Below, one piece after another: positions 1 through 64,000 of a stretch of 64,000 bases of DNA (positions within the stretch are counted from its first letter, which is position 1; the number at the start of each line of letters is the position of its first letter). This DNA is from Bradyrhizobium diazoefficiens (lineage in GTDB: Bacteria > Pseudomonadota > Alphaproteobacteria > Rhizobiales > Xanthobacteraceae). The stretch spans positions 4,306,501 to 4,370,500 of the forward strand of contig NZ_CP067102.1 in assembly GCF_016616885.1 (NCBI RefSeq), given 5' to 3'. The translations under genes and the position numbers were made by a program. The notes beneath the pieces were generated by a model. That model was not told where the DNA came from. It searched no databases and saw nothing but the letters and a program-made list of their open reading frames with translations.

Positions 1-1
1 G

Positions 2-148
2 CCGCTGGCGGTGTGGCGGGCCCACACGCATCGCGTGACCGATCACCGTCGCATCATGATCCTGCTCTTCACCGGTGCGCTGGTCGTGGCGGGACTGTTC
101 ACGCTGGTGCCCGGCCGGATCATGCACCAGGTGCTTTTCGGGGCATAA
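2..148 (+). CDS. DUF2306-like membrane protein, C-terminal fragment
   Basis: The frame is open from base 2 to a TAA at 146-148, so only the last 48 residues of a gene that begins before the window are visible. The fragment has a His/Arg-rich stretch (RAHTHRVTDHRR) followed by one clear hydrophobic segment (IMILLFTGALVVAGLFTLV) and the tail PGRIMHQVLFGA. This arrangement fits the end of a multi-pass integral membrane protein. The assignment to the DUF2306 family is from memory of its usual position before gyrA in Bradyrhizobium and is tentative. Function unknown. Confidence 0.5.
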   Translation, partial: PLAVWRAHTHRVTDHRRIMILLFTGALVVAGLFTLVPGRIMHQVLFGA

Positions 149-278
149 TCGACGGTTGCGGGTGGCTCGTTCCGGTGTCGCTGATGACGGTGGCGAGAAG
201 GGCGTAAGTCTCTGGAAAAACAAACGGAAAAACCGCTTCCCAAGAGCTCGCAAGGGTGGTTATCAGGGCCTCGATGCG

Positions 279-284
279 CTATAT
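279..284 (+). promoter_or_regulatory. possible -10 element of gyrA promoter
   Basis: CTATAT, a common alphaproteobacterial -10 form, lies 32 bases before the gyrA start in a 168-bp gap. No good -35 hexamer is seen at 17 bp, so the call is weak. Confidence 0.3.
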
Positions 285-316
285 GATTCCCAGATAAAAA
301 CTCACCGGATTCCCCC

Positions 317-3034
<2,718 letters not shown>

Positions 3035-3049
<15 letters not shown>

Positions 3050-3104
3050 GGAGTAGCGAATATGCCTTGCTACTCCATTCGCTAATCGCCACTCGCTATT
3101 CGCG
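3035..3104. repeat. GCGAATAG-type inverted repeat
   Basis: Units of the form GCGAATRG and GAGTAGCGAAT are arranged as an imperfect inverted repeat. The left arm begins inside the last codons of gyrA and the right arm ends just before the kup stop. It lies between two convergent genes and can fold into a long stem, so it may work as a bidirectional 3' end. It resembles dispersed repeats of Bradyrhizobium genomes (from memory). Confidence 0.7.
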
Positions 3105-3107
3105 ACA

Positions 3108-5018
3108 TTAGATCTCCAGCTCCGTGCCGAACTCCACGACCTGCTTGGTCGGCACGCCGAAGAATGCCGCCGAGCGTTCGGCGTTGCGCTGAAGGAAGGC
3201 GAACAGGCCTTCGCGCCAGACCCACATGCCCGGAATGTCCTCGCTCGGGATGATGGTCTCGCGGCCGACATAATAGGTGATGTCGGAGAGGTCGATGCCG
3301 GGCAGCTTGCCCTGGCGGCAGGCGAGCGTCAGTCCCTCATAGATCGTCGGGTTCTGCATGAAGCCGTAATGCAGGATCACGCGGGTGATGCCGGTGATGA
3401 TCTCGATCACCTCGTTCCGGTCCTGGTCGGCAACGTGAGGCAGCTCCTCGATCAGCACCGTGACGAGGATGACGCGTTCGTGCAGCACGTGGTTGTGCTT
3501 GACGAACTGCGTCAGCGCCAGCGGCACGCCGTTCGGCGCGGAGGCCAGGAATACCGCAGTCCCAGGCAGCCTTGCGCGGCACTTGTTCACCGCTGTCTCG
3601 ATCAGGTCTTCCTCGGGTTGACGCAGCTTTCCGCGCGCGGCCTCGACCAGCTTCACACCGCTGCGCCAGGTCAGCATCAGGAAGGCGACGAAGGCGGCGA
3701 GCAGCAGCGGAAACCAGCCGCCCTCGAACAGCTTGATCGAGTTGGCGGAGAAGAAGATCACGTCGATCACGAAGAAGAAGCCGTTCACGGCGACCACGAG
3801 CCAGGGCGAATAGCCCCACTGGATCGCGACCAGTGCGGCGAGCAGCGTGGTGATCGCCATCAGCAGCGACACCGCGATACCATAAGCGCCGGCCAGTGCA
3901 TCCGAGGTTCCGAAGCTTAGCACCGCGCCGAGCGTTGCGGCGGCGAGCAGCCAGTTCACCAGCGGCACGTAGATCTGGCCGATCGCGTCGCTGGTGGTGT
4001 GGCGGATCTGCATGCGCGGCAGGAAGCCGAGCTGGATCGATTGCTGGGTCAGCGAGAACACGCCGGAGATGATCGCCTGCGAGGCGATCACGGTCGCGAC
4101 GGCCGAGAACGCGACCAGTCCGTAATGCAGGACGTCCGGGCAGAGCTGGAAGAACGGATTTTCGATCATCGTGGGATCGGTGATCAGAAGCGCGGCCTGG
4201 CCGAAATAATTCAGCACCAGCGCCGGCAGGCAGATCGCGAACCACGCGAGCCGGATCGGCAGGCGCCCGAAATGCCCCATGTCGGCATACATGGCTTCAC
4301 CGCCGGTCACGGCGAGGAAGGCTGCGCCGAGGATCGCGAAGGAGACGTGGAAATCCTGGTGGATCAGGAAGTCGAACGCATAGAGCGGGCTGAGCGCCGC
4401 CAGCACGGCGGGCGCCTTGACGATGCCGTGGATGCCGAGCGCGGCGAGCACGAAGAACCAGGCCAGCATCACCGGTCCGAAGATGCGGCCGATGAAGCCC
4501 GCGCCCTGCTTCTGCATCATGAACAGGCCGACCAGGATGACGATGGTGATGGGCACCACCGCCGGCGCGAGCGAGGGGGCGTCGACCTTGAGGCCCTCGA
4601 TGGCTGAGAGCACCGAGATCGCCGGCGTGATCGCGCCGTCGCCATAGAGCAGGGCCGCGCCGATCAGGCCGACCACCAGGAGATGCGCGCGCCAGGTACC
4701 TGGCTGGGCGTGACGGGCGTGCAGCAGTGCCAATAGCGCGACGATGCCGCCTTCGCCGCGGTTGTCCGCGCGCAGGATCAGCAGCGCATATTTCAGTGAG
4801 ATGATCAGCAGCAGCGCCCAGAGGATGAGCGAGGCAACGCCCAGGACAGCCTCGGGAGTCACGGTACCGCCACGGGCGGCTGCCTTGGCGGCTTCCTTCA
4901 GGGCGTAGAGAGGGCTGGTGCCGATATCGCCATAGACCACCCCGAGGGCGCCCATGGTCATGGCAATCGGCAGAGGGTCGGGGTGATGGCCGGAAGCGAC
5001 TGCGGGCGTACTGGACAA
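3108..5018 (-). CDS. kup: Kup-type potassium uptake protein
   Basis: Low-affinity K+ (probably K+/H+ symport) permease of the inner membrane. At 636 residues it matches the family length. The N-terminal signature GVVYGDIGTSPLYALKE lies at about residues 26-42 and is followed by about twelve hydrophobic segments, then a C-terminal cytoplasmic domain from about residue 460. The best start is TTG at 5016-5018, preceded by GAGGGG at suitable spacing; no in-frame ATG is available upstream. It converges with gyrA and shares the repeat-filled gap. Bradyrhizobium genomes usually have more than one kup copy, so this may be one of several paralogues. Confidence 0.95.
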   Translation of the reverse strand: MSSTPAVASGHHPDPLPIAMTMGALGVVYGDIGTSPLYALKEAAKAAARGGTVTPEAVLGVASLILWALLLIISLKYALLILRADNRGEGGIVALLALLHARHAQPGTWRAHLLVVGLIGAALLYGDGAITPAISVLSAIEGLKVDAPSLAPAVVPITIVILVGLFMMQKQGAGFIGRIFGPVMLAWFFVLAALGIHGIVKAPAVLAALSPLYAFDFLIHQDFHVSFAILGAAFLAVTGGEAMYADMGHFGRLPIRLAWFAICLPALVLNYFGQAALLITDPTMIENPFFQLCPDVLHYGLVAFSAVATVIASQAIISGVFSLTQQSIQLGFLPRMQIRHTTSDAIGQIYVPLVNWLLAAATLGAVLSFGTSDALAGAYGIAVSLLMAITTLLAALVAIQWGYSPWLVVAVNGFFFVIDVIFFSANSIKLFEGGWFPLLLAAFVAFLMLTWRSGVKLVEAARGKLRQPEEDLIETAVNKCRARLPGTAVFLASAPNGVPLALTQFVKHNHVLHERVILVTVLIEELPHVADQDRNEVIEIITGITRVILHYGFMQNPTIYEGLTLACRQGKLPGIDLSDITYYVGRETIIPSEDIPGMWVWREGLFAFLQRNAERSAAFFGVPTKQVVEFGTELEI

Positions 5019-5150
5019 ATGCGACCCCTCGATGGAATCGCGCCCGTCGGGCCATTCCGAGGGACGCGAGAGTCACACAGTCTGCGACGAGACGTCGCAA
5101 ATATCCATGGTGTTTATCGCGAGGTTCATGACACCGAGCTGACAGACCGC

Positions 5151-5408
5151 CTACGGGGTCCGGTCTGCCGTCACAAGGCGAGCGACGCGAACGTCGGCCT
5201 TGGTGCCAGCGCGGCGCAGGCAGGAGGCCTCGAAGTTGGGCCAGGCTTGCTGCGAACAATCGCGGCCGATGGTCTTGATGTCGAGCCGGTCGCTCTTGGC
5301 AAGCGGCTGCGGCACGCTGGCTTCGACGGTGGGAGCAAAACCGGGCAGGAGAGTGAGGGCGGTAGCAACACACGCAGCAATAGCAATCGCTGAAAGAGCC
5401 TTGATCAT
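5151..5408 (-). CDS. small secreted hypothetical protein (85 aa)
   Basis: The start is ATG at 5406-5408, with AGGGGA about 7 bases upstream on the minus strand. This supports the short form over longer in-frame extensions. The protein opens with a signal peptide (MIKALSAIAIAACVATALTLL, cleavage probably after VEA near residue 30). A mature part of about 55 residues follows with two cysteines (in RDCSQ and ASCLR) that could form a periplasmic disulfide. I do not recognise the family. It lies alone between kup and the divergent coaD. No function can be given. Confidence 0.65.
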   Translation of the reverse strand: MIKALSAIAIAACVATALTLLPGFAPTVEASVPQPLAKSDRLDIKTIGRDCSQQAWPNFEASCLRRAGTKADVRVARLVTADRTP

Positions 5409-5668
5409 TTGACGGTCCCCTGTGATGCGGCCGCCACGCCCAGTGTGCGGCCCGTCATTCGTTGGCTGGACTAGTAACCATGGCCAGTTTCCGGACGTCT
5501 TCGCCGATGCCGGAAATGGTTTCGTTCGCACCTCGTTTTGTTTCGTGGTCGCCCCGAGGACGAAACAATCGGGGACCAGCCGACAGGGTTTGGCGGAAAA
5601 ACCGGCAGGAAACGGCCAAGGAACCTGTCCGGCTTGCCGGGCCGGGCCGGGCGCGGTAGGACGTGGCC

Positions 5669-6166
5669 ATGCCGCGCATTGCCTTCTATCCAGGTTCCTT
5701 CGACCCCATCACCAACGGCCATCTGGACGTGGTCCGGAGCAGCGTTCCCTTGTGCGACAGGCTGGTGGTCGCGATCGGGGTCCATCCAGGCAAGAAGCCG
5801 CTGTTCTCGACCGAGGAGCGGTTGAAGATGCTCCACGACGTCTGCGACCCAGTCGCGGCCCAGGCCGGCTGCACGCTCGAGGCCGTGACCTATGACGATC
5901 TCGCAGTCACCGCGGCGCGCAAGTACGGCGCGACCATCATGATTCGGGGCCTGCGCGACGGCACCGACCTCGACTACGAGATGCAACTCGCCGGCATGAA
6001 CGGCACCATGGCGCCCGAGGTGCAAACCGTCTTCCTGCCGGCCTCCCCGGTGGTCCGCCCGATTACCGGCACATTGGTGCGCCAGATCGCCGCCATGGGC
6101 GGAGATATCTCGGCCTTCGTACCGCCGCTCGTTGCATCCCAGCTCAAGGCAAAATTCGCCGGATAA
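5669..6166 (+). CDS. coaD: phosphopantetheine adenylyltransferase
   Basis: Transfers AMP from ATP to 4'-phosphopantetheine to make dephospho-CoA, the fourth step of CoA synthesis, in the cytoplasm. It has 165 residues, the normal size. The nucleotidyltransferase signature [10 protein letters not shown] is at residues 9-18 (TNGH in place of HxGH), followed by the [14 protein letters not shown] segment that binds substrate. The C-terminal motif reads [10 protein letters not shown] instead of the common SSTLVR form. ATG at 5669 is chosen over GTG at 5663 because AGGA sits about 8 bases before the ATG. It is the first of a run of plus-strand genes, with the cyclophilin gene 37 bases downstream. 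Confidence 0.95.
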
Positions 6167-6203
6167 CGGCGCGTTTTTTCATCTCACCTGATCCGGAGTT
6201 TCC

Positions 6204-6779
6204 ATGATCCGTCGTCTCGCAATTCTTGCCACGATGTTCGTCGCGCTGATTGGCGCAGTCCCGGCAATGGCGCAGCAGCTGCCGGCCAATCTCGACAAGC
6301 CCAACGCGCTCGTCATCGACACCACCAAGGGCCGCATTGTCATCAAGCTCAGGACCGACCTTGCGCCGCAGCACGCCGAGCGCCTCAAGCAGCTCGCGCG
6401 CGAGGGCTTCTACAACAACGTTCCGTTCCACCGCGTGATGGACGGCTTCATGGCCCAGACCGGCGACGGCCAGAACGGCAACGGCACCGGCGGCTCGAAA
6501 TATCCGAACCTGAAGCAGGAATTCTCCAAGGTTCACTTCGCTCGCGGCATCGTCGGCATGGCCCGGCGCGGCGACAGTGTCGATACCGCCAACTCGCAGT
6601 TCTTCATCATGTTCGCCGACGGCGGCAGCCTCGATAACCAGTACACCGTGGTCGGCGAGGTCGTGCAGGGCATGGACGTGGTCGACAAGCTGAAGAAGGC
6701 TCCGCCCGGTTCGGCCGGCGGCACCGTCACCGATCCCGACAAGATGGTGAAGGTGCAGGTCGCCTCCGACATCAAGTAG
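6204..6779 (+). CDS. exported cyclophilin-type peptidyl-prolyl isomerase
   Basis: Catalyses cis-trans isomerisation of Xaa-Pro bonds, here in the periplasm. It has 191 residues. Residues 1-24 form a signal peptide ending AMA. The cyclophilin core follows with the active-site signature FHRVMDGFMAQTGDG and the later MARRGDSVDTANSQFFIMF segment. CGGAG lies before the ATG. It begins a compact operon: the next gene starts 9 bases after its stop, and a second cyclophilin without a signal follows. The pair is a common alphaproteobacterial arrangement of one periplasmic and one cytoplasmic isomerase. Confidence 0.93.
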   Translation: MIRRLAILATMFVALIGAVPAMAQQLPANLDKPNALVIDTTKGRIVIKLRTDLAPQHAERLKQLAREGFYNNVPFHRVMDGFMAQTGDGQNGNGTGGSKYPNLKQEFSKVHFARGIVGMARRGDSVDTANSQFFIMFADGGSLDNQYTVVGEVVQGMDVVDKLKKAPPGSAGGTVTDPDKMVKVQVASDIK

Positions 6780-6787
6780 CCGGGACG

Positions 6788-7213
6788 ATGGCGCGCCGCG
6801 GCGACAGGCTCCTGTTCGCTGCAGCAGTGCTGCTGTTCGGCGCTTGCGGCGCCTCCGCAGAGAACGCGCCGGTCAACACCATTCAGGACGTCTTCCAGCA
6901 CTTGCGGACCTGCTGGAAGCCGCCGCCGCCGGCTAAGGCTCGCCCTATCGACATCACCGTCGTCGTGAGCTTTAACCGGGCCGGAAACATTCTGGGCCAT
7001 CCGAGGATTACCTATGAATCCGCGGAGGCCTCCGACAATGACCGGCTGCAACACCGGATCGCGGTGATGGAGGCGTTGCAACGCTGCACGCCGATGCCAT
7101 TTACCGATGCAATGGCCGGCGCCGCCGCGGGACGTCCATTCGCGATCCAGTTCCGTAACCGCAAGACTTCACCTGACAAGACTTCACCCCCAACGCAAGA
7201 GAGACGAGCATGA
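6788..7213 (+). CDS. secreted TonB-C-like hypothetical protein
   Basis: It has 141 residues with a signal peptide (LLFAAAVLLFGACGASA). A domain resembling the TonB/TolA C-terminal fold follows: a CWKPPPPAKA turn, a strand ITVVVSFNRAGNILGHPRI, and a helix with an ALQRCTPMPF motif. The two cysteines in HLRTCWK and LQRCTP occur in that family. It overlaps the next gene by ATGA (7210-7213), so translation is probably coupled. It may act in the periplasm alongside the exported cyclophilin. The fold assignment is by pattern only and the role is unknown. Confidence 0.75.
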   Translation: MARRGDRLLFAAAVLLFGACGASAENAPVNTIQDVFQHLRTCWKPPPPAKARPIDITVVVSFNRAGNILGHPRITYESAEASDNDRLQHRIAVMEALQRCTPMPFTDAMAGAAAGRPFAIQFRNRKTSPDKTSPPTQERRA

Positions 7214-7674
7214 GCGCCACCGAAAACACATTGATCCTCGAGACCACGCAGGGCCCCGTCACCATCGAGATGCGACCTGACCTCGCGCCCGGCCATGTCG
7301 CGCGCATCAAGGAGCTGGTCCGCGAAGGCTTCTACGACGGCATTGTGTTCCATCGCGTGATCGACGGCTTCATGGCGCAGACTGGCTGCCCGCAGGGCAC
7401 CGGCACCGGCGGCTCGGGCCAGAAGCTGAAGGCCGAGTTCAACAAGGAGCCGCATGTGCGCGGCACCACCTCGATGGCGCGCGCCGCGAGCCCCGATTCC
7501 GGCGACAGCCAGTTCTTCATCTGCTTCGACGACGCCCGCTTCCTCGACAACCAGTACACGGTGTGGGGCAAGGTCACCGAGGGCATGGAGAACGTCGACA
7601 AGATCAAGCGCGGCGAGCCGGTGCAGAACCCGGACAAGATCGTCAAGGCGCGGATGGCGGCCGACGCTGATTAA
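7210..7674 (+). CDS. cytoplasmic cyclophilin-type peptidyl-prolyl isomerase
   Basis: It has 154 residues and no signal peptide, so it is likely cytoplasmic. The cyclophilin signature FHRVIDGFMAQTGCP lies at about residues 51-65, and the SMARAASPDSGDSQFFICF segment at about 95-113. Its start overlaps the upstream stop by four bases. It is the last gene of the three-gene operon and is followed by a strong hairpin (7728-7759). It probably assists general protein folding. Confidence 0.94.
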   Translation: MSATENTLILETTQGPVTIEMRPDLAPGHVARIKELVREGFYDGIVFHRVIDGFMAQTGCPQGTGTGGSGQKLKAEFNKEPHVRGTTSMARAASPDSGDSQFFICFDDARFLDNQYTVWGKVTEGMENVDKIKRGEPVQNPDKIVKARMAADAD

Positions 7675-7727
7675 GCGCACGTCGTAATTCCGGGACGGCT
7701 CGGGAATCTCGTGCCAACCTCGGGACT

Positions 7728-7759
7728 CCGGATCGCCGCGCTAGTTGCGCGGCGTCCGG
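7728..7759 (+). terminator. hairpin after the cyclophilin operon
   Basis: CCGGATCGCCGCG and CGCGGCGTCCGG form a long GC-rich stem around the loop CTAGTTG, 54 bases after the cyclophilin stop. There is no T run, so it is a terminator-like or mRNA-stabilising stem, not a classic intrinsic terminator. Confidence 0.55.
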
Positions 7760-7879
7760 AATGGAAAGGCATCGCCGGCTCTGAAGTGAAACTTGGACTG
7801 ATGTGAAGGTGGGGGACCTTTGGGCCTGAAGGTGCTATTCTCGGCCGAGGGCTTGGAAGGACGATCGCGCGAGGCGAAG

Positions 7880-8161
7880 ATGGACGTACAGCAGGCGGTA
7901 AAGTTGGCGAAGGATTGGGTGCTCGACGTCATGAAGGACGAAGACCCCATTAATCTTGGGCTTGAGGAAGTAGAGTTCGACGATCCAAGCCAAATGTGGA
8001 AGATCACTCTTGGTTTCTCTCGACCCTGGAATTCCACCAAAAGCGCTCTTTCAACCCTGACCGGGGATGCCGCGTTGAGGCGGGCATACCGAACGGTCCT
8101 CGTTGATGACAAGAATGGGCGAGTAAAGGGGATGGTGCGGAAAGTAAGCGTTGACGATTGA
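7880..8161 (+). CDS. small PIN-partner hypothetical protein (93 aa)
   Basis: ATG at 7880 is preferred; TTG at 7820 would add 20 residues. The 93-residue protein has a helix (DVQQAVKLAKDWVLDVM), an acidic segment (EDPINLGLEEVEFDD), a strand with a WKITLGFSRPW motif, and a last strand YRTVLVDDKNGRVKGMVR. This helix-strand-strand order is like a single PepSY-type unit. Its TGA overlaps the ATG of the PIN-domain gene by one base (TGATG), so the two are a translational pair. Base composition is visibly AT-richer than the neighbours. It could be the antitoxin or a regulator of the PIN protein, but it has no known DNA-binding motif. Confidence 0.75.
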   Translation: MDVQQAVKLAKDWVLDVMKDEDPINLGLEEVEFDDPSQMWKITLGFSRPWNSTKSALSTLTGDAALRRAYRTVLVDDKNGRVKGMVRKVSVDD

Positions 8162-8628
8162 TGGCACGTCAAACTCTGATCTTAGATGCTAATTTGATTG
8201 TCTTACTTGTTGTTGGATTGGCAGACGAGCACGCCGTTCCAAAACACAAGCGCACTCGTGCTTACACCACCAATGACTTCCGGTTGTTGCTTAATGTGAT
8301 CTCCGAGTATCGAGAGCTTGCCGTGCTGCCGAACGCTCTCTCCGAAGCGTCTAATCTGTTAGAGTTTGAAGGGAATGGTCTTCCGGAGAAAATATTCCGT
8401 CGATTTCTGCAATTTGTTTCCACAACGAGAGAGATCTATATCCCGAGTTTGAGCGCCATTGAACGAGCGGAGTTTCGGCGCTTGGGATTAACGGATTCAG
8501 CCACTCTGGAGGCGGGCAAGGCGGGCATTCATATTCTCTCGGCAGATATTGCTCTCTATCTGGCCGCAATCAGTGCAGGATACAGCGCAGCGAATTTCAT
8601 ACATGCAATTGAAGCTGCGCGCGCCTGA
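8161..8628 (+). CDS. PIN-domain protein, putative RNase toxin
   Basis: It has 155 residues. Acidic residues are spaced as in PIN nucleases: D9 in LILDANLI, E62 in ALSEASNLL, D112 in GLTDSATLE and D129 in ILSADIALYLAA. PIN proteins coordinate Mg2+ or Mn2+ and usually cleave RNA; many are VapC-type toxins. The upstream partner is not a VapB, PHD or AbrB type. The pair sits as a lower-GC island between a cyclophilin gene and queA, suggesting horizontal gain. It ends 18 bases before the queA ATG. A role as a toxin is inferred, not shown. Confidence 0.8.
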   Translation: MARQTLILDANLIVLLVVGLADEHAVPKHKRTRAYTTNDFRLLLNVISEYRELAVLPNALSEASNLLEFEGNGLPEKIFRRFLQFVSTTREIYIPSLSAIERAEFRRLGLTDSATLEAGKAGIHILSADIALYLAAISAGYSAANFIHAIEAARA

Positions 8629-8646
8629 TCCTCCGGATTGAAATGG

Positions 8647-9720
8647 ATGCGCACTGATCTCTTCGATTTCGACCTGCCGCCCGAGCGCATCGCGTTGCGC
8701 CCAGCGCATCCGCGCGACTCGGCCAAGATGCTGGTCGTCGAGAACGGCGCGCTGCGCGATCAGACCATCGCGGATCTGCCGCACTGGCTGAAGCCGGGTG
8801 ACCAGATCGTCGTCAACGACACCAAGGTGATCGCGGCGCAGCTGAAGGGCCGCCGCATCGGCCGCGAGACCGAGCCGAAGATCGAGGCGACCTTGATCAA
8901 GCGCCTCGACGGCTCGCGCTGGCAGGCACTGGTGAAGCCCGCGAAGAAGCTCACAGCCGGCGACCGCATCCGCTTCGGCAATGAAGGCCAGGTCTGCCTG
9001 CTCGGCCATCTCGATGCCGAGGTCGAGGCCAAGGGTACGGAAGGCGAGGTGACGCTGTCATTCTCGTTCCACGGCCCGGCGCTTGACCACGCGATCGCCG
9101 ATCTCGGCAGCCCGCCGCTGCCGCCCTACATCGCCTCGAAGCGCACGCCTGACGAACAGGATCTCGCCGACTACCAGACCATGTTCGCGGCGAACGAGGG
9201 CGCCGTCGCGGCGCCCACCGCGGGCCTGCACTTCACGCCGGCGCTGGAGCAGGCGCTCAGCGCACGCGGCGTCGGCATCAACCGCATCACGTTGCATGTC
9301 GGGGCAGGGACCTTCCTGCCGGTCAAGGTCGACGACACCGACGGCCACAAAATGCACGCCGAGTGGGGCACGGTCTCGGCCGAGACCGCGGAACGGCTCA
9401 ACACCGCGCGAAAACACGGCGGCCGTATCGTCGCCGTTGGCACCACGTCATTGCGGCTGCTGGAAAGCGCCGCCGGCGAGGACGGGATCATCCAGCCGTT
9501 CACGGCGGAGACCTCGATCTTCATTACGCCCGGCTATCGCTTTCGCGCGGTCGATGTCCTGCTGACGAATTTTCATTTGCCGAAGTCGACACTGTTCATG
9601 CTGGTGTCGGCTTTCGCCGGCCTAGACACGATGAAGCAGGCCTATGCGCATGCGATTGCGAGCGGCTACCGGTTTTATTCGTACGGCGACGCGTGTTTGT
9701 TGTTCCGGGCAGAGCGGTAG
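8647..9720 (+). CDS. queA: S-adenosylmethionine:tRNA ribosyltransferase-isomerase
   Basis: Transfers and isomerises the ribosyl part of SAM onto preQ1-modified tRNA to form epoxyqueuosine, in the cytoplasm. It has 357 residues from the ATG at 8647; a TTG at 8638 would add MKW. Family motifs include [16 protein letters not shown] at the N-terminus, NDTKVI near residue 57, [10 protein letters not shown] in the middle, and [15 protein letters not shown] with [20 protein letters not shown] toward the end. Tgt, an earlier step of the same pathway, is encoded 4.5 kb away. The TAG stop lies inside a palindromic repeat. Confidence 0.96.
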
Positions 9721-9775
9721 GGTGGGTTACGCCGAGCAGATGCGCTTCGCACATCTGCAGGGCTAACCCACCCTA
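9718..9775. repeat. TAGGGTGGGTTA palindromic repeat
   Basis: Perfect 12-bp arms TAGGGTGGGTTA (9718-9729) and TAACCCACCCTA (9764-9775) enclose an inner CAGATGCG...CACATCTG stem. The first three bases are the queA stop codon. It lies between convergent queA and asd and can serve as a stem at both 3' ends. Confidence 0.75.
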
Positions 9776-9786
9776 CGCACCTTCTG

Positions 9787-10812
9787 TTACGCCATCACCC
9801 GCTGCGGCAACAGCTCGGCGATCTGCACCGCGTTCAGCGCGGCGCCCTTGAGCAGCTGATCGGCCGCCACGAACATCGAGATCGAATGCCCCGAGGGATC
9901 GCTGAGATCCTTGCGGATGCGGCCGACCAGGACGTCGTCCTGGCCCGAGGCGTCGATCGGCATCGGAAAGTAGTTCTTCACGCGATCGTCGACGACCTTC
10001 ACGCCGGGCGCCTGCGCCATGATGGCGCGGACCTGGTTCTCGGTGATCTCCTTCTCGCATTCGAAGGTGATGGCCTCGCAATGCGCGCGCAGCACCGGCA
10101 CGCGGACGCAGGTCACGCCAATGGCGATCTTGTCGTCCTCGAAGATCTTGTGCGTTTCCTTGATGACCTTGGTCTCTTCGTCGTTGTAGCCGGTCTCGGG
10201 ATCGACGGCCGTGTTGTGGTTGAAGAGATTGAAGGCGTACGGGTGCGGCATCACCCTGGGCGTATAGACCTGCCCGTTGAGATTGGCGCGGGTGGACTCG
10301 ACGAGCTCGTCCATTGCGGCGGTGCCGGCGCCGGAGGCTGCCTGATAGGTCGAGATGATGACGCGCTTGATGCGGTTCTTCTGATGGATCGGCCACAGCG
10401 GCACCAGTGCGGTGATCGCGGCGCAGTTCGGGTTGGCGATGATGCCCTTGTGGTCGCGGATGCGGTTGCCGTTGACCTCGGGGATCACCAGCGGAACGTT
10501 CGGGTCCATGCGGAAGGCGGAGGAGTTGTCGACGACGACGGCGCCGGCCTTGACCGCGATCGGCGCGAACTTCTTCGAGATGCCGCTGCCGGCAGAGAAC
10601 AGCGCGATGTCGACGCCCTCGAAGGCGCGCTCGGTCAGCTCCTCGATGACGACGTCCTGACCGCGGAACGAGACCGTCTTCCCGGCGGAGCCGGCGCTGG
10701 CGAGCGCCTTGAGCTTACTGATGCGAAAGCCGCGCTTGTCCATGGTGGCGATGAATTCGGCGCCCACCGCACCGGTGACGCCGACAATCGCGACGACGGG
10801 ATCGTTACTCAC
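9787..10812 (-). CDS. asd: aspartate-semialdehyde dehydrogenase
   Basis: Reduces aspartyl-4-phosphate to aspartate semialdehyde with NADPH, the branch point to lysine/diaminopimelate, methionine and threonine. GTG at 10810-10812 is chosen because GGAGGA sits 5 bases before it; an ATG at 10822-10824 that overlaps this SD would add four residues. The protein is about 341 residues. Motifs: the GVTGAVG nucleotide-binding loop near the N-terminus, VDNSSAFR, the active-site cysteine in NPNCAAI, and SGAGTAAMDEL. A threonine-codon-rich leader and a terminator precede it, which points to attenuation. Confidence 0.96.
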   Translation of the reverse strand: MSNDPVVAIVGVTGAVGAEFIATMDKRGFRISKLKALASAGSAGKTVSFRGQDVVIEELTERAFEGVDIALFSAGSGISKKFAPIAVKAGAVVVDNSSAFRMDPNVPLVIPEVNGNRIRDHKGIIANPNCAAITALVPLWPIHQKNRIKRVIISTYQAASGAGTAAMDELVESTRANLNGQVYTPRVMPHPYAFNLFNHNTAVDPETGYNDEETKVIKETHKIFEDDKIAIGVTCVRVPVLRAHCEAITFECEKEITENQVRAIMAQAPGVKVVDDRVKNYFPMPIDASGQDDVLVGRIRKDLSDPSGHSISMFVAADQLLKGAALNAVQIAELLPQRVMA

Positions 10813-10842
10813 TGTGTCCTCCATTGAGATCGATTTAGACAA

Positions 10843-10876
10843 CAAAAAAGCCCCGGACCATCATGGGCGGGGCTTC
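10843..10876 (-). terminator. attenuator terminator before asd
   Basis: Read on the minus strand, CGAAGCCCCG and CGGGGCTT pair around an 11-base loop and are followed by TTTTTT. It lies between the leader peptide stop and the asd start, so transcription of asd must pass it. The leader segment CTTCGGGGC (10927-10935) can pair with the first arm and so act as a competing antiterminator. Confidence 0.75.
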
Positions 10877-10904
10877 GGTAGAGCTGATGCGTTTCAGTCG
10901 ACGA

Positions 10905-10976
10905 CTACGCGCGCACGCCTCCCCGGGCCCCGAAGGCCGTGGTGGTTTTGGTCGTGCGTTTGGTGGTCGTGAACAT
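10905..10976 (-). CDS. threonine-rich leader peptide of asd
   Basis: A 23-codon frame begins MFTTTKRTTKTTT and ends at TAG. Eight of residues 3-13 are threonine (ACC and ACG codons). Such clusters are the hallmark of transcription attenuation: ribosome stalling on scarce Thr-tRNA favours an antiterminator. It is followed after about 30 bases by an intrinsic terminator and then asd. No strong Shine-Dalgarno is seen, which is the main weakness. Too short for standard gene calling. Confidence 0.75.
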   Translation of the reverse strand: MFTTTKRTTKTTTAFGARGGVRA

Positions 10977-11041
10977 GGCGGCGACTTATGCGGGAGAGTC
11001 TTGCGCCCGTCAATGGCTTTTGGGCGGGATTGTGGCCCGCA

Positions 11042-11650
11042 CTACTTGCCCCGTACGCCCGGCGGCTCGAGGAGGACCTCCTTGAGGTCGTCGCCGCTGA
11101 TGACGACGATCGCGAAATTGAGCCGGCCGCGGTCGCGCACCAGACCGCCGCTGATGGCCTTGCCCGACGCCGCCTGCTCGGCGACGCGCACCGCATCTGC
11201 CAGGCGATGCCTGATGGTGCCGAGTGCTGCGAGATTGCTGCGATCCTCGTGGTCTAGTTCGGCCAGAGGGAGGGCAGCTTCGCCGCCCATGAGCTCGCCG
11301 GTCGCCGCGTTGATGGTGTGGCGCCAGATCCGGTCGTTGTGCAGGGTTTTCACCCGGTACACCGGTACGCCCGAGCCGCCGTCGAAGCTGATATCCGCGG
11401 TCGTGGCGCCGGCATGACGGGCTTCCGCAATCGCCATGGCCTGGCTGATCGAGATCGACGAGCCGCGGAAGCGTTCGATCTCGCGGCTGACGGCCTGGCG
11501 GTCCGCCGCGGCGTCCCCATCTGTCTCGCTGTGGAGGGTAGTGGGTGTGCCGTCCGCCGAGACGATCGCTCGGGCCGGCGCTGCGACGAGCAGCCCCAAC
11601 GACAGGGCAATCGCCAGCAAGCCGTACATCCCTGGTCTCGATGCGCTCAT
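11042..11650 (-). CDS. secreted PepSY-domain protein
   Basis: It has 202 residues from the ATG at 11648-11650. Signal peptide MYGLLAIALSLGLLVAAPARA. One PepSY unit spans about residues 65-115 (ISQAMAIAEARH ... VPVYRVKTLHND ... INAATGELMGG) and a second, weaker unit lies at about 130-200 (LADAVRVAEQAA ... NFAIVVISGDDLKEVLLEP). PepSY domains are thought to inhibit proteases or bind envelope partners. A 19-bp palindrome lies about 220 bases upstream, suggesting control by the TetR protein encoded next door. A much longer in-frame reading upstream lacks coding character and was not used. Confidence 0.8.
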   Translation of the reverse strand: MSASRPGMYGLLAIALSLGLLVAAPARAIVSADGTPTTLHSETDGDAAADRQAVSREIERFRGSSISISQAMAIAEARHAGATTADISFDGGSGVPVYRVKTLHNDRIWRHTINAATGELMGGEAALPLAELDHEDRSNLAALGTIRHRLADAVRVAEQAASGKAISGGLVRDRGRLNFAIVVISGDDLKEVLLEPPGVRGK

Positions 11651-11868
11651 GGTCCAAACCTTCGGCCGGCAGGTCTTGTACGGGTAGGTCTTGTGCGAGT
11701 AGCTCTTAGCCAACGAGTCTGCCGGATGTTCGTAAAGAAATCGCGGCCGACCGTGGGCAACGGCCGGCCGCGGAGCGCTGTGGCGGGCTGTACCCGTCGC
11801 GGCGATCCAAGCGGTTCGGTCCTCTTTTGGGGCTGGTGAAAAAAGTGGCCCGCACCGCTCTATAAACA

Positions 11869-11887
11869 AAACCATACCGTATCGTTT
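11869..11887. promoter_or_regulatory. 19-bp palindromic operator (TetR-type), site 1
   Basis: The sequence has the form AAACnATACnGTATnGTTT and is perfect in all four quartets. It lies in the gap upstream of the PepSY gene and just beyond the end of the tetR gene. A near-identical copy is at 14111-14129. The size and symmetry suit a TetR dimer. Confidence 0.65.
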
Positions 11888-11948
11888 TATTTCGGTCAAC
11901 GGAAAGACCCTCGTTCCCAGGGGATGGACGCGCAGTCTCACGGAAATG

Positions 11949-12707
11949 TCAGCGGGAGGAGCGGCGCCGTTGCGGAGCTTTGGCTGTGTCTTTTGCAGTT
12001 TCTTTGAGCCGGTCGGCGGGTCCGAGCGCGCCGGCCAGGAACAGCTTGATCGCCGCGCGCATCCGCTTTTCGGCGGCTTTGAATTCCATCGGCGTGCCGA
12101 ACGTCGCCATGCGGTGAGTGTGGCCGACGACAACGTCGAGGAACACTTCGGCCGCGATCGTGGTGTCGTCGACGTCGAGCGCGCCTTGCGCCGCCAGATG
12201 GTCGAAGAAGCGCGTGGTCGTAGCGACGGCCTTGAGCCAGCCTTCTTCCTTGCCGAGCTTGGCGATGTCAGGGAAGTTGATGGCTTGCGACGTCATCATG
12301 CGGCTGAAGGCCATGGCGTCGGGCCCGCAGGTGAAATTGAGCATTTCGCGCCCGATCTCCACCAGCCGCTGTTCGACCGAAATGTCGGACGAGCTGCCCA
12401 GCTGCATCTCGGCTGCAGCCGACAGCGGCGCAAGCCAGCGCGCAATCTCGCGCCTCAGCACCGCCGTGAACAGCCCGCGCTTGTCGCCGTAACGGGAATA
12501 GACGGTCGGCTTGCTCACGCGAGCCGCTTCCGCTACCGCGTCGAGCGAGGTCGCATCAAATCCGCGGTCGAGGAACAGGCGGGTGGCGACCTCGATCAGC
12601 CGCTGATCGCGCTCGATCGCGGCACTCTTGGTCGGCCGGCCGCCGCGCGATTTCGAGGCCTCGCGCCGAGGTGCTGCCGTTCTTGCCTTGGCCACAGCCA
12701 ATCCCAT
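11949..12707 (-). CDS. TetR-family transcriptional regulator
   Basis: It has 252 residues from the ATG at 12705-12707; a TTG at 12725 would extend it. After a basic, disordered N-terminus, the TetR helix-turn-helix spans about residues 36-85 (LIEVATRLFLDRGFDATSLD, then ARVSKPTVYSRYGDKRGLF). The C-terminal part is an all-helical ligand domain of the AefR-like type. Two matching palindromes lie on either side, before the PepSY gene and before the patatin gene, which identify probable targets. The start region has a tandem ATTGGGCAT repeat. The ligand is unknown. Confidence 0.9.
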   Translation of the reverse strand: MGLAVAKARTAAPRREASKSRGGRPTKSAAIERDQRLIEVATRLFLDRGFDATSLDAVAEAARVSKPTVYSRYGDKRGLFTAVLRREIARWLAPLSAAAEMQLGSSSDISVEQRLVEIGREMLNFTCGPDAMAFSRMMTSQAINFPDIAKLGKEEGWLKAVATTTRFFDHLAAQGALDVDDTTIAAEVFLDVVVGHTHRMATFGTPMEFKAAEKRMRAAIKLFLAGALGPADRLKETAKDTAKAPQRRRSSR

Positions 12708-12854
12708 GCCCAATGATATGCCCAATGATTCCTGCGCGGTCGTGCCAGTGCTCGTAGCTGTATAACGCGCGGCAACCGGGGCGTCATCGCCAATCTGGCC
12801 GAATTGGCCGTATCGTCAACGGTCTCGCACCAACGGTGTTCCGCCGCGCGGACC

Positions 12855-14009
12855 TCACGGCATCCGCGAAGTCCAGGCCTGGCCGCCTGCCGCTTTCTCG
12901 TATCCGTACTGATAGAGCGCCCGCATATAGCCGGTGTCGAAGCCTTCGGACGGCGGCGCCGGATAATCGCGCTCGATATAAGAGAGATGGAAGCCGAGGT
13001 GGTTGCGCTGGGCGAAATCATAGGTCGAGAAGATGATCGAGCGCGTCTGCGATTGCGTGATCGAGGACAGGCTGCGTGAGGCGACATCGATCGTGCTGTT
13101 GGCGACGAGCTCGAAGTTGCGTTCGATCTTCTTGTTGACGAGGATGTAGATGTCCATCTTCGCGTTGCCAGGCAGGCGCCCCTGGAACAGCAGGGCCTCT
13201 GGCAAGGTCAGCACCGGCGCCGTCACGCCGCCGTCGACATGCATTTCCTGAAACCTGCGGCCCTGGCCTTCGGCCTCGATCAGGATCGGCGGAAATACCA
13301 GGGGAATGCTGGCGGACGCCGCCATCACGTCGCGAAACAGCTTTAACGCCTCGGGCGTGCCGACCGCGGCGATCTTGCCCATGTCCCAGATCGCGGTGCG
13401 CTGGGTGTCGAGATCGGTGGTGACCACCAAGAGCCGTCGGCCCTTGGCATTCTCGCGGGCGACCTGTGCCATGATCTCCGGCCCGACATAGCGCGCGACC
13501 AGCTCGCGCAGTCGCGTATTGCCGAACAGGCCGGAGCCGAACAGCACGCGGATGATGCTGGGATCGTTCAGCAGGCTTTCGGCGATGCCGCTGGTGTAGA
13601 GTTCTCGAATCGTAGCGTCATATTGCGATCCGAGGAAGGCAAAGGGAGCGATCAGGCCGCCGGTGCTCACGCCCGAGACGACGGAGAATGTCGGGCGGTT
13701 ACGCGCCGCGGTCCAGCCGTTCAACACGCCGACGCCATAGGCGCCATCGGCACCGCCCCCTGATAGTGCCAGATAGGTTCTGCTCCCGGTCACCTTGTCC
13801 TGCTCGAAGCTGAACTTCGTGATGGGCTCGTCGGCGTAGCGCCGCAGGCCGTCGATATCGAGCACGCGCGAAGCACTCGCATCGGCCGCCGAATAGGGCG
13901 TGCGGGGGAGCGAGGTGCAGGAGGCGAGTGCCAGGCTGCACGCGAGTGCCAGCGATCTGATCAGGCGGGCGCCTGTCCGCCTTGTCCAACCATCGGGGAG
14001 GCTGGACAT
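12855..14009 (-). CDS. patatin-like phospholipase lipoprotein
   Basis: From the ATG at 14007-14009 the protein has 384 residues and opens with a lipoprotein signal (LALACSLALASC). Patatin hallmarks follow: the oxyanion loop GGGADGAYG, the nucleophile serine in GVSTGG, and the catalytic aspartate in HVDGGVTAP. This predicts a Ser-Asp dyad acyl hydrolase acting on lipids in the envelope. Upstream in-frame starts (GTG at 14057) would hide the signal peptide, so they are less likely. A degenerate copy of the 19-bp palindrome lies about 100 bases upstream. Confidence 0.88.
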   Translation of the reverse strand: MSSLPDGWTRRTGARLIRSLALACSLALASCTSLPRTPYSAADASASRVLDIDGLRRYADEPITKFSFEQDKVTGSRTYLALSGGGADGAYGVGVLNGWTAARNRPTFSVVSGVSTGGLIAPFAFLGSQYDATIRELYTSGIAESLLNDPSIIRVLFGSGLFGNTRLRELVARYVGPEIMAQVARENAKGRRLLVVTTDLDTQRTAIWDMGKIAAVGTPEALKLFRDVMAASASIPLVFPPILIEAEGQGRRFQEMHVDGGVTAPVLTLPEALLFQGRLPGNAKMDIYILVNKKIERNFELVANSTIDVASRSLSSITQSQTRSIIFSTYDFAQRNHLGFHLSYIERDYPAPPSEGFDTGYMRALYQYGYEKAAGGQAWTSRMP

Positions 14010-14110
14010 GTTAGTCGAGCAATTGGGGAGGGGCATCGGTCGGTGGCTGACGATCACGCATCTACGGCCGCCGGCAATTTGCCGCGGCGTCTCGTCCAGT
14101 CCCCGGCACT

Positions 14111-14129
14111 AAACTAAACTGTATCGTTT
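14111..14129. promoter_or_regulatory. 19-bp palindromic operator (TetR-type), site 2
   Basis: AAACnAAACnGTATnGTTT differs from site 1 at one quartet position only, and both share the extended GTATCGTTTTATTT half. It lies in the divergent gap between the patatin gene and tgt. Confidence 0.6.
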
Positions 14130-14211
14130 TATTTATCAAGCGTGATCGATATCACGTCCACGTCAGCGGTGTCCCAGTCTGGGGCAACGCGGTCCGAGCG
14201 GGTTGATCGAC

Positions 14212-15387
14212 ATGTCCCGACACGCAATAAGCACCGCCATGAATCTTCCTGATCCTGGTGTACCCAATCATTTCGAACTGCTCGCGACCGATGGCTCGGC
14301 GCGCACCGGCCGCCTGACCACGCCGCATGGCGTGGTGCGGACGCCGGCCTTCATGCCGGTCGGCACGGCCGGCGCCATGAAGGGCATGCATTGGCGCGAG
14401 GTGCGTGACGCCGGCGCCGACATCGTGCTCGGCAACACCTATCATCTGATGCTGCGTTCCGGCGCGGAGCGCATCAACGCCCTCGGCGGCCTGCAGCGGT
14501 TTACCGGCTGGAACGGGCCGATGCTGACGGATTCCGGTGGCTTCCAGGTGATGTCGCTGTCGGACCTGCGCAAGATCAGCGAGCACGCCGTCACCTTCCG
14601 CTCGCATATCGATGGCGCCAAGATCGAACTGTCGCCGGAGCGCTCGATCGAGGTGCAGCGCCTGCTCGGCTCCGACATCGCCATGCAGATGGACGAATGC
14701 GTGCGGCTGCCGGCGGAACGCGACGATATCGAGCGCGCGATGCAGCTGTCGCTGCGCTGGGCCGAGAGAAGCAAGCGAGCCTTCGAGAGCGCGCCCGACG
14801 GCTATATGCTGTTCGGCATCGTGCAGGGCGGCGACATCCCTCAGCTGCGCCATGTCAGCGCGCAAGGACTCGTCGAGATCGGCTTCCACGGCTATGCGAT
14901 CGGCGGCCTTGCCGTCGGCGAGCCGCAGGCGGTGATGCTGGCGATGATCGACGAGACGGCGCCGGCGCTGCCGACCGACCGCCCGCGCTATTTGATGGGC
15001 GTCGGCACGCCCGACGACATTCTCGAGGCGGTGAAGCGCGGCGTCGACATGTTCGATTGCGTGATGCCGACGCGCAACGGCCGCCATGGCGTGGCCTTCA
15101 CGCGCTTCGGTCAGGTCAATCTGCGCAACGCGCGCCACGCCGACGATCCGCGTCCGCTCGACGGGGAAAGCTCATGGCCGTCAGCGTGCAACTGCGCGCG
15201 CGCTTACCTGCACCACCTAGTCAAGGCCGGCGAGACGCTGGGGGCGATGCTGCTGTCCGAAATCAATGTCGCTTACTACCAGTTCCTGATGCAGGGCATC
15301 AGGGACGCGATCTCACACGGAACGTTCGACGAGTTCTATCAGCGTACGCGCGAGGGCTGGGCGAGGGGCGATATCGCCCCTCGGTAG
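14212..15387 (+). CDS. tgt: tRNA-guanine transglycosylase
   Basis: Exchanges guanine-34 for preQ1 in tRNAs with GUN anticodons, the step before QueA. It has about 391 residues from the ATG at 14212; the ATG at 14239 ([12 protein letters not shown]) is equally plausible and closer to homologues. Motifs: [36 protein letters not shown] with the active-site aspartate, [17 protein letters not shown] and [10 protein letters not shown]. The zinc ligands fit [11 protein letters not shown] near residue 325 and the His downstream. A palindromic repeat begins right after the stop. Confidence 0.96.
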
Positions 15388-15434
15388 AGCATGATGCGGA
15401 AAAGTGTGAAGCGGTTTTCCGATCAGATCATGCT
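15388..15434. repeat. GAGCATGATnCGGAAAAG-type palindromic repeat
   Basis: GAGCATGAT at the left end and ATCATGCTC at the right end enclose GGAAAA and TTTTCC. This is a small palindromic element of a kind dispersed in Rhizobiales genomes (from memory). It starts directly after the tgt stop. A partial relative (GGATCATGC) occurs near 46138. Confidence 0.75.
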
Positions 15435-15447
15435 CAAACAGCAAAGA

Positions 15448-15666
15448 TCAATTGCAGACGAGCCGCTGCTTGACGGCGTGCTTGGTGACGAAGCCGTAGC
15501 CGCAAGTGTCGCAGGTCCAGAGATAGCTGATCACGTGGTCCGAGACGTAAGCGGAGGCTTCGGCGGCGACCATGGAGTCGGCGCACACGGGACAGGTGGG
15601 CAACTCACTGCAGCGCGGTTCGCGCCTTGGTGCGACGGTCGACAACACTTCAGCGACTGCTGACAT
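15448..15666 (-). CDS. small zinc-ribbon protein (72 aa)
   Basis: It has 72 residues with two CxxC pairs: CPVC at about residues 25-28 and CDTC at about 53-56, which should bind one zinc. Between them lies an AAEASAYVSDHVISYLW segment. The tail FVTKHAVKQRLVCN has one more cysteine. It is cytoplasmic with no signal peptide. It is divergent from cysK across a 223-bp gap with a palindrome. Its role is unknown; such small ribbons often bind nucleic acid or protein. Confidence 0.75.
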   Translation of the reverse strand: MSAVAEVLSTVAPRREPRCSELPTCPVCADSMVAAEASAYVSDHVISYLWTCDTCGYGFVTKHAVKQRLVCN

Positions 15667-15809
15667 CGTGGTGACCTCTCTGCTTCTAGACCTAAGTCTA
15701 ACATAAGCAGAATCAGTTGACGAGGCCGCAACACAAATGCGTTGATTTTCTGCTAATTACAGCTCACGCGATTTTGCGATGCAGCGTACTTAACATGTAC
15801 CGCATTGTC

Positions 15810-15829
15810 GCTTGTGTGTCGTCACAAGC
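15810..15829. promoter_or_regulatory. GCTTGTG-N6-CACAAGC palindrome upstream of cysK
   Basis: Perfect 7-bp arms with a 6-bp spacer lie 60 bases before the cysK ATG. Two TGCGCAAA copies follow between it and the start. This looks like a dimeric regulator site in the divergent promoter region. The regulator is unknown. Confidence 0.5.
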
Positions 15830-15889
15830 TGTCCGTAACTGCGCAAACGCTGCGATAAATGCGCAAATTGTCGCTACAGGGAGTTCATC

Positions 15890-16879
15890 ATGGACGCATC
15901 GTCCGAGAAGGCTGCAATGACCAGTGCATCGCACCAGCCCGGCCGCGGCCGGATCTATGATTCGATCGTCGAGGCTTTTGGCGACACGCCGATCGTGCGC
16001 CTGCGCCGGTTGCCGGGCATGCACGGCGTCAATGCGACCATTCTGGCAAAGCTTGAATATTTCAGTCCGGCTGCGAGCGTGAAGGACCGCATCGGCGCGG
16101 CCATGATCATCGCCATGGAGAAGGCGGGCATCATCAAGCCCGACACCGTGCTGATCGAGCCGACCTCCGGCAATACCGGCATCGCGCTCGCCTTCGTCGC
16201 GGCCTCGCGCGGCTACCGGCTGAAGCTGGTAATGCCGGAATCGATGTCGATCGAGCGACGCAAGATGCTGGCCTTCCTCGGCGCCGAGCTGGTGCTGACG
16301 CCGGCCGCGCAAGGCATGAAAGGCTCGATCGCCGCGGCCGAAGAACTTCTGAAGACGACGCCGAACTCGGTGATGCCGCAGCAGTTCAAGAATCTCGCCA
16401 ATCCCGAGGTGCATCGTCGTACCACGGCGGAGGAGATCTGGAACGACACCGCCGGCAATATCGACTTCTTCGTCGCCGGCGTTGGTACTGGCGGCACCAT
16501 CACCGGTGTCGGTCAGGTGCTGAAGCCGCGCAAGGCGTCGTTGCGCGTGGTTGCGGTCGAGCCCGAGGAGAGCCCGGTGCTGTCAGGCGGCCAGCACACG
16601 CCGCACAAGATCCAGGGCATCGGCGCGGGCTTCATTCCTGACATCCTCGACCGCTCCGTGATCGACGAGATCGTGAAGATCAACTCGACCACGGCGATCG
16701 AGATGTCGCGGGCGCTGGCGCGGCATGAGGGGATCCCGGGCGGCATCTCGTCCGGTGCTGCGATCGCCGCAGCGCTCGAGATCGGCAAGCGGCCGGAAGC
16801 TGCTGGAAAAACCATCCTGGCTATAGTGCCGTCCTTCGCCGAGCGGTATCTTTCGACAGTTATGTTTGAAGGAATCTGA
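15890..16879 (+). CDS. cysK: cysteine synthase A (O-acetylserine sulfhydrylase)
   Basis: PLP enzyme that makes cysteine from O-acetylserine and sulfide. It has 329 residues, starting at ATG 15890 after AGGGAGTT. The PLP lysine lies in ASVKDRIG near residue 64, the substrate-binding loop in [12 protein letters not shown], and the phosphate-binding Gly loop in [10 protein letters not shown]. The C-terminal [14 protein letters not shown] is typical of the CysK group. The N-terminus is about 15 residues longer than usual. A small brnA-like gene follows after 3 bases, so the two are probably co-transcribed. Confidence 0.95.
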
Positions 16880-16882
16880 GAG

Positions 16883-17122
16883 ATGGCGGATCAACCGAGA
16901 CGGCCACGTACGCTGGGCGATGCGCGGTCGGAGGCCGAGGCGGCGTTCAAGAAGGTGACGGCCAAGGTCGCCGTGGCGCCGCCGAAGCAGAACGTGGCGC
17001 CGGGGGTCAAGGAGCAGGTCACGCTGCGCATTGACCAGGACGTGCTGGAGCATTTCCAGGCGGGCGGCCCCGGCTGGCAGGACCGCATCAACGAGGCGCT
17101 GCGGAAGGCTGCGGGGAAGTAG
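16883..17122 (+). CDS. BrnA-like antitoxin-family protein (orphan)
   Basis: It has 79 residues. The N-terminal half is basic and low in structure. The C-terminal half reads VTLRIDQDVLEHFQAGGPGW then QDRINEALRKAAG, which is the ribbon-helix-helix pattern of the BrnA family. Normally brnA follows the toxin gene brnT; here no brnT is adjacent and the partner is cysK, 3 bases upstream. It may be a solitary DNA-binding protein or autoregulator. A bidirectional terminator follows at 17165. Confidence 0.75.
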   Translation: MADQPRRPRTLGDARSEAEAAFKKVTAKVAVAPPKQNVAPGVKEQVTLRIDQDVLEHFQAGGPGWQDRINEALRKAAGK

Positions 17123-17164
17123 CCAACCTCTGATGGAGTATGCGGCGGCACGGTCGTACCAACG

Positions 17165-17192
17165 AAAAAGCCCGGCGCGAGCCGGGCTTTTG
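17165..17192. terminator. bidirectional intrinsic terminator
   Basis: AAAAGCCCGGC and GCCGGGCTTTT form a perfect stem with a GCGA loop, flanked by A and T runs. It lies between the 3' ends of the brnA-like gene (+) and the caspase gene (-) and can serve both. Confidence 0.9.
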
Positions 17193-17215
17193 TGTTCTGA
17201 GAGTTCGGTCTCGCC

Positions 17216-18646
17216 TCAGCGGCGGAACATGCCGCCCATCATGCCGCCGACGACGCCGCCCATGAAGGCCGCGCCGGCATCGCCGCCGCCGCTGTGACGG
17301 GGCGCGGGTGCGGGTGCGCTCTGGGCTTGCGCGGGGGCACGTCGGGCCGGCTTCGCGCTGTCATCGCTTGCGGTCGGCGCCGACGCCACGATCTCGGAGA
17401 GCAGGGCCTTGTGCTGGAGCTTGTTGAGGAAGCCGGTCGAGGGATAGCTGCGGGCGGCCTGCCAGCGCTTGAGCACGGTGCGGGTCTCGTCGTTGAACGC
17501 GCCGGTCACCTTGGTGTCGAAGCCGAGCCCGTTGAGGCGGCGCTGCACGTCGCGGCGCTGACCCTTGTCGAGGCCGATCTGGTCCTCGGTGAGCTGGCTG
17601 GCGTCATCGGTGAAGGTCGCGGGATCGACGCCGGCATTGAGGTTGCGGGTCGTGGTCGACGGCCCGTTCTGGATCGCCGCAAGCCGCGCCAGCGCTAAGG
17701 CCTTGAACTGGCCGTTCGGATAGGCCGAGAGGTAGGCGTTGAGCTCTTCCGGCTTGTTGGTTTCCTTGACCGAGCGCCAATATTCGAGCTCGACACCGTC
17801 GGAGCTGCTGCTGGCAGCCGCCGCTGGCGTGCGGCTCGAGGCGGTCGGTGCCGCGTTGGCGACCTGCTGGGTCTGCTGCGCCGGGTTGAGATAGACGGCG
17901 CCGATCAAATTGGTGTGGCCCCAGGGAAGCTGACCCTTGTGGGTCTCTTCATTGACCTGGGCGCGCACCGAGGTCATCGCCTGCTGGATCTCGATGCCCG
18001 GCTTGGTGATGTTGTCGATCAGCGCGCGGGTGAACGGGCTGTTATTGCCCTCCTGGCCATCGAGCGCGGTCTGGCCCGGGCCCGTGGCAAACGCGATCAG
18101 CGTGCCTTCGCCAGACTTCATTTCAGCCAGACCGCTTTGCACGTTGACGCTGCGGGTCGCCGAGTTCGACTTGATCTTGGCGGCAAAGGGATTGTCGCGG
18201 CAGGCGTCGAGGAAGACCAGCTTCACCTTGGCGTCGCCCATGGTCTGGTCGAGCGTCAGGTCGATATTGATGGCGGCGCCGAGCTTGACGTCCATTTCCG
18301 ACTTGATGTCGGCATCGACGGGCAGAAGATAGTTGCTGCCGCCGACAGCGATGCCGTGACCGGCATAATAGAACACCGCGACATCGGAGCCCTGCGCCTT
18401 GCGGCCGAAGTCGAGCAGCTTTTCCGTCATCTGGTCGCGGGTGAGGTTGGACCCTTCGATCACCTCGAAGCCGACATTGCGCAGCGTCGACGCCATCGCC
18501 TTGGCGTCGATCGGCGGGTTCGGCAATTGTGCGACATTCTTGTAGGCGCCGTTGCCGACGACGAAGGCGACGCGGCGATCGGCCTTGGCGGCGCTGACCG
18601 ACAGTGCCATGCACATCAGCGAAATAATGATCGTGAGAGTGCGCAT
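17216..18646 (-). CDS. caspase-fold (C14) protein with peptidoglycan-binding-like domain
   Basis: It has 476 residues with a signal peptide (LTIIISLMCMALSVSAAKA). The caspase-like p20 domain spans about residues 25-250 with the catalytic pair H97 (YYAGHG) and C149 (LDACRDNPF). A short linker region follows, then a TPR-like stretch (EYWRSVKETNKPEELNAYLS). A segment near 390-445 (QRRDVQRRLNGLGFDTKVTG) resembles a peptidoglycan-binding repeat. The tail is rich in Pro, Ala and Gly and ends with GGVVGGMMGGMFRR. Such orthocaspases cleave after basic residues and are common in rhizobia; the substrate here is unknown. Confidence 0.9.
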   Translation of the reverse strand: MRTLTIIISLMCMALSVSAAKADRRVAFVVGNGAYKNVAQLPNPPIDAKAMASTLRNVGFEVIEGSNLTRDQMTEKLLDFGRKAQGSDVAVFYYAGHGIAVGGSNYLLPVDADIKSEMDVKLGAAINIDLTLDQTMGDAKVKLVFLDACRDNPFAAKIKSNSATRSVNVQSGLAEMKSGEGTLIAFATGPGQTALDGQEGNNSPFTRALIDNITKPGIEIQQAMTSVRAQVNEETHKGQLPWGHTNLIGAVYLNPAQQTQQVANAAPTASSRTPAAAASSSSDGVELEYWRSVKETNKPEELNAYLSAYPNGQFKALALARLAAIQNGPSTTTRNLNAGVDPATFTDDASQLTEDQIGLDKGQRRDVQRRLNGLGFDTKVTGAFNDETRTVLKRWQAARSYPSTGFLNKLQHKALLSEIVASAPTASDDSAKPARRAPAQAQSAPAPAPRHSGGGDAGAAFMGGVVGGMMGGMFRR

Positions 18647-18855
18647 CTGAAATCCCCAACAGAATCGAATGACAGGCAGCAACAAATTGGCGTCGAATTT
18701 ACACGAAAGCGACCGTCTTCGCGCTAGCAAAACGACAGTTCACTCAACTCACCAACCCGCTGCTCCGTGACCGAGTGTGCACGATGGAAGCGCTCTCGAA
18801 CGTGATCCAAATCACCCTCGACCATTGGATTTGTCGCGTCAGGCCGCGTGCGGGT

Positions 18856-19731
18856 TCATTGCGCGCGGGCGGGAACCGGGGCGGGCGGCTTCAAATTCAG
18901 GAGATTGCCGCACAGGATCAGGGCCGCGCCAAGCACGGTCCAGGTGTCGAGCCGCTCGGAATAAAGCAGCCAACCGGCGGTCGCGGTCAGGGGGACCCGC
19001 AGGAAGTCCATGGGTACGACGATGGTGGCGTCGGCGTAGCGCATCGCGCTGGCGAGGCAGTAGTGCGAGAAGGTGCCGCAGACGGCAATGACGCCCAACC
19101 AGGCCCAGACATAGGCCGACGGCCAGGTCCAGACGAACAGCGTCGGCACGAAGCCTGCGACCGATTGCACGACGATCATCCAGAACAGAATCGAGAGCGC
19201 GCTTTCGGTGCGGCTCAGTGATTTGACCAGCGCCATCGAGACGCCAAAGCCCATGGCGGCGCCGAGCGCGATCAGCTGGCCCGGATTGATCTCGCCGGTG
19301 GCGGGCCGGACGATGACGATCACGCCGACGAGACCGAGCACGATGGCCGTGATCTTCCACGGAGTCATGCGCTCGGACAGGAAGCTCGCCGCGAGGATCG
19401 CCGTCCAGATCGGCATGGTGAATTCGATCGCTACCACCTGGCCGATCGGGATCAGTGTCAGCGCGAAGAACCAGCCGAGCTGGGCGACGTAGTGCACGAA
19501 GTTGCGCGCGATATGTTGCGGCAGGCGCTGTGTCCTCAGCACCCTGAAGCCGCCCGCGCGGTAGATGATCGGCAAAAGCAGCACGAAGCCTGCCAGCGAG
19601 CGCACCTCCATGATCTCAAAGACGTTCAGTTCGCGCGTGGCTTCGCGTCCGGCTACCGCCATGATCAGCATCAGCGACAGCCAGCCGGCCATCCAGAAGG
19701 CTGCCATGGATTTGGACGGTGTCGTGCTCAT
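18856..19731 (-). CDS. EamA-family DMT transporter
   Basis: It has 291 residues with ten predicted transmembrane segments in two EamA halves, the size of RhaT/YdcZ-like exporters. ATG at 19729-19731 is used; an upstream reading adds an Arg/Cys-rich stretch that is not membrane-protein-like. Typical features are SLAGFVLLLPIIYR, AIEFTMPIWTAILA with LSERM, and the second-half FSHYCLASAMRYADATIVVPMDFLRVPLTA. Substrate unknown; the family exports amino acids and other metabolites. It stands alone, with the caspase gene downstream on the same strand. Confidence 0.9.
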   Translation of the reverse strand: MSTTPSKSMAAFWMAGWLSLMLIMAVAGREATRELNVFEIMEVRSLAGFVLLLPIIYRAGGFRVLRTQRLPQHIARNFVHYVAQLGWFFALTLIPIGQVVAIEFTMPIWTAILAASFLSERMTPWKITAIVLGLVGVIVIVRPATGEINPGQLIALGAAMGFGVSMALVKSLSRTESALSILFWMIVVQSVAGFVPTLFVWTWPSAYVWAWLGVIAVCGTFSHYCLASAMRYADATIVVPMDFLRVPLTATAGWLLYSERLDTWTVLGAALILCGNLLNLKPPAPVPARAQ

Positions 19732-19854
19732 GCGGGAAGCAGGAATCCTGGGGGAGGGCCGGTATCGGCGACATCGCCGCCGTTTGCAACGGCCAAATCT
19801 GCCGGTGCAGCGATGCATTTCGGCGGCAATTACGAGCCTGACATGGCGGCCGCA

Positions 19855-19891
19855 TAAAAAAATCGATCCGGCGGGGTTCGCCGGATCGATT
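19855..19891 (-). terminator. intrinsic terminator
   Basis: On the minus strand AATCGATCCGGCG and CGCCGGATCGATT form a 13-bp stem with a short loop followed by a T run. It lies 20 bases after the stop of the 19911-20363 gene. Confidence 0.9.
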
Positions 19892-19910
19892 GTCGTGTCA
19901 CCGTACTGCC

Positions 19911-20363
19911 TTATCTCGACATCGAGATGTTGGCGCCGCGGAATTGGCTGTCCGCGCGGATGGTGACGATCTGCTTGTTGCCGCTCGTCCTCAGTGCAAT
20001 GTTGGCGTTGAAGCTGGCGGTCGAGGCCACCACCTCGAAGTTTCCGCCGCCACCACGCCCCTGCAAGGCGCCGCTGATGTTGCGGCTCGCCTCGCTCCAG
20101 CTTCCGGTGATGGCGCTGCCCTCGGCCTTGACGTTGGCGCTGAGGTTGAACTTGTAGGCGTCGCTGGCGCAGGTCAGCGACATTTCCATGGTGGGGCCGA
20201 TCGGCGCATATTTGGCCCGGCAGCGGATCCGTTCGGTCGATCCGTCATCGAGAACGACCGTGCCGCCGCCGCTCCACGTGCCCGCCATGGGCGCGAACGG
20301 GCCGACCTGGGCCTTGCTCTCCGAGCCGGTGGCAGCTGTCACAAACAAAACGGCGGCCGCCAT
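19911..20363 (-). CDS. secreted hypothetical protein
   Basis: From the ATG at 20361-20363 it has 150 residues. The signal peptide is short (MAAAVLFVTAATGSESKA). The mature part reads as a small beta-rich domain: FAPMAGTWSGGGTVVLDDGS, then alternating strands to FRGANISMSR. The pattern 'G-T-W-S-G-G' followed by repeated strands recalls lipocalin-like or DUF-type export proteins. Longer in-frame extensions run into the next gene and lack coding character. A good terminator follows. Function unknown. Confidence 0.7.
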   Translation of the reverse strand: MAAAVLFVTAATGSESKAQVGPFAPMAGTWSGGGTVVLDDGSTERIRCRAKYAPIGPTMEMSLTCASDAYKFNLSANVKAEGSAITGSWSEASRNISGALQGRGGGGNFEVVASTASFNANIALRTSGNKQIVTIRADSQFRGANISMSR

Positions 20364-20400
20364 CAGCAGCCGCCGGTTGAGGAGGTTCGTCCCGAATTGC

Positions 20401-20751
20401 TTATTGGCGCGATGCTTCCCACCGCCCGCTGCACGGTATGCCTGCAGATGCTCCATTCCACTTCCCCGATCCGGCGTTGCCGCTGAGTTGACCGTTAGCA
20501 TATGCACCATTGATCGAAACTTTCACAAGACCCCCACTACCGATGGTGCCGGAAACGTTAGCGCCGGGTGCGCTGATCTTGCCGTCGGCAACCGTCAGCA
20601 TGGAGCTTGCGGTCGGCTCACAGGAGCCGGTCTTGGTCACGATGGTAACCTGCCAATTGCCGTCAAACGGCGTCTGGGCGACCGCAGGTGCGGCGAGGGT
20701 GGCGGCAATAACTGAAGCGGCACAGAACGCCGCGATGCGACCAAAACGCAT
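20401..20751 (-). CDS. small secreted hypothetical protein (116 aa)
   Basis: It has 116 residues with a signal peptide (FCAASVIAATLAAPAVAQ). The mature part has the theme FDGNWQVTIVTKTGSCEP, then strands around GKISAPGANVSGTIGSGG and a Gly/Ser-rich end with CSGRWEASRQ; two cysteines may pair. It resembles the following gene in layout (short beta-rich secreted domain beginning G-x-W), so the two may be related or co-transcribed. No function is known to me. Confidence 0.75.
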   Translation of the reverse strand: MRFGRIAAFCAASVIAATLAAPAVAQTPFDGNWQVTIVTKTGSCEPTASSMLTVADGKISAPGANVSGTIGSGGLVKVSINGAYANGQLSGNAGSGKWNGASAGIPCSGRWEASRQ

Positions 20752-20934
20752 GAATTCCGTCCTTGAATTTGTCTGATATGCTGACGCTTATTCGGGCGAA
20801 ATGTGACGGAAGTTTGGTGCATTGCAAAGTCGAAAATTGTTCCTGTGGAAACAACGGTTTATTTGCGTTTCCGGCTCCAATTTTCGAAGCAAAATCAATG
20901 CGGCCTCACGTTAATCGTTAACATCAGGAGCGAT

Positions 20935-21522
20935 TCACGAAAGACTTGGCGCCGAGGTCGCGAATTGCTCGTCCTGGGCTTTCGACGGCAGGGCCTTGTG
21001 GACCTTGGCGTAATCGATCACGTCGGCGAGCAGCTTGAGCCCGAGCGGGGCTAGTGCACGCTCCCAGAGTTCGCGGGCGGTCTCGCCTTTCCTGACGAAG
21101 CACCAGTCCTGGGCGGCGATGGCGCCCGCGTCCATGCGGTCGGCGAGGTGATAGATCGTGCCGCCGGCGATCGGATCGCCTTCCTTGATGGTCCATTCCA
21201 CCGCGGCCTTGCCGCGATGGCGCGGCAGCAGCGAGGGGTGATAGCCGATCCCACCGAACTTCGCCGCGGCGAGCGCGTCCCTGCCGATCCGGGCGTGGCT
21301 GTGGGCGGTGACGATCAGGTCAGTGTCCGGGGCGATCTCGGAGGCCACCACCAGCTTGGGATTGGCCTGCACCACCACCTCGATGCCGGCGGCCTTGGCG
21401 GTCGCGGCCAAGCGGTCATCGGCGTCGGCCACGACGACCCGCACGACCCCGACACCGTGCTCGCGGAGCATGTTCAGGGTGGTCACGCCGAAATGGCGGG
21501 AGCCGACCAGGGTAATGCGCAT
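20935..21522 (-). CDS. formyltransferase-family protein
   Basis: It has 195 residues and matches only the N-terminal hydrolase/transferase domain of Fmt and GART. The segment GYHPSLLPRHRG holds the conserved His (H95) and the loop, and RMDAGAI holds the Asp (D131). The catalytic Asn, two residues before the His in Fmt and PurN (N-x-H), is Gly93 here. The C-terminal Fmt domain is absent. It may be a formyl-sugar enzyme relative or a degraded activity. It starts at ATG 21520-21522 and stands alone. Confidence 0.75.
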   Translation of the reverse strand: MRITLVGSRHFGVTTLNMLREHGVGVVRVVVADADDRLAATAKAAGIEVVVQANPKLVVASEIAPDTDLIVTAHSHARIGRDALAAAKFGGIGYHPSLLPRHRGKAAVEWTIKEGDPIAGGTIYHLADRMDAGAIAAQDWCFVRKGETARELWERALAPLGLKLLADVIDYAKVHKALPSKAQDEQFATSAPSLS

Positions 21523-21710
21523 GGGTGTCCGATCCGTCTCGCAACTGCGTTATCCCCCGATAACACGTCAGGCCGCCCTGTCACCACCCGCGCGGCGTTT
21601 GCGCCGGTTATCAACAATGCGTCCGCTGCGGGGCTGCGACGAACGCGACGATTGCACAGCGGCCCGCTCCGGTGTTTCCATGGGGAGATTCCGAGACTCG
21701 GAGCGAGCGA

Positions 21711-21992
21711 ATGCGCAGCGCATGGTTTCTTCTCGCCGCACTGATTGCGGCAACTCCGGCCCATGCCGGCGGGCCATACCCGGCGGTGCCGCCCGAAATC
21801 GGCGTAGCGCCCTTTATCGGCCCGACCTGGGACGCCTATCGCTGCACTGAGGGGGTGCCCTACAATTTTTACCACGGCGCCTATTACGGCGAGGAGCCGC
21901 CGGCGATTTATCGCGGCTATGCCTACAGGCCGTACTACCGCTACAGCGCCTATCGCAGATGGCCGCGGACCTATTTCTGCGTCACCGACTAG
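21711..21992 (+). CDS. small Tyr-rich secreted protein
   Basis: It has 93 residues from the ATG at 21711, with GGAG-like bases before it. The signal peptide is MRSAWFLLAALIAATPAHA. The mature part is rich in Tyr and Pro (YNFYHGAYYGEEPPAIYRGYAY), with two cysteines (RCTEG and FCVTD). This composition is common in small exported proteins of Bradyrhizobium. Function unknown. Confidence 0.7.
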   Translation: MRSAWFLLAALIAATPAHAGGPYPAVPPEIGVAPFIGPTWDAYRCTEGVPYNFYHGAYYGEEPPAIYRGYAYRPYYRYSAYRRWPRTYFCVTD

Positions 21993-22145
21993 CGTTGCCG
22001 TACGGCCACGGTCGGACAGCAAGTGGTCGATGCGCCGGTTCCTGTGTTTGAATTCCGACAGAACGACATCGCCTCGTGCGATTAGAATGGCACGTACCGG
22101 GGCTGGTGATATTTCATTCCGGACCCATTTTCGAACCCGGCATCG

Positions 22146-22174
22146 GCCGCTGGCGCAAATGCCAGCGGCTTTTT
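22146..22174 (+). terminator. intrinsic terminator
   Basis: GCCGCTGGC and GCCAGCGGC pair around GCAAAT and are followed by TTTTT. It lies 154 bases after the Tyr-rich gene and would end its transcript or an intergenic RNA. Confidence 0.85.
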
Positions 22175-22274
22175 CATGCCGCGCGTCGTGAAAATCATCA
22201 AACGGTAACGCGTTCTCAACCTCGCTGTCGTATCGACGAATCCGTCGCGGATTTGTATTGCGTACCGCGACACC

Positions 22275-22316
22275 AAAAATGTCCCGCCGGCGCGGTTGCG
22301 CCGCGCGGACATTTTT
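22275..22316. repeat. long hairpin before small gene
   Basis: AAAAATGTCC and GGACATTTTT close a GC-rich inner stem (CGCCGGCGCGG/CGCCGCGCG). It ends 16 bases before the ATG at 22332. Flanking A and T runs let it act as a terminator on either strand, but its position in the leader suggests regulation. Confidence 0.7.
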
Positions 22317-22331
22317 GCCGGGACCGATTTC

Positions 22332-22568
22332 ATGCCGAACGCAATTGAGCAGATCGTGGACGCCTATGTGCGGCTGAAGAACCGCCGTGGCCTCGACGAG
22401 CTGATGATGCACCGGCAGCGGCTCGCGGTCGATCTGAAGAGCAAGTCAGGCAGCTTCGATTTCAGCCTGCCGATCGGCAAGATCGACGAGGAGATCGCGA
22501 TCATCGAGGCCGGACTTGCCAGGCTGGCGGCGGATGCGCCCGAGCTTGGTCCGACGCGATTCCGTTGA
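22332..22568 (+). CDS. small hypothetical protein (78 aa)
   Basis: It has 78 residues, mainly helical and charged (EQIVDAYVRLKNRRGLDELMMHRQRLAVDLK, then DFSLPIGKIDEEIAIIEAGLARL). No signal peptide or membrane segment. ATG at 22332 is used. The coding character is good, and it ends six bases before the convergent gene at 22574. I do not recognise a family. Confidence 0.7.
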   Translation: MPNAIEQIVDAYVRLKNRRGLDELMMHRQRLAVDLKSKSGSFDFSLPIGKIDEEIAIIEAGLARLAADAPELGPTRFR

Positions 22569-22573
22569 GACGC

Positions 22574-22876
22574 TCAGTCGCGCCGGCCGCCGTCGATGAC
22601 GGTGAACAGCGGACGCGCCGGCGTCGGCTCGACCAGCAATTCCTCCACCAGCGCGGTTGCCGCATCGACATATTTGCGCGTGGGCTTGTCGAGCTCCCGT
22701 TTGGCCTCGTCATCGAGCGCGACCTTGGCGGCTTCGACCAGCTTGCGCATGCGTGCGGCATGATCGTCGCCCGCCGTGAGCGTCGCGCGCGCCAGCGAGC
22801 GCAGCACGAACAGCTCGCCCTCGAGGCGGAGCAGGCGGTCGTTGAGCCTGGTGAGGACGGCGTTGAGGTCGGCCAT
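22574..22876 (-). CDS. coiled-coil hypothetical protein (100 aa)
   Basis: It has 100 residues. The N-terminal LNAVLTRLNDRLLRLEGELF is a heptad-like coiled coil, followed by a second helical part (RKLVEAAKVALDDEAKRELD and KYVDAATALVEELLVE). ATG at 22874-22876. It has no export signal. It is convergent with the small gene at 22332. Function unknown. Confidence 0.7.
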   Translation of the reverse strand: MADLNAVLTRLNDRLLRLEGELFVLRSLARATLTAGDDHAARMRKLVEAAKVALDDEAKRELDKPTRKYVDAATALVEELLVEPTPARPLFTVIDGGRRD

Positions 22877-23019
22877 GGCGGCGGTTTATGGCTGCGGTTC
22901 ATTGCAAGGGATCCCGACTCCATCTAACGGCGATCGGTGAACGGAGTGCAAACGCCGAAGGTGCAATTGGGCCGATCTGCCGCGTCGCCGATTCCCTCAA
23001 TTTTGGCGACGGCTGAGGT

Positions 23020-25068
23020 CTACGCCGCCGTGCGCGCGAGATAGTCGCGGGCGAAGGCGAGATACCAGTCGAGGCAGGCGGGATTGGCCATCGCCTCCTT
23101 GTTGATGACCTTCTCCACGGGCTGGCCGAGCAGGAGCTTCTTGATCGGCAGCTCCTGCTTCTTGCCCGACAGCGTGCGCGGGATCTCGGCGACCGCAAAG
23201 ATCTCGTTCGGCAGGAAGCGGCGGGAGAGACCGGCCTCGATCGCCTTGTTGATCTTGGCCTTCATCGCATCGTCGAGGGCAACGCCCTCGCGCAGCACCA
23301 CGAACAGCGGCATGTAGCTGTCGCGGCCGAGATATTCGAGGTCGACGACGAGGCTGTCGAGCACCTCCGGCAGCGCCTCGATCGCGGAATAGAGCTCGCT
23401 CGTGCCCATGCGCAGGCCGTGCCGGTTGATGGTGGCATCGCTGCGGCCATAGATCACGCATGAACCGTCCGGATTGACCTTGAGCCAGTCGCCATGGCGC
23501 CATACCGGCCCGCGGCCGCTGCAGTCGAAATTGTCCGGATAGGTCTCGAAATAGCTCGCGAGATAGCGCGCGTTGCCCTTGTCGTTCCAGAAATAGAGCG
23601 GCATCGATGGCATTGGTTCGGTGCAGACGAGCTCGCCGACCTCGTCGATCACGGCGCGGCCCTGTTCGCTGAAGGCTTCGACCGCTGCGCCCAGCAGGCG
23701 GCACTGCATCGCGCCCGGTGTCTGCGGCAATTCGCGATTGCCGCCGATGAAAGCGCCGGCGAAATCGGTGCCGCCGGAAATGTTTGCCCACCAGATGTCG
23801 GCCTGCGCCACGCTGCCGTTGGTTTTCGACAACGCCGCGAAGCGCGCGTTGAACCAGGCTTGCGTGTCGGCGCTGAGCGGCGAGCCGGTCGAGCCGAGGC
23901 AGCGCAGCCGCGACAGATCGCCGGCGAGGCCGAGATCGATCTCGGCCTTGGCGCAATTGGCGAAGAACGCCGCCCCCGCCCCGAAGAAGGTCGCTTTCGA
24001 TTGCGCCACAAAGCGCCACGACGTGGTCCAGTCCGGCTTCTCCTTGGTGCCGCCGGGGCTGCCGTCGAAAATACAGCAGGTGGTGCCGCTGAGGAGGCCA
24101 CCGACCTGGCTGTTCCACATGATCCAGCCGGTCGAAGAGTACCAGTGATAGCGCTCGCCGAAAGAGTTTTGGTGGTAGGAGCAGCCGAGATCGTTGTGCA
24201 GGCCCAAGAGCGCCAGCACCACAATGACGATGCCGCCATGGCCGTGCACGATCGGCTTGGGCAGGCCTGTGGTGCCGCTGGAATAGACGATCCAGAGCGG
24301 ATGATCGAACGGCAGCCACATCGGCTCGAACGCGTCGATCGCGGCACCAGTCCGTGCGATGATGTCGGAGAGCAGGGCGTCCGGCGCGGCGGGCGCCATG
24401 GCGTCGCTGTGCAAAATGACATGCGCGACGCTCGGCAGTGATCGCCGCAGCTCCGCGACGACATCTTTGCGATCATGCCTGCGCCCGGCATAGGTGACGG
24501 CATCGCAGGCGATCAGCACCTTTGGCTCGATCTGCTTGAAGCGGTCGATTACGGCTGGCGCCGCCATGTCGGGCGCGCAGACGCTCCAGACCGCACCGAT
24601 GCTGGCGCTCGCGAGAAACGCGATGATGGTCTCGGCGATGTTGGGCAGATAGGCCGCGACACGGTCGCCCGGCTTGATGTCCTTGTCCTTCAGGTGCAGC
24701 GCGAGCGCGGCCACCTTGCGCTTGAGCTCCGGCCAGCTCGTCTCGTTCAGCTTGCCATCCTCGCCGCCGCTGACGATCGCGGGTAGGCCGGCGGCATGCG
24801 CAGCGTCGACATGCCGGAACACCTGCCGCGCATAGTTCACCTGCGCGCCGGGAAACCAGACCGCCCCCGGCATCTTGCGCTCGGTGATGACGGCCGCAAA
24901 CGGCGTCGGCGATTGCAGATCGTAATAATTCCAGATGCTGCGCCAGAAGGCGTCGAGATCGCGCACCGACCATTGCCGCATCTCCTCGTAGTTCGCGAAG
25001 GTGAGGCCGCGCTGCTCGACGAGCCAGTTGCGGTAGAGGGCGATCTGCGGGACGAAAGGAGCGGTCAT
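23020..25068 (-). CDS. acetoacetate-CoA ligase
   Basis: ATP-dependent ligase of the ANL superfamily that activates acetoacetate, linking ketone bodies and PHB turnover to acetyl-CoA. At 682 residues it is longer than acetyl-CoA synthetase. The N-terminus has the AacS feature RQWSVRDLDAFWRSIWNYY. ANL core motifs: IVYSSGTTGLPKPIVH near residue 265, STGWIMWN, CLGSTGSPLS, and YGRSDATINRHGLRMGT. The ligase lysine is in RTLSGKKQELPIKKLL near 640. It stands alone, with a repeat-rich gap upstream. The common symbol is aacS or acsA2; I give none. Confidence 0.92.
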   Translation of the reverse strand: MTAPFVPQIALYRNWLVEQRGLTFANYEEMRQWSVRDLDAFWRSIWNYYDLQSPTPFAAVITERKMPGAVWFPGAQVNYARQVFRHVDAAHAAGLPAIVSGGEDGKLNETSWPELKRKVAALALHLKDKDIKPGDRVAAYLPNIAETIIAFLASASIGAVWSVCAPDMAAPAVIDRFKQIEPKVLIACDAVTYAGRRHDRKDVVAELRRSLPSVAHVILHSDAMAPAAPDALLSDIIARTGAAIDAFEPMWLPFDHPLWIVYSSGTTGLPKPIVHGHGGIVIVVLALLGLHNDLGCSYHQNSFGERYHWYSSTGWIMWNSQVGGLLSGTTCCIFDGSPGGTKEKPDWTTSWRFVAQSKATFFGAGAAFFANCAKAEIDLGLAGDLSRLRCLGSTGSPLSADTQAWFNARFAALSKTNGSVAQADIWWANISGGTDFAGAFIGGNRELPQTPGAMQCRLLGAAVEAFSEQGRAVIDEVGELVCTEPMPSMPLYFWNDKGNARYLASYFETYPDNFDCSGRGPVWRHGDWLKVNPDGSCVIYGRSDATINRHGLRMGTSELYSAIEALPEVLDSLVVDLEYLGRDSYMPLFVVLREGVALDDAMKAKINKAIEAGLSRRFLPNEIFAVAEIPRTLSGKKQELPIKKLLLGQPVEKVINKEAMANPACLDWYLAFARDYLARTAA

Positions 25069-25222
25069 TGGGTATCGGCTTTGGTTTGCGGGGAGGGGAG
25101 TTTATCCGGTGTTGAGGCTTAGCAGAAGTCGCGGTTTTTCGCACACGACACTGACCGGGATAATGGGTCTTGGTGCTCGATCGGGACGACGGTGGGCGTG
25201 GTGGCGCACAGCTGTCTCAACA

Positions 25223-25305
25223 CCGTCATTGCGAGCGCAAGCGAAGCAATCCAGCGTCTTTCCGTGGAGGGATTCTGGATTGCTTCGCTGCGCTCGCAAT
25301 GACGG
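25223..25305. repeat. CCGTCATTGCGAGCG inverted repeat
   Basis: The left arm CCGTCATTGCGAGCGCAAG with AAGCAATCCAG is mirrored on the right by CTGGATTGCTTCGCTG and CGCTCGCAATGACGG. It is an almost perfect palindrome of about 83 bp with a central loop. Elements of this sequence are widely repeated in Bradyrhizobium and related genomes (from memory), consistent with a MITE or REP-type unit. Confidence 0.8.
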
Positions 25306-25417
25306 AGCAAGAGGGTACGATGGCCGTCCTTCAAATCGCATCTCAAATCGTAGACACACCTTCGCTCTCTCGCGACGTATCCTGTCCGAGTTTTGTTTCG
25401 TCGCAATCGCCCTTACT

Positions 25418-25890
25418 AGAGCAAGGGCGCAGGGAAGGCCGGGCGTCGGCGGCACCCGCGATCCGTGCGCTGGAAAAAAGCACACGGGGTGGATCACAGG
25501 TTGGCCGAACGTCCGGCCTTCCCCGCGCAATGGTTTACGGCGTACTTCGTGCTCTCCCCGGGGAGCGATGCACTATTGCCCCCGTTGCCTCGCGGATAGC
25601 TGATGTGCGCGCCCGGTCGGGCAGGGCTACATCACCGCGAGACGTGACGCACAGACCCCGGGCGTCAGGACCACACGACTTGGCCGTCCGCGCACGTCCT
25701 CGCTGGGACTTCGAGTGCTGGCGTGTGCTCACGCCCGAAGCCATGCGAAGACGCTGTCAGCGCCGTGTCATCCGCGCGAGAGCTGCTACTCACGGTATCC
25801 CGCCCTGCAAGGCTCGCCGCGCCCGACGCCGTCGCGTCCATCGCTGCCAGGCCCGCGGTTCGTGACGATCGCGATCCGCCCCTTGTCCCG
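25418..25890. repeat. ~470-bp repeat-like block with inverted ends
   Basis: The block opens with AGAGCAAGGGCG and closes with CGCCCCTTGTCCCG, an imperfect inverted pair. Inside, GGAAGGCCGGGC and GTCCGGCCTTCC form a second pair. The composition is GC-rich without coding periodicity. I believe similar blocks recur in Bradyrhizobium intergenic regions, but this is from memory. Confidence 0.5.
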
Positions 25891-26052
25891 GGCCTGGGTG
25901 TTTCGCTTGTACGATAAATCCGAATTTCGGTAAAGTGGAATATTTTTGCGGCGGAGGATTGACAGGCGCGTGGAGGATTTGCGCGGTGTTTTGCCCGACG
26001 GGTCACGGCTGCTTCTGACTCAAGGCGGACATCATCCATTGCGTCGTGGCAA

Positions 26053-26094
26053 TTGACAGCGTGTTGCATCCGTAGCATTCTACCTGAAGGTAGA
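26053..26094 (+). promoter_or_regulatory. promoter-like TTGACA with overlapping palindrome
   Basis: TTGACA at 26053-26058, then after 17 bases CATTCT as a weak -10. The perfect palindrome TCTACC-TGAA-GGTAGA (26079-26094) overlaps the expected transcription start, a good place for a repressor or a 5' hairpin. Confidence 0.45.
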
Positions 26095-26229
26095 TACGAC
26101 CTGCCGCTTGCGCCCCCAACGGGGATGGTGAACGTATCAACGGTCTTTCATGGCCCTTTGCCCGAACGAGCGGGTCAGCAACGCAAGCACCTGGCACTTC
26201 TGTTTCGTTCAAGCAAAGGATGAAAGATC

Positions 26230-26922
26230 ATGCGCGATTTTCGCGATGCCAAGGCAATGGCGCACACGGTTCGAGCCTCACTCGCTGACCAGGGCCTGAA
26301 GGTCACTAACAGCCAAAGCCTTGAACTAATAGCCAAGGCATTCGGTGCTGCTGATTGGAACACGCTCGCCGCTGCAATTCGCGGCGCGAGCACTTCGTCG
26401 CGCCGTGAGGTCGCGAAGCCATCAGTCACCATCGATGCCGGGATCAGGCCGCGGGCGCCGCGATTTGCCACCGAACTTGAACGCACTCTGCAACGCGCCC
26501 TCGGCTACAGCGATGTTCGAAGACATCAGTACTCGACGTTGGAGCATCTGTTACTCGCCCTCGCAGACGACGCCAGTGCTTCAAAGGTGATGCTGGCGTG
26601 CGGTGTCGATCTTGCAATGCTTCGGCAGAGCCTGACCGATTACATCGACAACGAGTTGCGGTCTATCGTGGTCGAAACTGGTGGTTCTCCCGGCGGGTCG
26701 CGGCCATCAGCGGCGTTTCAGCGGGTGATGCAGCGCGCCGAAGCACACGCCGAGCAGATGGGCCTGCAGGAAGTCACCGGGGCAAATGTGGTGGTCGTTA
26801 TCTTTGCCGAGCGATTGAGTCCGGCGGTGCGGCGGCTCTACAATCAAAACATGACCGCCGAAGATGCGGCTGATATTGTCGAACGCGGCATTGCAAAGGG
26901 AGATAGGTCCTCCGCGCCCTGA
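26230..26922 (+). CDS. glyoxalase-like N-domain plus Clp-N domain protein
   Basis: It has 230 residues with GGATGA before the ATG. The N-terminal 50 residues (FRDAKAMAHTVRASLADQGL, then SQSLELIAKAFGAADWNTLAAAI) match the small domain often annotated as 'glyoxalase superfamily' beside mobile or stress genes. Residues about 80-220 carry Clp N-terminal repeats: LERTLQRALGYSDVRRHQYSTLEHLLLAL and a second part AEQMGLQEVTGANVVVVIF. Clp-N domains bind substrates or adaptors. There is no ATPase, so it may be an adaptor or decoy for ClpA/ClpB. No partner gene is adjacent. Confidence 0.75.
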   Translation: MRDFRDAKAMAHTVRASLADQGLKVTNSQSLELIAKAFGAADWNTLAAAIRGASTSSRREVAKPSVTIDAGIRPRAPRFATELERTLQRALGYSDVRRHQYSTLEHLLLALADDASASKVMLACGVDLAMLRQSLTDYIDNELRSIVVETGGSPGGSRPSAAFQRVMQRAEAHAEQMGLQEVTGANVVVVIFAERLSPAVRRLYNQNMTAEDAADIVERGIAKGDRSSAP

Positions 26923-27075
26923 TCAGCGCAGGGCTGTGCCCGGGCTCCGGAGTAGTCAATTCATGGAGGTGGAGCGGAAGGGCGTTGCAGACCTTGCGAC
27001 AGGCGCGTTTGGACCAGAACAGACGTCTAGGCGATGCTCAATTGAGCTAACATGTAGCTGAGAAATGGCGGCACA

Positions 27076-27555
27076 GTGGAAATCTTTACGGTACGAGGGG
27101 CCAAGCCCGACGAACAACGTGACCTGACGCGCCTCTGCGTGCGTGCCACGATGCATGCGGGATACGACGAAGCGTTCATCGACCGCACGATGCCCGCACT
27201 CACTGTAACCCTGCCATTCATCGCTGCGGATTTTGTGCGAGTGGCACAAGATAGCTCCGGCAATATCGTCGGCGTTGTCTCGGTGACACCGACCGCGCTG
27301 CAAGGAATTGCGCAGCTTCATCACCTTTTCGTTGATCCGGCGTATTGGAAACGCGGGATCGGCCGAGTTCTTTTCAGTGCGGCTTTGGTTCGTGCAAAAC
27401 AGGTAAAAGCGGGCGCCCTTGTGATCTCTGCCGAACCCTCAGCGGAAGGGTTTTATGCGAGGATGGGAGCCATTAGGATCGGCGAAGCACCATTTTACTT
27501 CTCGCCGGACATCGTATTGCCTAACCTGCTGTACGTGATACCTCGCGAGACATGA
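27076..27555 (+). CDS. GNAT-family N-acetyltransferase
   Basis: It has 159 residues from a GTG start. Acetyl-CoA-binding motif A is LHHLFVDPAYWKRGIGRVLFSAAL near residues 77-100, with the R-G-x-G-R/K loop in KRGIGR. Strand beta-6 and the end helix appear in ALVISAEPSAEGFYARMGA. The N-terminal half is more variable, as usual for substrate binding. The target is unknown. An out-of-frame ATG lies just upstream, so the GTG start is moderately certain. Confidence 0.85.
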   Translation: MEIFTVRGAKPDEQRDLTRLCVRATMHAGYDEAFIDRTMPALTVTLPFIAADFVRVAQDSSGNIVGVVSVTPTALQGIAQLHHLFVDPAYWKRGIGRVLFSAALVRAKQVKAGALVISAEPSAEGFYARMGAIRIGEAPFYFSPDIVLPNLLYVIPRET

Positions 27556-27664
27556 TTGGCTGCACCAGTCGGTCTCTCGTCCGGTTATCGTGCTAAAGCT
27601 CAAAGGCGAAGTAAGCTCGGCCGCTCGCAGATCGCAAACAGTTCAGCTTGCTCGCTCCGCAGCT

Positions 27665-27892
27665 CTACCACCCGACGCCCGCCCAACGCCGGCCAAATAT
27701 CGGCGGCTTGGTCTTCACCGCCGACCAGCCGAAGAAGTGATGCTTGCCGGACCAGCTGTGCACCACGCCGCTGCAGATGCTGCATTTGAAGTGGCCTGAA
27801 TGCGGCTCGGCATGCTCCTCCCTTGTCGCGGTGTAGTTCATGCTGCAACCGGGGCAGGTGAATTCTTCGATCGTCCAGATGCTGTTGGCCAT
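27665..27892 (-). CDS. small zinc-ribbon protein (75 aa)
   Basis: It has 75 residues with CPGC near residue 13 and CSIC near residue 37, a four-cysteine zinc ribbon. His-rich flanks (HAEPHSGHFK and VVHSWSGKHHFFGW) follow. The start ATG is at 27890-27892. It resembles the other small ribbon proteins in this window (15448 and 41996) only in design. Role unknown. Confidence 0.75.
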   Translation of the reverse strand: MANSIWTIEEFTCPGCSMNYTATREEHAEPHSGHFKCSICSGVVHSWSGKHHFFGWSAVKTKPPIFGRRWAGVGW

Positions 27893-28151
27893 TGCACCGC
27901 AAGTGTTTTGGGGACCTGGCCTAAGCGTAGGTACGAGACTTTGCAGCCGCGTAAACCGGCCGGCGGAAATCCGGTTAATCGACGTTAGGCAAACCCGGCT
28001 CTGCTCGCGGTCATTGCAGGGCTTTCCCGATATTCGCAGCGCCCGTTAGTCCAAACCGCACCGCCGGTCGGTCCAAGCGCGTCCTTGCTCGGACAGCTAG
28101 ATTTCACCCATCGCTCTGGTCGGGCGGGCAAAAGTCGTTGGGGGTGAGATC

Positions 28152-28877
28152 ATGGGCAAGAGACTGGTTCTGACGGCTGCGCTGTTGTCGCTGGCAACGC
28201 CGGTCTTTGCGGCTGACATCATCGAACCCGCGCCGGTGGTCGAAGCGCCGACCGCGCCGGCTCCGATTTTTACCTGGACCGGGTTCTATATCGGCGCCCA
28301 TGGCGGCGGTGCCTGGAGCAAGTGGACCGGCATCGATCCGACCGATCCGATGGCGACCTGGAGCTCGGTGACGGCCAGCGGCGGCGTGGTCGGTGGCCAG
28401 ATCGGCGGCAACTACCAGATCAGCAATTTCGTGGTGGGCCTCGAGGGCACCGGCGCCTGGTCGAGCGTCACGCTCAATACCGGCGGCCCGTTCGGGGGCG
28501 GCGCAGGCTTCAACCTGTCGCTCAAGAACGACTACATCGCGACGGTCGCCGGGCGCTTCGGCGTCGCCTTCGATCGCGTCCTGCTTTACGCCAGGAGCGG
28601 GGCGGCCTTTACCCGCGACAAGTACAGCGCCAGCAACGGCCTGGCTGGCGCGCTCGCCGGTTCGGCCTCGGGTAGCTTCAACCGCTCCGGCTGGCTCGCC
28701 GGCGGCGGCGTCGAATGGATGTTCATGCCGAACTGGTCGGTGCGGGCCGAATACAACTATCTTGGCTTCGGCACCATCACTGAGCAGCCGGTGACGACGG
28801 GCAATCTGGTGGCCTCGCCCGCCAATGTGAAGCTGAACATCCAGACCGGCACGGTGGGCGTCAACTATCACTTCTGA
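28152..28877 (+). CDS. outer-membrane beta-barrel protein (Omp25/Omp31-like)
   Basis: It has 241 residues with GGGGTGAG before the ATG. The signal peptide ends PVFAAD. A Pro/Ala-rich linker (APVVEAPTAPAP) is followed by the family start FTWTGFYIGAHGGGAW. Then come alternating amphipathic strands typical of an eight-stranded barrel (GGVVGGQIGGNYQIS, FVVGLEGTGAWS, IATVAGRFGVAFDRVLLYARSG, WLAGGGVEWMF, NWSVRAEYNYLGFG) and the C-terminal VGVNYHF with a terminal Phe for BAM recognition. It likely supports envelope stability in alphaproteobacteria. Confidence 0.92.
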   Translation: MGKRLVLTAALLSLATPVFAADIIEPAPVVEAPTAPAPIFTWTGFYIGAHGGGAWSKWTGIDPTDPMATWSSVTASGGVVGGQIGGNYQISNFVVGLEGTGAWSSVTLNTGGPFGGGAGFNLSLKNDYIATVAGRFGVAFDRVLLYARSGAAFTRDKYSASNGLAGALAGSASGSFNRSGWLAGGGVEWMFMPNWSVRAEYNYLGFGTITEQPVTTGNLVASPANVKLNIQTGTVGVNYHF

Positions 28878-29044
28878 GGGCGCGTTCGGGCGCCTTCGTC
28901 ACAGCGGTTTCATCTTGAAGCACGACGCGGCCGGTCCCCGATGGGCCGGACGCGCGCCCGCTCGTCTTGACGCCCGGCCCGTTGCTGGCAATAACCCTAG
29001 CCCGCGCAAGTGCCGGAACCCGGGTTGATGCCGCAACGAAAGCC

Positions 29045-30160
29045 GTGCCTGTGAAAAGTCTGCGTCAGCTCCTGACGGGCGAGGACGTCATCCAGCTCGT
29101 GATCCGGCTCGGCCTGTTGGCGCTGCTGATCATCTGGACATTTCTGATCATCCGGCCGTTCGTGCCGATCCTGGCCTGGAGCGGCGTGCTCGCGGTCGCG
29201 TTCTATCCGGCTTTCAGCTGGGTCGCCAAAATCCTGGGCGGGCGGCCCAAGACCGCAGCTGCGATCCTCACCCTGATCACGCTCGGCATCGTCCTCGGCC
29301 CCGCAACCTGGCTCGGCATCAGTGCCGTCGATGGGGCGAGGGAGCTCGCGCACGAGCTCGGCACCGGTGATCTTGCGCTCCAGTCAGCGCCGGTGCAGAT
29401 CAAGTCGTGGCCGGTGATCGGCCCGACGCTCTACGAGCTCTGGGACCAGGCCTACAACAACATCCGCGCCGTGCTGCGCGAGGTCGCGCCCTATCTCCAG
29501 CCGTTGGCGGGACCGCTTTTGGTGCTCGCGGGCGATGCCAGCCTCGGCACGCTCCAGTTCCTGGTCTCGGTGTTCGTGGCCGGTTTCCTGTTTCCGCACG
29601 GGCCGCGCTTGGTTGCGGCCGGGCGCGGCTTCCTGTCCCGCATTGTGCCGGAGCAGAGCGAGCATTTCCTCGTGCTTGGCGGCGCCACCATCCGCGCGGT
29701 GGCGCAAGGCGTGATCGGCGTCGCCATCGTGCAGGCGCTGCTGGCCGGCATCGGCTTCAAGCTCGCAGCCGTGCCGAGCGCCGGCCTGCTTGCCTTCATC
29801 GTGCTGCTGCTGTCGATCGTGCAGATCGGCGCCTTCCTCGTGCTGCTGCCGGTGATCATCTGGATCTGGACCGCCAAGGACGTGACCACGGCGCTGGTGC
29901 TCACCGTGTTCTTCGTCCTTGTCGGCTTCATCGACACCATGCTGAAGCCGCTCGTGATGGGACGCGGTCTCAACACGCCGACCATCGTGATCTTCGTCGG
30001 CGTGATCGGCGGCACGCTCGCCCACGGCATCGTCGGCCTGTTCATCGGGCCGATCATCCTGTCGGTGGCGTGGGAAATGGCGGCGGCGTGGATCCGGACC
30101 GAAGACCGAACCGCGGCTGCGAAGCCGAATGCGATGCCGCCAGCCGACGAGGCTCGCTAG
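29045..30160 (+). CDS. AI-2E-family transporter
   Basis: It has about 371 residues from a GTG at 29045 (GTG at 29051 and TTG at 28967 are alternatives). Eight hydrophobic segments: VIRLGLLALLIIWTFLIIRPF, SGVLAVAFYPAF and others. PF01594-type features include the loop with PTLYELWDQAY and the C-terminal motif IDTMLKPLVMGRGLNTP followed by GGTLAHGIVGLFIGPIILSVAWEM. The family includes TqsA and other permeases; AI-2 export is not implied here. A NUDIX gene follows 155 bases downstream. Confidence 0.88.
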   Translation: MPVKSLRQLLTGEDVIQLVIRLGLLALLIIWTFLIIRPFVPILAWSGVLAVAFYPAFSWVAKILGGRPKTAAAILTLITLGIVLGPATWLGISAVDGARELAHELGTGDLALQSAPVQIKSWPVIGPTLYELWDQAYNNIRAVLREVAPYLQPLAGPLLVLAGDASLGTLQFLVSVFVAGFLFPHGPRLVAAGRGFLSRIVPEQSEHFLVLGGATIRAVAQGVIGVAIVQALLAGIGFKLAAVPSAGLLAFIVLLLSIVQIGAFLVLLPVIIWIWTAKDVTTALVLTVFFVLVGFIDTMLKPLVMGRGLNTPTIVIFVGVIGGTLAHGIVGLFIGPIILSVAWEMAAAWIRTEDRTAAAKPNAMPPADEAR

Positions 30161-30315
30161 CTGGGCAGCCCCAGCGGGTTGCCCGGACGTTTGCGCACGT
30201 CGTATGCGTGTGGACAACGATGGGGCCGACGGTATCCGGGTGGTCGCCGAACTTGTCTAATGGAACAGACAAGTTACGATGGCGCCAGATTCTTTTTCGG
30301 TTTGCGACAGTAGTA

Positions 30316-30708
30316 ATGGCGAAGTCTTCCAAGCTGGTGGCCGCGAGGCGCGGCAAGGTTCTGTTGGTCAGGCGACGGGCGGACGGTCTCTGGATGTTCC
30401 CCGGGGGGCGCAAGCGCGCGCGCGAAACCGAGAAGGACTGCCTGCGGCGCGAGATCAGGGAAGAGCTGCCGAAGCTGAGGCTCGGCCGGATCAGCCTCTG
30501 GAAGGAAGTGAAGGCCAAGAACAAGCGTTCGGGCCGCAAGATGAGCGACGCGATCTTCATCGCCAAGAGCGCCAAGGGCCGGCTTGCGATCGGCGACAAG
30601 AAGGAGATCGACCGCGCCGCCTGGCAGAAGCCGCGCGGGATCCGCCTGACCGCGACCTCGCGCTACATCCGCGATCGCCTGTTTCCGAGGAAGCACCGGC
30701 GGAGCTAG
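30316..30708 (+). CDS. NUDIX hydrolase
   Basis: It has 130 residues from the ATG at 30316. The Nudix box runs GGRKRARETEKDCLRREIREE, matching G-x5-E-x7-R-E-x-x-E-E for metal binding. The residue usually Gly after x is replaced: the text continues L-P-K. The protein is strongly basic (KVKAKNKRSGRKM, SRYIRDRLFPRKHRRS), which suggests an RNA-linked or polyphosphate substrate. The family hydrolyses nucleoside diphosphates linked to X. It is co-directional with the permease gene upstream. Substrate unknown. Confidence 0.88.
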   Translation: MAKSSKLVAARRGKVLLVRRRADGLWMFPGGRKRARETEKDCLRREIREELPKLRLGRISLWKEVKAKNKRSGRKMSDAIFIAKSAKGRLAIGDKKEIDRAAWQKPRGIRLTATSRYIRDRLFPRKHRRS

Positions 30709-30752
30709 TTAGGCGCCCGGCTGTGACAAATCGTCCGGTCACTCCGCGCGCG

Positions 30753-30800
30753 TGTGAACCAGTTCACAAGCTGCTGCCGAGAGGACTGCTATAGAGGCGT
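30753..30800 (+). promoter_or_regulatory. class-II CRP/FNR-type promoter
   Basis: TGTGA-ACCAGT-TCACA at 30753-30768 is the exact TGTGA-N6-TCACA consensus of CRP. Its centre lies 41.5 bases before about 30802. The -10 CTATAG at 30789-30794 places a start at 30801-30802. This is the geometry of class-II activation. Confidence 0.65.
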
Positions 30801-30860
30801 CATTGCCTTACCAATCCATTTTTCTTGAAACGCCCCAGTGCCCCACGCACTGGGGTTTTT
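30801..30860 (+). ncRNA. putative ~60-nt small RNA
   Basis: Downstream of the promoter just described there is no start codon or open frame. A 30-base AU-rich single-stranded part (with CCATTTTTCTTG) is followed by an intrinsic terminator: CCCCAGTGC and GCACTGGGG around CCCAC, then TTTTT at 30856-30860. This is the layout of a short Hfq-type small RNA. The gap between the NUDIX gene (+) and YciI (-) has no other content. I do not recognise a known sRNA family. Confidence 0.6.
30833..30860 (+). terminator. intrinsic terminator of the putative small RNA
   Basis: Perfect 9-bp stem CCCCAGTGC/GCACTGGGG with loop CCCAC followed by TTTTT. Confidence 0.9.
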
Positions 30861-30913
30861 CGCGTTCGGCGAGAGGCACCGGATTGGTCAACCCTGTTTG
30901 TCAGCCTTGTCTC

Positions 30914-31201
30914 TCAGCCTTGCCGCCGCAAAAACCCCGTGATCGTGACCTTTTCCCAGATGCCGGCCGCTGCGAACGGATCGGCGCGGTTGAAGGCCTC
31001 GACCTCGGCGCGGCTGGGCGCCTCGATCAGGAACAGGCTGCCGATCATGGTGGCGCCGTCGTCGGCGACCAGCGGTCCCGACATCACGATCTTGACGCCG
31101 AAGCGCGTGGTGTCGCCGAGGAAGGCCTTGTGGGCATCGTAATTGGCAAGCCGCGTCGGCAGTGTGCCGGTGCGGTCAATGGCATGGATGGCAAACAGCA
31201 T
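30914..31201 (-). CDS. YciI-like protein
   Basis: It has 95 residues with the ferredoxin-like YciI pattern: MLFAIHAIDRTGT, RLANYDAHKAFL, SGPLVADDG, GSLFLIEAPSRAEVEAF, then RADPFAAAGIWEKVTITGF. The conserved His in DAHKAFL and the Asp in the DP motif are present. YciI members occur with ring-cleavage and dehalogenation pathways. It lies at the downstream end of the minus-strand operon, after a palindromic hairpin at 31223-31248, so it may be its last gene. Confidence 0.85.
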   Translation of the reverse strand: MLFAIHAIDRTGTLPTRLANYDAHKAFLGDTTRFGVKIVMSGPLVADDGATMIGSLFLIEAPSRAEVEAFNRADPFAAAGIWEKVTITGFLRRQG

Positions 31202-31222
31202 GACGTCTCCGGGAGTTTTTTG

Positions 31223-31248
31223 GGGACGGCTGTCATGTCAGCCGTCCC
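31223..31248 (-). repeat. GGGACGGCTG palindrome in operon gap
   Basis: GGGACGGCTG and CAGCCGTCCC pair around TCATGT between the solute-binding-protein gene and YciI. On the minus strand the stem is followed by A residues, so it is not a normal intrinsic terminator. It may stabilise the upstream mRNA. Confidence 0.55.
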
Positions 31249-31272
31249 GTCGAGTGATCAGAACAGCTGCGG

Positions 31273-32265
31273 TTACTTCGCGCCGAGCTTGCTGGCTTCC
31301 TCGAAGGTCGGGCAGGTGCGCTGCTCGAGCGGCTGGTCGAAGGGCTGGTAATTGTCCTTGGTGATGACGGTCGGCTTCAGCACGATCTCATTGATAACAG
31401 GCTGGTTGCGCAAGCTGCGGACCGCCATCATGGTGCCGAGGCAGCCCTGGAAAAATCCGTTATAGTCGCCGCTTGCCAGCAACTTGCCCGACTTGATCGC
31501 GTCGATCGCTTCCTTGGTGCCGTTGATGCCGATCACCTGGGCCTTGCGGTTGGCGCCGTCGAGCGCCTCGATCGCGCCGACCGCCATGGCGTCGTTGGCG
31601 GCGAGCACGCCGTCGATCTGTGAAATCGATTGCATCAGGTTTTCCATGACCTGGAGCGCCTGGAGCCGCTGGTAGTTGCCGGGCTGCGAGGCCAGCAGCT
31701 TGGCGCCCGGGTTCTCCTTCAGCGCGTCGTTGAAGCCGCGGACGCGATCGACATTGGTGAGCGAACCCTTGACGCCCTCGATGATGACGATGTTGCCCTT
31801 GCCGCCGAGCGACTTGAGCATGAAGCGCGCGGTCTCGAGCCCGAGGCTGTAATCGTCGGCGCCGACGAAGGAGAGGAATTTGCCGCCGGCGGAGCGGTCG
31901 GTGATGTTGACGACAGGAATCTTGGCGTCGTTGATCTTCTCGACGCCCGGCACCATCGCCTTGTAGTCGACCGGCGTGAACACGATCGCGCTCGGCTTTT
32001 TCACCACGACGTCCTCGATCTGGCTGAGCTGCTCGGGGATCGAGTCCGGCTTGGTCGGAATGTACTGCAGCGTCTTGGCGTTCAGCGTCTTCGCCATGTT
32101 GTCGGCGCCGACCCGCACCGTCTGGAAGAACGGGTTGGTCTGGTTCTTGGTGAACACCGCGATGGTCTCGCCATCAGCGCGCGCCTGCGTCGTCAACGCG
32201 GCCGCCATCACGAGCGGCAGTGCGAGATAGCCAAGTCTCTGCTTATAGCCAAGTCTCTGTTTCAT
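31273..32265 (-). CDS. ribose-type ABC transporter substrate-binding protein
   Basis: Periplasmic receptor of about 330 residues (family peripla_BP_4, RbsB-like). The signal peptide LPLVMAAALTTQARA is preceded by a duplicated KQRLGY unit (MKQRLGYKQRLGY). Sugar-binding signature residues appear in FTKNQTNPFFQTVRVGADNMA, VFTPVDYKAMVPGV, NITDRSAGGKFLSFVGADD and AANDAMAVGAIEAL. GGAGAC precedes the ATG. It is the most downstream transporter gene; the two permeases and the ATPase lie directly upstream. The sugar is unknown. Confidence 0.92.
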   Translation of the reverse strand: MKQRLGYKQRLGYLALPLVMAAALTTQARADGETIAVFTKNQTNPFFQTVRVGADNMAKTLNAKTLQYIPTKPDSIPEQLSQIEDVVVKKPSAIVFTPVDYKAMVPGVEKINDAKIPVVNITDRSAGGKFLSFVGADDYSLGLETARFMLKSLGGKGNIVIIEGVKGSLTNVDRVRGFNDALKENPGAKLLASQPGNYQRLQALQVMENLMQSISQIDGVLAANDAMAVGAIEALDGANRKAQVIGINGTKEAIDAIKSGKLLASGDYNGFFQGCLGTMMAVRSLRNQPVINEIVLKPTVITKDNYQPFDQPLEQRTCPTFEEASKLGAK

Positions 32266-32308
32266 GTCGTCTCCATCCCCATTTTGGTTTGTTGGATTGC
32301 TTGAAAAC

Positions 32309-33286
32309 TCATTGCGCGCGGCGGCGTGTCTTCATGTCGAGCCAGACCGCGAGAATGACGATGATGCCGGTGACCAGCGGCTGCCAATTGGCGCTGACCG
32401 AGAGCAGGTTCATGCCATTCAGCACCAGCGTCAGGATCAGCGCGCCGATGAAGGTGCCGAACACTGTGCCGACGCCACCGAACAGCGAGGTGCCGCCGAT
32501 CAGCACGGCCGCGATCGCCGGCAAGGTCAGGCTTTCGCCGATGTCGGCCTCGGCGGAGTTGAGCCGGGACAGGAAGATGATCGAGGCGAGCCCGGCCATC
32601 GTGCCGGAGACGGCGTAGACGAGCAGAAGGCGCCGCGTGACGGGAATGCCGGAGAGGCGGGCGGCGACCGGATTGGCGCCGATCGCGTAGATTTCCTGGC
32701 CCCAGATCGTGCGCTGGGCAAACAGCGTTCCGATCCCGAGGAAGACCAGCAGCAGATAGACCGGGATCGGCAGGCCGAACAGGTAGCCGCTGCCGATCTG
32801 GCGGAAGCCCGCGGGGAAACCGTGCAGCGTCTCGCCCGCCATGTACCAGTAAGTGAGACCGTTCAGCACCCAGAGCATGCCGTAGGTGGCGATGAAGGAG
32901 GGGATGCGCAGCGCCGTCACCATGATGCCGTTGAGGAGGCCGACGATGCCGCCGCAGGCAAGTCCCGTCAGGATGCCGAGAACAGGCGATCCCGTGGTGT
33001 GGATCACGGTCCCGGCGACGCAAGCCGACAGCGCGACATTGGCGCCGACCGAGAGATCGAGGCCGGCGGTGAGCACCACCAGCGTCAGGCCCGAGGCGAT
33101 GAAGAAGGTGAGGCTCGCCTGGCGCAGCACGTTGAGGATGTTGCCGAGGCTGAGGAAGGAGTCGTTCAGCACCGCCAGCACGGCGCAGATCAGCAGCACC
33201 GCGAGCAGCCGATAGAACAGCTGGATCGCGTCCTGCGACAGGAACGAGCGTGGCGGCGACGGGGCCTCCTTGGTGATGTCGGTCAT
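32309..33286 (-). CDS. ribose-type ABC transporter permease 1
   Basis: It has 325 residues, about nine to ten membrane segments, of the RbsC family (BPD_transp_2). Characteristic segment GLTLVVLTAGLDLSVGANVALSA near residue 75, the ATPase-contact region YAIGANPVAARLSGIPVTRRLLLVYAVSGTMAGLA, and GESLTLPAIAAVLIGGTSLFGGVGTVFGTFIGALI. It overlaps the next upstream gene by four bases, indicating coupled translation. It would form the channel with permease 2. Confidence 0.93.
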   Translation of the reverse strand: MTDITKEAPSPPRSFLSQDAIQLFYRLLAVLLICAVLAVLNDSFLSLGNILNVLRQASLTFFIASGLTLVVLTAGLDLSVGANVALSACVAGTVIHTTGSPVLGILTGLACGGIVGLLNGIMVTALRIPSFIATYGMLWVLNGLTYWYMAGETLHGFPAGFRQIGSGYLFGLPIPVYLLLVFLGIGTLFAQRTIWGQEIYAIGANPVAARLSGIPVTRRLLLVYAVSGTMAGLASIIFLSRLNSAEADIGESLTLPAIAAVLIGGTSLFGGVGTVFGTFIGALILTLVLNGMNLLSVSANWQPLVTGIIVILAVWLDMKTRRRAQ

Positions 33287-34233
33287 GCCCGGCTCCTGAG
33301 GCCGTCGAGGAACAGCGCGACGATGACGAGGACGCCGACGCTTGCGACCTGCACCGAGGACGGCAGCGAGATCAGGTTCAGCCCGTTGCGCAGCACGCCG
33401 ACGGCGATGACGCCGAGGAGGGTGCCGAGCAGCCAGCCATTGCCGCGCTCGAACGAGGTGCCGCCGACCGCGACCGCCGCGATCGCATCGAATTCGAGGC
33501 CGAGGCCCGCGGTCGGATGCCCCGAATTCATCCGGGCGGTCATCAGCAACCCGGCGATGCCGGCCATGGTGCCGCCGAGCGCGTAGACCGCGATCAGCAG
33601 CTTGTTGGGCGAGAGGCCGGCATAGCGGAGCGCCTCGCGATTGCCGCCGAGCGCGAACACGTAGCTGCCGAAGCGGGTGTGATAGAGCAGGCCGTGGAAG
33701 GCGGCATAAGTCACGAGCGCGATCATGATCGGCACGGGAATGCCGAGCAGCGTCGCCGAATAGACGTCGCGGACGCTATGGGGAATGCCGACCACGCTCT
33801 GGCCGTCGGAGACGATCAGCGACAGGCCCTGCGCCATGCCGAGCGTGCCGAGCGTTGCTACGAAGGGCGGGATGCCGAGAATGGCGACTAGCCAGCCGTT
33901 GACGGTGCCGAAGGCCGCGCCGACAAGGACGCCTGCGCCGAGACCGAGCAGCATCGACTTGGTCGCGAGCGAGACGATGGCAACGCAGAGCGAGGTCAGC
34001 GTCAGGACCGCGCCCATCGAGAGGTCGAGCCCCTCGGTCATGATGATCAGCGTCATCGGCAGCGCCAGCATGGTCAGGATGGTCGACTGCACCAGCACGT
34101 TGGAGAGATTGGCCGGAGTGAGGAAGCCGGGCGCGATCGCGCCGAACAGCACGATCAAGCCGCCGAGCACGATGGCGACCCCGGGAATGCGCTGCAGCGG
34201 ATTGGGTTGAGAGACGACCGCGGCCTCACGCAT
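33283..34233 (-). CDS. ribose-type ABC transporter permease 2
   Basis: It has 316 residues, homologous in design to permease 1: LIIMTEGLDLSMGAVLTLTSLC, FALGGNREALRYAGLSPNKLLIAVYALGGTMAGIA, then GHPTAGLGLEFDAIAAVAVGGTSFERGNG. It overlaps the ATPase gene by eight bases and permease 1 by four. A heterodimeric permease pair is typical of CUT2-type sugar systems. Confidence 0.93.
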   Translation of the reverse strand: MREAAVVSQPNPLQRIPGVAIVLGGLIVLFGAIAPGFLTPANLSNVLVQSTILTMLALPMTLIIMTEGLDLSMGAVLTLTSLCVAIVSLATKSMLLGLGAGVLVGAAFGTVNGWLVAILGIPPFVATLGTLGMAQGLSLIVSDGQSVVGIPHSVRDVYSATLLGIPVPIMIALVTYAAFHGLLYHTRFGSYVFALGGNREALRYAGLSPNKLLIAVYALGGTMAGIAGLLMTARMNSGHPTAGLGLEFDAIAAVAVGGTSFERGNGWLLGTLLGVIAVGVLRNGLNLISLPSSVQVASVGVLVIVALFLDGLRSRA

Positions 34234-35740
34234 GATGCATCCCCAATCGCACGATGTTCTCCTCGGTCAGCTCGTTGCGCGTCAGATGTCCGGCGACGCG
34301 GCCCTCGCGCATCACATAGGCGCGATCGCAGACATGGCAGATCTCGACCTGCTCGGAGGAGATCATCAGGGCCGCGGCGCCTTCGGCGACCAGTCGGTCG
34401 ATCAGCGCAAAAATCTCGGACTTGGCGCCGACGTCGATGCCGCGGGTCGGCTCGTCGAAGATGAAGAGTTTTGCGCCGGCAGCTAACCACTTGCCGATCA
34501 CGACCTTCTGCTGGTTGCCGCCCGACAGGAGCCCGACGGTTTGGCGCGCACTCGGGGTGGCGATGCGGAGCTGCCGGATCAGGCCATCGGCGGTGCGCTG
34601 TCCGCTGCGCGGGTCGAACAGCCCGCTCGGGAACAGCCTTCGCAGCGCCGAGACCACGAGATTGTCGCCGACCGAACGCAGCAGCGCGAGCCCCTCGCTC
34701 TTGCGGCTCTCGGGGATCAGCGCGATGCCGCGGCGGGCGGCGATATCAGGCTCGCCGGAGATCGGCTTGCCGTCGAACACGATCTCGCCCGAGGCGACCG
34801 GATCGGCGCCGAAGATCGCGCGCGCCACCTCGGTGCGGCCGGATCCGACCAGGCCGCAGAGGCCGACGATCTCGCCGCGGCGCACCTCGATGTTGATGTC
34901 GGAGATTCCGCTCGGCGAGGTCAGGCCCTTGACCTGAAGCAGCACCTCGCCGGGCTTGTCGGCAAAATTGCGCGGATAAGTCATGTCGACGGTGCGGCCG
35001 ACCATCATGCGAACAAGCTGGTCGGGCGTGACGTCGGCCGGGCGAACGCCGTCGATGCGGCGGCCGTCGCGCAGCACCGTGATGCGGTCGCCGAGCGCGA
35101 ACACCTCGGCCATGCGGTGCGAGATGTAGACGATGGCGACGCCATCGGCCTTCAGCCGCGCGATCAGCGCGAACAGGAGCTCGCTCTCGCGGTCGGACAG
35201 TGCGGCCGTCGGTTCGTCCATGACCAGGATGCGCGCGTTCTGGCTGATGGCTTTTGCGATCTCGACCATCTGCTGCTGGGCGACGCCGAGCGTGTTCACG
35301 GTGATGGACGGATCGATGTCGAAGCCGATCGTGTCGAGCAGGCGCTTGGCATCGGCCAGGATCCTGCGGCGATCGATGGTGCCGGGAATGCGGCCCTTCG
35401 GCTCGCGGCCGAGGAAGATGTTCTGGGCGATGTCGAGATAGGGGACCAGCGAGAATTCCTGGAAGATCACGGCAATGCCGAGCTTCTGCGCATCCGCCGT
35501 CGAGGCGATCGTGACCTTCTTGCCCTCAAAGAAGAATTCGCCGGCGTCGGCGCTGTAGGCGCCGCACAGCACCTTCATCAGGCTCGACTTGCCCGCGCCG
35601 TTCTCGCCGAGCAGCATGTGCACTTCGCCGGGGTAGAGCGCCAAGGACACGTCATCCAGCGCCTTCACGCCCGGAAACGTTTTGCTGATGCCGCGCAGCT
35701 CGAGCAACGGCGTCGCTGTGATCGGGTCGGGAGCGTTCAT
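34226..35740 (-). CDS. ribose-type ABC transporter ATPase (two NBDs)
   Basis: It has 504 residues with two fused nucleotide-binding domains, as in RbsA. The first has Walker A GENGAGKSS (about residue 45), Walker B LVMDEPTAAL and signature near VAQQQMVEIAKA. The second, from about residue 260, has a degenerate Walker A (GLVGSGRTE), signature SGGNQQKVVIGKWL and LFIFDEPTRGIDVGAKSEI. It drives the two permeases. It overlaps the upstream FAD-dehydrogenase gene by four bases. Confidence 0.95.
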   Translation of the reverse strand: MNAPDPITATPLLELRGISKTFPGVKALDDVSLALYPGEVHMLLGENGAGKSSLMKVLCGAYSADAGEFFFEGKKVTIASTADAQKLGIAVIFQEFSLVPYLDIAQNIFLGREPKGRIPGTIDRRRILADAKRLLDTIGFDIDPSITVNTLGVAQQQMVEIAKAISQNARILVMDEPTAALSDRESELLFALIARLKADGVAIVYISHRMAEVFALGDRITVLRDGRRIDGVRPADVTPDQLVRMMVGRTVDMTYPRNFADKPGEVLLQVKGLTSPSGISDINIEVRRGEIVGLCGLVGSGRTEVARAIFGADPVASGEIVFDGKPISGEPDIAARRGIALIPESRKSEGLALLRSVGDNLVVSALRRLFPSGLFDPRSGQRTADGLIRQLRIATPSARQTVGLLSGGNQQKVVIGKWLAAGAKLFIFDEPTRGIDVGAKSEIFALIDRLVAEGAAALMISSEQVEICHVCDRAYVMREGRVAGHLTRNELTEENIVRLGMHHA

Positions 35741-37128
35741 GGCTGCGCTCCCGCAAAAATCTTGCCGGGATTCATCAAGCCTTCGGGATCGAGCGCGGTC
35801 TTGATTGACCTCATCACATCGACCGCGTCGCCGAGCTCATCGGTGAGATAGCCGATCTTGCCGAGCCCGATGCCGTGCTCGCCGGTGCAGGTGCCGTCCA
35901 TCGCGATGGCGCGGGCGACCATGCGGGCCTGCAGCGCCTTGGCGCCGTCGATCTCCTCCGGCTTTGCGGGATCGACCAGGATCAGCATGTGGAAATTGCC
36001 GTCGCCGACATGACCGACGATGGGCGCGGTGAAGCCGTGCTCGTCGGCGTCGCGGCGGGTGTCGGTCAGGCATTCGGCAAGCCGCGAGATCGGCACGCAG
36101 ACATCGGTGATGACAGCACGCGCGCCGGGCCGCAGGCCCAGGCCGGCATAGAGCGTGTTGTCGCGGGCATGCCAGAGCCGGCTGCGGTCCTCCGGCGCCT
36201 TGGCCCATTCGAAGCCGCGGCCGCCGTGCTCGGCGGCGATCGCCTGCGCCAGCTCGGCCTGCTCGGCGACGGCACTCTCCGAGCCGTGGAATTCGAAGAA
36301 CAGCGTCGGCGCCTCGCGATAGCCGAGCTTGGCGTAGGCGTTGATGCCGCGCATCATGACGTCGTCGAGCAGCTCGACGCGCGCCACCGGAATGGCGGCC
36401 TGGATGATCCCGATCGCGGTATCGACCGCGTTGTGCAGGGTGTCGAAGCTGCACACCGCAGCCGAAATCGCCTGCGGCAGCGGATGCAGTTTCAGCGTGA
36501 TCTCGGTGATGACGCCGAGCGTGCCTTCGGCGCCGACGAACAGCCGGGTCAGATCGTAGCCGGCCGCGGACTTGCGGGCGCGGCGGGCGGTGCGGAGCAC
36601 CCGGCCGTCTGCCAGCACGACTTCGAGTGCCATGACATTGTCCTTCATGGTGCCGTAGCGCACCGCCATGGTGCCGGAGGCGCGCGTGGACGCCATGCCG
36701 CCGATCGAGGCATCCGCGCCGGGATCGATCGGGAAGAACAGCCCGGTGCCGCGGAGCTCGGCATTGAGCTGCTTGCGGGTGATGCCGGGCTGGACCACGA
36801 CATTCATGTCGCTGTCGTGGACCGTCAGCACCTTGTTCATGCGGGTGAAGTCGATGCAGACGCCGCCTGCGATCGCGGACGCATTGCCCTCGAGCGAGGT
36901 GCCGACGCCGAACGGCACGATCGGCGTTCCTGCGCCGGCGCAAAGCTTGACGATCTCGACCACTTCCGCAGTCGTCTCCGGGAACACGACGATATCGGGG
37001 GGCAGGGCGCGGTAATAGGACTCGCTCTGACCATGCTGGTCGAGCACGCCGCGCGCGATGGTCGCGCGCGGGCCGATCACGCCTGTCAGGCGTTCAGCCA
37101 AAGCGGCACTGCTGACCCGCGGTCCCAT
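35737..37128 (-). CDS. FAD-linked 2-hydroxyacid dehydrogenase (GlcD/lactate-type)
   Basis: It has 463 residues. The FAD-binding PCMH domain spans about residues 35-215 with FPETTAEVVEIVKLC, VPFGVGTSLEGNASAIAGGV, PGADASIGGMASTRASGT and LTRLFVGAEGTLGVITEITLK. The C-terminal FAD-oxidase domain follows with PIVGHVGDGNFHMLILVD and GEHGIGLGKIGYL. It would oxidise a 2-hydroxyacid such as D-lactate or glycolate, with electrons to quinone or cytochrome. GGAGAG precedes the ATG at 37126-37128. It begins the translation-coupled ABC block. Confidence 0.92.
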   Translation of the reverse strand: MGPRVSSAALAERLTGVIGPRATIARGVLDQHGQSESYYRALPPDIVVFPETTAEVVEIVKLCAGAGTPIVPFGVGTSLEGNASAIAGGVCIDFTRMNKVLTVHDSDMNVVVQPGITRKQLNAELRGTGLFFPIDPGADASIGGMASTRASGTMAVRYGTMKDNVMALEVVLADGRVLRTARRARKSAAGYDLTRLFVGAEGTLGVITEITLKLHPLPQAISAAVCSFDTLHNAVDTAIGIIQAAIPVARVELLDDVMMRGINAYAKLGYREAPTLFFEFHGSESAVAEQAELAQAIAAEHGGRGFEWAKAPEDRSRLWHARDNTLYAGLGLRPGARAVITDVCVPISRLAECLTDTRRDADEHGFTAPIVGHVGDGNFHMLILVDPAKPEEIDGAKALQARMVARAIAMDGTCTGEHGIGLGKIGYLTDELGDAVDVMRSIKTALDPEGLMNPGKIFAGAQP

Positions 37129-37188
37129 CGTCTCTCCCCGTCTTTCGTCGTCGCAGACTGTTGTCAGTCCGTCGATCCGACGTTCGGC

Positions 37189-37260
37189 TTACGCCGCTTG
37201 TGCGTTGCTTGCGACCTGCTTCAGGCCGAAATCATAATTGAGGTGATAGTAGTCCGTCGA
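37189..37260 (-). other. in-frame open extension after the dehydrogenase stop
   Basis: Directly after the TGA of the next gene (37261-37263), and in the same frame, 23 sense codons follow to a TAA. They encode STDYYHLNYDFGLKQVAS and a short Ala-rich end. The aromatic, charged composition is more like a protein C-terminus than chance. It may be a lost C-terminal tail, the remnant of another gene, or a readthrough product. Confidence 0.35.
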
Positions 37261-38163
37261 TCAGAGTTTGGGCTCACCAAGGCCGGACAGTCGTTCGAGA
37301 TGCTTGACGGTCGTGATGAAGTCGGTTTCGCCGTCGCCTTGCGCGACCAGCGAAGCGTAGGTCTCGCGCACCTGGGCTGCGAGCTGCAGCGGCACGCCGA
37401 CGGCATGACCGGCGCCGAGGATGAGATCGAGGTCCTTGGCCATCTGCTTGCAGGAGAAGCTGGACTCGAAGTCGCGGGTTCGCAGCGGCGCGGTCTTGTA
37501 CTTCACCATGGGGGAGGCGACCGCGCTGTCGTCCAGCACCTTCAAAATGTCCTGCCAGCCGATGCCACCCTTGCGCGCCAGCGCCAGGCTTTCGGCCATC
37601 ATCGCGGCCGAGACCGCGATCATGAGATTGACCGCAAGCTTTGCGTAGCGGGCTTCCTCGCTCGCGCCGAGATAGGTCTGCGCACGCGTAAAACTCGCAA
37701 ACAATGGCTTGGCGCTCTCGAAGGCATCCTTCGACCCCGAGACGAAGCAGCTCAGCGTGCCGGTATGGACGATGCTGGCATTGCCGGACACCGGCGCCCG
37801 CAGATAGGCAATCCCGCGGACCTGCGCGGCCGCATCGACTTCTGCCGAGACTTCGGCGCTGACCGTGCTGGTCTCGATCAGCACCGCCTTCGGCGCCATC
37901 GCGCCGATCAGTCCGGTCGGGCCGAGCATCGCCGCGCGCAAGGCCGCGTCGTCGGGGAGCGATGTGATGATCACAGGCCGGCCGTTGACGGCGTCGGCCG
38001 CTGAGCTTGCGACAGCGATACCGTGTTCGCGCGCCTCGTTCAGCCGCGCCGCGCTCTGGTCGAAGGCGGCGACGCTAAAGCCAGCCTTGGCGACGAGAAG
38101 CGACATCGGCAGGCCCATCTTGCCGATGCCGATGAAGGCGACTTGTTTGCTTGTATCAGCCAT
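37261..38163 (-). CDS. 3-hydroxyisobutyrate-dehydrogenase-family oxidoreductase
   Basis: NAD(P)-dependent beta-hydroxyacid dehydrogenase of 300 residues. The Rossmann loop is FIGIGKMGLPMSLLVAKAGFSV at residues 10-31. The substrate-binding signature lies near DAAAQVRGIAYLRAPVSGNASIVHTGTL, and the catalytic lysine in YAKLAVNLM near residue 168. It likely acts on a small 2- or 3-hydroxyacid such as tartronate semialdehyde or hydroxyisobutyrate. It is 132 bases upstream of the FAD dehydrogenase and follows the amidohydrolase by 19 bases. A second copy of this type is at 58582. Confidence 0.92.
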   Translation of the reverse strand: MADTSKQVAFIGIGKMGLPMSLLVAKAGFSVAAFDQSAARLNEAREHGIAVASSAADAVNGRPVIITSLPDDAALRAAMLGPTGLIGAMAPKAVLIETSTVSAEVSAEVDAAAQVRGIAYLRAPVSGNASIVHTGTLSCFVSGSKDAFESAKPLFASFTRAQTYLGASEEARYAKLAVNLMIAVSAAMMAESLALARKGGIGWQDILKVLDDSAVASPMVKYKTAPLRTRDFESSFSCKQMAKDLDLILGAGHAVGVPLQLAAQVRETYASLVAQGDGETDFITTVKHLERLSGLGEPKL

Positions 38164-38182
38164 TGTTGTTGTCCGTTAGCCG

Positions 38183-39556
38183 CTAGGTCGCGGCGTGCCC
38201 TTGTCGTTCGATGTCCCGCACCAGCCGCTGGCCGGATTGCGCGAGCAGTTCCTTCTTCCGGTCGAGCCCGTCGACCAGCAATTGTCCGTTCCGTTTCTTC
38301 CAGCGGCCCCCGATCATCACCGACTCGATGTTGGCAAGGCTCGTCTGCATCACCACCGTGGCGACGGGATCGTGGACCGGAAAGAGGTTGAGATATTCGA
38401 CATTGATCATCACGAGATCGGCGAGTTTCCCCGGCGTCAGCGAGCCGATCTGGCTCTCGCGGCCGAGCATGCGCGCGCCTTGGGTGGTAACCCAGCGCAA
38501 GGCCTCGCGCGCGGGAATCGTGGTCGTCGCGGGAATCGTGCCCTCGCTCTTGCGCATCTCCGCATTGTCGAGCGCGCGCTGCATCGACAGGGCGACGCGT
38601 GCGGCGGAGAAGAGATCGCCGGCAAGCACGGACTCCAGGTCGATGCCGATGGTGGGGCAGACGCCGCGCCTGAGCAGGCGTCCGGTGATCGGAAAGCCGT
38701 GACCCTGGATCATCTCGTTCTCCGGAGTCACCGAGAAGGTGACGCCAAGATCGATCAACCTTTGCAGGAGATCGTCGGACAGATCGTTGCCGTGGACGAT
38801 GTTGACGTGGGGGCCGACGAGGCCGGCCTCGATCAGCTTCTCCCAGCCGCCGGGCGTCTTCGCCGGCCCACCGCCCTGATGCATCGAGGCGATCAGGCCG
38901 AGTTCCCGCGCCAGACGAAAATCATGCAAGGACACGTCGAGCGTCGAATAATGCGGGCCGAGAATGGCCAGCCCGAGCGTGACCGGGCCGTCACGGTCGG
39001 CGAGGGGGCCCGCGAGCAGCCGCTCGATCTCGCGGCGAGGATGCGGCACCTCCGAGAAGTGCGGCTCGCCCGGCTTCGGCTCGGGTTTTGGCGAACCATG
39101 GAAGAAGGCAGCGCGGATGCCGCTCTCGATCAGGCCACGCACGGCAGCGTCGGTATGAGCAGGCGTCGGATTGTTGTGGCACCAGTCCACCAGCGTGGTG
39201 GCGCCGCAATTGATCTGGTTCAGCGCGCCGACGAGGGTGGCGATATAAATGTCATCGGGCGCGAACAAGGTCGCGAGCCCGGCATGCATGCGGCGGAAAT
39301 ATTCGAGCAGCGTCCAGTTCGCAGCATACCCGCGCAGCGCCGTCTGCCAGGTGTGCATATGCGCGTTGATCAGCCCGGGGATGACGATGCGCCCGCGACC
39401 GTCGACGACCTCGGCGTCACCAGCATCGATGCCTGGGCGGACCTCGGCGATCCGCCCGTTCTCGACCAGTACGTCGCCAGCACGGAGATCGCCGATGCGA
39501 TCGTCCATGCTGATGATTGTTGCCGACTGGATGAGGGTGCGCCGCATGTGGGTCAC
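38183..39556 (-). CDS. amidohydrolase (TrzA/AtzA-type)
   Basis: Metal-dependent hydrolase of 457 residues, GTG start at 39554-39556 overlapping the upstream stop by four bases. The metal-binding HxH is in INAHMHTWQ near residue 65. Later ligands are in LIASMHQGG, HVNIVHGNDL and the conserved Asp in GIDLESV. The C-terminal region with SLTPGKLADLVMIN is typical of the ATZ/TRZ and guanine/cytosine deaminase group. It would deaminate or dechlorinate an N-heterocycle or hydrolyse an amidine. The substrate cannot be set from sequence. Confidence 0.9.
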   Translation of the reverse strand: MTHMRRTLIQSATIISMDDRIGDLRAGDVLVENGRIAEVRPGIDAGDAEVVDGRGRIVIPGLINAHMHTWQTALRGYAANWTLLEYFRRMHAGLATLFAPDDIYIATLVGALNQINCGATTLVDWCHNNPTPAHTDAAVRGLIESGIRAAFFHGSPKPEPKPGEPHFSEVPHPRREIERLLAGPLADRDGPVTLGLAILGPHYSTLDVSLHDFRLARELGLIASMHQGGGPAKTPGGWEKLIEAGLVGPHVNIVHGNDLSDDLLQRLIDLGVTFSVTPENEMIQGHGFPITGRLLRRGVCPTIGIDLESVLAGDLFSAARVALSMQRALDNAEMRKSEGTIPATTTIPAREALRWVTTQGARMLGRESQIGSLTPGKLADLVMINVEYLNLFPVHDPVATVVMQTSLANIESVMIGGRWKKRNGQLLVDGLDRKKELLAQSGQRLVRDIERQGHAAT

Positions 39557-40632
39557 GCCGCCGCTTTGTTTGCGACCGGCGGCTCACCTGCCCAGGCGCG
39601 CGCAATGAGGTCGCGGATGGCGTTGCGCTCGAGCGGGCGCGGATTCCAGTAGGCATTGGTGACGGCGAGATCGGCCGCCTTGTCGATGCCGCTCTCGGGC
39701 ATGCCGATGTCGCGCAGCGCGACCTTGGCGCCCAATCGCTTGGCGAGATCAAAAAGTCCCTGGGCCGCATCCGGCGCGCCGATCGCGCGCGTGATCCGCG
39801 CCATCGCCTCGGGCGCAGCGGGAGCGTTATAGGCCAGCGCATGCGGCAGCACGATCGCGTGCGTCTCGGCATGCGGGAGGTCAAAAGTGCCGCCGAGCGT
39901 GTGGCAGAGCTTGTGATGCAGCGCCATGCCGACGGTGCCGAGGCAAACGCCGCACAACCACGCGCCGTAGAGTGCATCGCTGCGGGCAGCACGATCGTCG
40001 GGCTTGGCGGCAATCGCGGGCAGGGCACGTGCGAGCGCGCGGATGCCTTCCTCCGCCATCAGCGAGGTCACGGGATTGGTGTCCCGCGCATAAAGCGCCT
40101 CCACCGCATGCGCGATGGCGTTGATGCCGGAGGTTGCAGTGAGGCCGACTGGCAGCGTCAGGGTCAGGTCGACGTCGTAGATCACGGTCTCCGGCAGCAC
40201 GGCAACGTCGCGCACAGTGGTCTTCAGGCCGTTGTCGGTCTGGCCCAGGATCGGGGTCATCTCCGAGCCGGCATAGGTGGTGGGAATGCAGAGCTGGTTG
40301 ACGCCGGTGCGCAAGGCCAGCGCCTTGCCCAATCCTGTCGTCGAGCCGCCGCCGAGCGCGACCACGCAATCGGCATTGCAGGCCTTCATCGCCGCGATCG
40401 CCCGTTCGGTTACCTCAACGGGCGTGTGCATCGTGGCGCCGGCGAAGATGCCGGCTGAGAGCGGGCCGAGTGCAGCGCCGAGCGCTACGCCTTGCGCTTC
40501 CTGCTGCGGCGTCGTCAGCACCAGCGCGCGCTTGCCACCGAGACGCTCGACCTCGGCCTTGGCTGCAGCCAATGTTCCGCTGCCGAACACGACGCGGCAA
40601 GGCAGATTTTCAAAGGTGAACGAACCGATCAT
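39553..40632 (-). CDS. maleylacetate reductase-like iron-type alcohol dehydrogenase
   Basis: It has 359 residues. The N-terminus MIGSFTFENLPCRVVFGSGTL is typical of maleylacetate reductases. NAD-binding GGGSTTGLGKALAL follows, then the reductase-type PTTYAGSEMTPILG. Metal-site histidines fall in HHKLCHTLGG and LPHAETHA. Maleylacetate reductase converts maleylacetate to 3-oxoadipate in chloroaromatic and hydroxyquinol catabolism. No ring-cleavage dioxygenase is nearby, so another role is possible. Overlaps the Dabb and amidohydrolase genes by four bases each. Confidence 0.9.
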   Translation of the reverse strand: MIGSFTFENLPCRVVFGSGTLAAAKAEVERLGGKRALVLTTPQQEAQGVALGAALGPLSAGIFAGATMHTPVEVTERAIAAMKACNADCVVALGGGSTTGLGKALALRTGVNQLCIPTTYAGSEMTPILGQTDNGLKTTVRDVAVLPETVIYDVDLTLTLPVGLTATSGINAIAHAVEALYARDTNPVTSLMAEEGIRALARALPAIAAKPDDRAARSDALYGAWLCGVCLGTVGMALHHKLCHTLGGTFDLPHAETHAIVLPHALAYNAPAAPEAMARITRAIGAPDAAQGLFDLAKRLGAKVALRDIGMPESGIDKAADLAVTNAYWNPRPLERNAIRDLIARAWAGEPPVANKAAA

Positions 40633-40952
40633 GCGCCGGTCTCTTTAGTGGGATAATCGACCTGGAAGCGTCCGATCCGCAAGTCACCGAGCTCCTCGCG
40701 CACCCGCAAATGCTCCGGATGGGTGGCATAGGCCTTCAGGGCCGCGCCGTCGGTAAACTCGGAGACGAGAACAACGTCGCAGGCATAATCGACATCGCTG
40801 ACATCGACCCCGACCTCGATATGGGTGAGGCCGTCGATCCGGCCCCGGAGGCCTTCGAACAGGGTTTTGACCTTGGACCTAGCCGCCGAGCGCTCTGCGG
40901 CCGTCTCCCCGCGCAGCCGCCACATCACGATGTGCTTGATCGGACCCGACAT
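40629..40952 (-). CDS. Dabb-domain stress-responsive protein
   Basis: It has 107 residues from the ATG at 40950-40952, preceded by GAGGAAA. The dimeric alpha/beta-barrel pattern is clear: IKHIVMWRLR near the start, a middle HIEVGVDVSDVDYACDVVLVSEFTDGAALKAYATHPEHLRV. Such proteins often accompany polyketide or ring-modifying enzymes and may act as small cyclases or isomerases. It is the first gene of the large minus-strand operon, with its stop overlapping the next ATG, and lies opposite the LysR gene. Confidence 0.9.
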   Translation of the reverse strand: MSGPIKHIVMWRLRGETAAERSAARSKVKTLFEGLRGRIDGLTHIEVGVDVSDVDYACDVVLVSEFTDGAALKAYATHPEHLRVREELGDLRIGRFQVDYPTKETGA

Positions 40953-41059
40953 TTCCCAAATTTCCTCGCCTGCGATCTTGCTTGTTGGGGCCATTTTGCC
41001 TTGCAGAAATCGGAAATAAAGGCCAAAAATCGTAAGTCTCTTTTCCATTATGAGAAAGA

Positions 41060-41980
41060 ATGGACCGCCTTCTCCAGCTCGAGGTGTTCTCCCGGACGGC
41101 CGAGCTCGGCAGCCTGTCCAAGGCCGCCGAGATCCTGCGGATGTCGAACGCCGCGGCGAGCCGGCACCTCAGCGCGCTGGAGGAGCGGCTCGCGGTCCGG
41201 CTGATCGAGCGCAACACGCGCCGGCAGTGGCTGACCGAGGCCGGGCAGGAGCTGCTGCAGCGCTGCAGCACTCTGTTGAACGAGCTTGCAGAGGCCGAGG
41301 ATGCCGTCAGTGACCGCGCGCTGTCGCCCAAGGGCATGCTGCGCGTCACGAGCTCGCTGTCCTTTGCGATGATCTACATGGCGCCGATGTTGCCGGCGTT
41401 TCGCAAGCTCTATCCGAAGCTCGACGTCCAGATCATCGCCGCCAACCGCTACCCCGACTTCATCGAGGCCGGTATCGACGTCGCGATCCGCACGCGGGAG
41501 CAGGAGCCAGATTCCAACATCATCATCCGCCGCATCGGCCAGATGCGCCGGGTGCTGGCGGCAGCACCATCCTATCTCGCGACGCACGGCGCCCCCGAGC
41601 ATCCCGCCGATCTCGCACGCCACGATATGCTGGTCTACAACCTCGCCAACGATCCCTATTCGCTGCGCCTGAGCAAGGGCAGCACGACGCAGACCATTCG
41701 CATCGCGCCAACGCTCGACAGCAATGATGGCCAGATCATCTGCGGCGCCGCGCGCGCAGGGCTCGGCATCCTGATCCAGCCGCTTTACATCGTGCAGAGC
41801 GACATCGCGGCCGGCAAGCTCGTGCCGGTCCTGACCGACTGGGAATTGCCGTTGCTGACAATGAACGTGGCCTACCAGAACCGCGTCCGGCTGCCCGCGA
41901 AGATCAGGGTGTTTTCGGACTTTCTGGTCGACCACATCCGCGCGCATTCCGATGCCGGGATCTGGATCGAGGCGACGTAA
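41060..41980 (+). CDS. LysR-family transcriptional regulator
   Basis: It has 306 residues. The winged helix-turn-helix is at residues 1-60 (RLLQLEVFSRTAELGSLSKAAEILRMSNAAASRHLSALEERL). An effector-binding domain follows with YPKLDVQIIAANRYPDFIEAGIDVAIR. It is of the CrgA-like subgroup. It is divergent from the Dabb gene across a 107-bp gap, so it should control the catabolic operon. Its ligand is likely a pathway intermediate. Confidence 0.93.
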   Translation: MDRLLQLEVFSRTAELGSLSKAAEILRMSNAAASRHLSALEERLAVRLIERNTRRQWLTEAGQELLQRCSTLLNELAEAEDAVSDRALSPKGMLRVTSSLSFAMIYMAPMLPAFRKLYPKLDVQIIAANRYPDFIEAGIDVAIRTREQEPDSNIIIRRIGQMRRVLAAAPSYLATHGAPEHPADLARHDMLVYNLANDPYSLRLSKGSTTQTIRIAPTLDSNDGQIICGAARAGLGILIQPLYIVQSDIAAGKLVPVLTDWELPLLTMNVAYQNRVRLPAKIRVFSDFLVDHIRAHSDAGIWIEAT

Positions 41981-41995
41981 ACGGTCGGCCGGCCA

Positions 41996-42289
41996 CTACT
42001 CGGTCCGGTTGAGCACCCGCGCCCGTACGGTGGACGACGGCCGCGAGCGGGGCGCCGCCCGCGGTTCCGGCGGGACAGCGCGCCGGGCTGCCTCGGCCTC
42101 GTGCTGTTCCTTGCGGGCCTTCCCCGCGTCTCGCATGGCGCGCTTGATGAAGGGATGCTGCGAGTCCTCGGCGAAGAACAACACGACTTCGCAACCTGGG
42201 CACTGTCGGGAATAGCCGTCCTGCAACCGTCCCGCGCGATCGCGAAACATCGTCTTGCAGCGCGTGCACTGGACCTGGACGAAGCTCAT
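41996..42289 (-). CDS. small zinc-ribbon protein (97 aa)
   Basis: It has 97 residues. CTRC near residue 8 and CPGC near residue 30 form a zinc-ribbon, with FRDRAGRLQDGYSRQ between them. A Lys/Arg/Glu-rich helix follows (RAMRDAGKARKEQHEAEAARR), then a Pro/Arg tail. It is cytoplasmic. It is convergent with the LysR gene, 15 bases after its stop. Function unknown. Confidence 0.78.
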   Translation of the reverse strand: MSFVQVQCTRCKTMFRDRAGRLQDGYSRQCPGCEVVLFFAEDSQHPFIKRAMRDAGKARKEQHEAEAARRAVPPEPRAAPRSRPSSTVRARVLNRTE

Positions 42290-42407
42290 ACGCCGACAAC
42301 AATGATGATTGCAAATCGGCGGCTAAGGTGAGCCGAATGTCTGAAGAAAGCCTGAAAACCGGTTGCGACTTTCTTTGCACGTCTTGAGGCCAACCGGCTG
42401 CGCGTCG

Positions 42408-42647
42408 CTATTGCTTCGCCGCCATCGCGTCCAGGCAGTGGTTGAGAAAGACGGTCCGATCTCGCGGCAGCACCTTCTCCAGGTCTGCCTTCAGGGCGCA
42501 TTCGCGCTGACGGATCTGCTCCGCGCGGCGCTTTTCGGCCGCCTCGCGGTATTCGGGAGCAACCTTGCTGGGATCGACCAAGCCCTGAGACCGGGCAGGC
42601 GCCGTGGCAAGCAGCGCGAGCGCTGCGATGATAATGACTTGTTTCAA
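42408..42647 (-). CDS. small secreted hypothetical protein (79 aa)
   Basis: TTG at 42645-42647 is chosen as start because GGAGG lies five bases before it; an ATG further upstream lacks this. The signal peptide (KQVIIIAALALLATAPARSQ) then begins right at the start. The mature part is a charged helix (EYREAAEKRRAEQIRQRECALKADLEK) with two cysteines. Function unknown. Confidence 0.7.
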   Translation of the reverse strand: MKQVIIIAALALLATAPARSQGLVDPSKVAPEYREAAEKRRAEQIRQRECALKADLEKVLPRDRTVFLNHCLDAMAAKQ

Positions 42648-42801
42648 ATGAGCCTCCGTAAAAGCGCTCATCCTAGCGCCTGGTTTCGGAAGGCTCAAAC
42701 GGCAAGTGCGATGGCGCCGATCAATAGCGCGGCTTGACCAACCCGGGTCGTTGGGACCGGCGGTCTGGTTTGACAACATCAACTTCTCCGAGCGACGTCC
42801 G

Positions 42802-43044
42802 TCACTTCGGGGCGTGGTCGATCTTGTGCCCCAAATGGCCGGTGTCGTGATCGCGCCGCAACTGGCTGAGCGACGTCTCGTTCAACTGATGCAAGACCTC
42901 GCTAAGCTGGGTCGCATCAGGATAGCCGGCCGCAAAACCCTTGCCGTAGATCTTGCGCAATGTACCAACCAGCGTATTGCCGTGCTTTTTGCTGATCGCG
43001 CTATCCTTGTCCCGATGGCGATCATCCAGGCCATGTTCCTTCAT
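42802..43044 (-). CDS. conserved small cytoplasmic protein (80 aa)
   Basis: From the ATG at 43042-43044, with GGAG upstream. The protein is basic and polar: NTLVGTLRKIYGKGFAAGYP, then LSEVLHQLNETSLSQLRRDH and HDTGHLGHKIDHAPK. I believe this family is common in Bradyrhizobium, but no function is known. There is no signal or membrane segment. Confidence 0.72.
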   Translation of the reverse strand: MKEHGLDDRHRDKDSAISKKHGNTLVGTLRKIYGKGFAAGYPDATQLSEVLHQLNETSLSQLRRDHDTGHLGHKIDHAPK

Positions 43045-43203
43045 GGGTCGCTCCCTGTGCGGCGTCTCACGCGCCTGGAGCGAACGTGCGCCCAAACGGA
43101 TTGATTGGCAACGCGACGGCGCTGCTTTCGCGAATCCATCTCGCGGCTGCGAAGCCGCGACCAGCGAAAATCAGCGCGGGTCATCGTTGCCGCCTGTCTG
43201 GCC

Positions 43204-43359
43204 CTATCTGGTTCGGTCGGCGATCCACAATCCGACGGCTCCGCCGACACAGCTGAACAGGACGCCGGGATAGGACAACATCTCGCCACCCCATAACGCG
43301 GGGACGAAGACGCCGATCGTTGAGCAGATCAGCATGGCAAGCCAGTAGCGCGATTGCAC
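43204..43359 (-). CDS. tiny membrane protein (51 aa)
   Basis: GTG start at 43357-43359 with GGAAGGA seven bases before it. Two hydrophobic segments: YWLAMLICSTIGVFVPALWG and PGVLFSCVGGAVGLWIAD, ending RTR at TAG 43204-43206. This layout (two short helices, Gly-rich second helix) resembles small GlsB/YeaQ-type membrane proteins. Below the size usually called. Confidence 0.65.
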   Translation of the reverse strand: MQSRYWLAMLICSTIGVFVPALWGGEMLSYPGVLFSCVGGAVGLWIADRTR

Positions 43360-43419
43360 GCCAGGTCCTTCCTTCCAGAAGCCCGGGTGCTATTCGAAAA
43401 GCGCCGAAGGCGGGGGCGG

Positions 43420-43590
43420 CTAAGCGGCCTGCTCCTCAAACGAGGTGTAGATCCGGCCATTGGGATCGACGATCTGAACGTCGCGGCAGCCGTCCTCGAT
43501 CAGCTCCCTGGCCTTCTTGAGGGCGGCGGCGAGTGATTCGCGCTTGAGATTGACGACGCCTGCCGTGTCGAAACCGGTGATTTCAAACAT
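43420..43590 (-). CDS. small hypothetical protein (56 aa)
   Basis: ATG at 43588-43590 with GAGGAG four bases upstream, a strong signal. The 56 residues form a beta-alpha-beta pattern (MFEITGFDTAGVVNLKRESL, AAALKKARELIEDGCRDVQIV, DPNGRIYTSFEE). The VDPNGRIY turn suggests a small enzyme-like or regulatory fold. Function unknown. Confidence 0.75.
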   Translation of the reverse strand: MFEITGFDTAGVVNLKRESLAAALKKARELIEDGCRDVQIVDPNGRIYTSFEEQAA

Positions 43591-43864
43591 GCCGCTCCTC
43601 CCGTGTGGTCGAATCCTACACCTTTCTCGCGGGCTGTCTCCTGGCTTTTTTGGCAGGGTTGGTGGAACAGGCGCCGCAAATTCCATCGCTTAGCCCCCGT
43701 AGTCGGCCGGGGTGGCTGGACATGCCTGACGGCCGCGCCGCTAACGTGGAATTAATCCAAAAAGCCCACAATTTTAGACAGTTGTAGGTGGGTGCTGCGT
43801 AAAGGAGGCGTCACGAGGACGTTCCGGCGACGGCTTCCTTTTGCTCGCTCATGAGGTAATGCGT

Positions 43865-44554
43865 ATGAGCACGACATCCGAAACGCTGGGCTTTGCCGAG
43901 CACCTCGACGCTGCAGCACTCGCCGCCGCAGCATTCGAACCCCAGGCCGAACGCGAAGCCGAGCACGAAGCCCCGGAAGCTCCAGCACCGGGCAAGCGGT
44001 CCAGCCGGAAATCGGTCCTGGCATTGTCGGTATGTGCTTTGGCCATCAATGGCGCGGCGGCCATCTGTACATTGCCGTTTGATCTTCCGCCGTTTGATCT
44101 TCCGTCGCCGAACATCAGCAGTTTGGCTGCGCTGCTGCCGCACCAGGGAGACACCGCGCCAAGGCCGGATCCGATTGTCGCTGCGTTGAAGGACATTCAG
44201 TCGGCCCAGCAACAGCAGGCGGCGTCGCTGCATGAGATCAATTCCTCATTGCAGCAAAATGCAGCTCTGCAGCAGCAGGATTCAACGACCCTTCTGTCTC
44301 TCCGACAGAGCATCACGGACGAACGGGGCGACGTAAAGAAGATATCGCCGCAGCTTTCGACGCTCATCGCGAAGATCGATGCGCTGCAAAGTGCCATGAC
44401 GTCGGACATAACCTCATCCATCCCAAGAGGGCGCGCGCGCGATCGGCTGATGATGCGCAAACGGATGGTTCGGCAGTCGAAATCTATCGGGCCTGTTTCG
44501 GTGGGAGGCGCTCCGCTCAGCGTGCCGGCGACGGTCGCCGCGCCGGAGAGCTGA
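43865..44554 (+). CDS. single-pass hypothetical protein with coiled coil
   Basis: It has 229 residues from the ATG at 43865 with GAGG upstream (ATG at 43859 is also possible). N-terminal Ala/Glu-rich segment, then a membrane helix (SVLALSVCALAINGAAAIC) near residues 50-70. A duplicated FDLP motif follows (PFDLPPFDLPSP), encoded by a direct repeat. The Gln-rich coil (QSAQQQQAASLHEINSSLQQNAALQQQ) and a basic C-terminus (MMRKRMVRQSKS) complete it. Related hypothetical proteins appear in Bradyrhizobium accessory regions. Function unknown. Confidence 0.72.
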   Translation: MSTTSETLGFAEHLDAAALAAAAFEPQAEREAEHEAPEAPAPGKRSSRKSVLALSVCALAINGAAAICTLPFDLPPFDLPSPNISSLAALLPHQGDTAPRPDPIVAALKDIQSAQQQQAASLHEINSSLQQNAALQQQDSTTLLSLRQSITDERGDVKKISPQLSTLIAKIDALQSAMTSDITSSIPRGRARDRLMMRKRMVRQSKSIGPVSVGGAPLSVPATVAAPES

Positions 44555-45139
44555 AGGCACCTCAAGCAAATCACTTGGGACGAGGTCCGCGCTCAGCTGG
44601 CTCGCAGGTCTACGCTGGCGGGCCCATTCAACGCGGTACGCTCTGCGTCGGCGCTCTGTCACTCACCGATGGGACCCGGTTACTTGCTGCGATTGGCGAA
44701 GTAAGCCGCACCCACTTCATCAAAATATATTTGTCCAGTGTGTCAAGGTCGGGAAAACCAGGCAATATTCGGCGTGTTGCTACCCGGAAAACTTCGCCGA
44801 ATGTGCTGAAACGAACAGAGCAGCGCTTCGATCTCAATGTAAGCTCCCATCTGCTTGGGCCTTCCCCAAAAGGCCGAGCCCCTGCAGTGGCCCCGGCCCT
44901 ACACCCCAAAAGCCCCCCGGCCGGGGCCGTCCTGCGGCTCTGTCGAGAGGCGATAACGGTGCGAGCCTTGCCGGGTCTCCGCGAGCAAGATTGACTCTGC
45001 AGTTTCCCTGTCAAACTACTCGGGAAAAAGCGGCAATTGGCCGAGGGAGAGACATGGCGTCGATACCGATGCGCTGCCGGCTTACAACCACGTCGACGAG
45101 GATGGGATGCCGGGTGGCGGCGGAGGGCGAGTGCCAAGG
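44555..45139. other. intergenic region without supportable gene
   Basis: 585 bases with mixed composition. The CCCC/GGGG-rich part near 44875-44935 can fold. No reading frame has a clear start, ribosome binding site and coding bias. It looks like degraded accessory DNA. Confidence 0.6.
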
Positions 45140-45298
45140 TTACCGGGTCGGAGGCGCCTTCCATCCATAGGACTGAGGCGCGATTTGGCCAGTGACGTCG
45201 AGATCCTTCTCATCAGAGAGGCGCCAAGCCGCCACTCCGAAGCAGACGGTCAGAAAGACGGCAGCAACTAGCAGCAGCATCGATAGAAACTGGCTCAC
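45140..45298 (-). CDS. tiny single-pass membrane protein (52 aa)
   Basis: GTG start at 45296-45298 preceded by GGGGGA. It begins SQFLSMLLLVAAVFLTVCFG, one transmembrane helix, then a polar tail (WRLSDEKDLDVTGQIAPQ) ending at TAA 45140-45142. The start signal and composition support it. Function unknown. Confidence 0.6.
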   Translation of the reverse strand: MSQFLSMLLLVAAVFLTVCFGVAAWRLSDEKDLDVTGQIAPQSYGWKAPPTR

Positions 45299-45397
45299 GC
45301 CTACATCCCCCGAACGCGACGTACCAGCGGAGCGACCACAGAACCTCGATTCGGAAAATGCAGACGCGCTGACCCATCCCCGATTGTCCCCATCAAT

Positions 45398-45556
45398 TCA
45401 CATCGGGCCAAAAGCGCTCACGATTCCAATCGTAATCGGGACCAGCGCCACAAGGGTCCAAAGGGCGGGCGAGCTCGAGGAAAGGCCAGCGACGAGTATC
45501 CAGGCACCGAAGCCCACAAGGAGCGCTGAGATGGCGTAGGCAACGGCTTTTTCCAT
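45398..45556 (-). CDS. tiny membrane protein (52 aa)
   Basis: ATG at 45554-45556. Two membrane helices: MEKAVAYAISALLVGFGAWI and WTLVALVPITIGIVSAF. A longer in-frame reading continues through the broken hicB and is not taken as part of it. Function unknown. Confidence 0.6.
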   Translation of the reverse strand: MEKAVAYAISALLVGFGAWILVAGLSSSSPALWTLVALVPITIGIVSAFGPM

Positions 45557-45599
45557 CGCTCGATCCACGAGCAACACAGGATCGATTGCGACTGTAAGA

Positions 45600-45797
45600 G
45601 TCCCCGCGCATGGAAACGTTCCTATGCCTGCGGCGAGCACGGTGCATCCAGCAGATGATTGCGTCCTGCCGTTTTGCACCGCCTCGAATTCGGTGGCGCA
45701 ATCAGACATGCAGCCAGGAAGATCGGGCACGGTCGCGACAAATCCGCCGCCGTCTTCCTCCAGAAGCGGGTCAATGATGATCGTGTAGTGAGGACAT
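45600..45797 (-). pseudogene. hicB-like antitoxin remnant with two frameshifts
   Basis: One frame holds the HicB start HYTIIIDPLLEEDGGGFVAT and then VPDLPGCMSDCATEFEAVQN. The next HicB part (QDAIICWMHRARR) continues in a different frame, so there is a frameshift near 45657. At the start, ATG at 45795-45797 is followed by one extra T relative to the expected MPHYT. No hicA is adjacent. The antitoxin is therefore inactive. Confidence 0.75.
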
Positions 45798-45956
45798 GTG
45801 GCCTCAGTCTCTCTCTCTCTGAATTTTCGAAAGGCGAGCCGGGCGTGATTGCCCTTCGACGGACGAAGGATCATTGTTGAGCGATGGCGCAACGGCAAGG
45901 CCGCCCAAACCCACCGGTCGTCCCGGGACGTCGTCTGCTGTTCGGTATGGAAACTT

Positions 45957-46032
45957 TGGTGAGCGCGCTGGGGCTCGAACCCAGGACCCCGTGATTAAAA
46001 GTCACGTGCTCTACCGGCTGAGCTACGCGCTC
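45957..46032 (-). tRNA. tRNA-Lys (anticodon TTT)
   Basis: 76 nt. On the minus strand it starts GAGCGCGTAGCTCAGCCGG, the acceptor stem GAGCGCG pairs perfectly with CGCGCTC, the anticodon loop is CTTTTAA, the T arm has GGTTCGAG, and CCA is encoded. The anticodon is TTT, reading AAA and AAG. The repeat-like GGATCATGC element near 46138 lies upstream of it. Confidence 0.95.
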
Positions 46033-46298
46033 CCATGGCCGCTGATGGCTTCAAAGATCGCCATCGTCTTCGGTCATTCGAGAAGCATGTCTTGCCGCGG
46101 CGCTCAACGCGCGTCGCGGGGAAAACCGGCTGTTTCCGGATCATGCTTTCGGCACGCGCTGTGTAGGAGGACGGGGCGCTGAGGTCAATAGCGCGCGCGG
46201 TTGCCGAAGATCGCGGCAGGACCGGGGATTCGTCCCAAGTTTCCGCCGCTTAGCCGGGGATTTTCAAGCCGATTGGCGGACCGTCATCCACGTCGAAG

Positions 46299-49022
46299 TC
46301 AGTTCGCCTCCCGCCGCACCTCGCTCGGCACCGGCTGTGCGTTGCCGGGCGCCGGTAGGGCGACGGGGCGCAGGCCGATCAGCTCGGCGGTGCGGATCGA
46401 GCTGTCGCGCCAGAACTGGAACGAGTTGATGCGGCTGAGCTCGAGGATCGCAATCGCAACCGCGGCCAGGAACGGCAGGCTCTGCAGCACCAGGACGCCC
46501 GCGAAGATATAGATCTCGGTGATCTGGCGGAAACTGTTGGAGGCGATCAGCACGCCGGAGCCGATCAGGAGCAGGGCGCCAATCACGGCCTCCCAGAACG
46601 CCTGGAACTCGATCGACATCCTGGACAGGCCGCCCTTGGAGGTGCGCGCGAACGCGATGTGCTCGGTGATCAGGCCTTGCGCGACCGCGCGCGACACCGT
46701 CCATTGCACGCTCATCGCGGCGATCATGGCGCCCAGCATCTGGCCGGGTTTGATGGCGACGCGGGCGCGGTACATCGACAAGAAGTGCGCGAGCGAGACG
46801 ATGAAGGCGCCGATGATCGGCAGCGTCAGGATCTTGTCGGGGATGGCGATGTCGGCGAAGGCGACGATCGGCACCCAGATGAGGTTGAGCAGTGCCACCA
46901 CCACGCCGAGGCTTTCGGCGCCGAGCCAGTTCAGCCAGCCCAGGCCGTATTCGCGCTTCTGGTCCGGCGTTAGCCGGTTCCGCCCGGGCAGGAAGTGCCG
47001 CCAGTGCTTCTTCACGATCTGGAGGCCGCCATAGGCCCAGCGGTGACGCTGCTTCTTGAAGGCCTCGTAGGTGTCCGGCAGCAACCCCTTGCCGTAGCGG
47101 TGGTTGGTGTAATGGGTGGTCCAGCCGAGCTCCTGGATCGCGAGCCCGAGGTCCGAGTCCTCGCAGATCGTGTCGCTCGACCAGCCGCCGGCCATGTCCA
47201 TCGCGGCGCGGCGGATCAGGCACATCGTGCCGTGCACGATGACGGCGTTGAGCTCGTTGCGCTGGACCATGCCGATGTCGAAGAAGCCGGCATATTCGCC
47301 GTTCATGATGTAGTGCATGATCGACAGGTCGCCGTCGCGGTGCTCCTGCGGCGCCTGCACGAGGCCAACGCGTGGGTCGGCGAAAGCAGGCACCAGGTCC
47401 TTCAGCCAGTCGGGCTCGACGACATAGTCGGCATCGAGGATGCCGATGATCTCGGCATCGACGGCGGTGCGGTCCATGGCGATGCGCAACGCGCCGGCCT
47501 TGAAACCCTGCACCTTCTCGGCGTTGATGAACTTGAAGCGTTCACCGAGCGCGCGGCAGTGATCCTGGATCGGCTGCCAGAAGGCGGGATCTGGCGTGTT
47601 GTTGATGATAACGACGCATTCGTAATTGGGATAGTCGAGCCGCGACAGCGCATCGAGCGTCTGCTTCAGCATCTCGACCGGCTCGAAATACGCGGGGATG
47701 TGGATCGAGACCTTCGGGTAGTAGTTCTCGGGAACGTTCTCGACCGGCTTGCCCTTGGCGAGCAGCCGTTGCGGCGGCCGGCCGAAGGCGACGGCCGCGA
47801 TCTCGTCGATGCGGGCCATCGCGATCAGCACCAGCGGCACGAGCAGGGTCATGCCGAGCGTCAGCGCGAAGGCCGAGCCGAAGACGAAATAGTGCCCGTT
47901 CCAGAACGCGAACACGGTGGCGGCCCAGGCGCCGACGCCGTTGGCCGTCGCCGACAGCAAAAACGCCTGCCGCGCGGTCGGCTGCTCCAGCCGCAGGATC
48001 GGCAGCGACAACAGGACGCCGACCAGCAACGCGATCGCCATCAGCTTCCAGTAATCGAGATTCTCCACCGGCCCGGTCCAGGCGAATTTGGGCTCGCGGC
48101 TGGCGTTGAGAATGCCCCAGTACGGACCGACGCCGCCTTCGTAGTATTTCCAGGGCTGATCGATGGCCTCGACGATGTTGTATTCCATGCCGAGGGCCTC
48201 GGCGCGGCTGACGAAGTTGCGCAAGGTCAGCGCCTGCTGGAACTGGCCGGGGTCGGCGTTGCGCAGATTGTAGCCCGCGCTCGGCCAGCCGAACTCGGCG
48301 ATCACGATGCGCTTGCCGGGGAACTGGTTACGCAACAAATTGTAGCGGTCCACGGCCTGGTCCACCGCCTGGTCCGAGCGGAAGTTTTCCCAGTAGGGCA
48401 GGACGTGGGCGGCGATGAAATCGACGTTGGAGCCGAGGTCGGGATTGTCGCGCCAGATGTTCCAGATTTCGCCGGTGGTGACGGGCACGCGGACCGCGCT
48501 CTTCACCCGCTTGATCATCTCGATGAGGTCTTCGACCTTCTGCTCGCCGCGGTAGATCACCTCGTTGCCGACGACGACGCCGTTGACGTTGCTGTTCTTG
48601 CGGGCGAGCTCGATCGCGGCCTTGATCTCGCGCTCGTTGCGGTCGGGGTCCTTGTCGATCCAGGCGCCGACGGTGACCTTGAGGCCGAACTCGGCGGCGA
48701 TCGGCGGCACCAGCTCGTTGCCTTCCGTCGCGGAGTAGGACCGGATGGCGCGCGTGAGGGTCGAGAGCTTCTTCATGTCCGCGCGAATCTTGTCGGGGTC
48801 GACGTTGTTGTCGACGACATGCCCCGGTTCGAACGGCGTATAGGAGAGGCTCGGCAACAGGCCCTTGAAGTCCGGCGCGGGTTCCTTGTCGCGCAGGACT
48901 CCCCAGAGGCCGGCGTGGAGCACGGACACGAGCAACAGAACGGCGGCGACAACGCGCATCGCGGCTAAACCAAAAGGGGCTGAGGGGGCAGGGAAGCGGA
49001 TCCGACCCCGAGATCCGACCAA
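46299..49022 (-). CDS. ndvB: cyclic beta-(1,3),(1,6)-glucan synthase
   Basis: Inner-membrane enzyme of 907 residues (about 100 kDa, as published for B. japonicum NdvB). N-terminal membrane helix (residues ~20-40), then a GH17-like domain (~50-310) with the catalytic glutamates E154 in VVGNEV and E243 in IAEFGWPS. Membrane segments follow near 325-425. The GT2 domain (~430-680) has DADYV near 528 and QRHRW near 657. C-terminal membrane helices complete it. It would polymerise glucose from UDP-glucose and build the branched cyclic glucan needed for osmoadaptation and nodulation. ndvD and ndvC lie beyond its 5' end. Confidence 0.9.
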   Translation of the reverse strand: MVGSRGRIRFPAPSAPFGLAAMRVVAAVLLLVSVLHAGLWGVLRDKEPAPDFKGLLPSLSYTPFEPGHVVDNNVDPDKIRADMKKLSTLTRAIRSYSATEGNELVPPIAAEFGLKVTVGAWIDKDPDRNEREIKAAIELARKNSNVNGVVVGNEVIYRGEQKVEDLIEMIKRVKSAVRVPVTTGEIWNIWRDNPDLGSNVDFIAAHVLPYWENFRSDQAVDQAVDRYNLLRNQFPGKRIVIAEFGWPSAGYNLRNADPGQFQQALTLRNFVSRAEALGMEYNIVEAIDQPWKYYEGGVGPYWGILNASREPKFAWTGPVENLDYWKLMAIALLVGVLLSLPILRLEQPTARQAFLLSATANGVGAWAATVFAFWNGHYFVFGSAFALTLGMTLLVPLVLIAMARIDEIAAVAFGRPPQRLLAKGKPVENVPENYYPKVSIHIPAYFEPVEMLKQTLDALSRLDYPNYECVVIINNTPDPAFWQPIQDHCRALGERFKFINAEKVQGFKAGALRIAMDRTAVDAEIIGILDADYVVEPDWLKDLVPAFADPRVGLVQAPQEHRDGDLSIMHYIMNGEYAGFFDIGMVQRNELNAVIVHGTMCLIRRAAMDMAGGWSSDTICEDSDLGLAIQELGWTTHYTNHRYGKGLLPDTYEAFKKQRHRWAYGGLQIVKKHWRHFLPGRNRLTPDQKREYGLGWLNWLGAESLGVVVALLNLIWVPIVAFADIAIPDKILTLPIIGAFIVSLAHFLSMYRARVAIKPGQMLGAMIAAMSVQWTVSRAVAQGLITEHIAFARTSKGGLSRMSIEFQAFWEAVIGALLLIGSGVLIASNSFRQITEIYIFAGVLVLQSLPFLAAVAIAILELSRINSFQFWRDSSIRTAELIGLRPVALPAPGNAQPVPSEVRREAN

Positions 49023-49182
49023 ATTCGCGGCAACGGGAGCATAACCCTGCCGCGCGGTTTCTCAACTGTCATGGCCTCATGTCCTTATCAGGGCATGGCC
49101 TTGTCCGGTCCGGTCAACGCGTGGCAGTGCCGTCAGTTGCTATCGCCGATCGTTCCTGAACGCAGGCTGAAAACGATCGCGG

Positions 49183-49776
49183 CTATTTCTGGGGTGCGGG
49201 TGACGGGCTTGCTGCGGGCGCCGGGCTTGCGGCCGGCTGCGGGGGCTGCGAATTGGCTGTCGTCGGCGCCGCAGGCTGGGAGGCGGCGGCTGCCGCCTGT
49301 TGCGGCTGGGAGGCCGGGTTGATCCAGCAAGCGTGCACCCGGCTGTCCAGGGTCTCGGCGATCTTGGGATCGATCTGGGCGCCGAAGCGGGTCAGGCAGC
49401 GGAACGCAGCCTGGATGTGGCCGCCGGGGCAACCGAAGCGGTCATAGAGGTCGAGATGGCGGAACGCGGTATCGAGGTCATCCCGCCACATCAGCCGCAC
49501 CACGCGCCGGCCGAGCCAGACGCATTCGGGGTTGCCGGCCGGGCCGTTGATGACTTGGGCGGCTTCAGCGAATTCGTCGGTCCGGCGCTGGTTCTGGGCA
49601 GCGTCCTTGGCGGCGTCGGCGGGCTGGGCCGCTGCCTTGTTCTGATCCGGGGCGGGCGAGCCGCTTTGGGCGGAAGCGCTACCGAGGCTGGCCAGAAGGA
49701 CAAGGGAGGAGACGGCCAACGAGGCGGCGAACTGCCGCAGGACCGCATTTCGTAACTCGAACACCCGTCGCCGCAT
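49183..49776 (-). CDS. ndvD: beta-glucan biosynthesis accessory protein
   Basis: It has 197 residues with GGGGA before the ATG at 49774-49776. A signal peptide or membrane anchor (LAVSSLVLLASLGSASAQ) is followed by an Ala/Pro/Gln linker, a cysteine-containing globular part (NPECVWLGRRVVRLMWRDDLDTAF, RFGCPGGHIQAAFRCLTRFG, VHACWINP), and a low-complexity Ala/Pro/Gln C-terminus. Its position between ndvB and ndvC matches ndvD reported from B. japonicum, the third gene of this pathway. The assignment is positional; its biochemical role is unknown. Confidence 0.75.
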   Translation of the reverse strand: MRRRVFELRNAVLRQFAASLAVSSLVLLASLGSASAQSGSPAPDQNKAAAQPADAAKDAAQNQRRTDEFAEAAQVINGPAGNPECVWLGRRVVRLMWRDDLDTAFRHLDLYDRFGCPGGHIQAAFRCLTRFGAQIDPKIAETLDSRVHACWINPASQPQQAAAAASQPAAPTTANSQPPQPAASPAPAASPSPAPQK

Positions 49777-50004
49777 GAATTCCCCAATATCTCAGCCGTC
49801 CGCCCGCGCGGGAGGACCTCCTCGCGGACGCCGACGTGATGGCGTCCAAATGGGTCTCCAATGCGGCGGAAAATTCCCGCGGAATCCCATGACCTGTATT
49901 TGGATTTTTGTCCAGCAAAGTCACGATCCTAGGGCCCGGTCGAACGGCCGCAGCCCAATTCGCCGGGGAGAGCATGCGCCTTGCCGGCGTCACCCCCTTG
50001 GCAG

Positions 50005-51669
50005 ATGGCGTGCGAGCAGGTAATCGACGGACCCTCGCGGAGGACGGAACCAATTTCACTTCGTACGCCACTGGCGCTCCTGCTCGTCTCCCTGGGTGAG
50101 ATTGCTGCCGTATGGTGGTGGCTGGCCACGCCGATCACGCTCGCGCGCGCACCCATCGATCCCAATGACAAGGTTCAATGCGTGTCCTACGCGCCGTTCC
50201 GCGGCGAGCAGACGCCGCTGAACGAATGGACCCACATCGAGGCTGACCAGCTCGAGCAGGATCTGCGCCAGCTCAAAGAGATCACCGACTGTGTCCGCAC
50301 CTACTCGATCGAGAACGGGCTCGACCAGGTGCCTTCGGTCGCGACCAAGATCGGCGGGCTGAAGGTGATCCAGGGCATCTGGCTCGGCAGCAACCGCGCC
50401 AAGAATTTTGCGCAAGTTGCGACCGCGGTCCGCCTCACCAAGGAATTCCCCGATACCATCTCCGCGCTCGTCGTCGGCAACGAGGTGTTGCTGCGCGGGG
50501 AGATGACGACGTCGGACCTCACCGCGATCATCCGTTCGGTGAAGGCGCAAGTCACCGTGCCCGTGACCTATGCCGACGTCTGGGAATACTGGCTCAGGAA
50601 TCGCGAGGTCTATGACGCCGTCGACTTCGTCACGATTCACATCCTGCCCTATTGGGAGGATGTTCCGGTGAAGGCGAAGTTCGCAGCGTCCCATGTCGAG
50701 GCGATCCGCGAGCGCATGGCGGTGGCGTTCCCCGGCAAGGAAATCCTGATCGGCGAGACCGGCTGGCCGAGCGAAGGCCGCATGCGCGAGGGCGCGCTGC
50801 CGTCACGCACCAACCAGGCGCGCGTCGTCTCGGAAATGCTGGGGCTCGCGAAGGCGCTGAAGTTTCGCGTCAACCTGATCGAGGCCTACGACCAGCCGTG
50901 GAAACGGCGGCTCGAAGGCACCGTCGGCGGCTATTGGGGCCTGATCGATTCGGTGCGGCGGCAGCTGAAATATCCGCCGGGCGAGCCGATCAGCAATTTC
51001 CCGTTCTGGAAATGGTACATGGGCGCCGGCATGGGCCTCAGCGTGCTGGTGTTCGCGGTGGCGGGCATCACGCTGCGCCGCCGGCCCTGGACGCCGCGCT
51101 TCTCGGCCTGGCTCGGCGTCGGCATCTCCGCGACATCGGCGGGCATCCTGCTCGGAATCGCCGCCGACAAGATGTTTTACGAGAGCTACGGCTGGGGCGG
51201 CTGGCTGCAATGGGGCATGCTGCTGCTCGCCGGCATCCTCTCGCCAATCCTCTGCGCGCAGGCGATCGTCATCGGCCGCAGCCTGCCGAGCTTCCTCGAT
51301 CTGCTCGGTCCGCGCGAGGGACGGAAATGGTCAAAGCTCTCCGCCGTGCTGGGCCTGACCCTGGCGGTGACTGCGGCGATCGCGACCGAGACCGCGCTCG
51401 GCTTCGTGTTCGACCCGCGCTACCGCGACTTCCCCTATGCCTCGCTGACGATGGCGGTGGTGCCGTTCGCGCTGTTGATGCTGAACCGTCCGCAGATCGG
51501 CGTGCGCCCGATCGCGGAATCAGCGTTCGCAGGGCTGCTGGCGCTGTCGGCCGTCTACGTGATCCTGAACGAAGGGCGCGACAACTGGCAGGCGATGTGG
51601 ACCTGCGCGATCTATCTCTTGTTCGCGCTCACGCTGTGGCGGGCGCGGGCCGAGCAAAGCCAAGGATGA
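50005..51669 (+). CDS. ndvC: GH17-type glucan-modifying membrane protein
   Basis: It has about 554 residues from ATG at 50005 (TTG at 49981 gives 562), about 62 kDa as published for NdvC. An N-terminal anchor (LALLLVSLGEIAAVWWWL) precedes a GH17 domain with E160 in VVGNEV and E251 in IGETGWPSEG, both conserved catalytic glutamates. Several membrane helices form the C-terminal half. It resembles yeast beta-1,3-glucanosyltransferases and is thought to make the beta-1,6 linkages of the cyclic glucan. It is divergent from ndvD. Confidence 0.88.
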   Translation: MACEQVIDGPSRRTEPISLRTPLALLLVSLGEIAAVWWWLATPITLARAPIDPNDKVQCVSYAPFRGEQTPLNEWTHIEADQLEQDLRQLKEITDCVRTYSIENGLDQVPSVATKIGGLKVIQGIWLGSNRAKNFAQVATAVRLTKEFPDTISALVVGNEVLLRGEMTTSDLTAIIRSVKAQVTVPVTYADVWEYWLRNREVYDAVDFVTIHILPYWEDVPVKAKFAASHVEAIRERMAVAFPGKEILIGETGWPSEGRMREGALPSRTNQARVVSEMLGLAKALKFRVNLIEAYDQPWKRRLEGTVGGYWGLIDSVRRQLKYPPGEPISNFPFWKWYMGAGMGLSVLVFAVAGITLRRRPWTPRFSAWLGVGISATSAGILLGIAADKMFYESYGWGGWLQWGMLLLAGILSPILCAQAIVIGRSLPSFLDLLGPREGRKWSKLSAVLGLTLAVTAAIATETALGFVFDPRYRDFPYASLTMAVVPFALLMLNRPQIGVRPIAESAFAGLLALSAVYVILNEGRDNWQAMWTCAIYLLFALTLWRARAEQSQG

Positions 51670-52009
51670 GCAGGCCGATCGCCAGGCCCGACAGCACGAT
51701 GTTGTAGAGCACGATGCCGAGGCCGGCTGCGACCACGCCAAGGGTCAGCAGCACGATCGAAGGCCGCATCAGGTTCAGCGTCGCGATCACCAGCGCGACG
51801 ATGCCGAACACTGAATTCTTGAACAGCGACGTCGACACCGACCGCGCCTTGCAGATCATGGTCTGCAAGCCGGCGTCGCATGCGAGCGCCACCTGCGAGA
51901 ACTCGATCGCGAGATAGCGCACATAGAGCGCCCAGCCGACGGTGACGAAACCGACGACGATGAGAAACTGCACCTGATAGGGCGTGAGGCGAAACGGCTT
52001 TTTTGTCAT
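51629..52009 (-). CDS. membrane hypothetical protein (126 aa)
   Basis: It has 126 residues from the ATG at 52007-52009. Helices: VQFLIVVGFVTVGWALYV, SVFGIVALVIATLNLM, SIVLLTLGVVAAGLGIVLYN and LSGLAIGLLILGF. Two cysteines (ALACDAGLQTMICKA) sit in an outer loop and may pair. Its last 41 bases overlap the end of ndvC on the other strand. A longer upstream extension lacks support. Function unknown. Confidence 0.7.
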   Translation of the reverse strand: MTKKPFRLTPYQVQFLIVVGFVTVGWALYVRYLAIEFSQVALACDAGLQTMICKARSVSTSLFKNSVFGIVALVIATLNLMRPSIVLLTLGVVAAGLGIVLYNIVLSGLAIGLLILGFARPAPATA

Positions 52010-52383
52010 CCGGGCAATATGGTCGGGATGGCGGGAGGGAGCAACAGGGGCGAGGCGCATTTTTACACGATAGGGACCGTCACCAGGTCCGTCACATTTG
52101 CTTGCGATTGCCCGAATCCCCCATCCGTAGCGATACGGATTTGCGAGAATTCCAACGTCGCCTAACATCCGGCTTGAAGCGTAGGCGTGATCGCAGATCT
52201 CGTCGAAGAACGCGACAGAGGATGCGAGCGAGGTTGGCAATGGTTGAGGCGTTGCAGGTCAATTTTGCGCTTTGGGGCATGATCATTTGCGCGGCAATCA
52301 AGATCAGCCAGTTGATGGCCGTTCTTTGAACGGCGCAGTCTCGGGCGAGACGCTCCGGCGTTCAATCGGAAGCCCTGATAGTC
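52010..52383. other. intergenic region with possible 29-aa membrane peptide
   Basis: 374 bases. Apart from the tiny reading frame at 52240-52329 no gene is supported. GTGACGGTCC-type bases near 52075-52100 can form a small stem. No terminator is clear. Confidence 0.5.
52240..52329 (+). CDS. possible membrane micropeptide (29 aa)
   Basis: ATG at 52240 with GAGG in front; the frame also has an ATG at 52222. It encodes MVEALQVNFALWGMIICAAI and ends ISQLMAVL, a single transmembrane helix. Stop TGA at 52327. Very short, so only a modest call. Confidence 0.4.
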   Translation: MVEALQVNFALWGMIICAAIKISQLMAVL

Positions 52384-53790
52384 CTACCGCCTGAAGAACG
52401 ACGATATCGTCGAGCTCGCCGATGCCGTCTCCGGCTTGGCCTGAGCGGCCGGCTGTGGCGCAGGCGCAGGCGCCGGCTCCTCGCGCTTTGACGAGCGCTT
52501 GGAGGAGTAGCTGCGGCGGTGCTTGTCTGGCTTGGCGGCGGGCGCAGGCGCAGGGGCGGTCTCAGCTTGCGGCACCGAGCCCTGGCTCTTCTCCGAGCTC
52601 TTGTCCTGGTTCTTGTCTGAACCCTTGTCCTGTCCTTTGTCTTGGTTTCTGTCTTGGCCTTTCTCTTGGCCCTTGTCCGAGCCGCCGCGCATCGACAGCC
52701 GCTGGCCGTCGAACACGGTCGTCTCGCAGTGGCGGTCGTTCTCGGCAAGGCCGGCGCAGAGCTTGGCGGCGGCGGCGGCATTGATCAGCGGGCCGGCACC
52801 CAGACGGAGCTGCATCCCGAGGCCGTTATTGCCTTCCTTGATCATGATGATCGGCCGAAGCGCGGCGACCTCCGGATGCGACTTGCTCAGGCCGCGCCAG
52901 AGCGCACGCAGGCCGTCGACCGAGTTGGCACCGCCGAGATCGATGGCAAAGCGCGTCTGCTGGACTGCGATGGCGGGCGACTCGGCTTCAGTTGCCTCGG
53001 GCGGTTTGGCTGGGGCCGCGGCGACTTCGGTGGGGGCGGGCGCCGCCTCGGGTTTCTGCTCCGGGGCGTCCGGCTGAATCAGTTTCGACGCCGCCGGATC
53101 AGGCGGTGCCATGATCGACTTCGACGGCACCAGCGGAAGGATCGGCAGCGCCGACGTCGTCACCGGCGACTGCGGAACGAGCGAAGCGGCGGCCGCAGTC
53201 TGCGGCGGCGGGCCCGGCTGATCCTTCGCCGCCTCTTTCGAATTGTCTTTGGACTCCTTGCCGGCAATTGCGCGCGGCTTGTCGACCAGCGAAGCCGCGG
53301 TCGAGGCGGCCGGCGCGACATCCGGGGCCGGGGTCGAGGGCTGCGCGGCGGCGACGGGCGTGTCCTGTGGCTTCGACGCAGGGGCCTGCGGCGATGTCGC
53401 GCTCTGCTTGGCGATGGCGCCGGTGACGGAATCAAGCCCCTGCTCGAGCACCGTGACGCGCGAATAGAGCCGGTCGCGATCGGTGTTCAGCGTCTCGATG
53501 GCGGAGGCGAAGCGACGCGCTTCGAGCTGGCTTTCCTTGGTCAGCACCTGGAGCCGGTCGGACTGGCGGGCGAGATCGGCGGAGGCGACCTGGTCGCGGC
53601 GCCAGCCGAACTGGGCCTGGTTGGCCATCACGGCGATCACGACAGCGCCGACGGCGGCCGCGCCCCACGAGCCCAGCCGCCACATCATGCGGCGATCGAA
53701 CGTGCCTTCTTCAGCCAGGAGTCCGGAGAACAGCCCGCCGGTCTCCCTGTCGCCGAAGGCATCCGCCAGTGGGTCGGAATCCTTTGCCAT
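52384..53790 (-). CDS. SPOR-like hypothetical protein with low-complexity regions
   Basis: It has 468 residues. A membrane helix (WGAAAVGAVVIAVMAN) lies near 45-60, with a cytosolic N-terminus. A coiled-coil part follows (LARQSDRLQVLTKESQLEARRFASAIETLNTDRDRL). The centre is long and Ala/Pro-rich. Residues about 290-370 (FAIDLGGANSVDGLRALWRG, SHPEVAALRPIIMIKEG, LRLGAGPLINAAAAAKLCAGL) resemble a SPOR-type glycan-binding domain. A charged GQDK repeat and a basic Pro-rich tail end it. It may bind septal peptidoglycan; no proof. Confidence 0.7.
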   Translation of the reverse strand: MAKDSDPLADAFGDRETGGLFSGLLAEEGTFDRRMMWRLGSWGAAAVGAVVIAVMANQAQFGWRRDQVASADLARQSDRLQVLTKESQLEARRFASAIETLNTDRDRLYSRVTVLEQGLDSVTGAIAKQSATSPQAPASKPQDTPVAAAQPSTPAPDVAPAASTAASLVDKPRAIAGKESKDNSKEAAKDQPGPPPQTAAAASLVPQSPVTTSALPILPLVPSKSIMAPPDPAASKLIQPDAPEQKPEAAPAPTEVAAAPAKPPEATEAESPAIAVQQTRFAIDLGGANSVDGLRALWRGLSKSHPEVAALRPIIMIKEGNNGLGMQLRLGAGPLINAAAAAKLCAGLAENDRHCETTVFDGQRLSMRGGSDKGQEKGQDRNQDKGQDKGSDKNQDKSSEKSQGSVPQAETAPAPAPAAKPDKHRRSYSSKRSSKREEPAPAPAPQPAAQAKPETASASSTISSFFRR

Positions 53791-53970
53791 GAACGATTAG
53801 TGCCCAGCCCTGTCTGGCTTCCCCGAATCAATCAAGGAACATTAACAGGAAAACCCACTCGCACTTGAATTCCGGGCGTTTGCGGGGGTAGCAAGGCAGC
53901 CAGCTTAGGCGACATCGGCTTGTCGCCCGTCGATGTGATGATCGATTCGGCCGTATTTGACAGGATTGCA

Positions 53971-55338
53971 ATGACCGCCCGCTCAAGCCTCACGATCGTG
54001 CTCGCCGCCGGCGAAGGCACGCGCATGCGATCCAGCCTGCCGAAAGTGCTGCATCCCGTAGCTTCCCAGACGCTGCTTGCCCATGTGCTCGGTGCCGCGC
54101 CGCGCGGAACCGGCACGGCGCTTGCGGTCGTGATCGGCCCCGATCACCAGGCGGTCGCGGACGAGGCAAAGCGGATCCGCTCCGACGCGCTCGTCTTCGT
54201 GCAGGCCGAGCGGCTGGGCACCGCGCATGCGGTGCTGGCGGCGCGGGAGGCGATTGCGCGCGGCGTGGACGATGTCCTGATCGCGTTCGGCGATACGCCG
54301 CTGATCTCGGCCGAGACTTTTGCGCGGCTCCGGGCGCCGCTCGCGAAAGGAGCTGCGATTGCCGCACTCGGCTTTCGCGCGGCGGACCCGACCGGCTATG
54401 GCCGCTTCATCGTCGAGGGCAACCGCCTGGTCGCGATCCGCGAGCACGCCGACGCCAGCGCGGACGAGCGCAAGATCGATCTGTGCAATGCCGGCGTGAT
54501 GGCGATCGATGGCCGCCGCGCGTTCGCGATCCTGGACAAAATAGGCAATGCGAATTCCAAGGGCGAATACTACCTGACCGATGCGGTCGGCGTTGTCAGT
54601 GACAATGGATGGGAGTCCGTGGTGATCGAAACCAGCGAGGACGAAGTGCGCGGCATCAACACCAAGGCCCAGCTTGCCGAGGCTGAGGGCGTCATGCAGG
54701 CACGGCTGCGCAAGACTGCGATGGAGGCCGGCGTCACGCTGATCGCCCCTGAAACGGTCTATCTTGCTGCCGACACCGTGTTCGGCAAGGACGTCACCAT
54801 CGAGCCGTTCGTGGTGATCGGACCGGGCGTGTCGATCGCCGACGGCACCGTGATCCATTCCTTCTCGCATCTTGTCGAGACCACGCTCGGCAAGAACGTG
54901 TCGATCGGTCCCTATGCGCGGCTGCGCCCCGGCACCTCGCTCGGCGACGGCGCGCGCATCGGAAATTTCGTGGAGACCAAGGCCGCGACGCTCGAGGCCG
55001 GCGTCAAGGTCAACCATCTCTCCTACATTGGCGACGCCACCGTCGGCGCCAATTCCAACATCGGCGCCGGCACCATCACCTGCAACTACGACGGCTTCAA
55101 GAAGCACAAGACGGTGATCGGGCAGGGCGCCTTCGTCGGGACCAACTCGTCGCTGGTCGCGCCGGTGAAGATCGGCAACGGCGCCTATATCGGCTCAGGC
55201 TCGGTGATCACGCGCGACGTGCCCGACGATGCGATGGCGCTGGAGCGCAACCAGCAGACCATTCGCGAAGGCGGCGCGGCGCGCTACCGCGAGCTGAAGA
55301 CCAGCGGCAAGAAGGTCGAGAAGACGCCCGAGAAATGA
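53971..55338 (+). CDS. glmU: bifunctional UDP-GlcNAc pyrophosphorylase / GlcN-1-P acetyltransferase
   Basis: It has 455 residues from the ATG at 53971. The N-terminal domain has [25 protein letters not shown] with the nucleotide loop, GDTPLI, and the YYLTDAVG motif. The C-terminal left-handed beta-helix carries hexapeptide repeats ([70 protein letters not shown]). It makes UDP-N-acetylglucosamine for peptidoglycan and LPS. glmS follows 457 bases downstream with a small gene between. Confidence 0.97.
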
Positions 55339-55344
55339 GCGGCG

Positions 55345-55575
55345 CTAGTCGTCGTCGGCGACTTCCGAGAACATCGCGCGCGTCAGGCGCCAGCCGCGCG
55401 ACCTGGCGCGCTTTGCCGGTTCGCCGGCCGCCTGTGTGAGGAGGACAGGTTTGCTTTCCTTGCCTCGGTCCAGGCTGCGCTGGGGCGGCGGCCAATGCGC
55501 GAGACGCGTGCCGCTGGTCTCGCTGGCGAGCAGATACGTCGGTGGCAGACCCTTGCGGTCGGACGTGGCTTTCAT
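55345..55575 (-). CDS. small basic hypothetical protein (76 aa)
   Basis: It has 76 residues, ATG at 55573-55575. It is basic and polar (KGLPPTYLLASETSGTRLAHW, RSLDRGKESKPVLLTQAAGEP, RARSRGWRLTRAMF) and ends EVADDD. It is convergent with glmU, 6 bases apart. It may be a small regulatory or ribosome-linked protein, but nothing in it says so. Function unknown. Confidence 0.55.
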   Translation of the reverse strand: MKATSDRKGLPPTYLLASETSGTRLAHWPPPQRSLDRGKESKPVLLTQAAGEPAKRARSRGWRLTRAMFSEVADDD

Positions 55576-55795
55576 GGCCTTGATCTCCGAGGGTAGAATC
55601 GTTGGCCAAATTTGTTGACAACGAGTTAATCCGCGCGGTTAAAGGCCGGCCACATCGACACAGGCGAAGCTCGACGTCGCCGGATGCTGTCGCAATCCGT
55701 CATAATTATTGAGTAACTGGGTCCTTAGGAACTTCGCTAAAAGCCGAGCGCGTCGTTTAGGCGATTTTTCGACGATTTGGGGGATATTGATCCGC

Positions 55796-57622
<1,827 letters not shown>

Positions 57623-57701
57623 GCAAAAGGGACCAGGCCGCGCTCTTCCAAAACCTGCTAGAAGCCCCTAGCTTGACCGAAGCGACCGACCTGGAACCCG
57701 A

Positions 57702-58472
57702 ATGACCGCCCGCGACGACGCGCCTGCGCCTCTTGATCCCGCCCCGGAACCGCATACCGGCCTGATCGGCCGTTTCCGCAATTATTTCCTGACCGGGCTG
57801 GTCGTCACCGGTCCGATTGCGATCACGCTGTACCTGGTCTGGTGGTTCGTCACCTGGGTCGACGGCGTGGTGCGGCCATTCGTGCCGCTGGCCTATCGGC
57901 CGGAAACCTATCTGCCCTATGGCGTTCCCGGCTGGGGACTAATTGTCGCATTCTTCACGCTGACGCTGGTCGGCTTCCTCGCGGCGAACCTGATCGGCCG
58001 CACCCTGGTCGATGTCGGCGAGACCTTTCTCGGCCGGATTCCGGCGGTGCGTGCGATCTATCGCGGCCTCAAGCAGGTGTTCGAGACGCTGTTCTCGGGC
58101 AAGGGCTCGAGCTTCCGCAAAGTCGGGCTCGTCGAGTTTCCGTCGCCCGGCATGTGGTCGATCGTGCTGATCTCGCAATCGCCGAACGAGGAGGTCGCGC
58201 GCAGCCTGCCGGGACAGGAGGAACACGTCTCGGTGTTTCTGCCGTGCTCGCCGAACCCGACCACCGGCTTCTTCTTCTATGTGCCCAAGAGCAAGATCGT
58301 CGAGGTCGACCTCAGCGCCGAAGATGCCGCAACGCTGATCATGTCGGCCGGTGTGGTGCAGCCCGGCGCAGCGCCGGATCCGAAGAAGGCAGCCGCGCTC
58401 GCCGGCATGGCCAATGCCGCGCGCATTGCCAATGCCTCCGCGCTCCGGCCCGAGCCTGCGAAGGCGGAGTAG
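57702..58472 (+). CDS. DUF502-family membrane protein
   Basis: It has 256 residues. Two membrane helices (YFLTGLVVTGPIAITLYLVWWF and GWGLIVAFFTLTLVGFLAANLIG) precede a conserved soluble part: VDVGETFLGRIPAVRAIYRGLKQVFETL, FRKVGLVEFPSPGMWSIVLIS and HVSVFLPCSPNPTTGFFFYVPKSKI. This order is the DUF502 signature. Function unknown; it may act at the inner membrane. It follows glmS after 79 bases. Confidence 0.9.
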   Translation: MTARDDAPAPLDPAPEPHTGLIGRFRNYFLTGLVVTGPIAITLYLVWWFVTWVDGVVRPFVPLAYRPETYLPYGVPGWGLIVAFFTLTLVGFLAANLIGRTLVDVGETFLGRIPAVRAIYRGLKQVFETLFSGKGSSFRKVGLVEFPSPGMWSIVLISQSPNEEVARSLPGQEEHVSVFLPCSPNPTTGFFFYVPKSKIVEVDLSAEDAATLIMSAGVVQPGAAPDPKKAAALAGMANAARIANASALRPEPAKAE

Positions 58473-58581
58473 CGCTATTCCGCGGCGGGATGGCTGCGGA
58501 TCGCGCGGGCGTTTGCGTCCTCTGCTAATGTTCCGGTCGAACTGAGTGCCAACGCTCGGAATTCGAACTGGAGTGCCCCCG

Positions 58582-59463
58582 ATGTCCAAGTCGATGTCAA
58601 AGTCGATGTCCAAAACCATTGCGATCCTCGCGCCCGGTGCCATGGGCAGCGCGGTGGCCCGCCGCCTGAGCGACAACGGTGCGCGCGTGCTGACGTCGTT
58701 GAAGGGACGCAGCGAGGCGACGCTGAAACGGGCGGCGGATGCCGGCATGGTCGGCGCCGAGGACGACGCGATCGCGGACGCCGACATCATCCTCTCGATC
58801 GTGCCGCCGGGCGAGGCGGTGGCGCTGGCCGAGCGGCTCGCCGCGTCGATTGTGAAGCGAGCAAAGAAGCCGGTCGTGGTCGACTGCAACGCCGTCAATG
58901 TCGACACGGTGAAGCGGATCGAGGAGATCATCGGCTCGGCGCAGGCGCCCTTCGTCGATGGCGGCATCATCGGCTTCCCGCCGCAGCCGGGCGGCAAGAG
59001 CCCGGCGTTCTACATGTCAGGCGAACATGCCAAGGATGTCGCGGTGCTCAGGGATTTCGGGCTCGACTTGCGCATCGTCGAAGGCCCGGTGGGTGCGGCC
59101 TCTGCGCTCAAGATGTCCTACGCCGGCATTGTCAAAGGTCTCGCCGGGATCGGCTCGGCCATGGTGGCCGCGGCGACCAAGGCGGGGGCCGCGGATGCGC
59201 TGCGCGACGAGCTCGCGCTCAGCCAGCCCGCGATCCTGGCGCGGCTCGAGGTCGCGCTGCCCGACATGATCCCGAAGGCCTATCGCTGGGTCGCGGAGAT
59301 GCAGGAGATTTCCGGCTTTCTCGGGCCGGATCATCCGGCAAGCCAGATCTACCAAGGTTTTGCCAAATGGTTCGAGCATCTGGCCGGTGACGCAAAGGGC
59401 GAGGCCGTCGATGCGTCGCTATTGAAGGCGTTCGCTGCCAATATCGGGAAGAAAAAAGCCTGA
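58582..59463 (+). CDS. DUF1932 NAD(P)-dependent oxidoreductase
   Basis: It has 293 residues. The Rossmann loop IAILAPGAMGSAVARRL follows a start region with three in-frame ATGs (58582, 58594, 58606) in a tandem repeat that encodes MSKSMSKSMSKT. The middle contains LSIVPPGEAVALAERLA and FVDGGIIGFPPQPGG. The C-terminal DUF1932 domain includes ALKMSYAGIVKGL and helices to the end. It resembles 6-phosphogluconate or 3-hydroxyisobutyrate dehydrogenases. GGAGTG precedes the first ATG. Substrate unknown. Confidence 0.88.
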   Translation: MSKSMSKSMSKTIAILAPGAMGSAVARRLSDNGARVLTSLKGRSEATLKRAADAGMVGAEDDAIADADIILSIVPPGEAVALAERLAASIVKRAKKPVVVDCNAVNVDTVKRIEEIIGSAQAPFVDGGIIGFPPQPGGKSPAFYMSGEHAKDVAVLRDFGLDLRIVEGPVGAASALKMSYAGIVKGLAGIGSAMVAAATKAGAADALRDELALSQPAILARLEVALPDMIPKAYRWVAEMQEISGFLGPDHPASQIYQGFAKWFEHLAGDAKGEAVDASLLKAFAANIGKKKA

Positions 59464-59478
59464 TTACGGGAGAGCCGG

Positions 59479-61587
59479 TCAACCCGCCCCGATCAGCGGG
59501 ATCGCCTCGTCGCGCTCGTAGAGATACAACAGGCAGCGCAGCGCCTCGCCGCGCTCGCCCTTCAGCTTCGGATCGTCTTTCATGATGCGCAGTGCCTCGT
59601 CACGGGCCTGCGTGATGAGCTGGCCGTGCACCTCCGAGCGCGCGATGCGATAGCCGGGCAGGCCGCTCTGGCGGACGCCGAGCACATCGCCTTCGCCGCG
59701 CAATTTCAGATCCTCTTCGGCGATACGAAATCCGTCGGTGGTCTCGCGGATCACCTTCAGCCGCGCCTTCGACATTTCGCCGAGCGGTTCGCTGTAGAGC
59801 AAAATGCAGGTCGAAGCCTCCGAGCCGCGCCCGATGCGGCCGCGCAGCTGGTGCAGCTGGGCGAGGCCGAAGCGTTCGGCATTCTCGATCACCATGATGG
59901 TGGCGGCCGGCACGTCGACGCCGACCTCGACCACGGTGGTCGCGACCAGAAGCCCGATCTCGTGCGCGGCGAACTGGCCCATCACGCGATCCTTCTCGGT
60001 GCCTTTCATCTGGCCGTGGACGAGGCCGACGCGATCTCCAAAGCGCTTCTGCAGGCTCTCGAAGCGTTTGGTCGCGTTGGTGAGATGCTCGGTGCCCTCG
60101 GCCTCGGATTCCTCGACCAGCGGACAGATCCAGTACACCAGCTTGCCGGATACGAGCGCGCGGCCGATGCCGTCCATGACCTCACCGAGCCGGCTCATGG
60201 CGACGGCGCGGGTGTCGATCGGTTGCCGGCCGGCGGGCTTTTCGCGGAGCTCGCTGATGTCCATGTCGCCGAAATAGGTCAGCACCAGCGTGCGCGGGAT
60301 CGGCGTGGCGCTTAGCACCAGCACGTCGACGGCTTCGCCCTTCGAGGTCAGCGCCAGCCGCTCGCGCACACCAAAACGGTGCTGCTCGTCGACGATGGCG
60401 AGCGCGAGGTCACGGAAGATCACGTCATCCTGAATCAGTGCGTGGGTACCGACCAGGAGGTCGATCTCGCCGGCTTCGAGTTGCGCCAACAACTCGCGCC
60501 GCTCCTTGCCCTTTTCGCGGCCGGTGAGGATGGCGACCCGCATGCCGGCGCGCTCGGCGAGCGGCGCGATGGTCTTGATGTGCTGGCGCGCCAGGATCTC
60601 CGTCGGGGCCATCAGCGCGGCCTGCTTGCCGACCTCGGCAACGGCCGCGGCTGCCAGTAGCGCGACCACGGTCTTGCCGGAGCCGACGTCGCCCTGGAGC
60701 AGGCGCAGCATGCGCACGGGCTGCTGCAGGTCCTCGGCGATGGCAGCCGCAGCGTTGCGCTGTGACAGCGTGAGCGCATAGGGCAGGGCATCGATGATCT
60801 TGTTGCGCAAATGCCCATCGCCGGCATTGCGCACGCCCGCAGGCCGGCGCAGCTGCGCGCGGATCAGCGCGAGCGCGAGCTGGCCGGCGAGCAGCTCGTC
60901 GAAGGCGAGACGGGACCAGAAGCGCTGATCGGGCAGGATGTCCGTGAGCTCGACCGGCTGATGCACGCGGTTGAGCGCCTCCGCGATCGGCGGGAAATTG
61001 CAGCGGCGCAGCACGTCCGGGCTGATCCATTCCGGCAGGGCCGGCAACTTCTGCAGCGCCTGTGCGACCGCGCGGCGGAGCGAGCCGAGCGCGAGACCCT
61101 CGGTAAGCGGATAGACCGGGTCGATCCCCGAGAGCTTTGCGATCGCTTCCTCGTCCAGCACGCGGTCGGGATGCACGATCTGCGAGATGCCATCATACAT
61201 CTGCAGCGTGCCGGAGACGTAGCGCTTCTCGCCGACAGGCAGCAGCTTTTCGACATAGCCGGGCTTGGCGCGGAAGAAGGTCAGCACGACGTCGCCGGTG
61301 TCGTCGCTGGCATAGACCAGATACGGCGCGCGGGAATTACGCGGCGGAGGCGGGCGGTGGCGGTCGACGGTGACCTCCAGCGTCACCATGGTTCCCTGCA
61401 CCGCGTCGCGGATCTTCGGCCGCGCCCGGCGGTCGATCACCTGGCTCGGCAGATGCAGCAGCAGATCCACCAGCCGCGGCGTCTCGTTGCGGCTGAGCAG
61501 ATATTGCAACAGCTTGTCCTGCTTCGGACCGACGCCGGGCAGGCTGGTCACGGGAGCAAACAGCGGATTGAGCAGGCTGGGGCGCAT
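59479..61587 (-). CDS. recG: ATP-dependent DNA helicase RecG
   Basis: Branch-migration helicase that reverses stalled forks. It has 702 residues from ATG at 61585-61587 (MRPSLLNPLFAPVTSLPGVGPKQ); a longer in-frame reading upstream is repeat-derived and not used. The wedge domain is near residues 50-200. Helicase motifs: Walker A GDVGSGKT near residue 300, DEQHRFG, SATPIPRT, and VEVGVDVPAATIMVIENAERFGLAQLHQLRGRIGRG. It is divergent from sdhE. Confidence 0.96.
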   Translation of the reverse strand: MRPSLLNPLFAPVTSLPGVGPKQDKLLQYLLSRNETPRLVDLLLHLPSQVIDRRARPKIRDAVQGTMVTLEVTVDRHRPPPPRNSRAPYLVYASDDTGDVVLTFFRAKPGYVEKLLPVGEKRYVSGTLQMYDGISQIVHPDRVLDEEAIAKLSGIDPVYPLTEGLALGSLRRAVAQALQKLPALPEWISPDVLRRCNFPPIAEALNRVHQPVELTDILPDQRFWSRLAFDELLAGQLALALIRAQLRRPAGVRNAGDGHLRNKIIDALPYALTLSQRNAAAAIAEDLQQPVRMLRLLQGDVGSGKTVVALLAAAAVAEVGKQAALMAPTEILARQHIKTIAPLAERAGMRVAILTGREKGKERRELLAQLEAGEIDLLVGTHALIQDDVIFRDLALAIVDEQHRFGVRERLALTSKGEAVDVLVLSATPIPRTLVLTYFGDMDISELREKPAGRQPIDTRAVAMSRLGEVMDGIGRALVSGKLVYWICPLVEESEAEGTEHLTNATKRFESLQKRFGDRVGLVHGQMKGTEKDRVMGQFAAHEIGLLVATTVVEVGVDVPAATIMVIENAERFGLAQLHQLRGRIGRGSEASTCILLYSEPLGEMSKARLKVIRETTDGFRIAEEDLKLRGEGDVLGVRQSGLPGYRIARSEVHGQLITQARDEALRIMKDDPKLKGERGEALRCLLYLYERDEAIPLIGAG

Positions 61588-61614
61588 GGACGCGAATCTA
61601 GGATCGTTTCGGCT

Positions 61615-61655
61615 CGTCATGCCCGGCTTTATCGCGGGCATCCACGTCTTTTTTC
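61615..61655. repeat. CGTCATGCCCGGC short repeat
   Basis: CGTCATGCCCGGC, TTTATCGCGGGCATCCACG: the arms GCCCGGC and the later GCGGGC pair. This is the small palindrome seen widely in Bradyrhizobium intergenic DNA (from memory). It lies in the recG leader. Confidence 0.65.
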
Positions 61656-61772
61656 GTAGCCCTTTGCGCGGGTGCGGCCATGCCAAATCGAGGGCTGACA
61701 CGGCAGGTCCGAGTGGCTATATCACCCCGGCCCGGCACGTCCGGGCTTTCGGCGTTTGACTGGATTTGAGAC

Positions 61773-62063
61773 ATGACGGGAACGACACGATCGAGCAATG
61801 GGCTGGACGACCGCCGCAAGCGGTTGCTGTTCCGCTGCTGGCACCGCGGCACGCGCGAGATGGACCTGATCCTCGGCCGCTTCGCGGATGCCGAGATCGC
61901 CAATCTCTCCGACGCCGAGCTGATCGAGCTCGAGACCGTGCTCGAGGTCAACGATCCCGACCTCTACGCCGCCATCACCGGTGACAAGGTGCTGCCAGCT
62001 GATGTCACCGGCGCGTTGTTTGCCCGGATCAAGGCCTATCCGATCGCGGACCGCGACGTATGA
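61773..62063 (+). CDS. sdhE: FAD assembly factor SdhE
   Basis: It has 96 residues. The RGTREMD motif near residue 26 is the RGxxE signature of SdhE, which aids covalent FAD attachment to succinate dehydrogenase SdhA. Further features: KRLLFRCWHRG, DLILGRFADAEI, SDAELIELETVLEVNDPDLY. It overlaps mfd by four bases (ATGA). This gene order occurs in several alphaproteobacteria. Confidence 0.92.
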   Translation: MTGTTRSSNGLDDRRKRLLFRCWHRGTREMDLILGRFADAEIANLSDAELIELETVLEVNDPDLYAAITGDKVLPADVTGALFARIKAYPIADRDV

Positions 62064-64000
62064 AACCGGGAATGAAATCTCCGGCCGAGCTGCTTGCGCC
62101 CGGCCGCGCGCTGACGCTTGCCAATGTCGCGGAAGGCGCCGAAGGCCTTGTGATCTCGGACTTGGCGCGCGCCATCGCGGCACGGCCGAAGAAGCCGGCC
62201 GTCAGCCTTGCCGTGGTCTGCCGCGACGGGGCTCGGATGCAGCAGCTCGAACGCGCGCTGCAATTCTTCGCGCCCGATCTGCCGGTGCTGACGTTTCCGG
62301 CCTGGGACTGCCAGCCCTATGACCGCGTCTCGCCGCATGGCGGCATTCTGGCGCAACGCCTGACCACGCTGGCGCGGCTGGCCTCGCTCACCGGGAGCGA
62401 CAAGCCGCTGATCGTGCTGACCACGGTGAACGCCGTGGTGCAGCGCGTGCCCGCGCGCGAGCTGGTCGCGGCGCAGGCACTGTCGGTTGCGCCGGGCAAT
62501 GTCGTGCCGATGGACACCATCATCGCCTGGCTCGAGCACAACGGCTACAACCGCTCCTCGACCGTGCGCGAGCCCGGCGAATATGCCGTGCGCGGCGGCA
62601 TTCTGGACCTGTTTCCGGCGGGCCTCGAGCAGCCGGTCCGGTTCGACTTCTTCGGCGACAGCCTGGAATCGATCCGCACCTTCGACGCCGAGACCCAGCG
62701 CACGCTGCTCGACATGCGCGCGCTCAATCTGGTGCCGATCTCGGAATTCCAGCTCGTCACCGACACCATCCGCCGCTTCCGCATGGGCTATGTCGCCGAG
62801 TTCGGCGCACCCGAGCGTGACGATGCGCTGTACGAGGCCGTCAGCGAAGGCCGCCGCCATCCCGGCATGGAGCATTGGCTGCCGCTGTTCCAGGACCGGA
62901 TGGACACGCTGTTCGACTATCTGCAAGGGTCCGCCGTCGCCATCGAGCCCCAGGCCGAGGACGCCGTCCGCGAGCGCTTCAAGCAGATCCAGGACTATTA
63001 CGAGGCCCGCCGCGATGCGATGGAGCATCCCGGCGGCGGCGCGATCTACAAGCCGTTGCCGCCTGACCGGCTTTATTTCACCGAGGAAGAATGGACCAGG
63101 CGCCTCGCCGACGTCCCGCTGGCCCGGTTGACGCAGTTCTCCGTGCCGGCCGATGGCACGAGCATTGTCGATGCCGGCGCGCGCAAGGGCCGCGATTTCG
63201 CACCCGAGCGCAACGACACCACCGTCAACGTGTTCGAGTCCGTCGTCAGCCACGTGATGGCGCTGCATGCGAGCCGCAAGAAGGTCGTGATCGCGCTGTG
63301 GAGCGAAGGCTCGCGCGATCGCATGACCTCGATGCTGCGCGACCACAAGCTGGCCCACACCACCAGCGTCAACAGCTGGCGCACGGTGCAGGCCACGCCA
63401 CGCAACGAGACCATGCTCGCCGTGCTCGGCCTCGAAAGCGGTTTCGAGACTGACGAGATCGCGCTGATCAGCGAGCAGGACATCCTGGGCGACCGCCTGG
63501 TGCGCCCGCGCAAGGCGAGCCGCAAGCTCGACAATTTCATCTCCGAGGTGACGAGCCTTGCCGCGGGCGACATCGTCGTCCACGTCGATCACGGCATCGG
63601 CCGCTTCGTCGGCCTGCAGACGCTGGACGTCGCCGGCGCGCCGCATGACTGTCTCGAGCTGCATTACGCCGCCGAGACAAAGCTGTTCCTGCCGGTCGAG
63701 AACATCGAGCTGTTGTCGCGCTACGGCTCCGACCAGACCACGGTCGAGCTGGATCGTCTTGGTGGTTCCGGCTGGCAGACCCGCAAGGCAAAACTCAAGA
63801 ACCGCATCCGCGAGATCGCGGGCGAGCTGATCAAGATCGCCGCCGCGCGCCATCTGCATGAGGCACCCAAGCTGATGGTGCAGCCGGGCGTCTACGACGA
63901 ATTCTGTGCGCGCTTCCCTTATGACGAGACCGAGGACCAGCTCGGCGCCATCGAATCCACCCTGAAGGATCTCGAGCTCGGGCGTCCGATGGATCGGCTG
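62060..64000 (+). CDS. mfd: transcription-repair coupling factor (5' part)
   Basis: Mfd removes stalled RNA polymerase and recruits UvrA. The window holds the first 647 codons; the gene runs past the end. The start ATG at 62060 overlaps the sdhE stop. Visible are the UvrB-like D1a/D2 domains (LTFPAWDCQPYDRVSPHGGILAQRL; REPGEYAVRGGILDLFPAG) and the beginning of the RNAP-interacting domain near residues 490-560 (GDIVVHVDHGIGRFVGLQTL, KLFLPVENIELLSRYG). The helicase part with the Walker motifs would follow outside the window. The frame is open to the last base. Confidence 0.95.
   Translation, partial: MKPGMKSPAELLAPGRALTLANVAEGAEGLVISDLARAIAARPKKPAVSLAVVCRDGARMQQLERALQFFAPDLPVLTFPAWDCQPYDRVSPHGGILAQRLTTLARLASLTGSDKPLIVLTTVNAVVQRVPARELVAAQALSVAPGNVVPMDTIIAWLEHNGYNRSSTVREPGEYAVRGGILDLFPAGLEQPVRFDFFGDSLESIRTFDAETQRTLLDMRALNLVPISEFQLVTDTIRRFRMGYVAEFGAPERDDALYEAVSEGRRHPGMEHWLPLFQDRMDTLFDYLQGSAVAIEPQAEDAVRERFKQIQDYYEARRDAMEHPGGGAIYKPLPPDRLYFTEEEWTRRLADVPLARLTQFSVPADGTSIVDAGARKGRDFAPERNDTTVNVFESVVSHVMALHASRKKVVIALWSEGSRDRMTSMLRDHKLAHTTSVNSWRTVQATPRNETMLAVLGLESGFETDEIALISEQDILGDRLVRPRKASRKLDNFISEVTSLAAGDIVVHVDHGIGRFVGLQTLDVAGAPHDCLELHYAAETKLFLPVENIELLSRYGSDQTTVELDRLGGSGWQTRKAKLKNRIREIAGELIKIAAARHLHEAPKLMVQPGVYDEFCARFPYDETEDQLGAIESTLKDLELGRPMDRL

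Follow-up and report, generated by a model that had tools for sequence, protein, structure and literature searches.

The leader of the enterobacterial threonine operon, thrABC, carries Thr and Ile codons, and lysine-responsive RNA control is usually credited to riboswitches. We analysed a 64,000-nucleotide stretch of the Bradyrhizobium diazoefficiens genome (the window; the genome is one contig of 8.085 Mb) that contains a candidate attenuator upstream of a gene for aspartate-semialdehyde dehydrogenase (asd). This candidate resembles the enterobacterial thr leader in its runs of Thr codons and in a predicted choice between terminator and antiterminator, but it precedes asd and not thrABC, and its second residue is Lys where the enterobacterial leader has Ile. 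The trpL attenuators of Sinorhizobium meliloti and Bradyrhizobium japonicum, from the same order, are similar in that the RNA starts with the ATG and in the use of transcription attenuation, whereas their Trp codons, their target trpE(G) and their peptide sequences are different (sections on trpL in PMC7298713).

The closest precedent is SEP5 of S. meliloti. It is located in the asd 5′-UTR and, in the passages of PMC10117765 that concern it, was called "possibly a leader peptide" and described, with no RNA model, as conserved only in Sinorhizobium. A cluster of Thr and Lys codons in the asd 5′-UTR is shared by SEP5, the window, and other loci described below; the window's leader differs from SEP5 in preceding a second asd copy and in having a terminator with six U residues. 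Among open-access articles in PMC, nothing on a Thr/Lys attenuator of asd was found beyond the remark on SEP5. An Rfam scan of positions 10400–11600 (E ≤ 10) yielded three unrelated families only, all far below the gathering score, and no match to a threonine leader. The best match over the element was asX2, on the plus strand, with 22.9 of 70 bits. A lysine or other riboswitch was considered and rejected, as no riboswitch model was among the matches in this region.

Layout of the locus and identity of the asd gene

The following features were located in the window:

10985–11013, minus strand: promoter-like site, with TTGACG (11013–11008), a 17-nt spacer and CATAAG (10990–10985), 8 nt from the leader ATG
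10905–10976, minus strand: leader peptide MFTTTKRTTKTTTAFGARGGVRA, 23 codons including eight Thr and two Lys codons (both AAA)
10844–10876, minus strand: intrinsic terminator, from sequence and computed fold, with stem 10876–10868/10855–10847, a small inner hairpin and T6 at 10849–10844
10822–10817, minus strand: Shine–Dalgarno sequence GGAGGA of asd, whose GTG start is at 10812
9787–10812, minus strand: asd, second aspartate-semialdehyde dehydrogenase, GTG start, 402.8 bits to TIGR01296

Read along the minus strand, TTGACG and CATAAG are followed after 8 bases by the leader ATG, its stop codon, 28 further bases, the terminator, GGAGGA, and the GTG of asd. The preliminary description had given a 23-codon frame with eight Thr codons among residues 3–13, a stop about 30 bases before a U6 intrinsic terminator, and an asd with its own GGAGGA and GTG. 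All of these were recovered, the frame exactly and the distance from stop codon to terminator stem as 28 bases. The Thr residues are 3, 4, 5, 8, 9, 11, 12 and 13. The terminator stem, GAAGCCCCG/CGGGGCUUU, comprises nine pairs, the outermost being G-U, with six U residues in total, and the distance from the T-run to the asd start is only 31 bases. The locus combines a short frame rich in codons for pathway end products (eight Thr and two Lys among 23 codons) with an intrinsic terminator between leader and gene (nine-pair stem, T6), and both are conserved. A simple terminator scan did not list this terminator among its matches, presumably because the loop exceeds the length that the scan allows.

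CATAAG with a 17-nt spacer and 8 nt to the ATG was found in 45 of 48 aligned loci; the −35 region is changed in L078. As CATAAG lies 8 bases ahead of the ATG and no Shine–Dalgarno sequence was seen before it in the window, we predict a leaderless transcript, which would begin at the ATG or within a few nucleotides of it. The trpL RNA of S. meliloti, which begins with its ATG, provides a precedent (PMC7298713), and 192 of the start sites mapped in B. japonicum coincide exactly with a start codon (PMC4842269). The term asd is absent from the main text of the latter dRNA-seq study. No further copies of the leader were detected in the window's genome by DNA similarity, and the Thr-Thr-Lys-Thr-Thr codon pattern was not enriched genome-wide (five sites, compared to seven for the reversed control).

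The downstream gene is indeed an asd, as first described: its product scores 402.8 bits against TIGR01296 (cut-off 324.2), and residues 7–333 align with the solved Asd 2yv3, including NPNC and RAH, which we take to be the motifs holding the catalytic Cys and His. Judged by sequence comparison, it is a second, nearly genus-specific copy and not the canonical asd of the order. The protein is 45% identical to that of the canonical copy (G000:C1:499095–500084), and each of the nine Bradyrhizobium genomes in the order-wide sample encodes two Asds, the other copy being 44–45% identical and of the order-wide type. Of 296 genomes surveyed in the family, 28 encode the window's type at E ≤ 1e-120; 27 of these belong to the genus and the remaining one to a second genus. 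G087, a genome from another family, encodes a relative with 62% identity (locus L092) that likewise has a Thr/Lys leader. In G000 and G035, the two Bradyrhizobium genomes examined for this, canonical asd lacks a leader of the kind. Two more neighbouring Semialdhyde_dh domain matches occur in the same genome (G000:C1:4638367–4639972), and our guess is that they represent argC and a relative.

Conservation and the predicted folding switch

The 80 loci closest to the window comprised 78 titled Bradyrhizobium, one Bradyrhizobiaceae bacterium and one Frankia sp. RB7. A Thr-rich frame was present in all 80, and a simple pattern recovered the terminator in 79; in the exception (L081), one stem base is changed and a G-U pair is still allowed. 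Since the asd genes of these loci are 91–97% identical, they are close relatives, and such conservation taken alone is weak evidence. Twenty-seven further loci of the same asd had an intact leader in 26 cases and the terminator in all 27. Altogether, the leader was intact in 107 of 108 loci (80 closest, 27 further and the window), a set with some redundancy (84 distinct among 94 extracted sequences, ten being identical to another; some of the 27 may duplicate strains). The leader is conserved through the genus, so that the condition named in the preliminary description as refuting it, lack of conservation among relatives, did not apply. The leader of L086 (G253) is frameshifted by one base in a G-run, either a natural variant or a sequencing error. 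The record titled Frankia sp. RB7 (L004) carries a Bradyrhizobium-type asd (97% identity) with leader and is probably mislabelled or contaminated. Bradyrhizobium sp. CSA207 has two copies of the second-type asd (L037 and L078), both with leader and terminator.

A stricter script parsed 101 of the 108 leaders; 96 had 23 residues and the others 22, 24 or 27. Among the 78 leaders of 23 codons in the window and the 80-locus set, K6, K10, T11, A17, G19, G20 and V21 were invariant; of the eight Thr positions, seven were more variable than K6 and K10. Distant leaders retain the theme in other letters, such as MTTSTKATAKTKAPSGGSGAVRA in L090 and MITTTQRATTKTPFRAEESARV in L131, from a genome of another genus. 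Within the main clade (36 distinct sequences), six of 20 distinct changes in codons 2–13 were synonymous, compared to 30 of 108 expected; with a synonymous share so near chance, this test does not indicate selection on the peptide within that clade. Between the T-run and the Shine–Dalgarno sequence, L058 and L065 carry an insert of about 50 bases, a palindrome-like repeat of the CATGATCCGGAAAAGTGG type, and L127 carries a different one, with leader and terminator unaltered in each.

Computed folds and pair counts delineate a candidate antiterminator whose second half overlaps the first terminator arm:

10912–10931, minus strand: antiterminator 5′ half, GGGGC (10931–10927), CGGGGAG (10925–10919) and GUGCG (10916–10912), within codons 16–22
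10869–10891, minus strand: antiterminator 3′ half, CGCAU (10891–10887), CUCU (10883–10880), CCG (10878–10876) and GCCCC (10873–10869)

In these folds, GGGGC/GCCCC is followed downstream by CGG/CCG, GGAG/CUCU and GUGCG/CGCAU. The leader segment CTTCGGGGC (10935–10927) had earlier been proposed to pair with the first terminator arm. Its position and the GGGGC/GCCCC pairing held, while its CTTC is not used and the rest of the partner lies downstream of it. The invariant leader codons GGA GGC GTG, unrelated to Thr, fall inside the antiterminator.

The RNA ahead of the ribosome was folded codon by codon, with footprint limits that are an assumption. For the window, with the A site at codons 3, 5, 6, 8, 9, 10 or 11, the first terminator arm was computed to be captured by the antiterminator with a probability of 1.00 each. 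Past the cluster, capture was 0.59 at codon 12, 0.67 at 13, 0.47 at 16, 0.34 at 18, 0.08 at 20 and 0.37 at 23, so that the drop coincides with the end of the Thr/Lys cluster. In L021, L090 and L129, capture fell from 1.00 at codon 11 to 0.40–0.60 at codon 12, rebounded at one codon (0.90 in L090 and 0.87 in L129 at codon 13, 0.88 in L021 at codon 14) and was 0.12–0.19 at codon 20. In L131, it fell from 0.77 to 0.12 after codon 11 and was afterwards near 0.45. Given this uneven profile, the early captured state appears firm and the release less tidy. Ribosome-free capture varied among the five loci folded (0.33, 0.80, 0.33, 1.00 and 0.46).

When the antiterminator region of the window was shuffled with dinucleotides preserved, five of 500 shuffles gave a capture of 0.95 or more at codon 11 together with 0.2 or less at codon 20. 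The energy of the antiterminator is ordinary, as 63 of 500 shuffles were as stable, and the fold of the whole leader was not unusually stable either, with 97 of 200 shuffles matching it (z 0.04). Across an alignment of 48 distinct loci, antiterminator pairs were intact in 91.5% of 988 cells, compared to 34–48% when slid, and terminator pairs in 93.8%, compared to 20–70%. The covarying stems that the preliminary description had proposed to look for in relatives did not emerge: 102 of 500 shuffles reached the antiterminator score, the terminator, with 93.8% of cells paired, scored lower than its shuffles (mean 95.7), and a single pair with changes on both sides was found. Covariation does not rise above shuffles because most stem pairs do not vary.

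We therefore consider it likely that a ribosome-mediated transcription attenuator precedes the second asd, a reading well supported by the sequence, its conservation, the Thr/Lys bias and the computed alternative folds; from these we infer where transcription starts, that the leader is translated, that ribosomes stall and polymerase reads through, and how each amino acid acts. RNA polymerase would initiate almost at the leader ATG, with a ribosome trailing on the 23-codon leader. If Thr-tRNA or Lys-tRNA were scarce, the ribosome would stall at a Thr or Lys codon among codons 3–11, and GGGGC.CGGGGAG..GUGCG could pair with CGCAU..CUCU.CCG..GCCCC, removing the first arm of the terminator so that polymerase would read into asd. 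With both tRNAs charged, the ribosome would advance towards the stop codon and mask the antiterminator RNA, the GAAGCCCCG/CGGGGCUUU terminator would form, and transcription would end. As Asd makes the precursor of Thr and Lys (and Met), supply would follow demand. The proposal in the preliminary description that a stalled ribosome favours read-through is consistent with these computed folds, in which the switch depends on the stall. Such a leader would also suggest a role for the second Bradyrhizobium asd.

Threonine and lysine leaders before canonical asd genes

For 60 canonical asd genes from the order, we scanned the 400 bases preceding each for stop-free windows of 12 residues with at least five Thr in any forward frame. 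Such clusters were found at 36 of the 60 loci, in 11 of the 16 families sampled. The loci are not all independent, several being from one genus and some leaders being near-identical. All 36 Thr-selected windows contained Lys, which made up 76 of their 210 non-Thr residues, or 9.6 times background; the next most enriched residue was Met (3.0 times). A combined Thr and Lys score of at least 8 of 12 was reached in upstream frames of 28 of the 60 loci, compared to at most 12 for any other pair of residues and a shuffle mean of 2.9. At a looser level of 6, the number was 38, from which L099 is to be discounted as it falls within an upstream coding sequence.

In the window's own family outside the genus, a leader preceded canonical asd in two of 28 loci (L265 and L275; L276 is doubtful), and outside the order, in the same class, in four of 48 (L201, L206, L239 and L240). 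By these counts, the trait seems to belong mainly to the order and is absent from some of its families, in which the leader would have been lost or replaced. A search with nhmmer over 280 loci revealed no sequence homology between the Bradyrhizobium attenuator and the canonical-asd leaders (best E 6.6), and the sole weak match at the right place outside Bradyrhizobium-type loci was the asd of G087 (L092; E 0.036). At Rfam gathering scores, no family was found in 20 loci upstream of canonical asd, including nine of the twelve two-partner loci given below. No Thr leader was seen at 20 loci of homoserine dehydrogenase, which had at most three Thr per 12 residues; the gene starts were taken mechanically, and about five look wrong (L180, L181, L184, L187 and L192), so that these loci carry little information.

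Of 37 canonical-asd leaders, 25 lacked a T-run (defined as four T or as five in six) in the stretch from leader to asd. At these loci, a CUCUCCC-like strand could instead pair either with an adjacent GGGGAGA or with GGGAGAG a short distance ahead of the asd start. Gaps in the canonical-leader alignment precluded pair counts, and a helix search, itself only moderately convincing, was used; a mutually exclusive pair reached the threshold in 12 of the 27 leader-bearing loci (7% of their shuffles), in none of 19 loci of the order that lack a leader (1%) and in four of 26 loci from other orders (5%). The twelve leader loci with a two-partner pyrimidine strand were L093, L098, L102, L140, L142, L143, L144, L145, L146, L149, L153 and L170. 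These pairings are no more than suggestive of a second RNA switch, in which case control would be exerted on translation or by a different terminator.

The Sinorhizobium-only remark on SEP5 thereby widens to a pattern seen in most of the families sampled. It may be, with the chances evenly balanced, that in much of the order asd is under a shared leader-peptide logic that reads charged tRNA-Thr and tRNA-Lys (the latter through the rare codon AAA), i.e., both branches served by Asd. The codons that provide the input would be retained and the RNA device that responds to them exchanged: the second Bradyrhizobium asd would use its U-tract terminator, and in other families a pyrimidine-rich CUCUCCC strand would choose between an adjacent hairpin and a segment near the asd start, probably acting on translation. 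The leaders may thereby offer an instance of constant sensed codons combined with a changing RNA switch.

Alternative readings and lysine as a probable second input

A terminator in this position might merely end the transcription of an upstream frame, with asd having its own start nearby and the small frame being incidental. A same-strand frame of 363 amino acids does end 65 bases ahead of the leader ATG. We nevertheless regard this as very improbable, given that a promoter-like site precedes the leader, that 96 of 101 parsed leaders keep 23 residues, and that frames with Thr and Lys also precede canonical asd in other families. Somewhat less remote, though still unlikely, is that the terminated leader RNA or peptide is also trans-acting, as reported for Sinorhizobium rnTrpL and peTrpL in the trpL sections of PMC7298713. 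The short RNA predicted to be leaderless and the invariance of codons 19–21, outside the Thr/Lys cluster, would fit such action, but these codons sit in the antiterminator, which already explains them.

A closer rival accepts the attenuator and limits its response to threonine, the Lys codons being there by ancestry or as A-rich codons that keep the leader RNA unstructured. Thr does exceed Lys, by eight to two in the window, and the preliminary description had asd tuned by charged tRNA-Thr. Threonine is probably an input, but probably not the only one: K6 and K10 are invariant in 78 of 78 leaders, in which seven of the eight Thr positions do vary, and Lys occurs in every Thr-rich canonical window (several from one genus) with no other residue comparably enriched. 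A threonine-only response is thus a minority possibility in our estimation. From the invariance of K6 and K10 and the 9.6-fold Lys enrichment, tRNA-Thr and tRNA-Lys are probably both sensed, and we lean towards the leader genuinely sensing lysine besides threonine. If so, the Thr and Lys leader peptide would be a two-input attenuator at a branch-point enzyme.

Codon choice is compatible with this, and the system offers a test of how using AAA or AAG sets sensitivity. The preference for AAA fits a Lys-tRNA sensor; low RNA structure could favour AAA too. In 101 Bradyrhizobium leaders, AAA and AAG were used 206 and 19 times, compared to 0 and 19 times in the asd gene of the window. In the Thr/Lys windows upstream of canonical asd, 74 of 94 Lys codons were AAA, and at seven loci AAA accounted for 11 of 13 Lys codons in the windows as against 14 of 155 in their asd genes.
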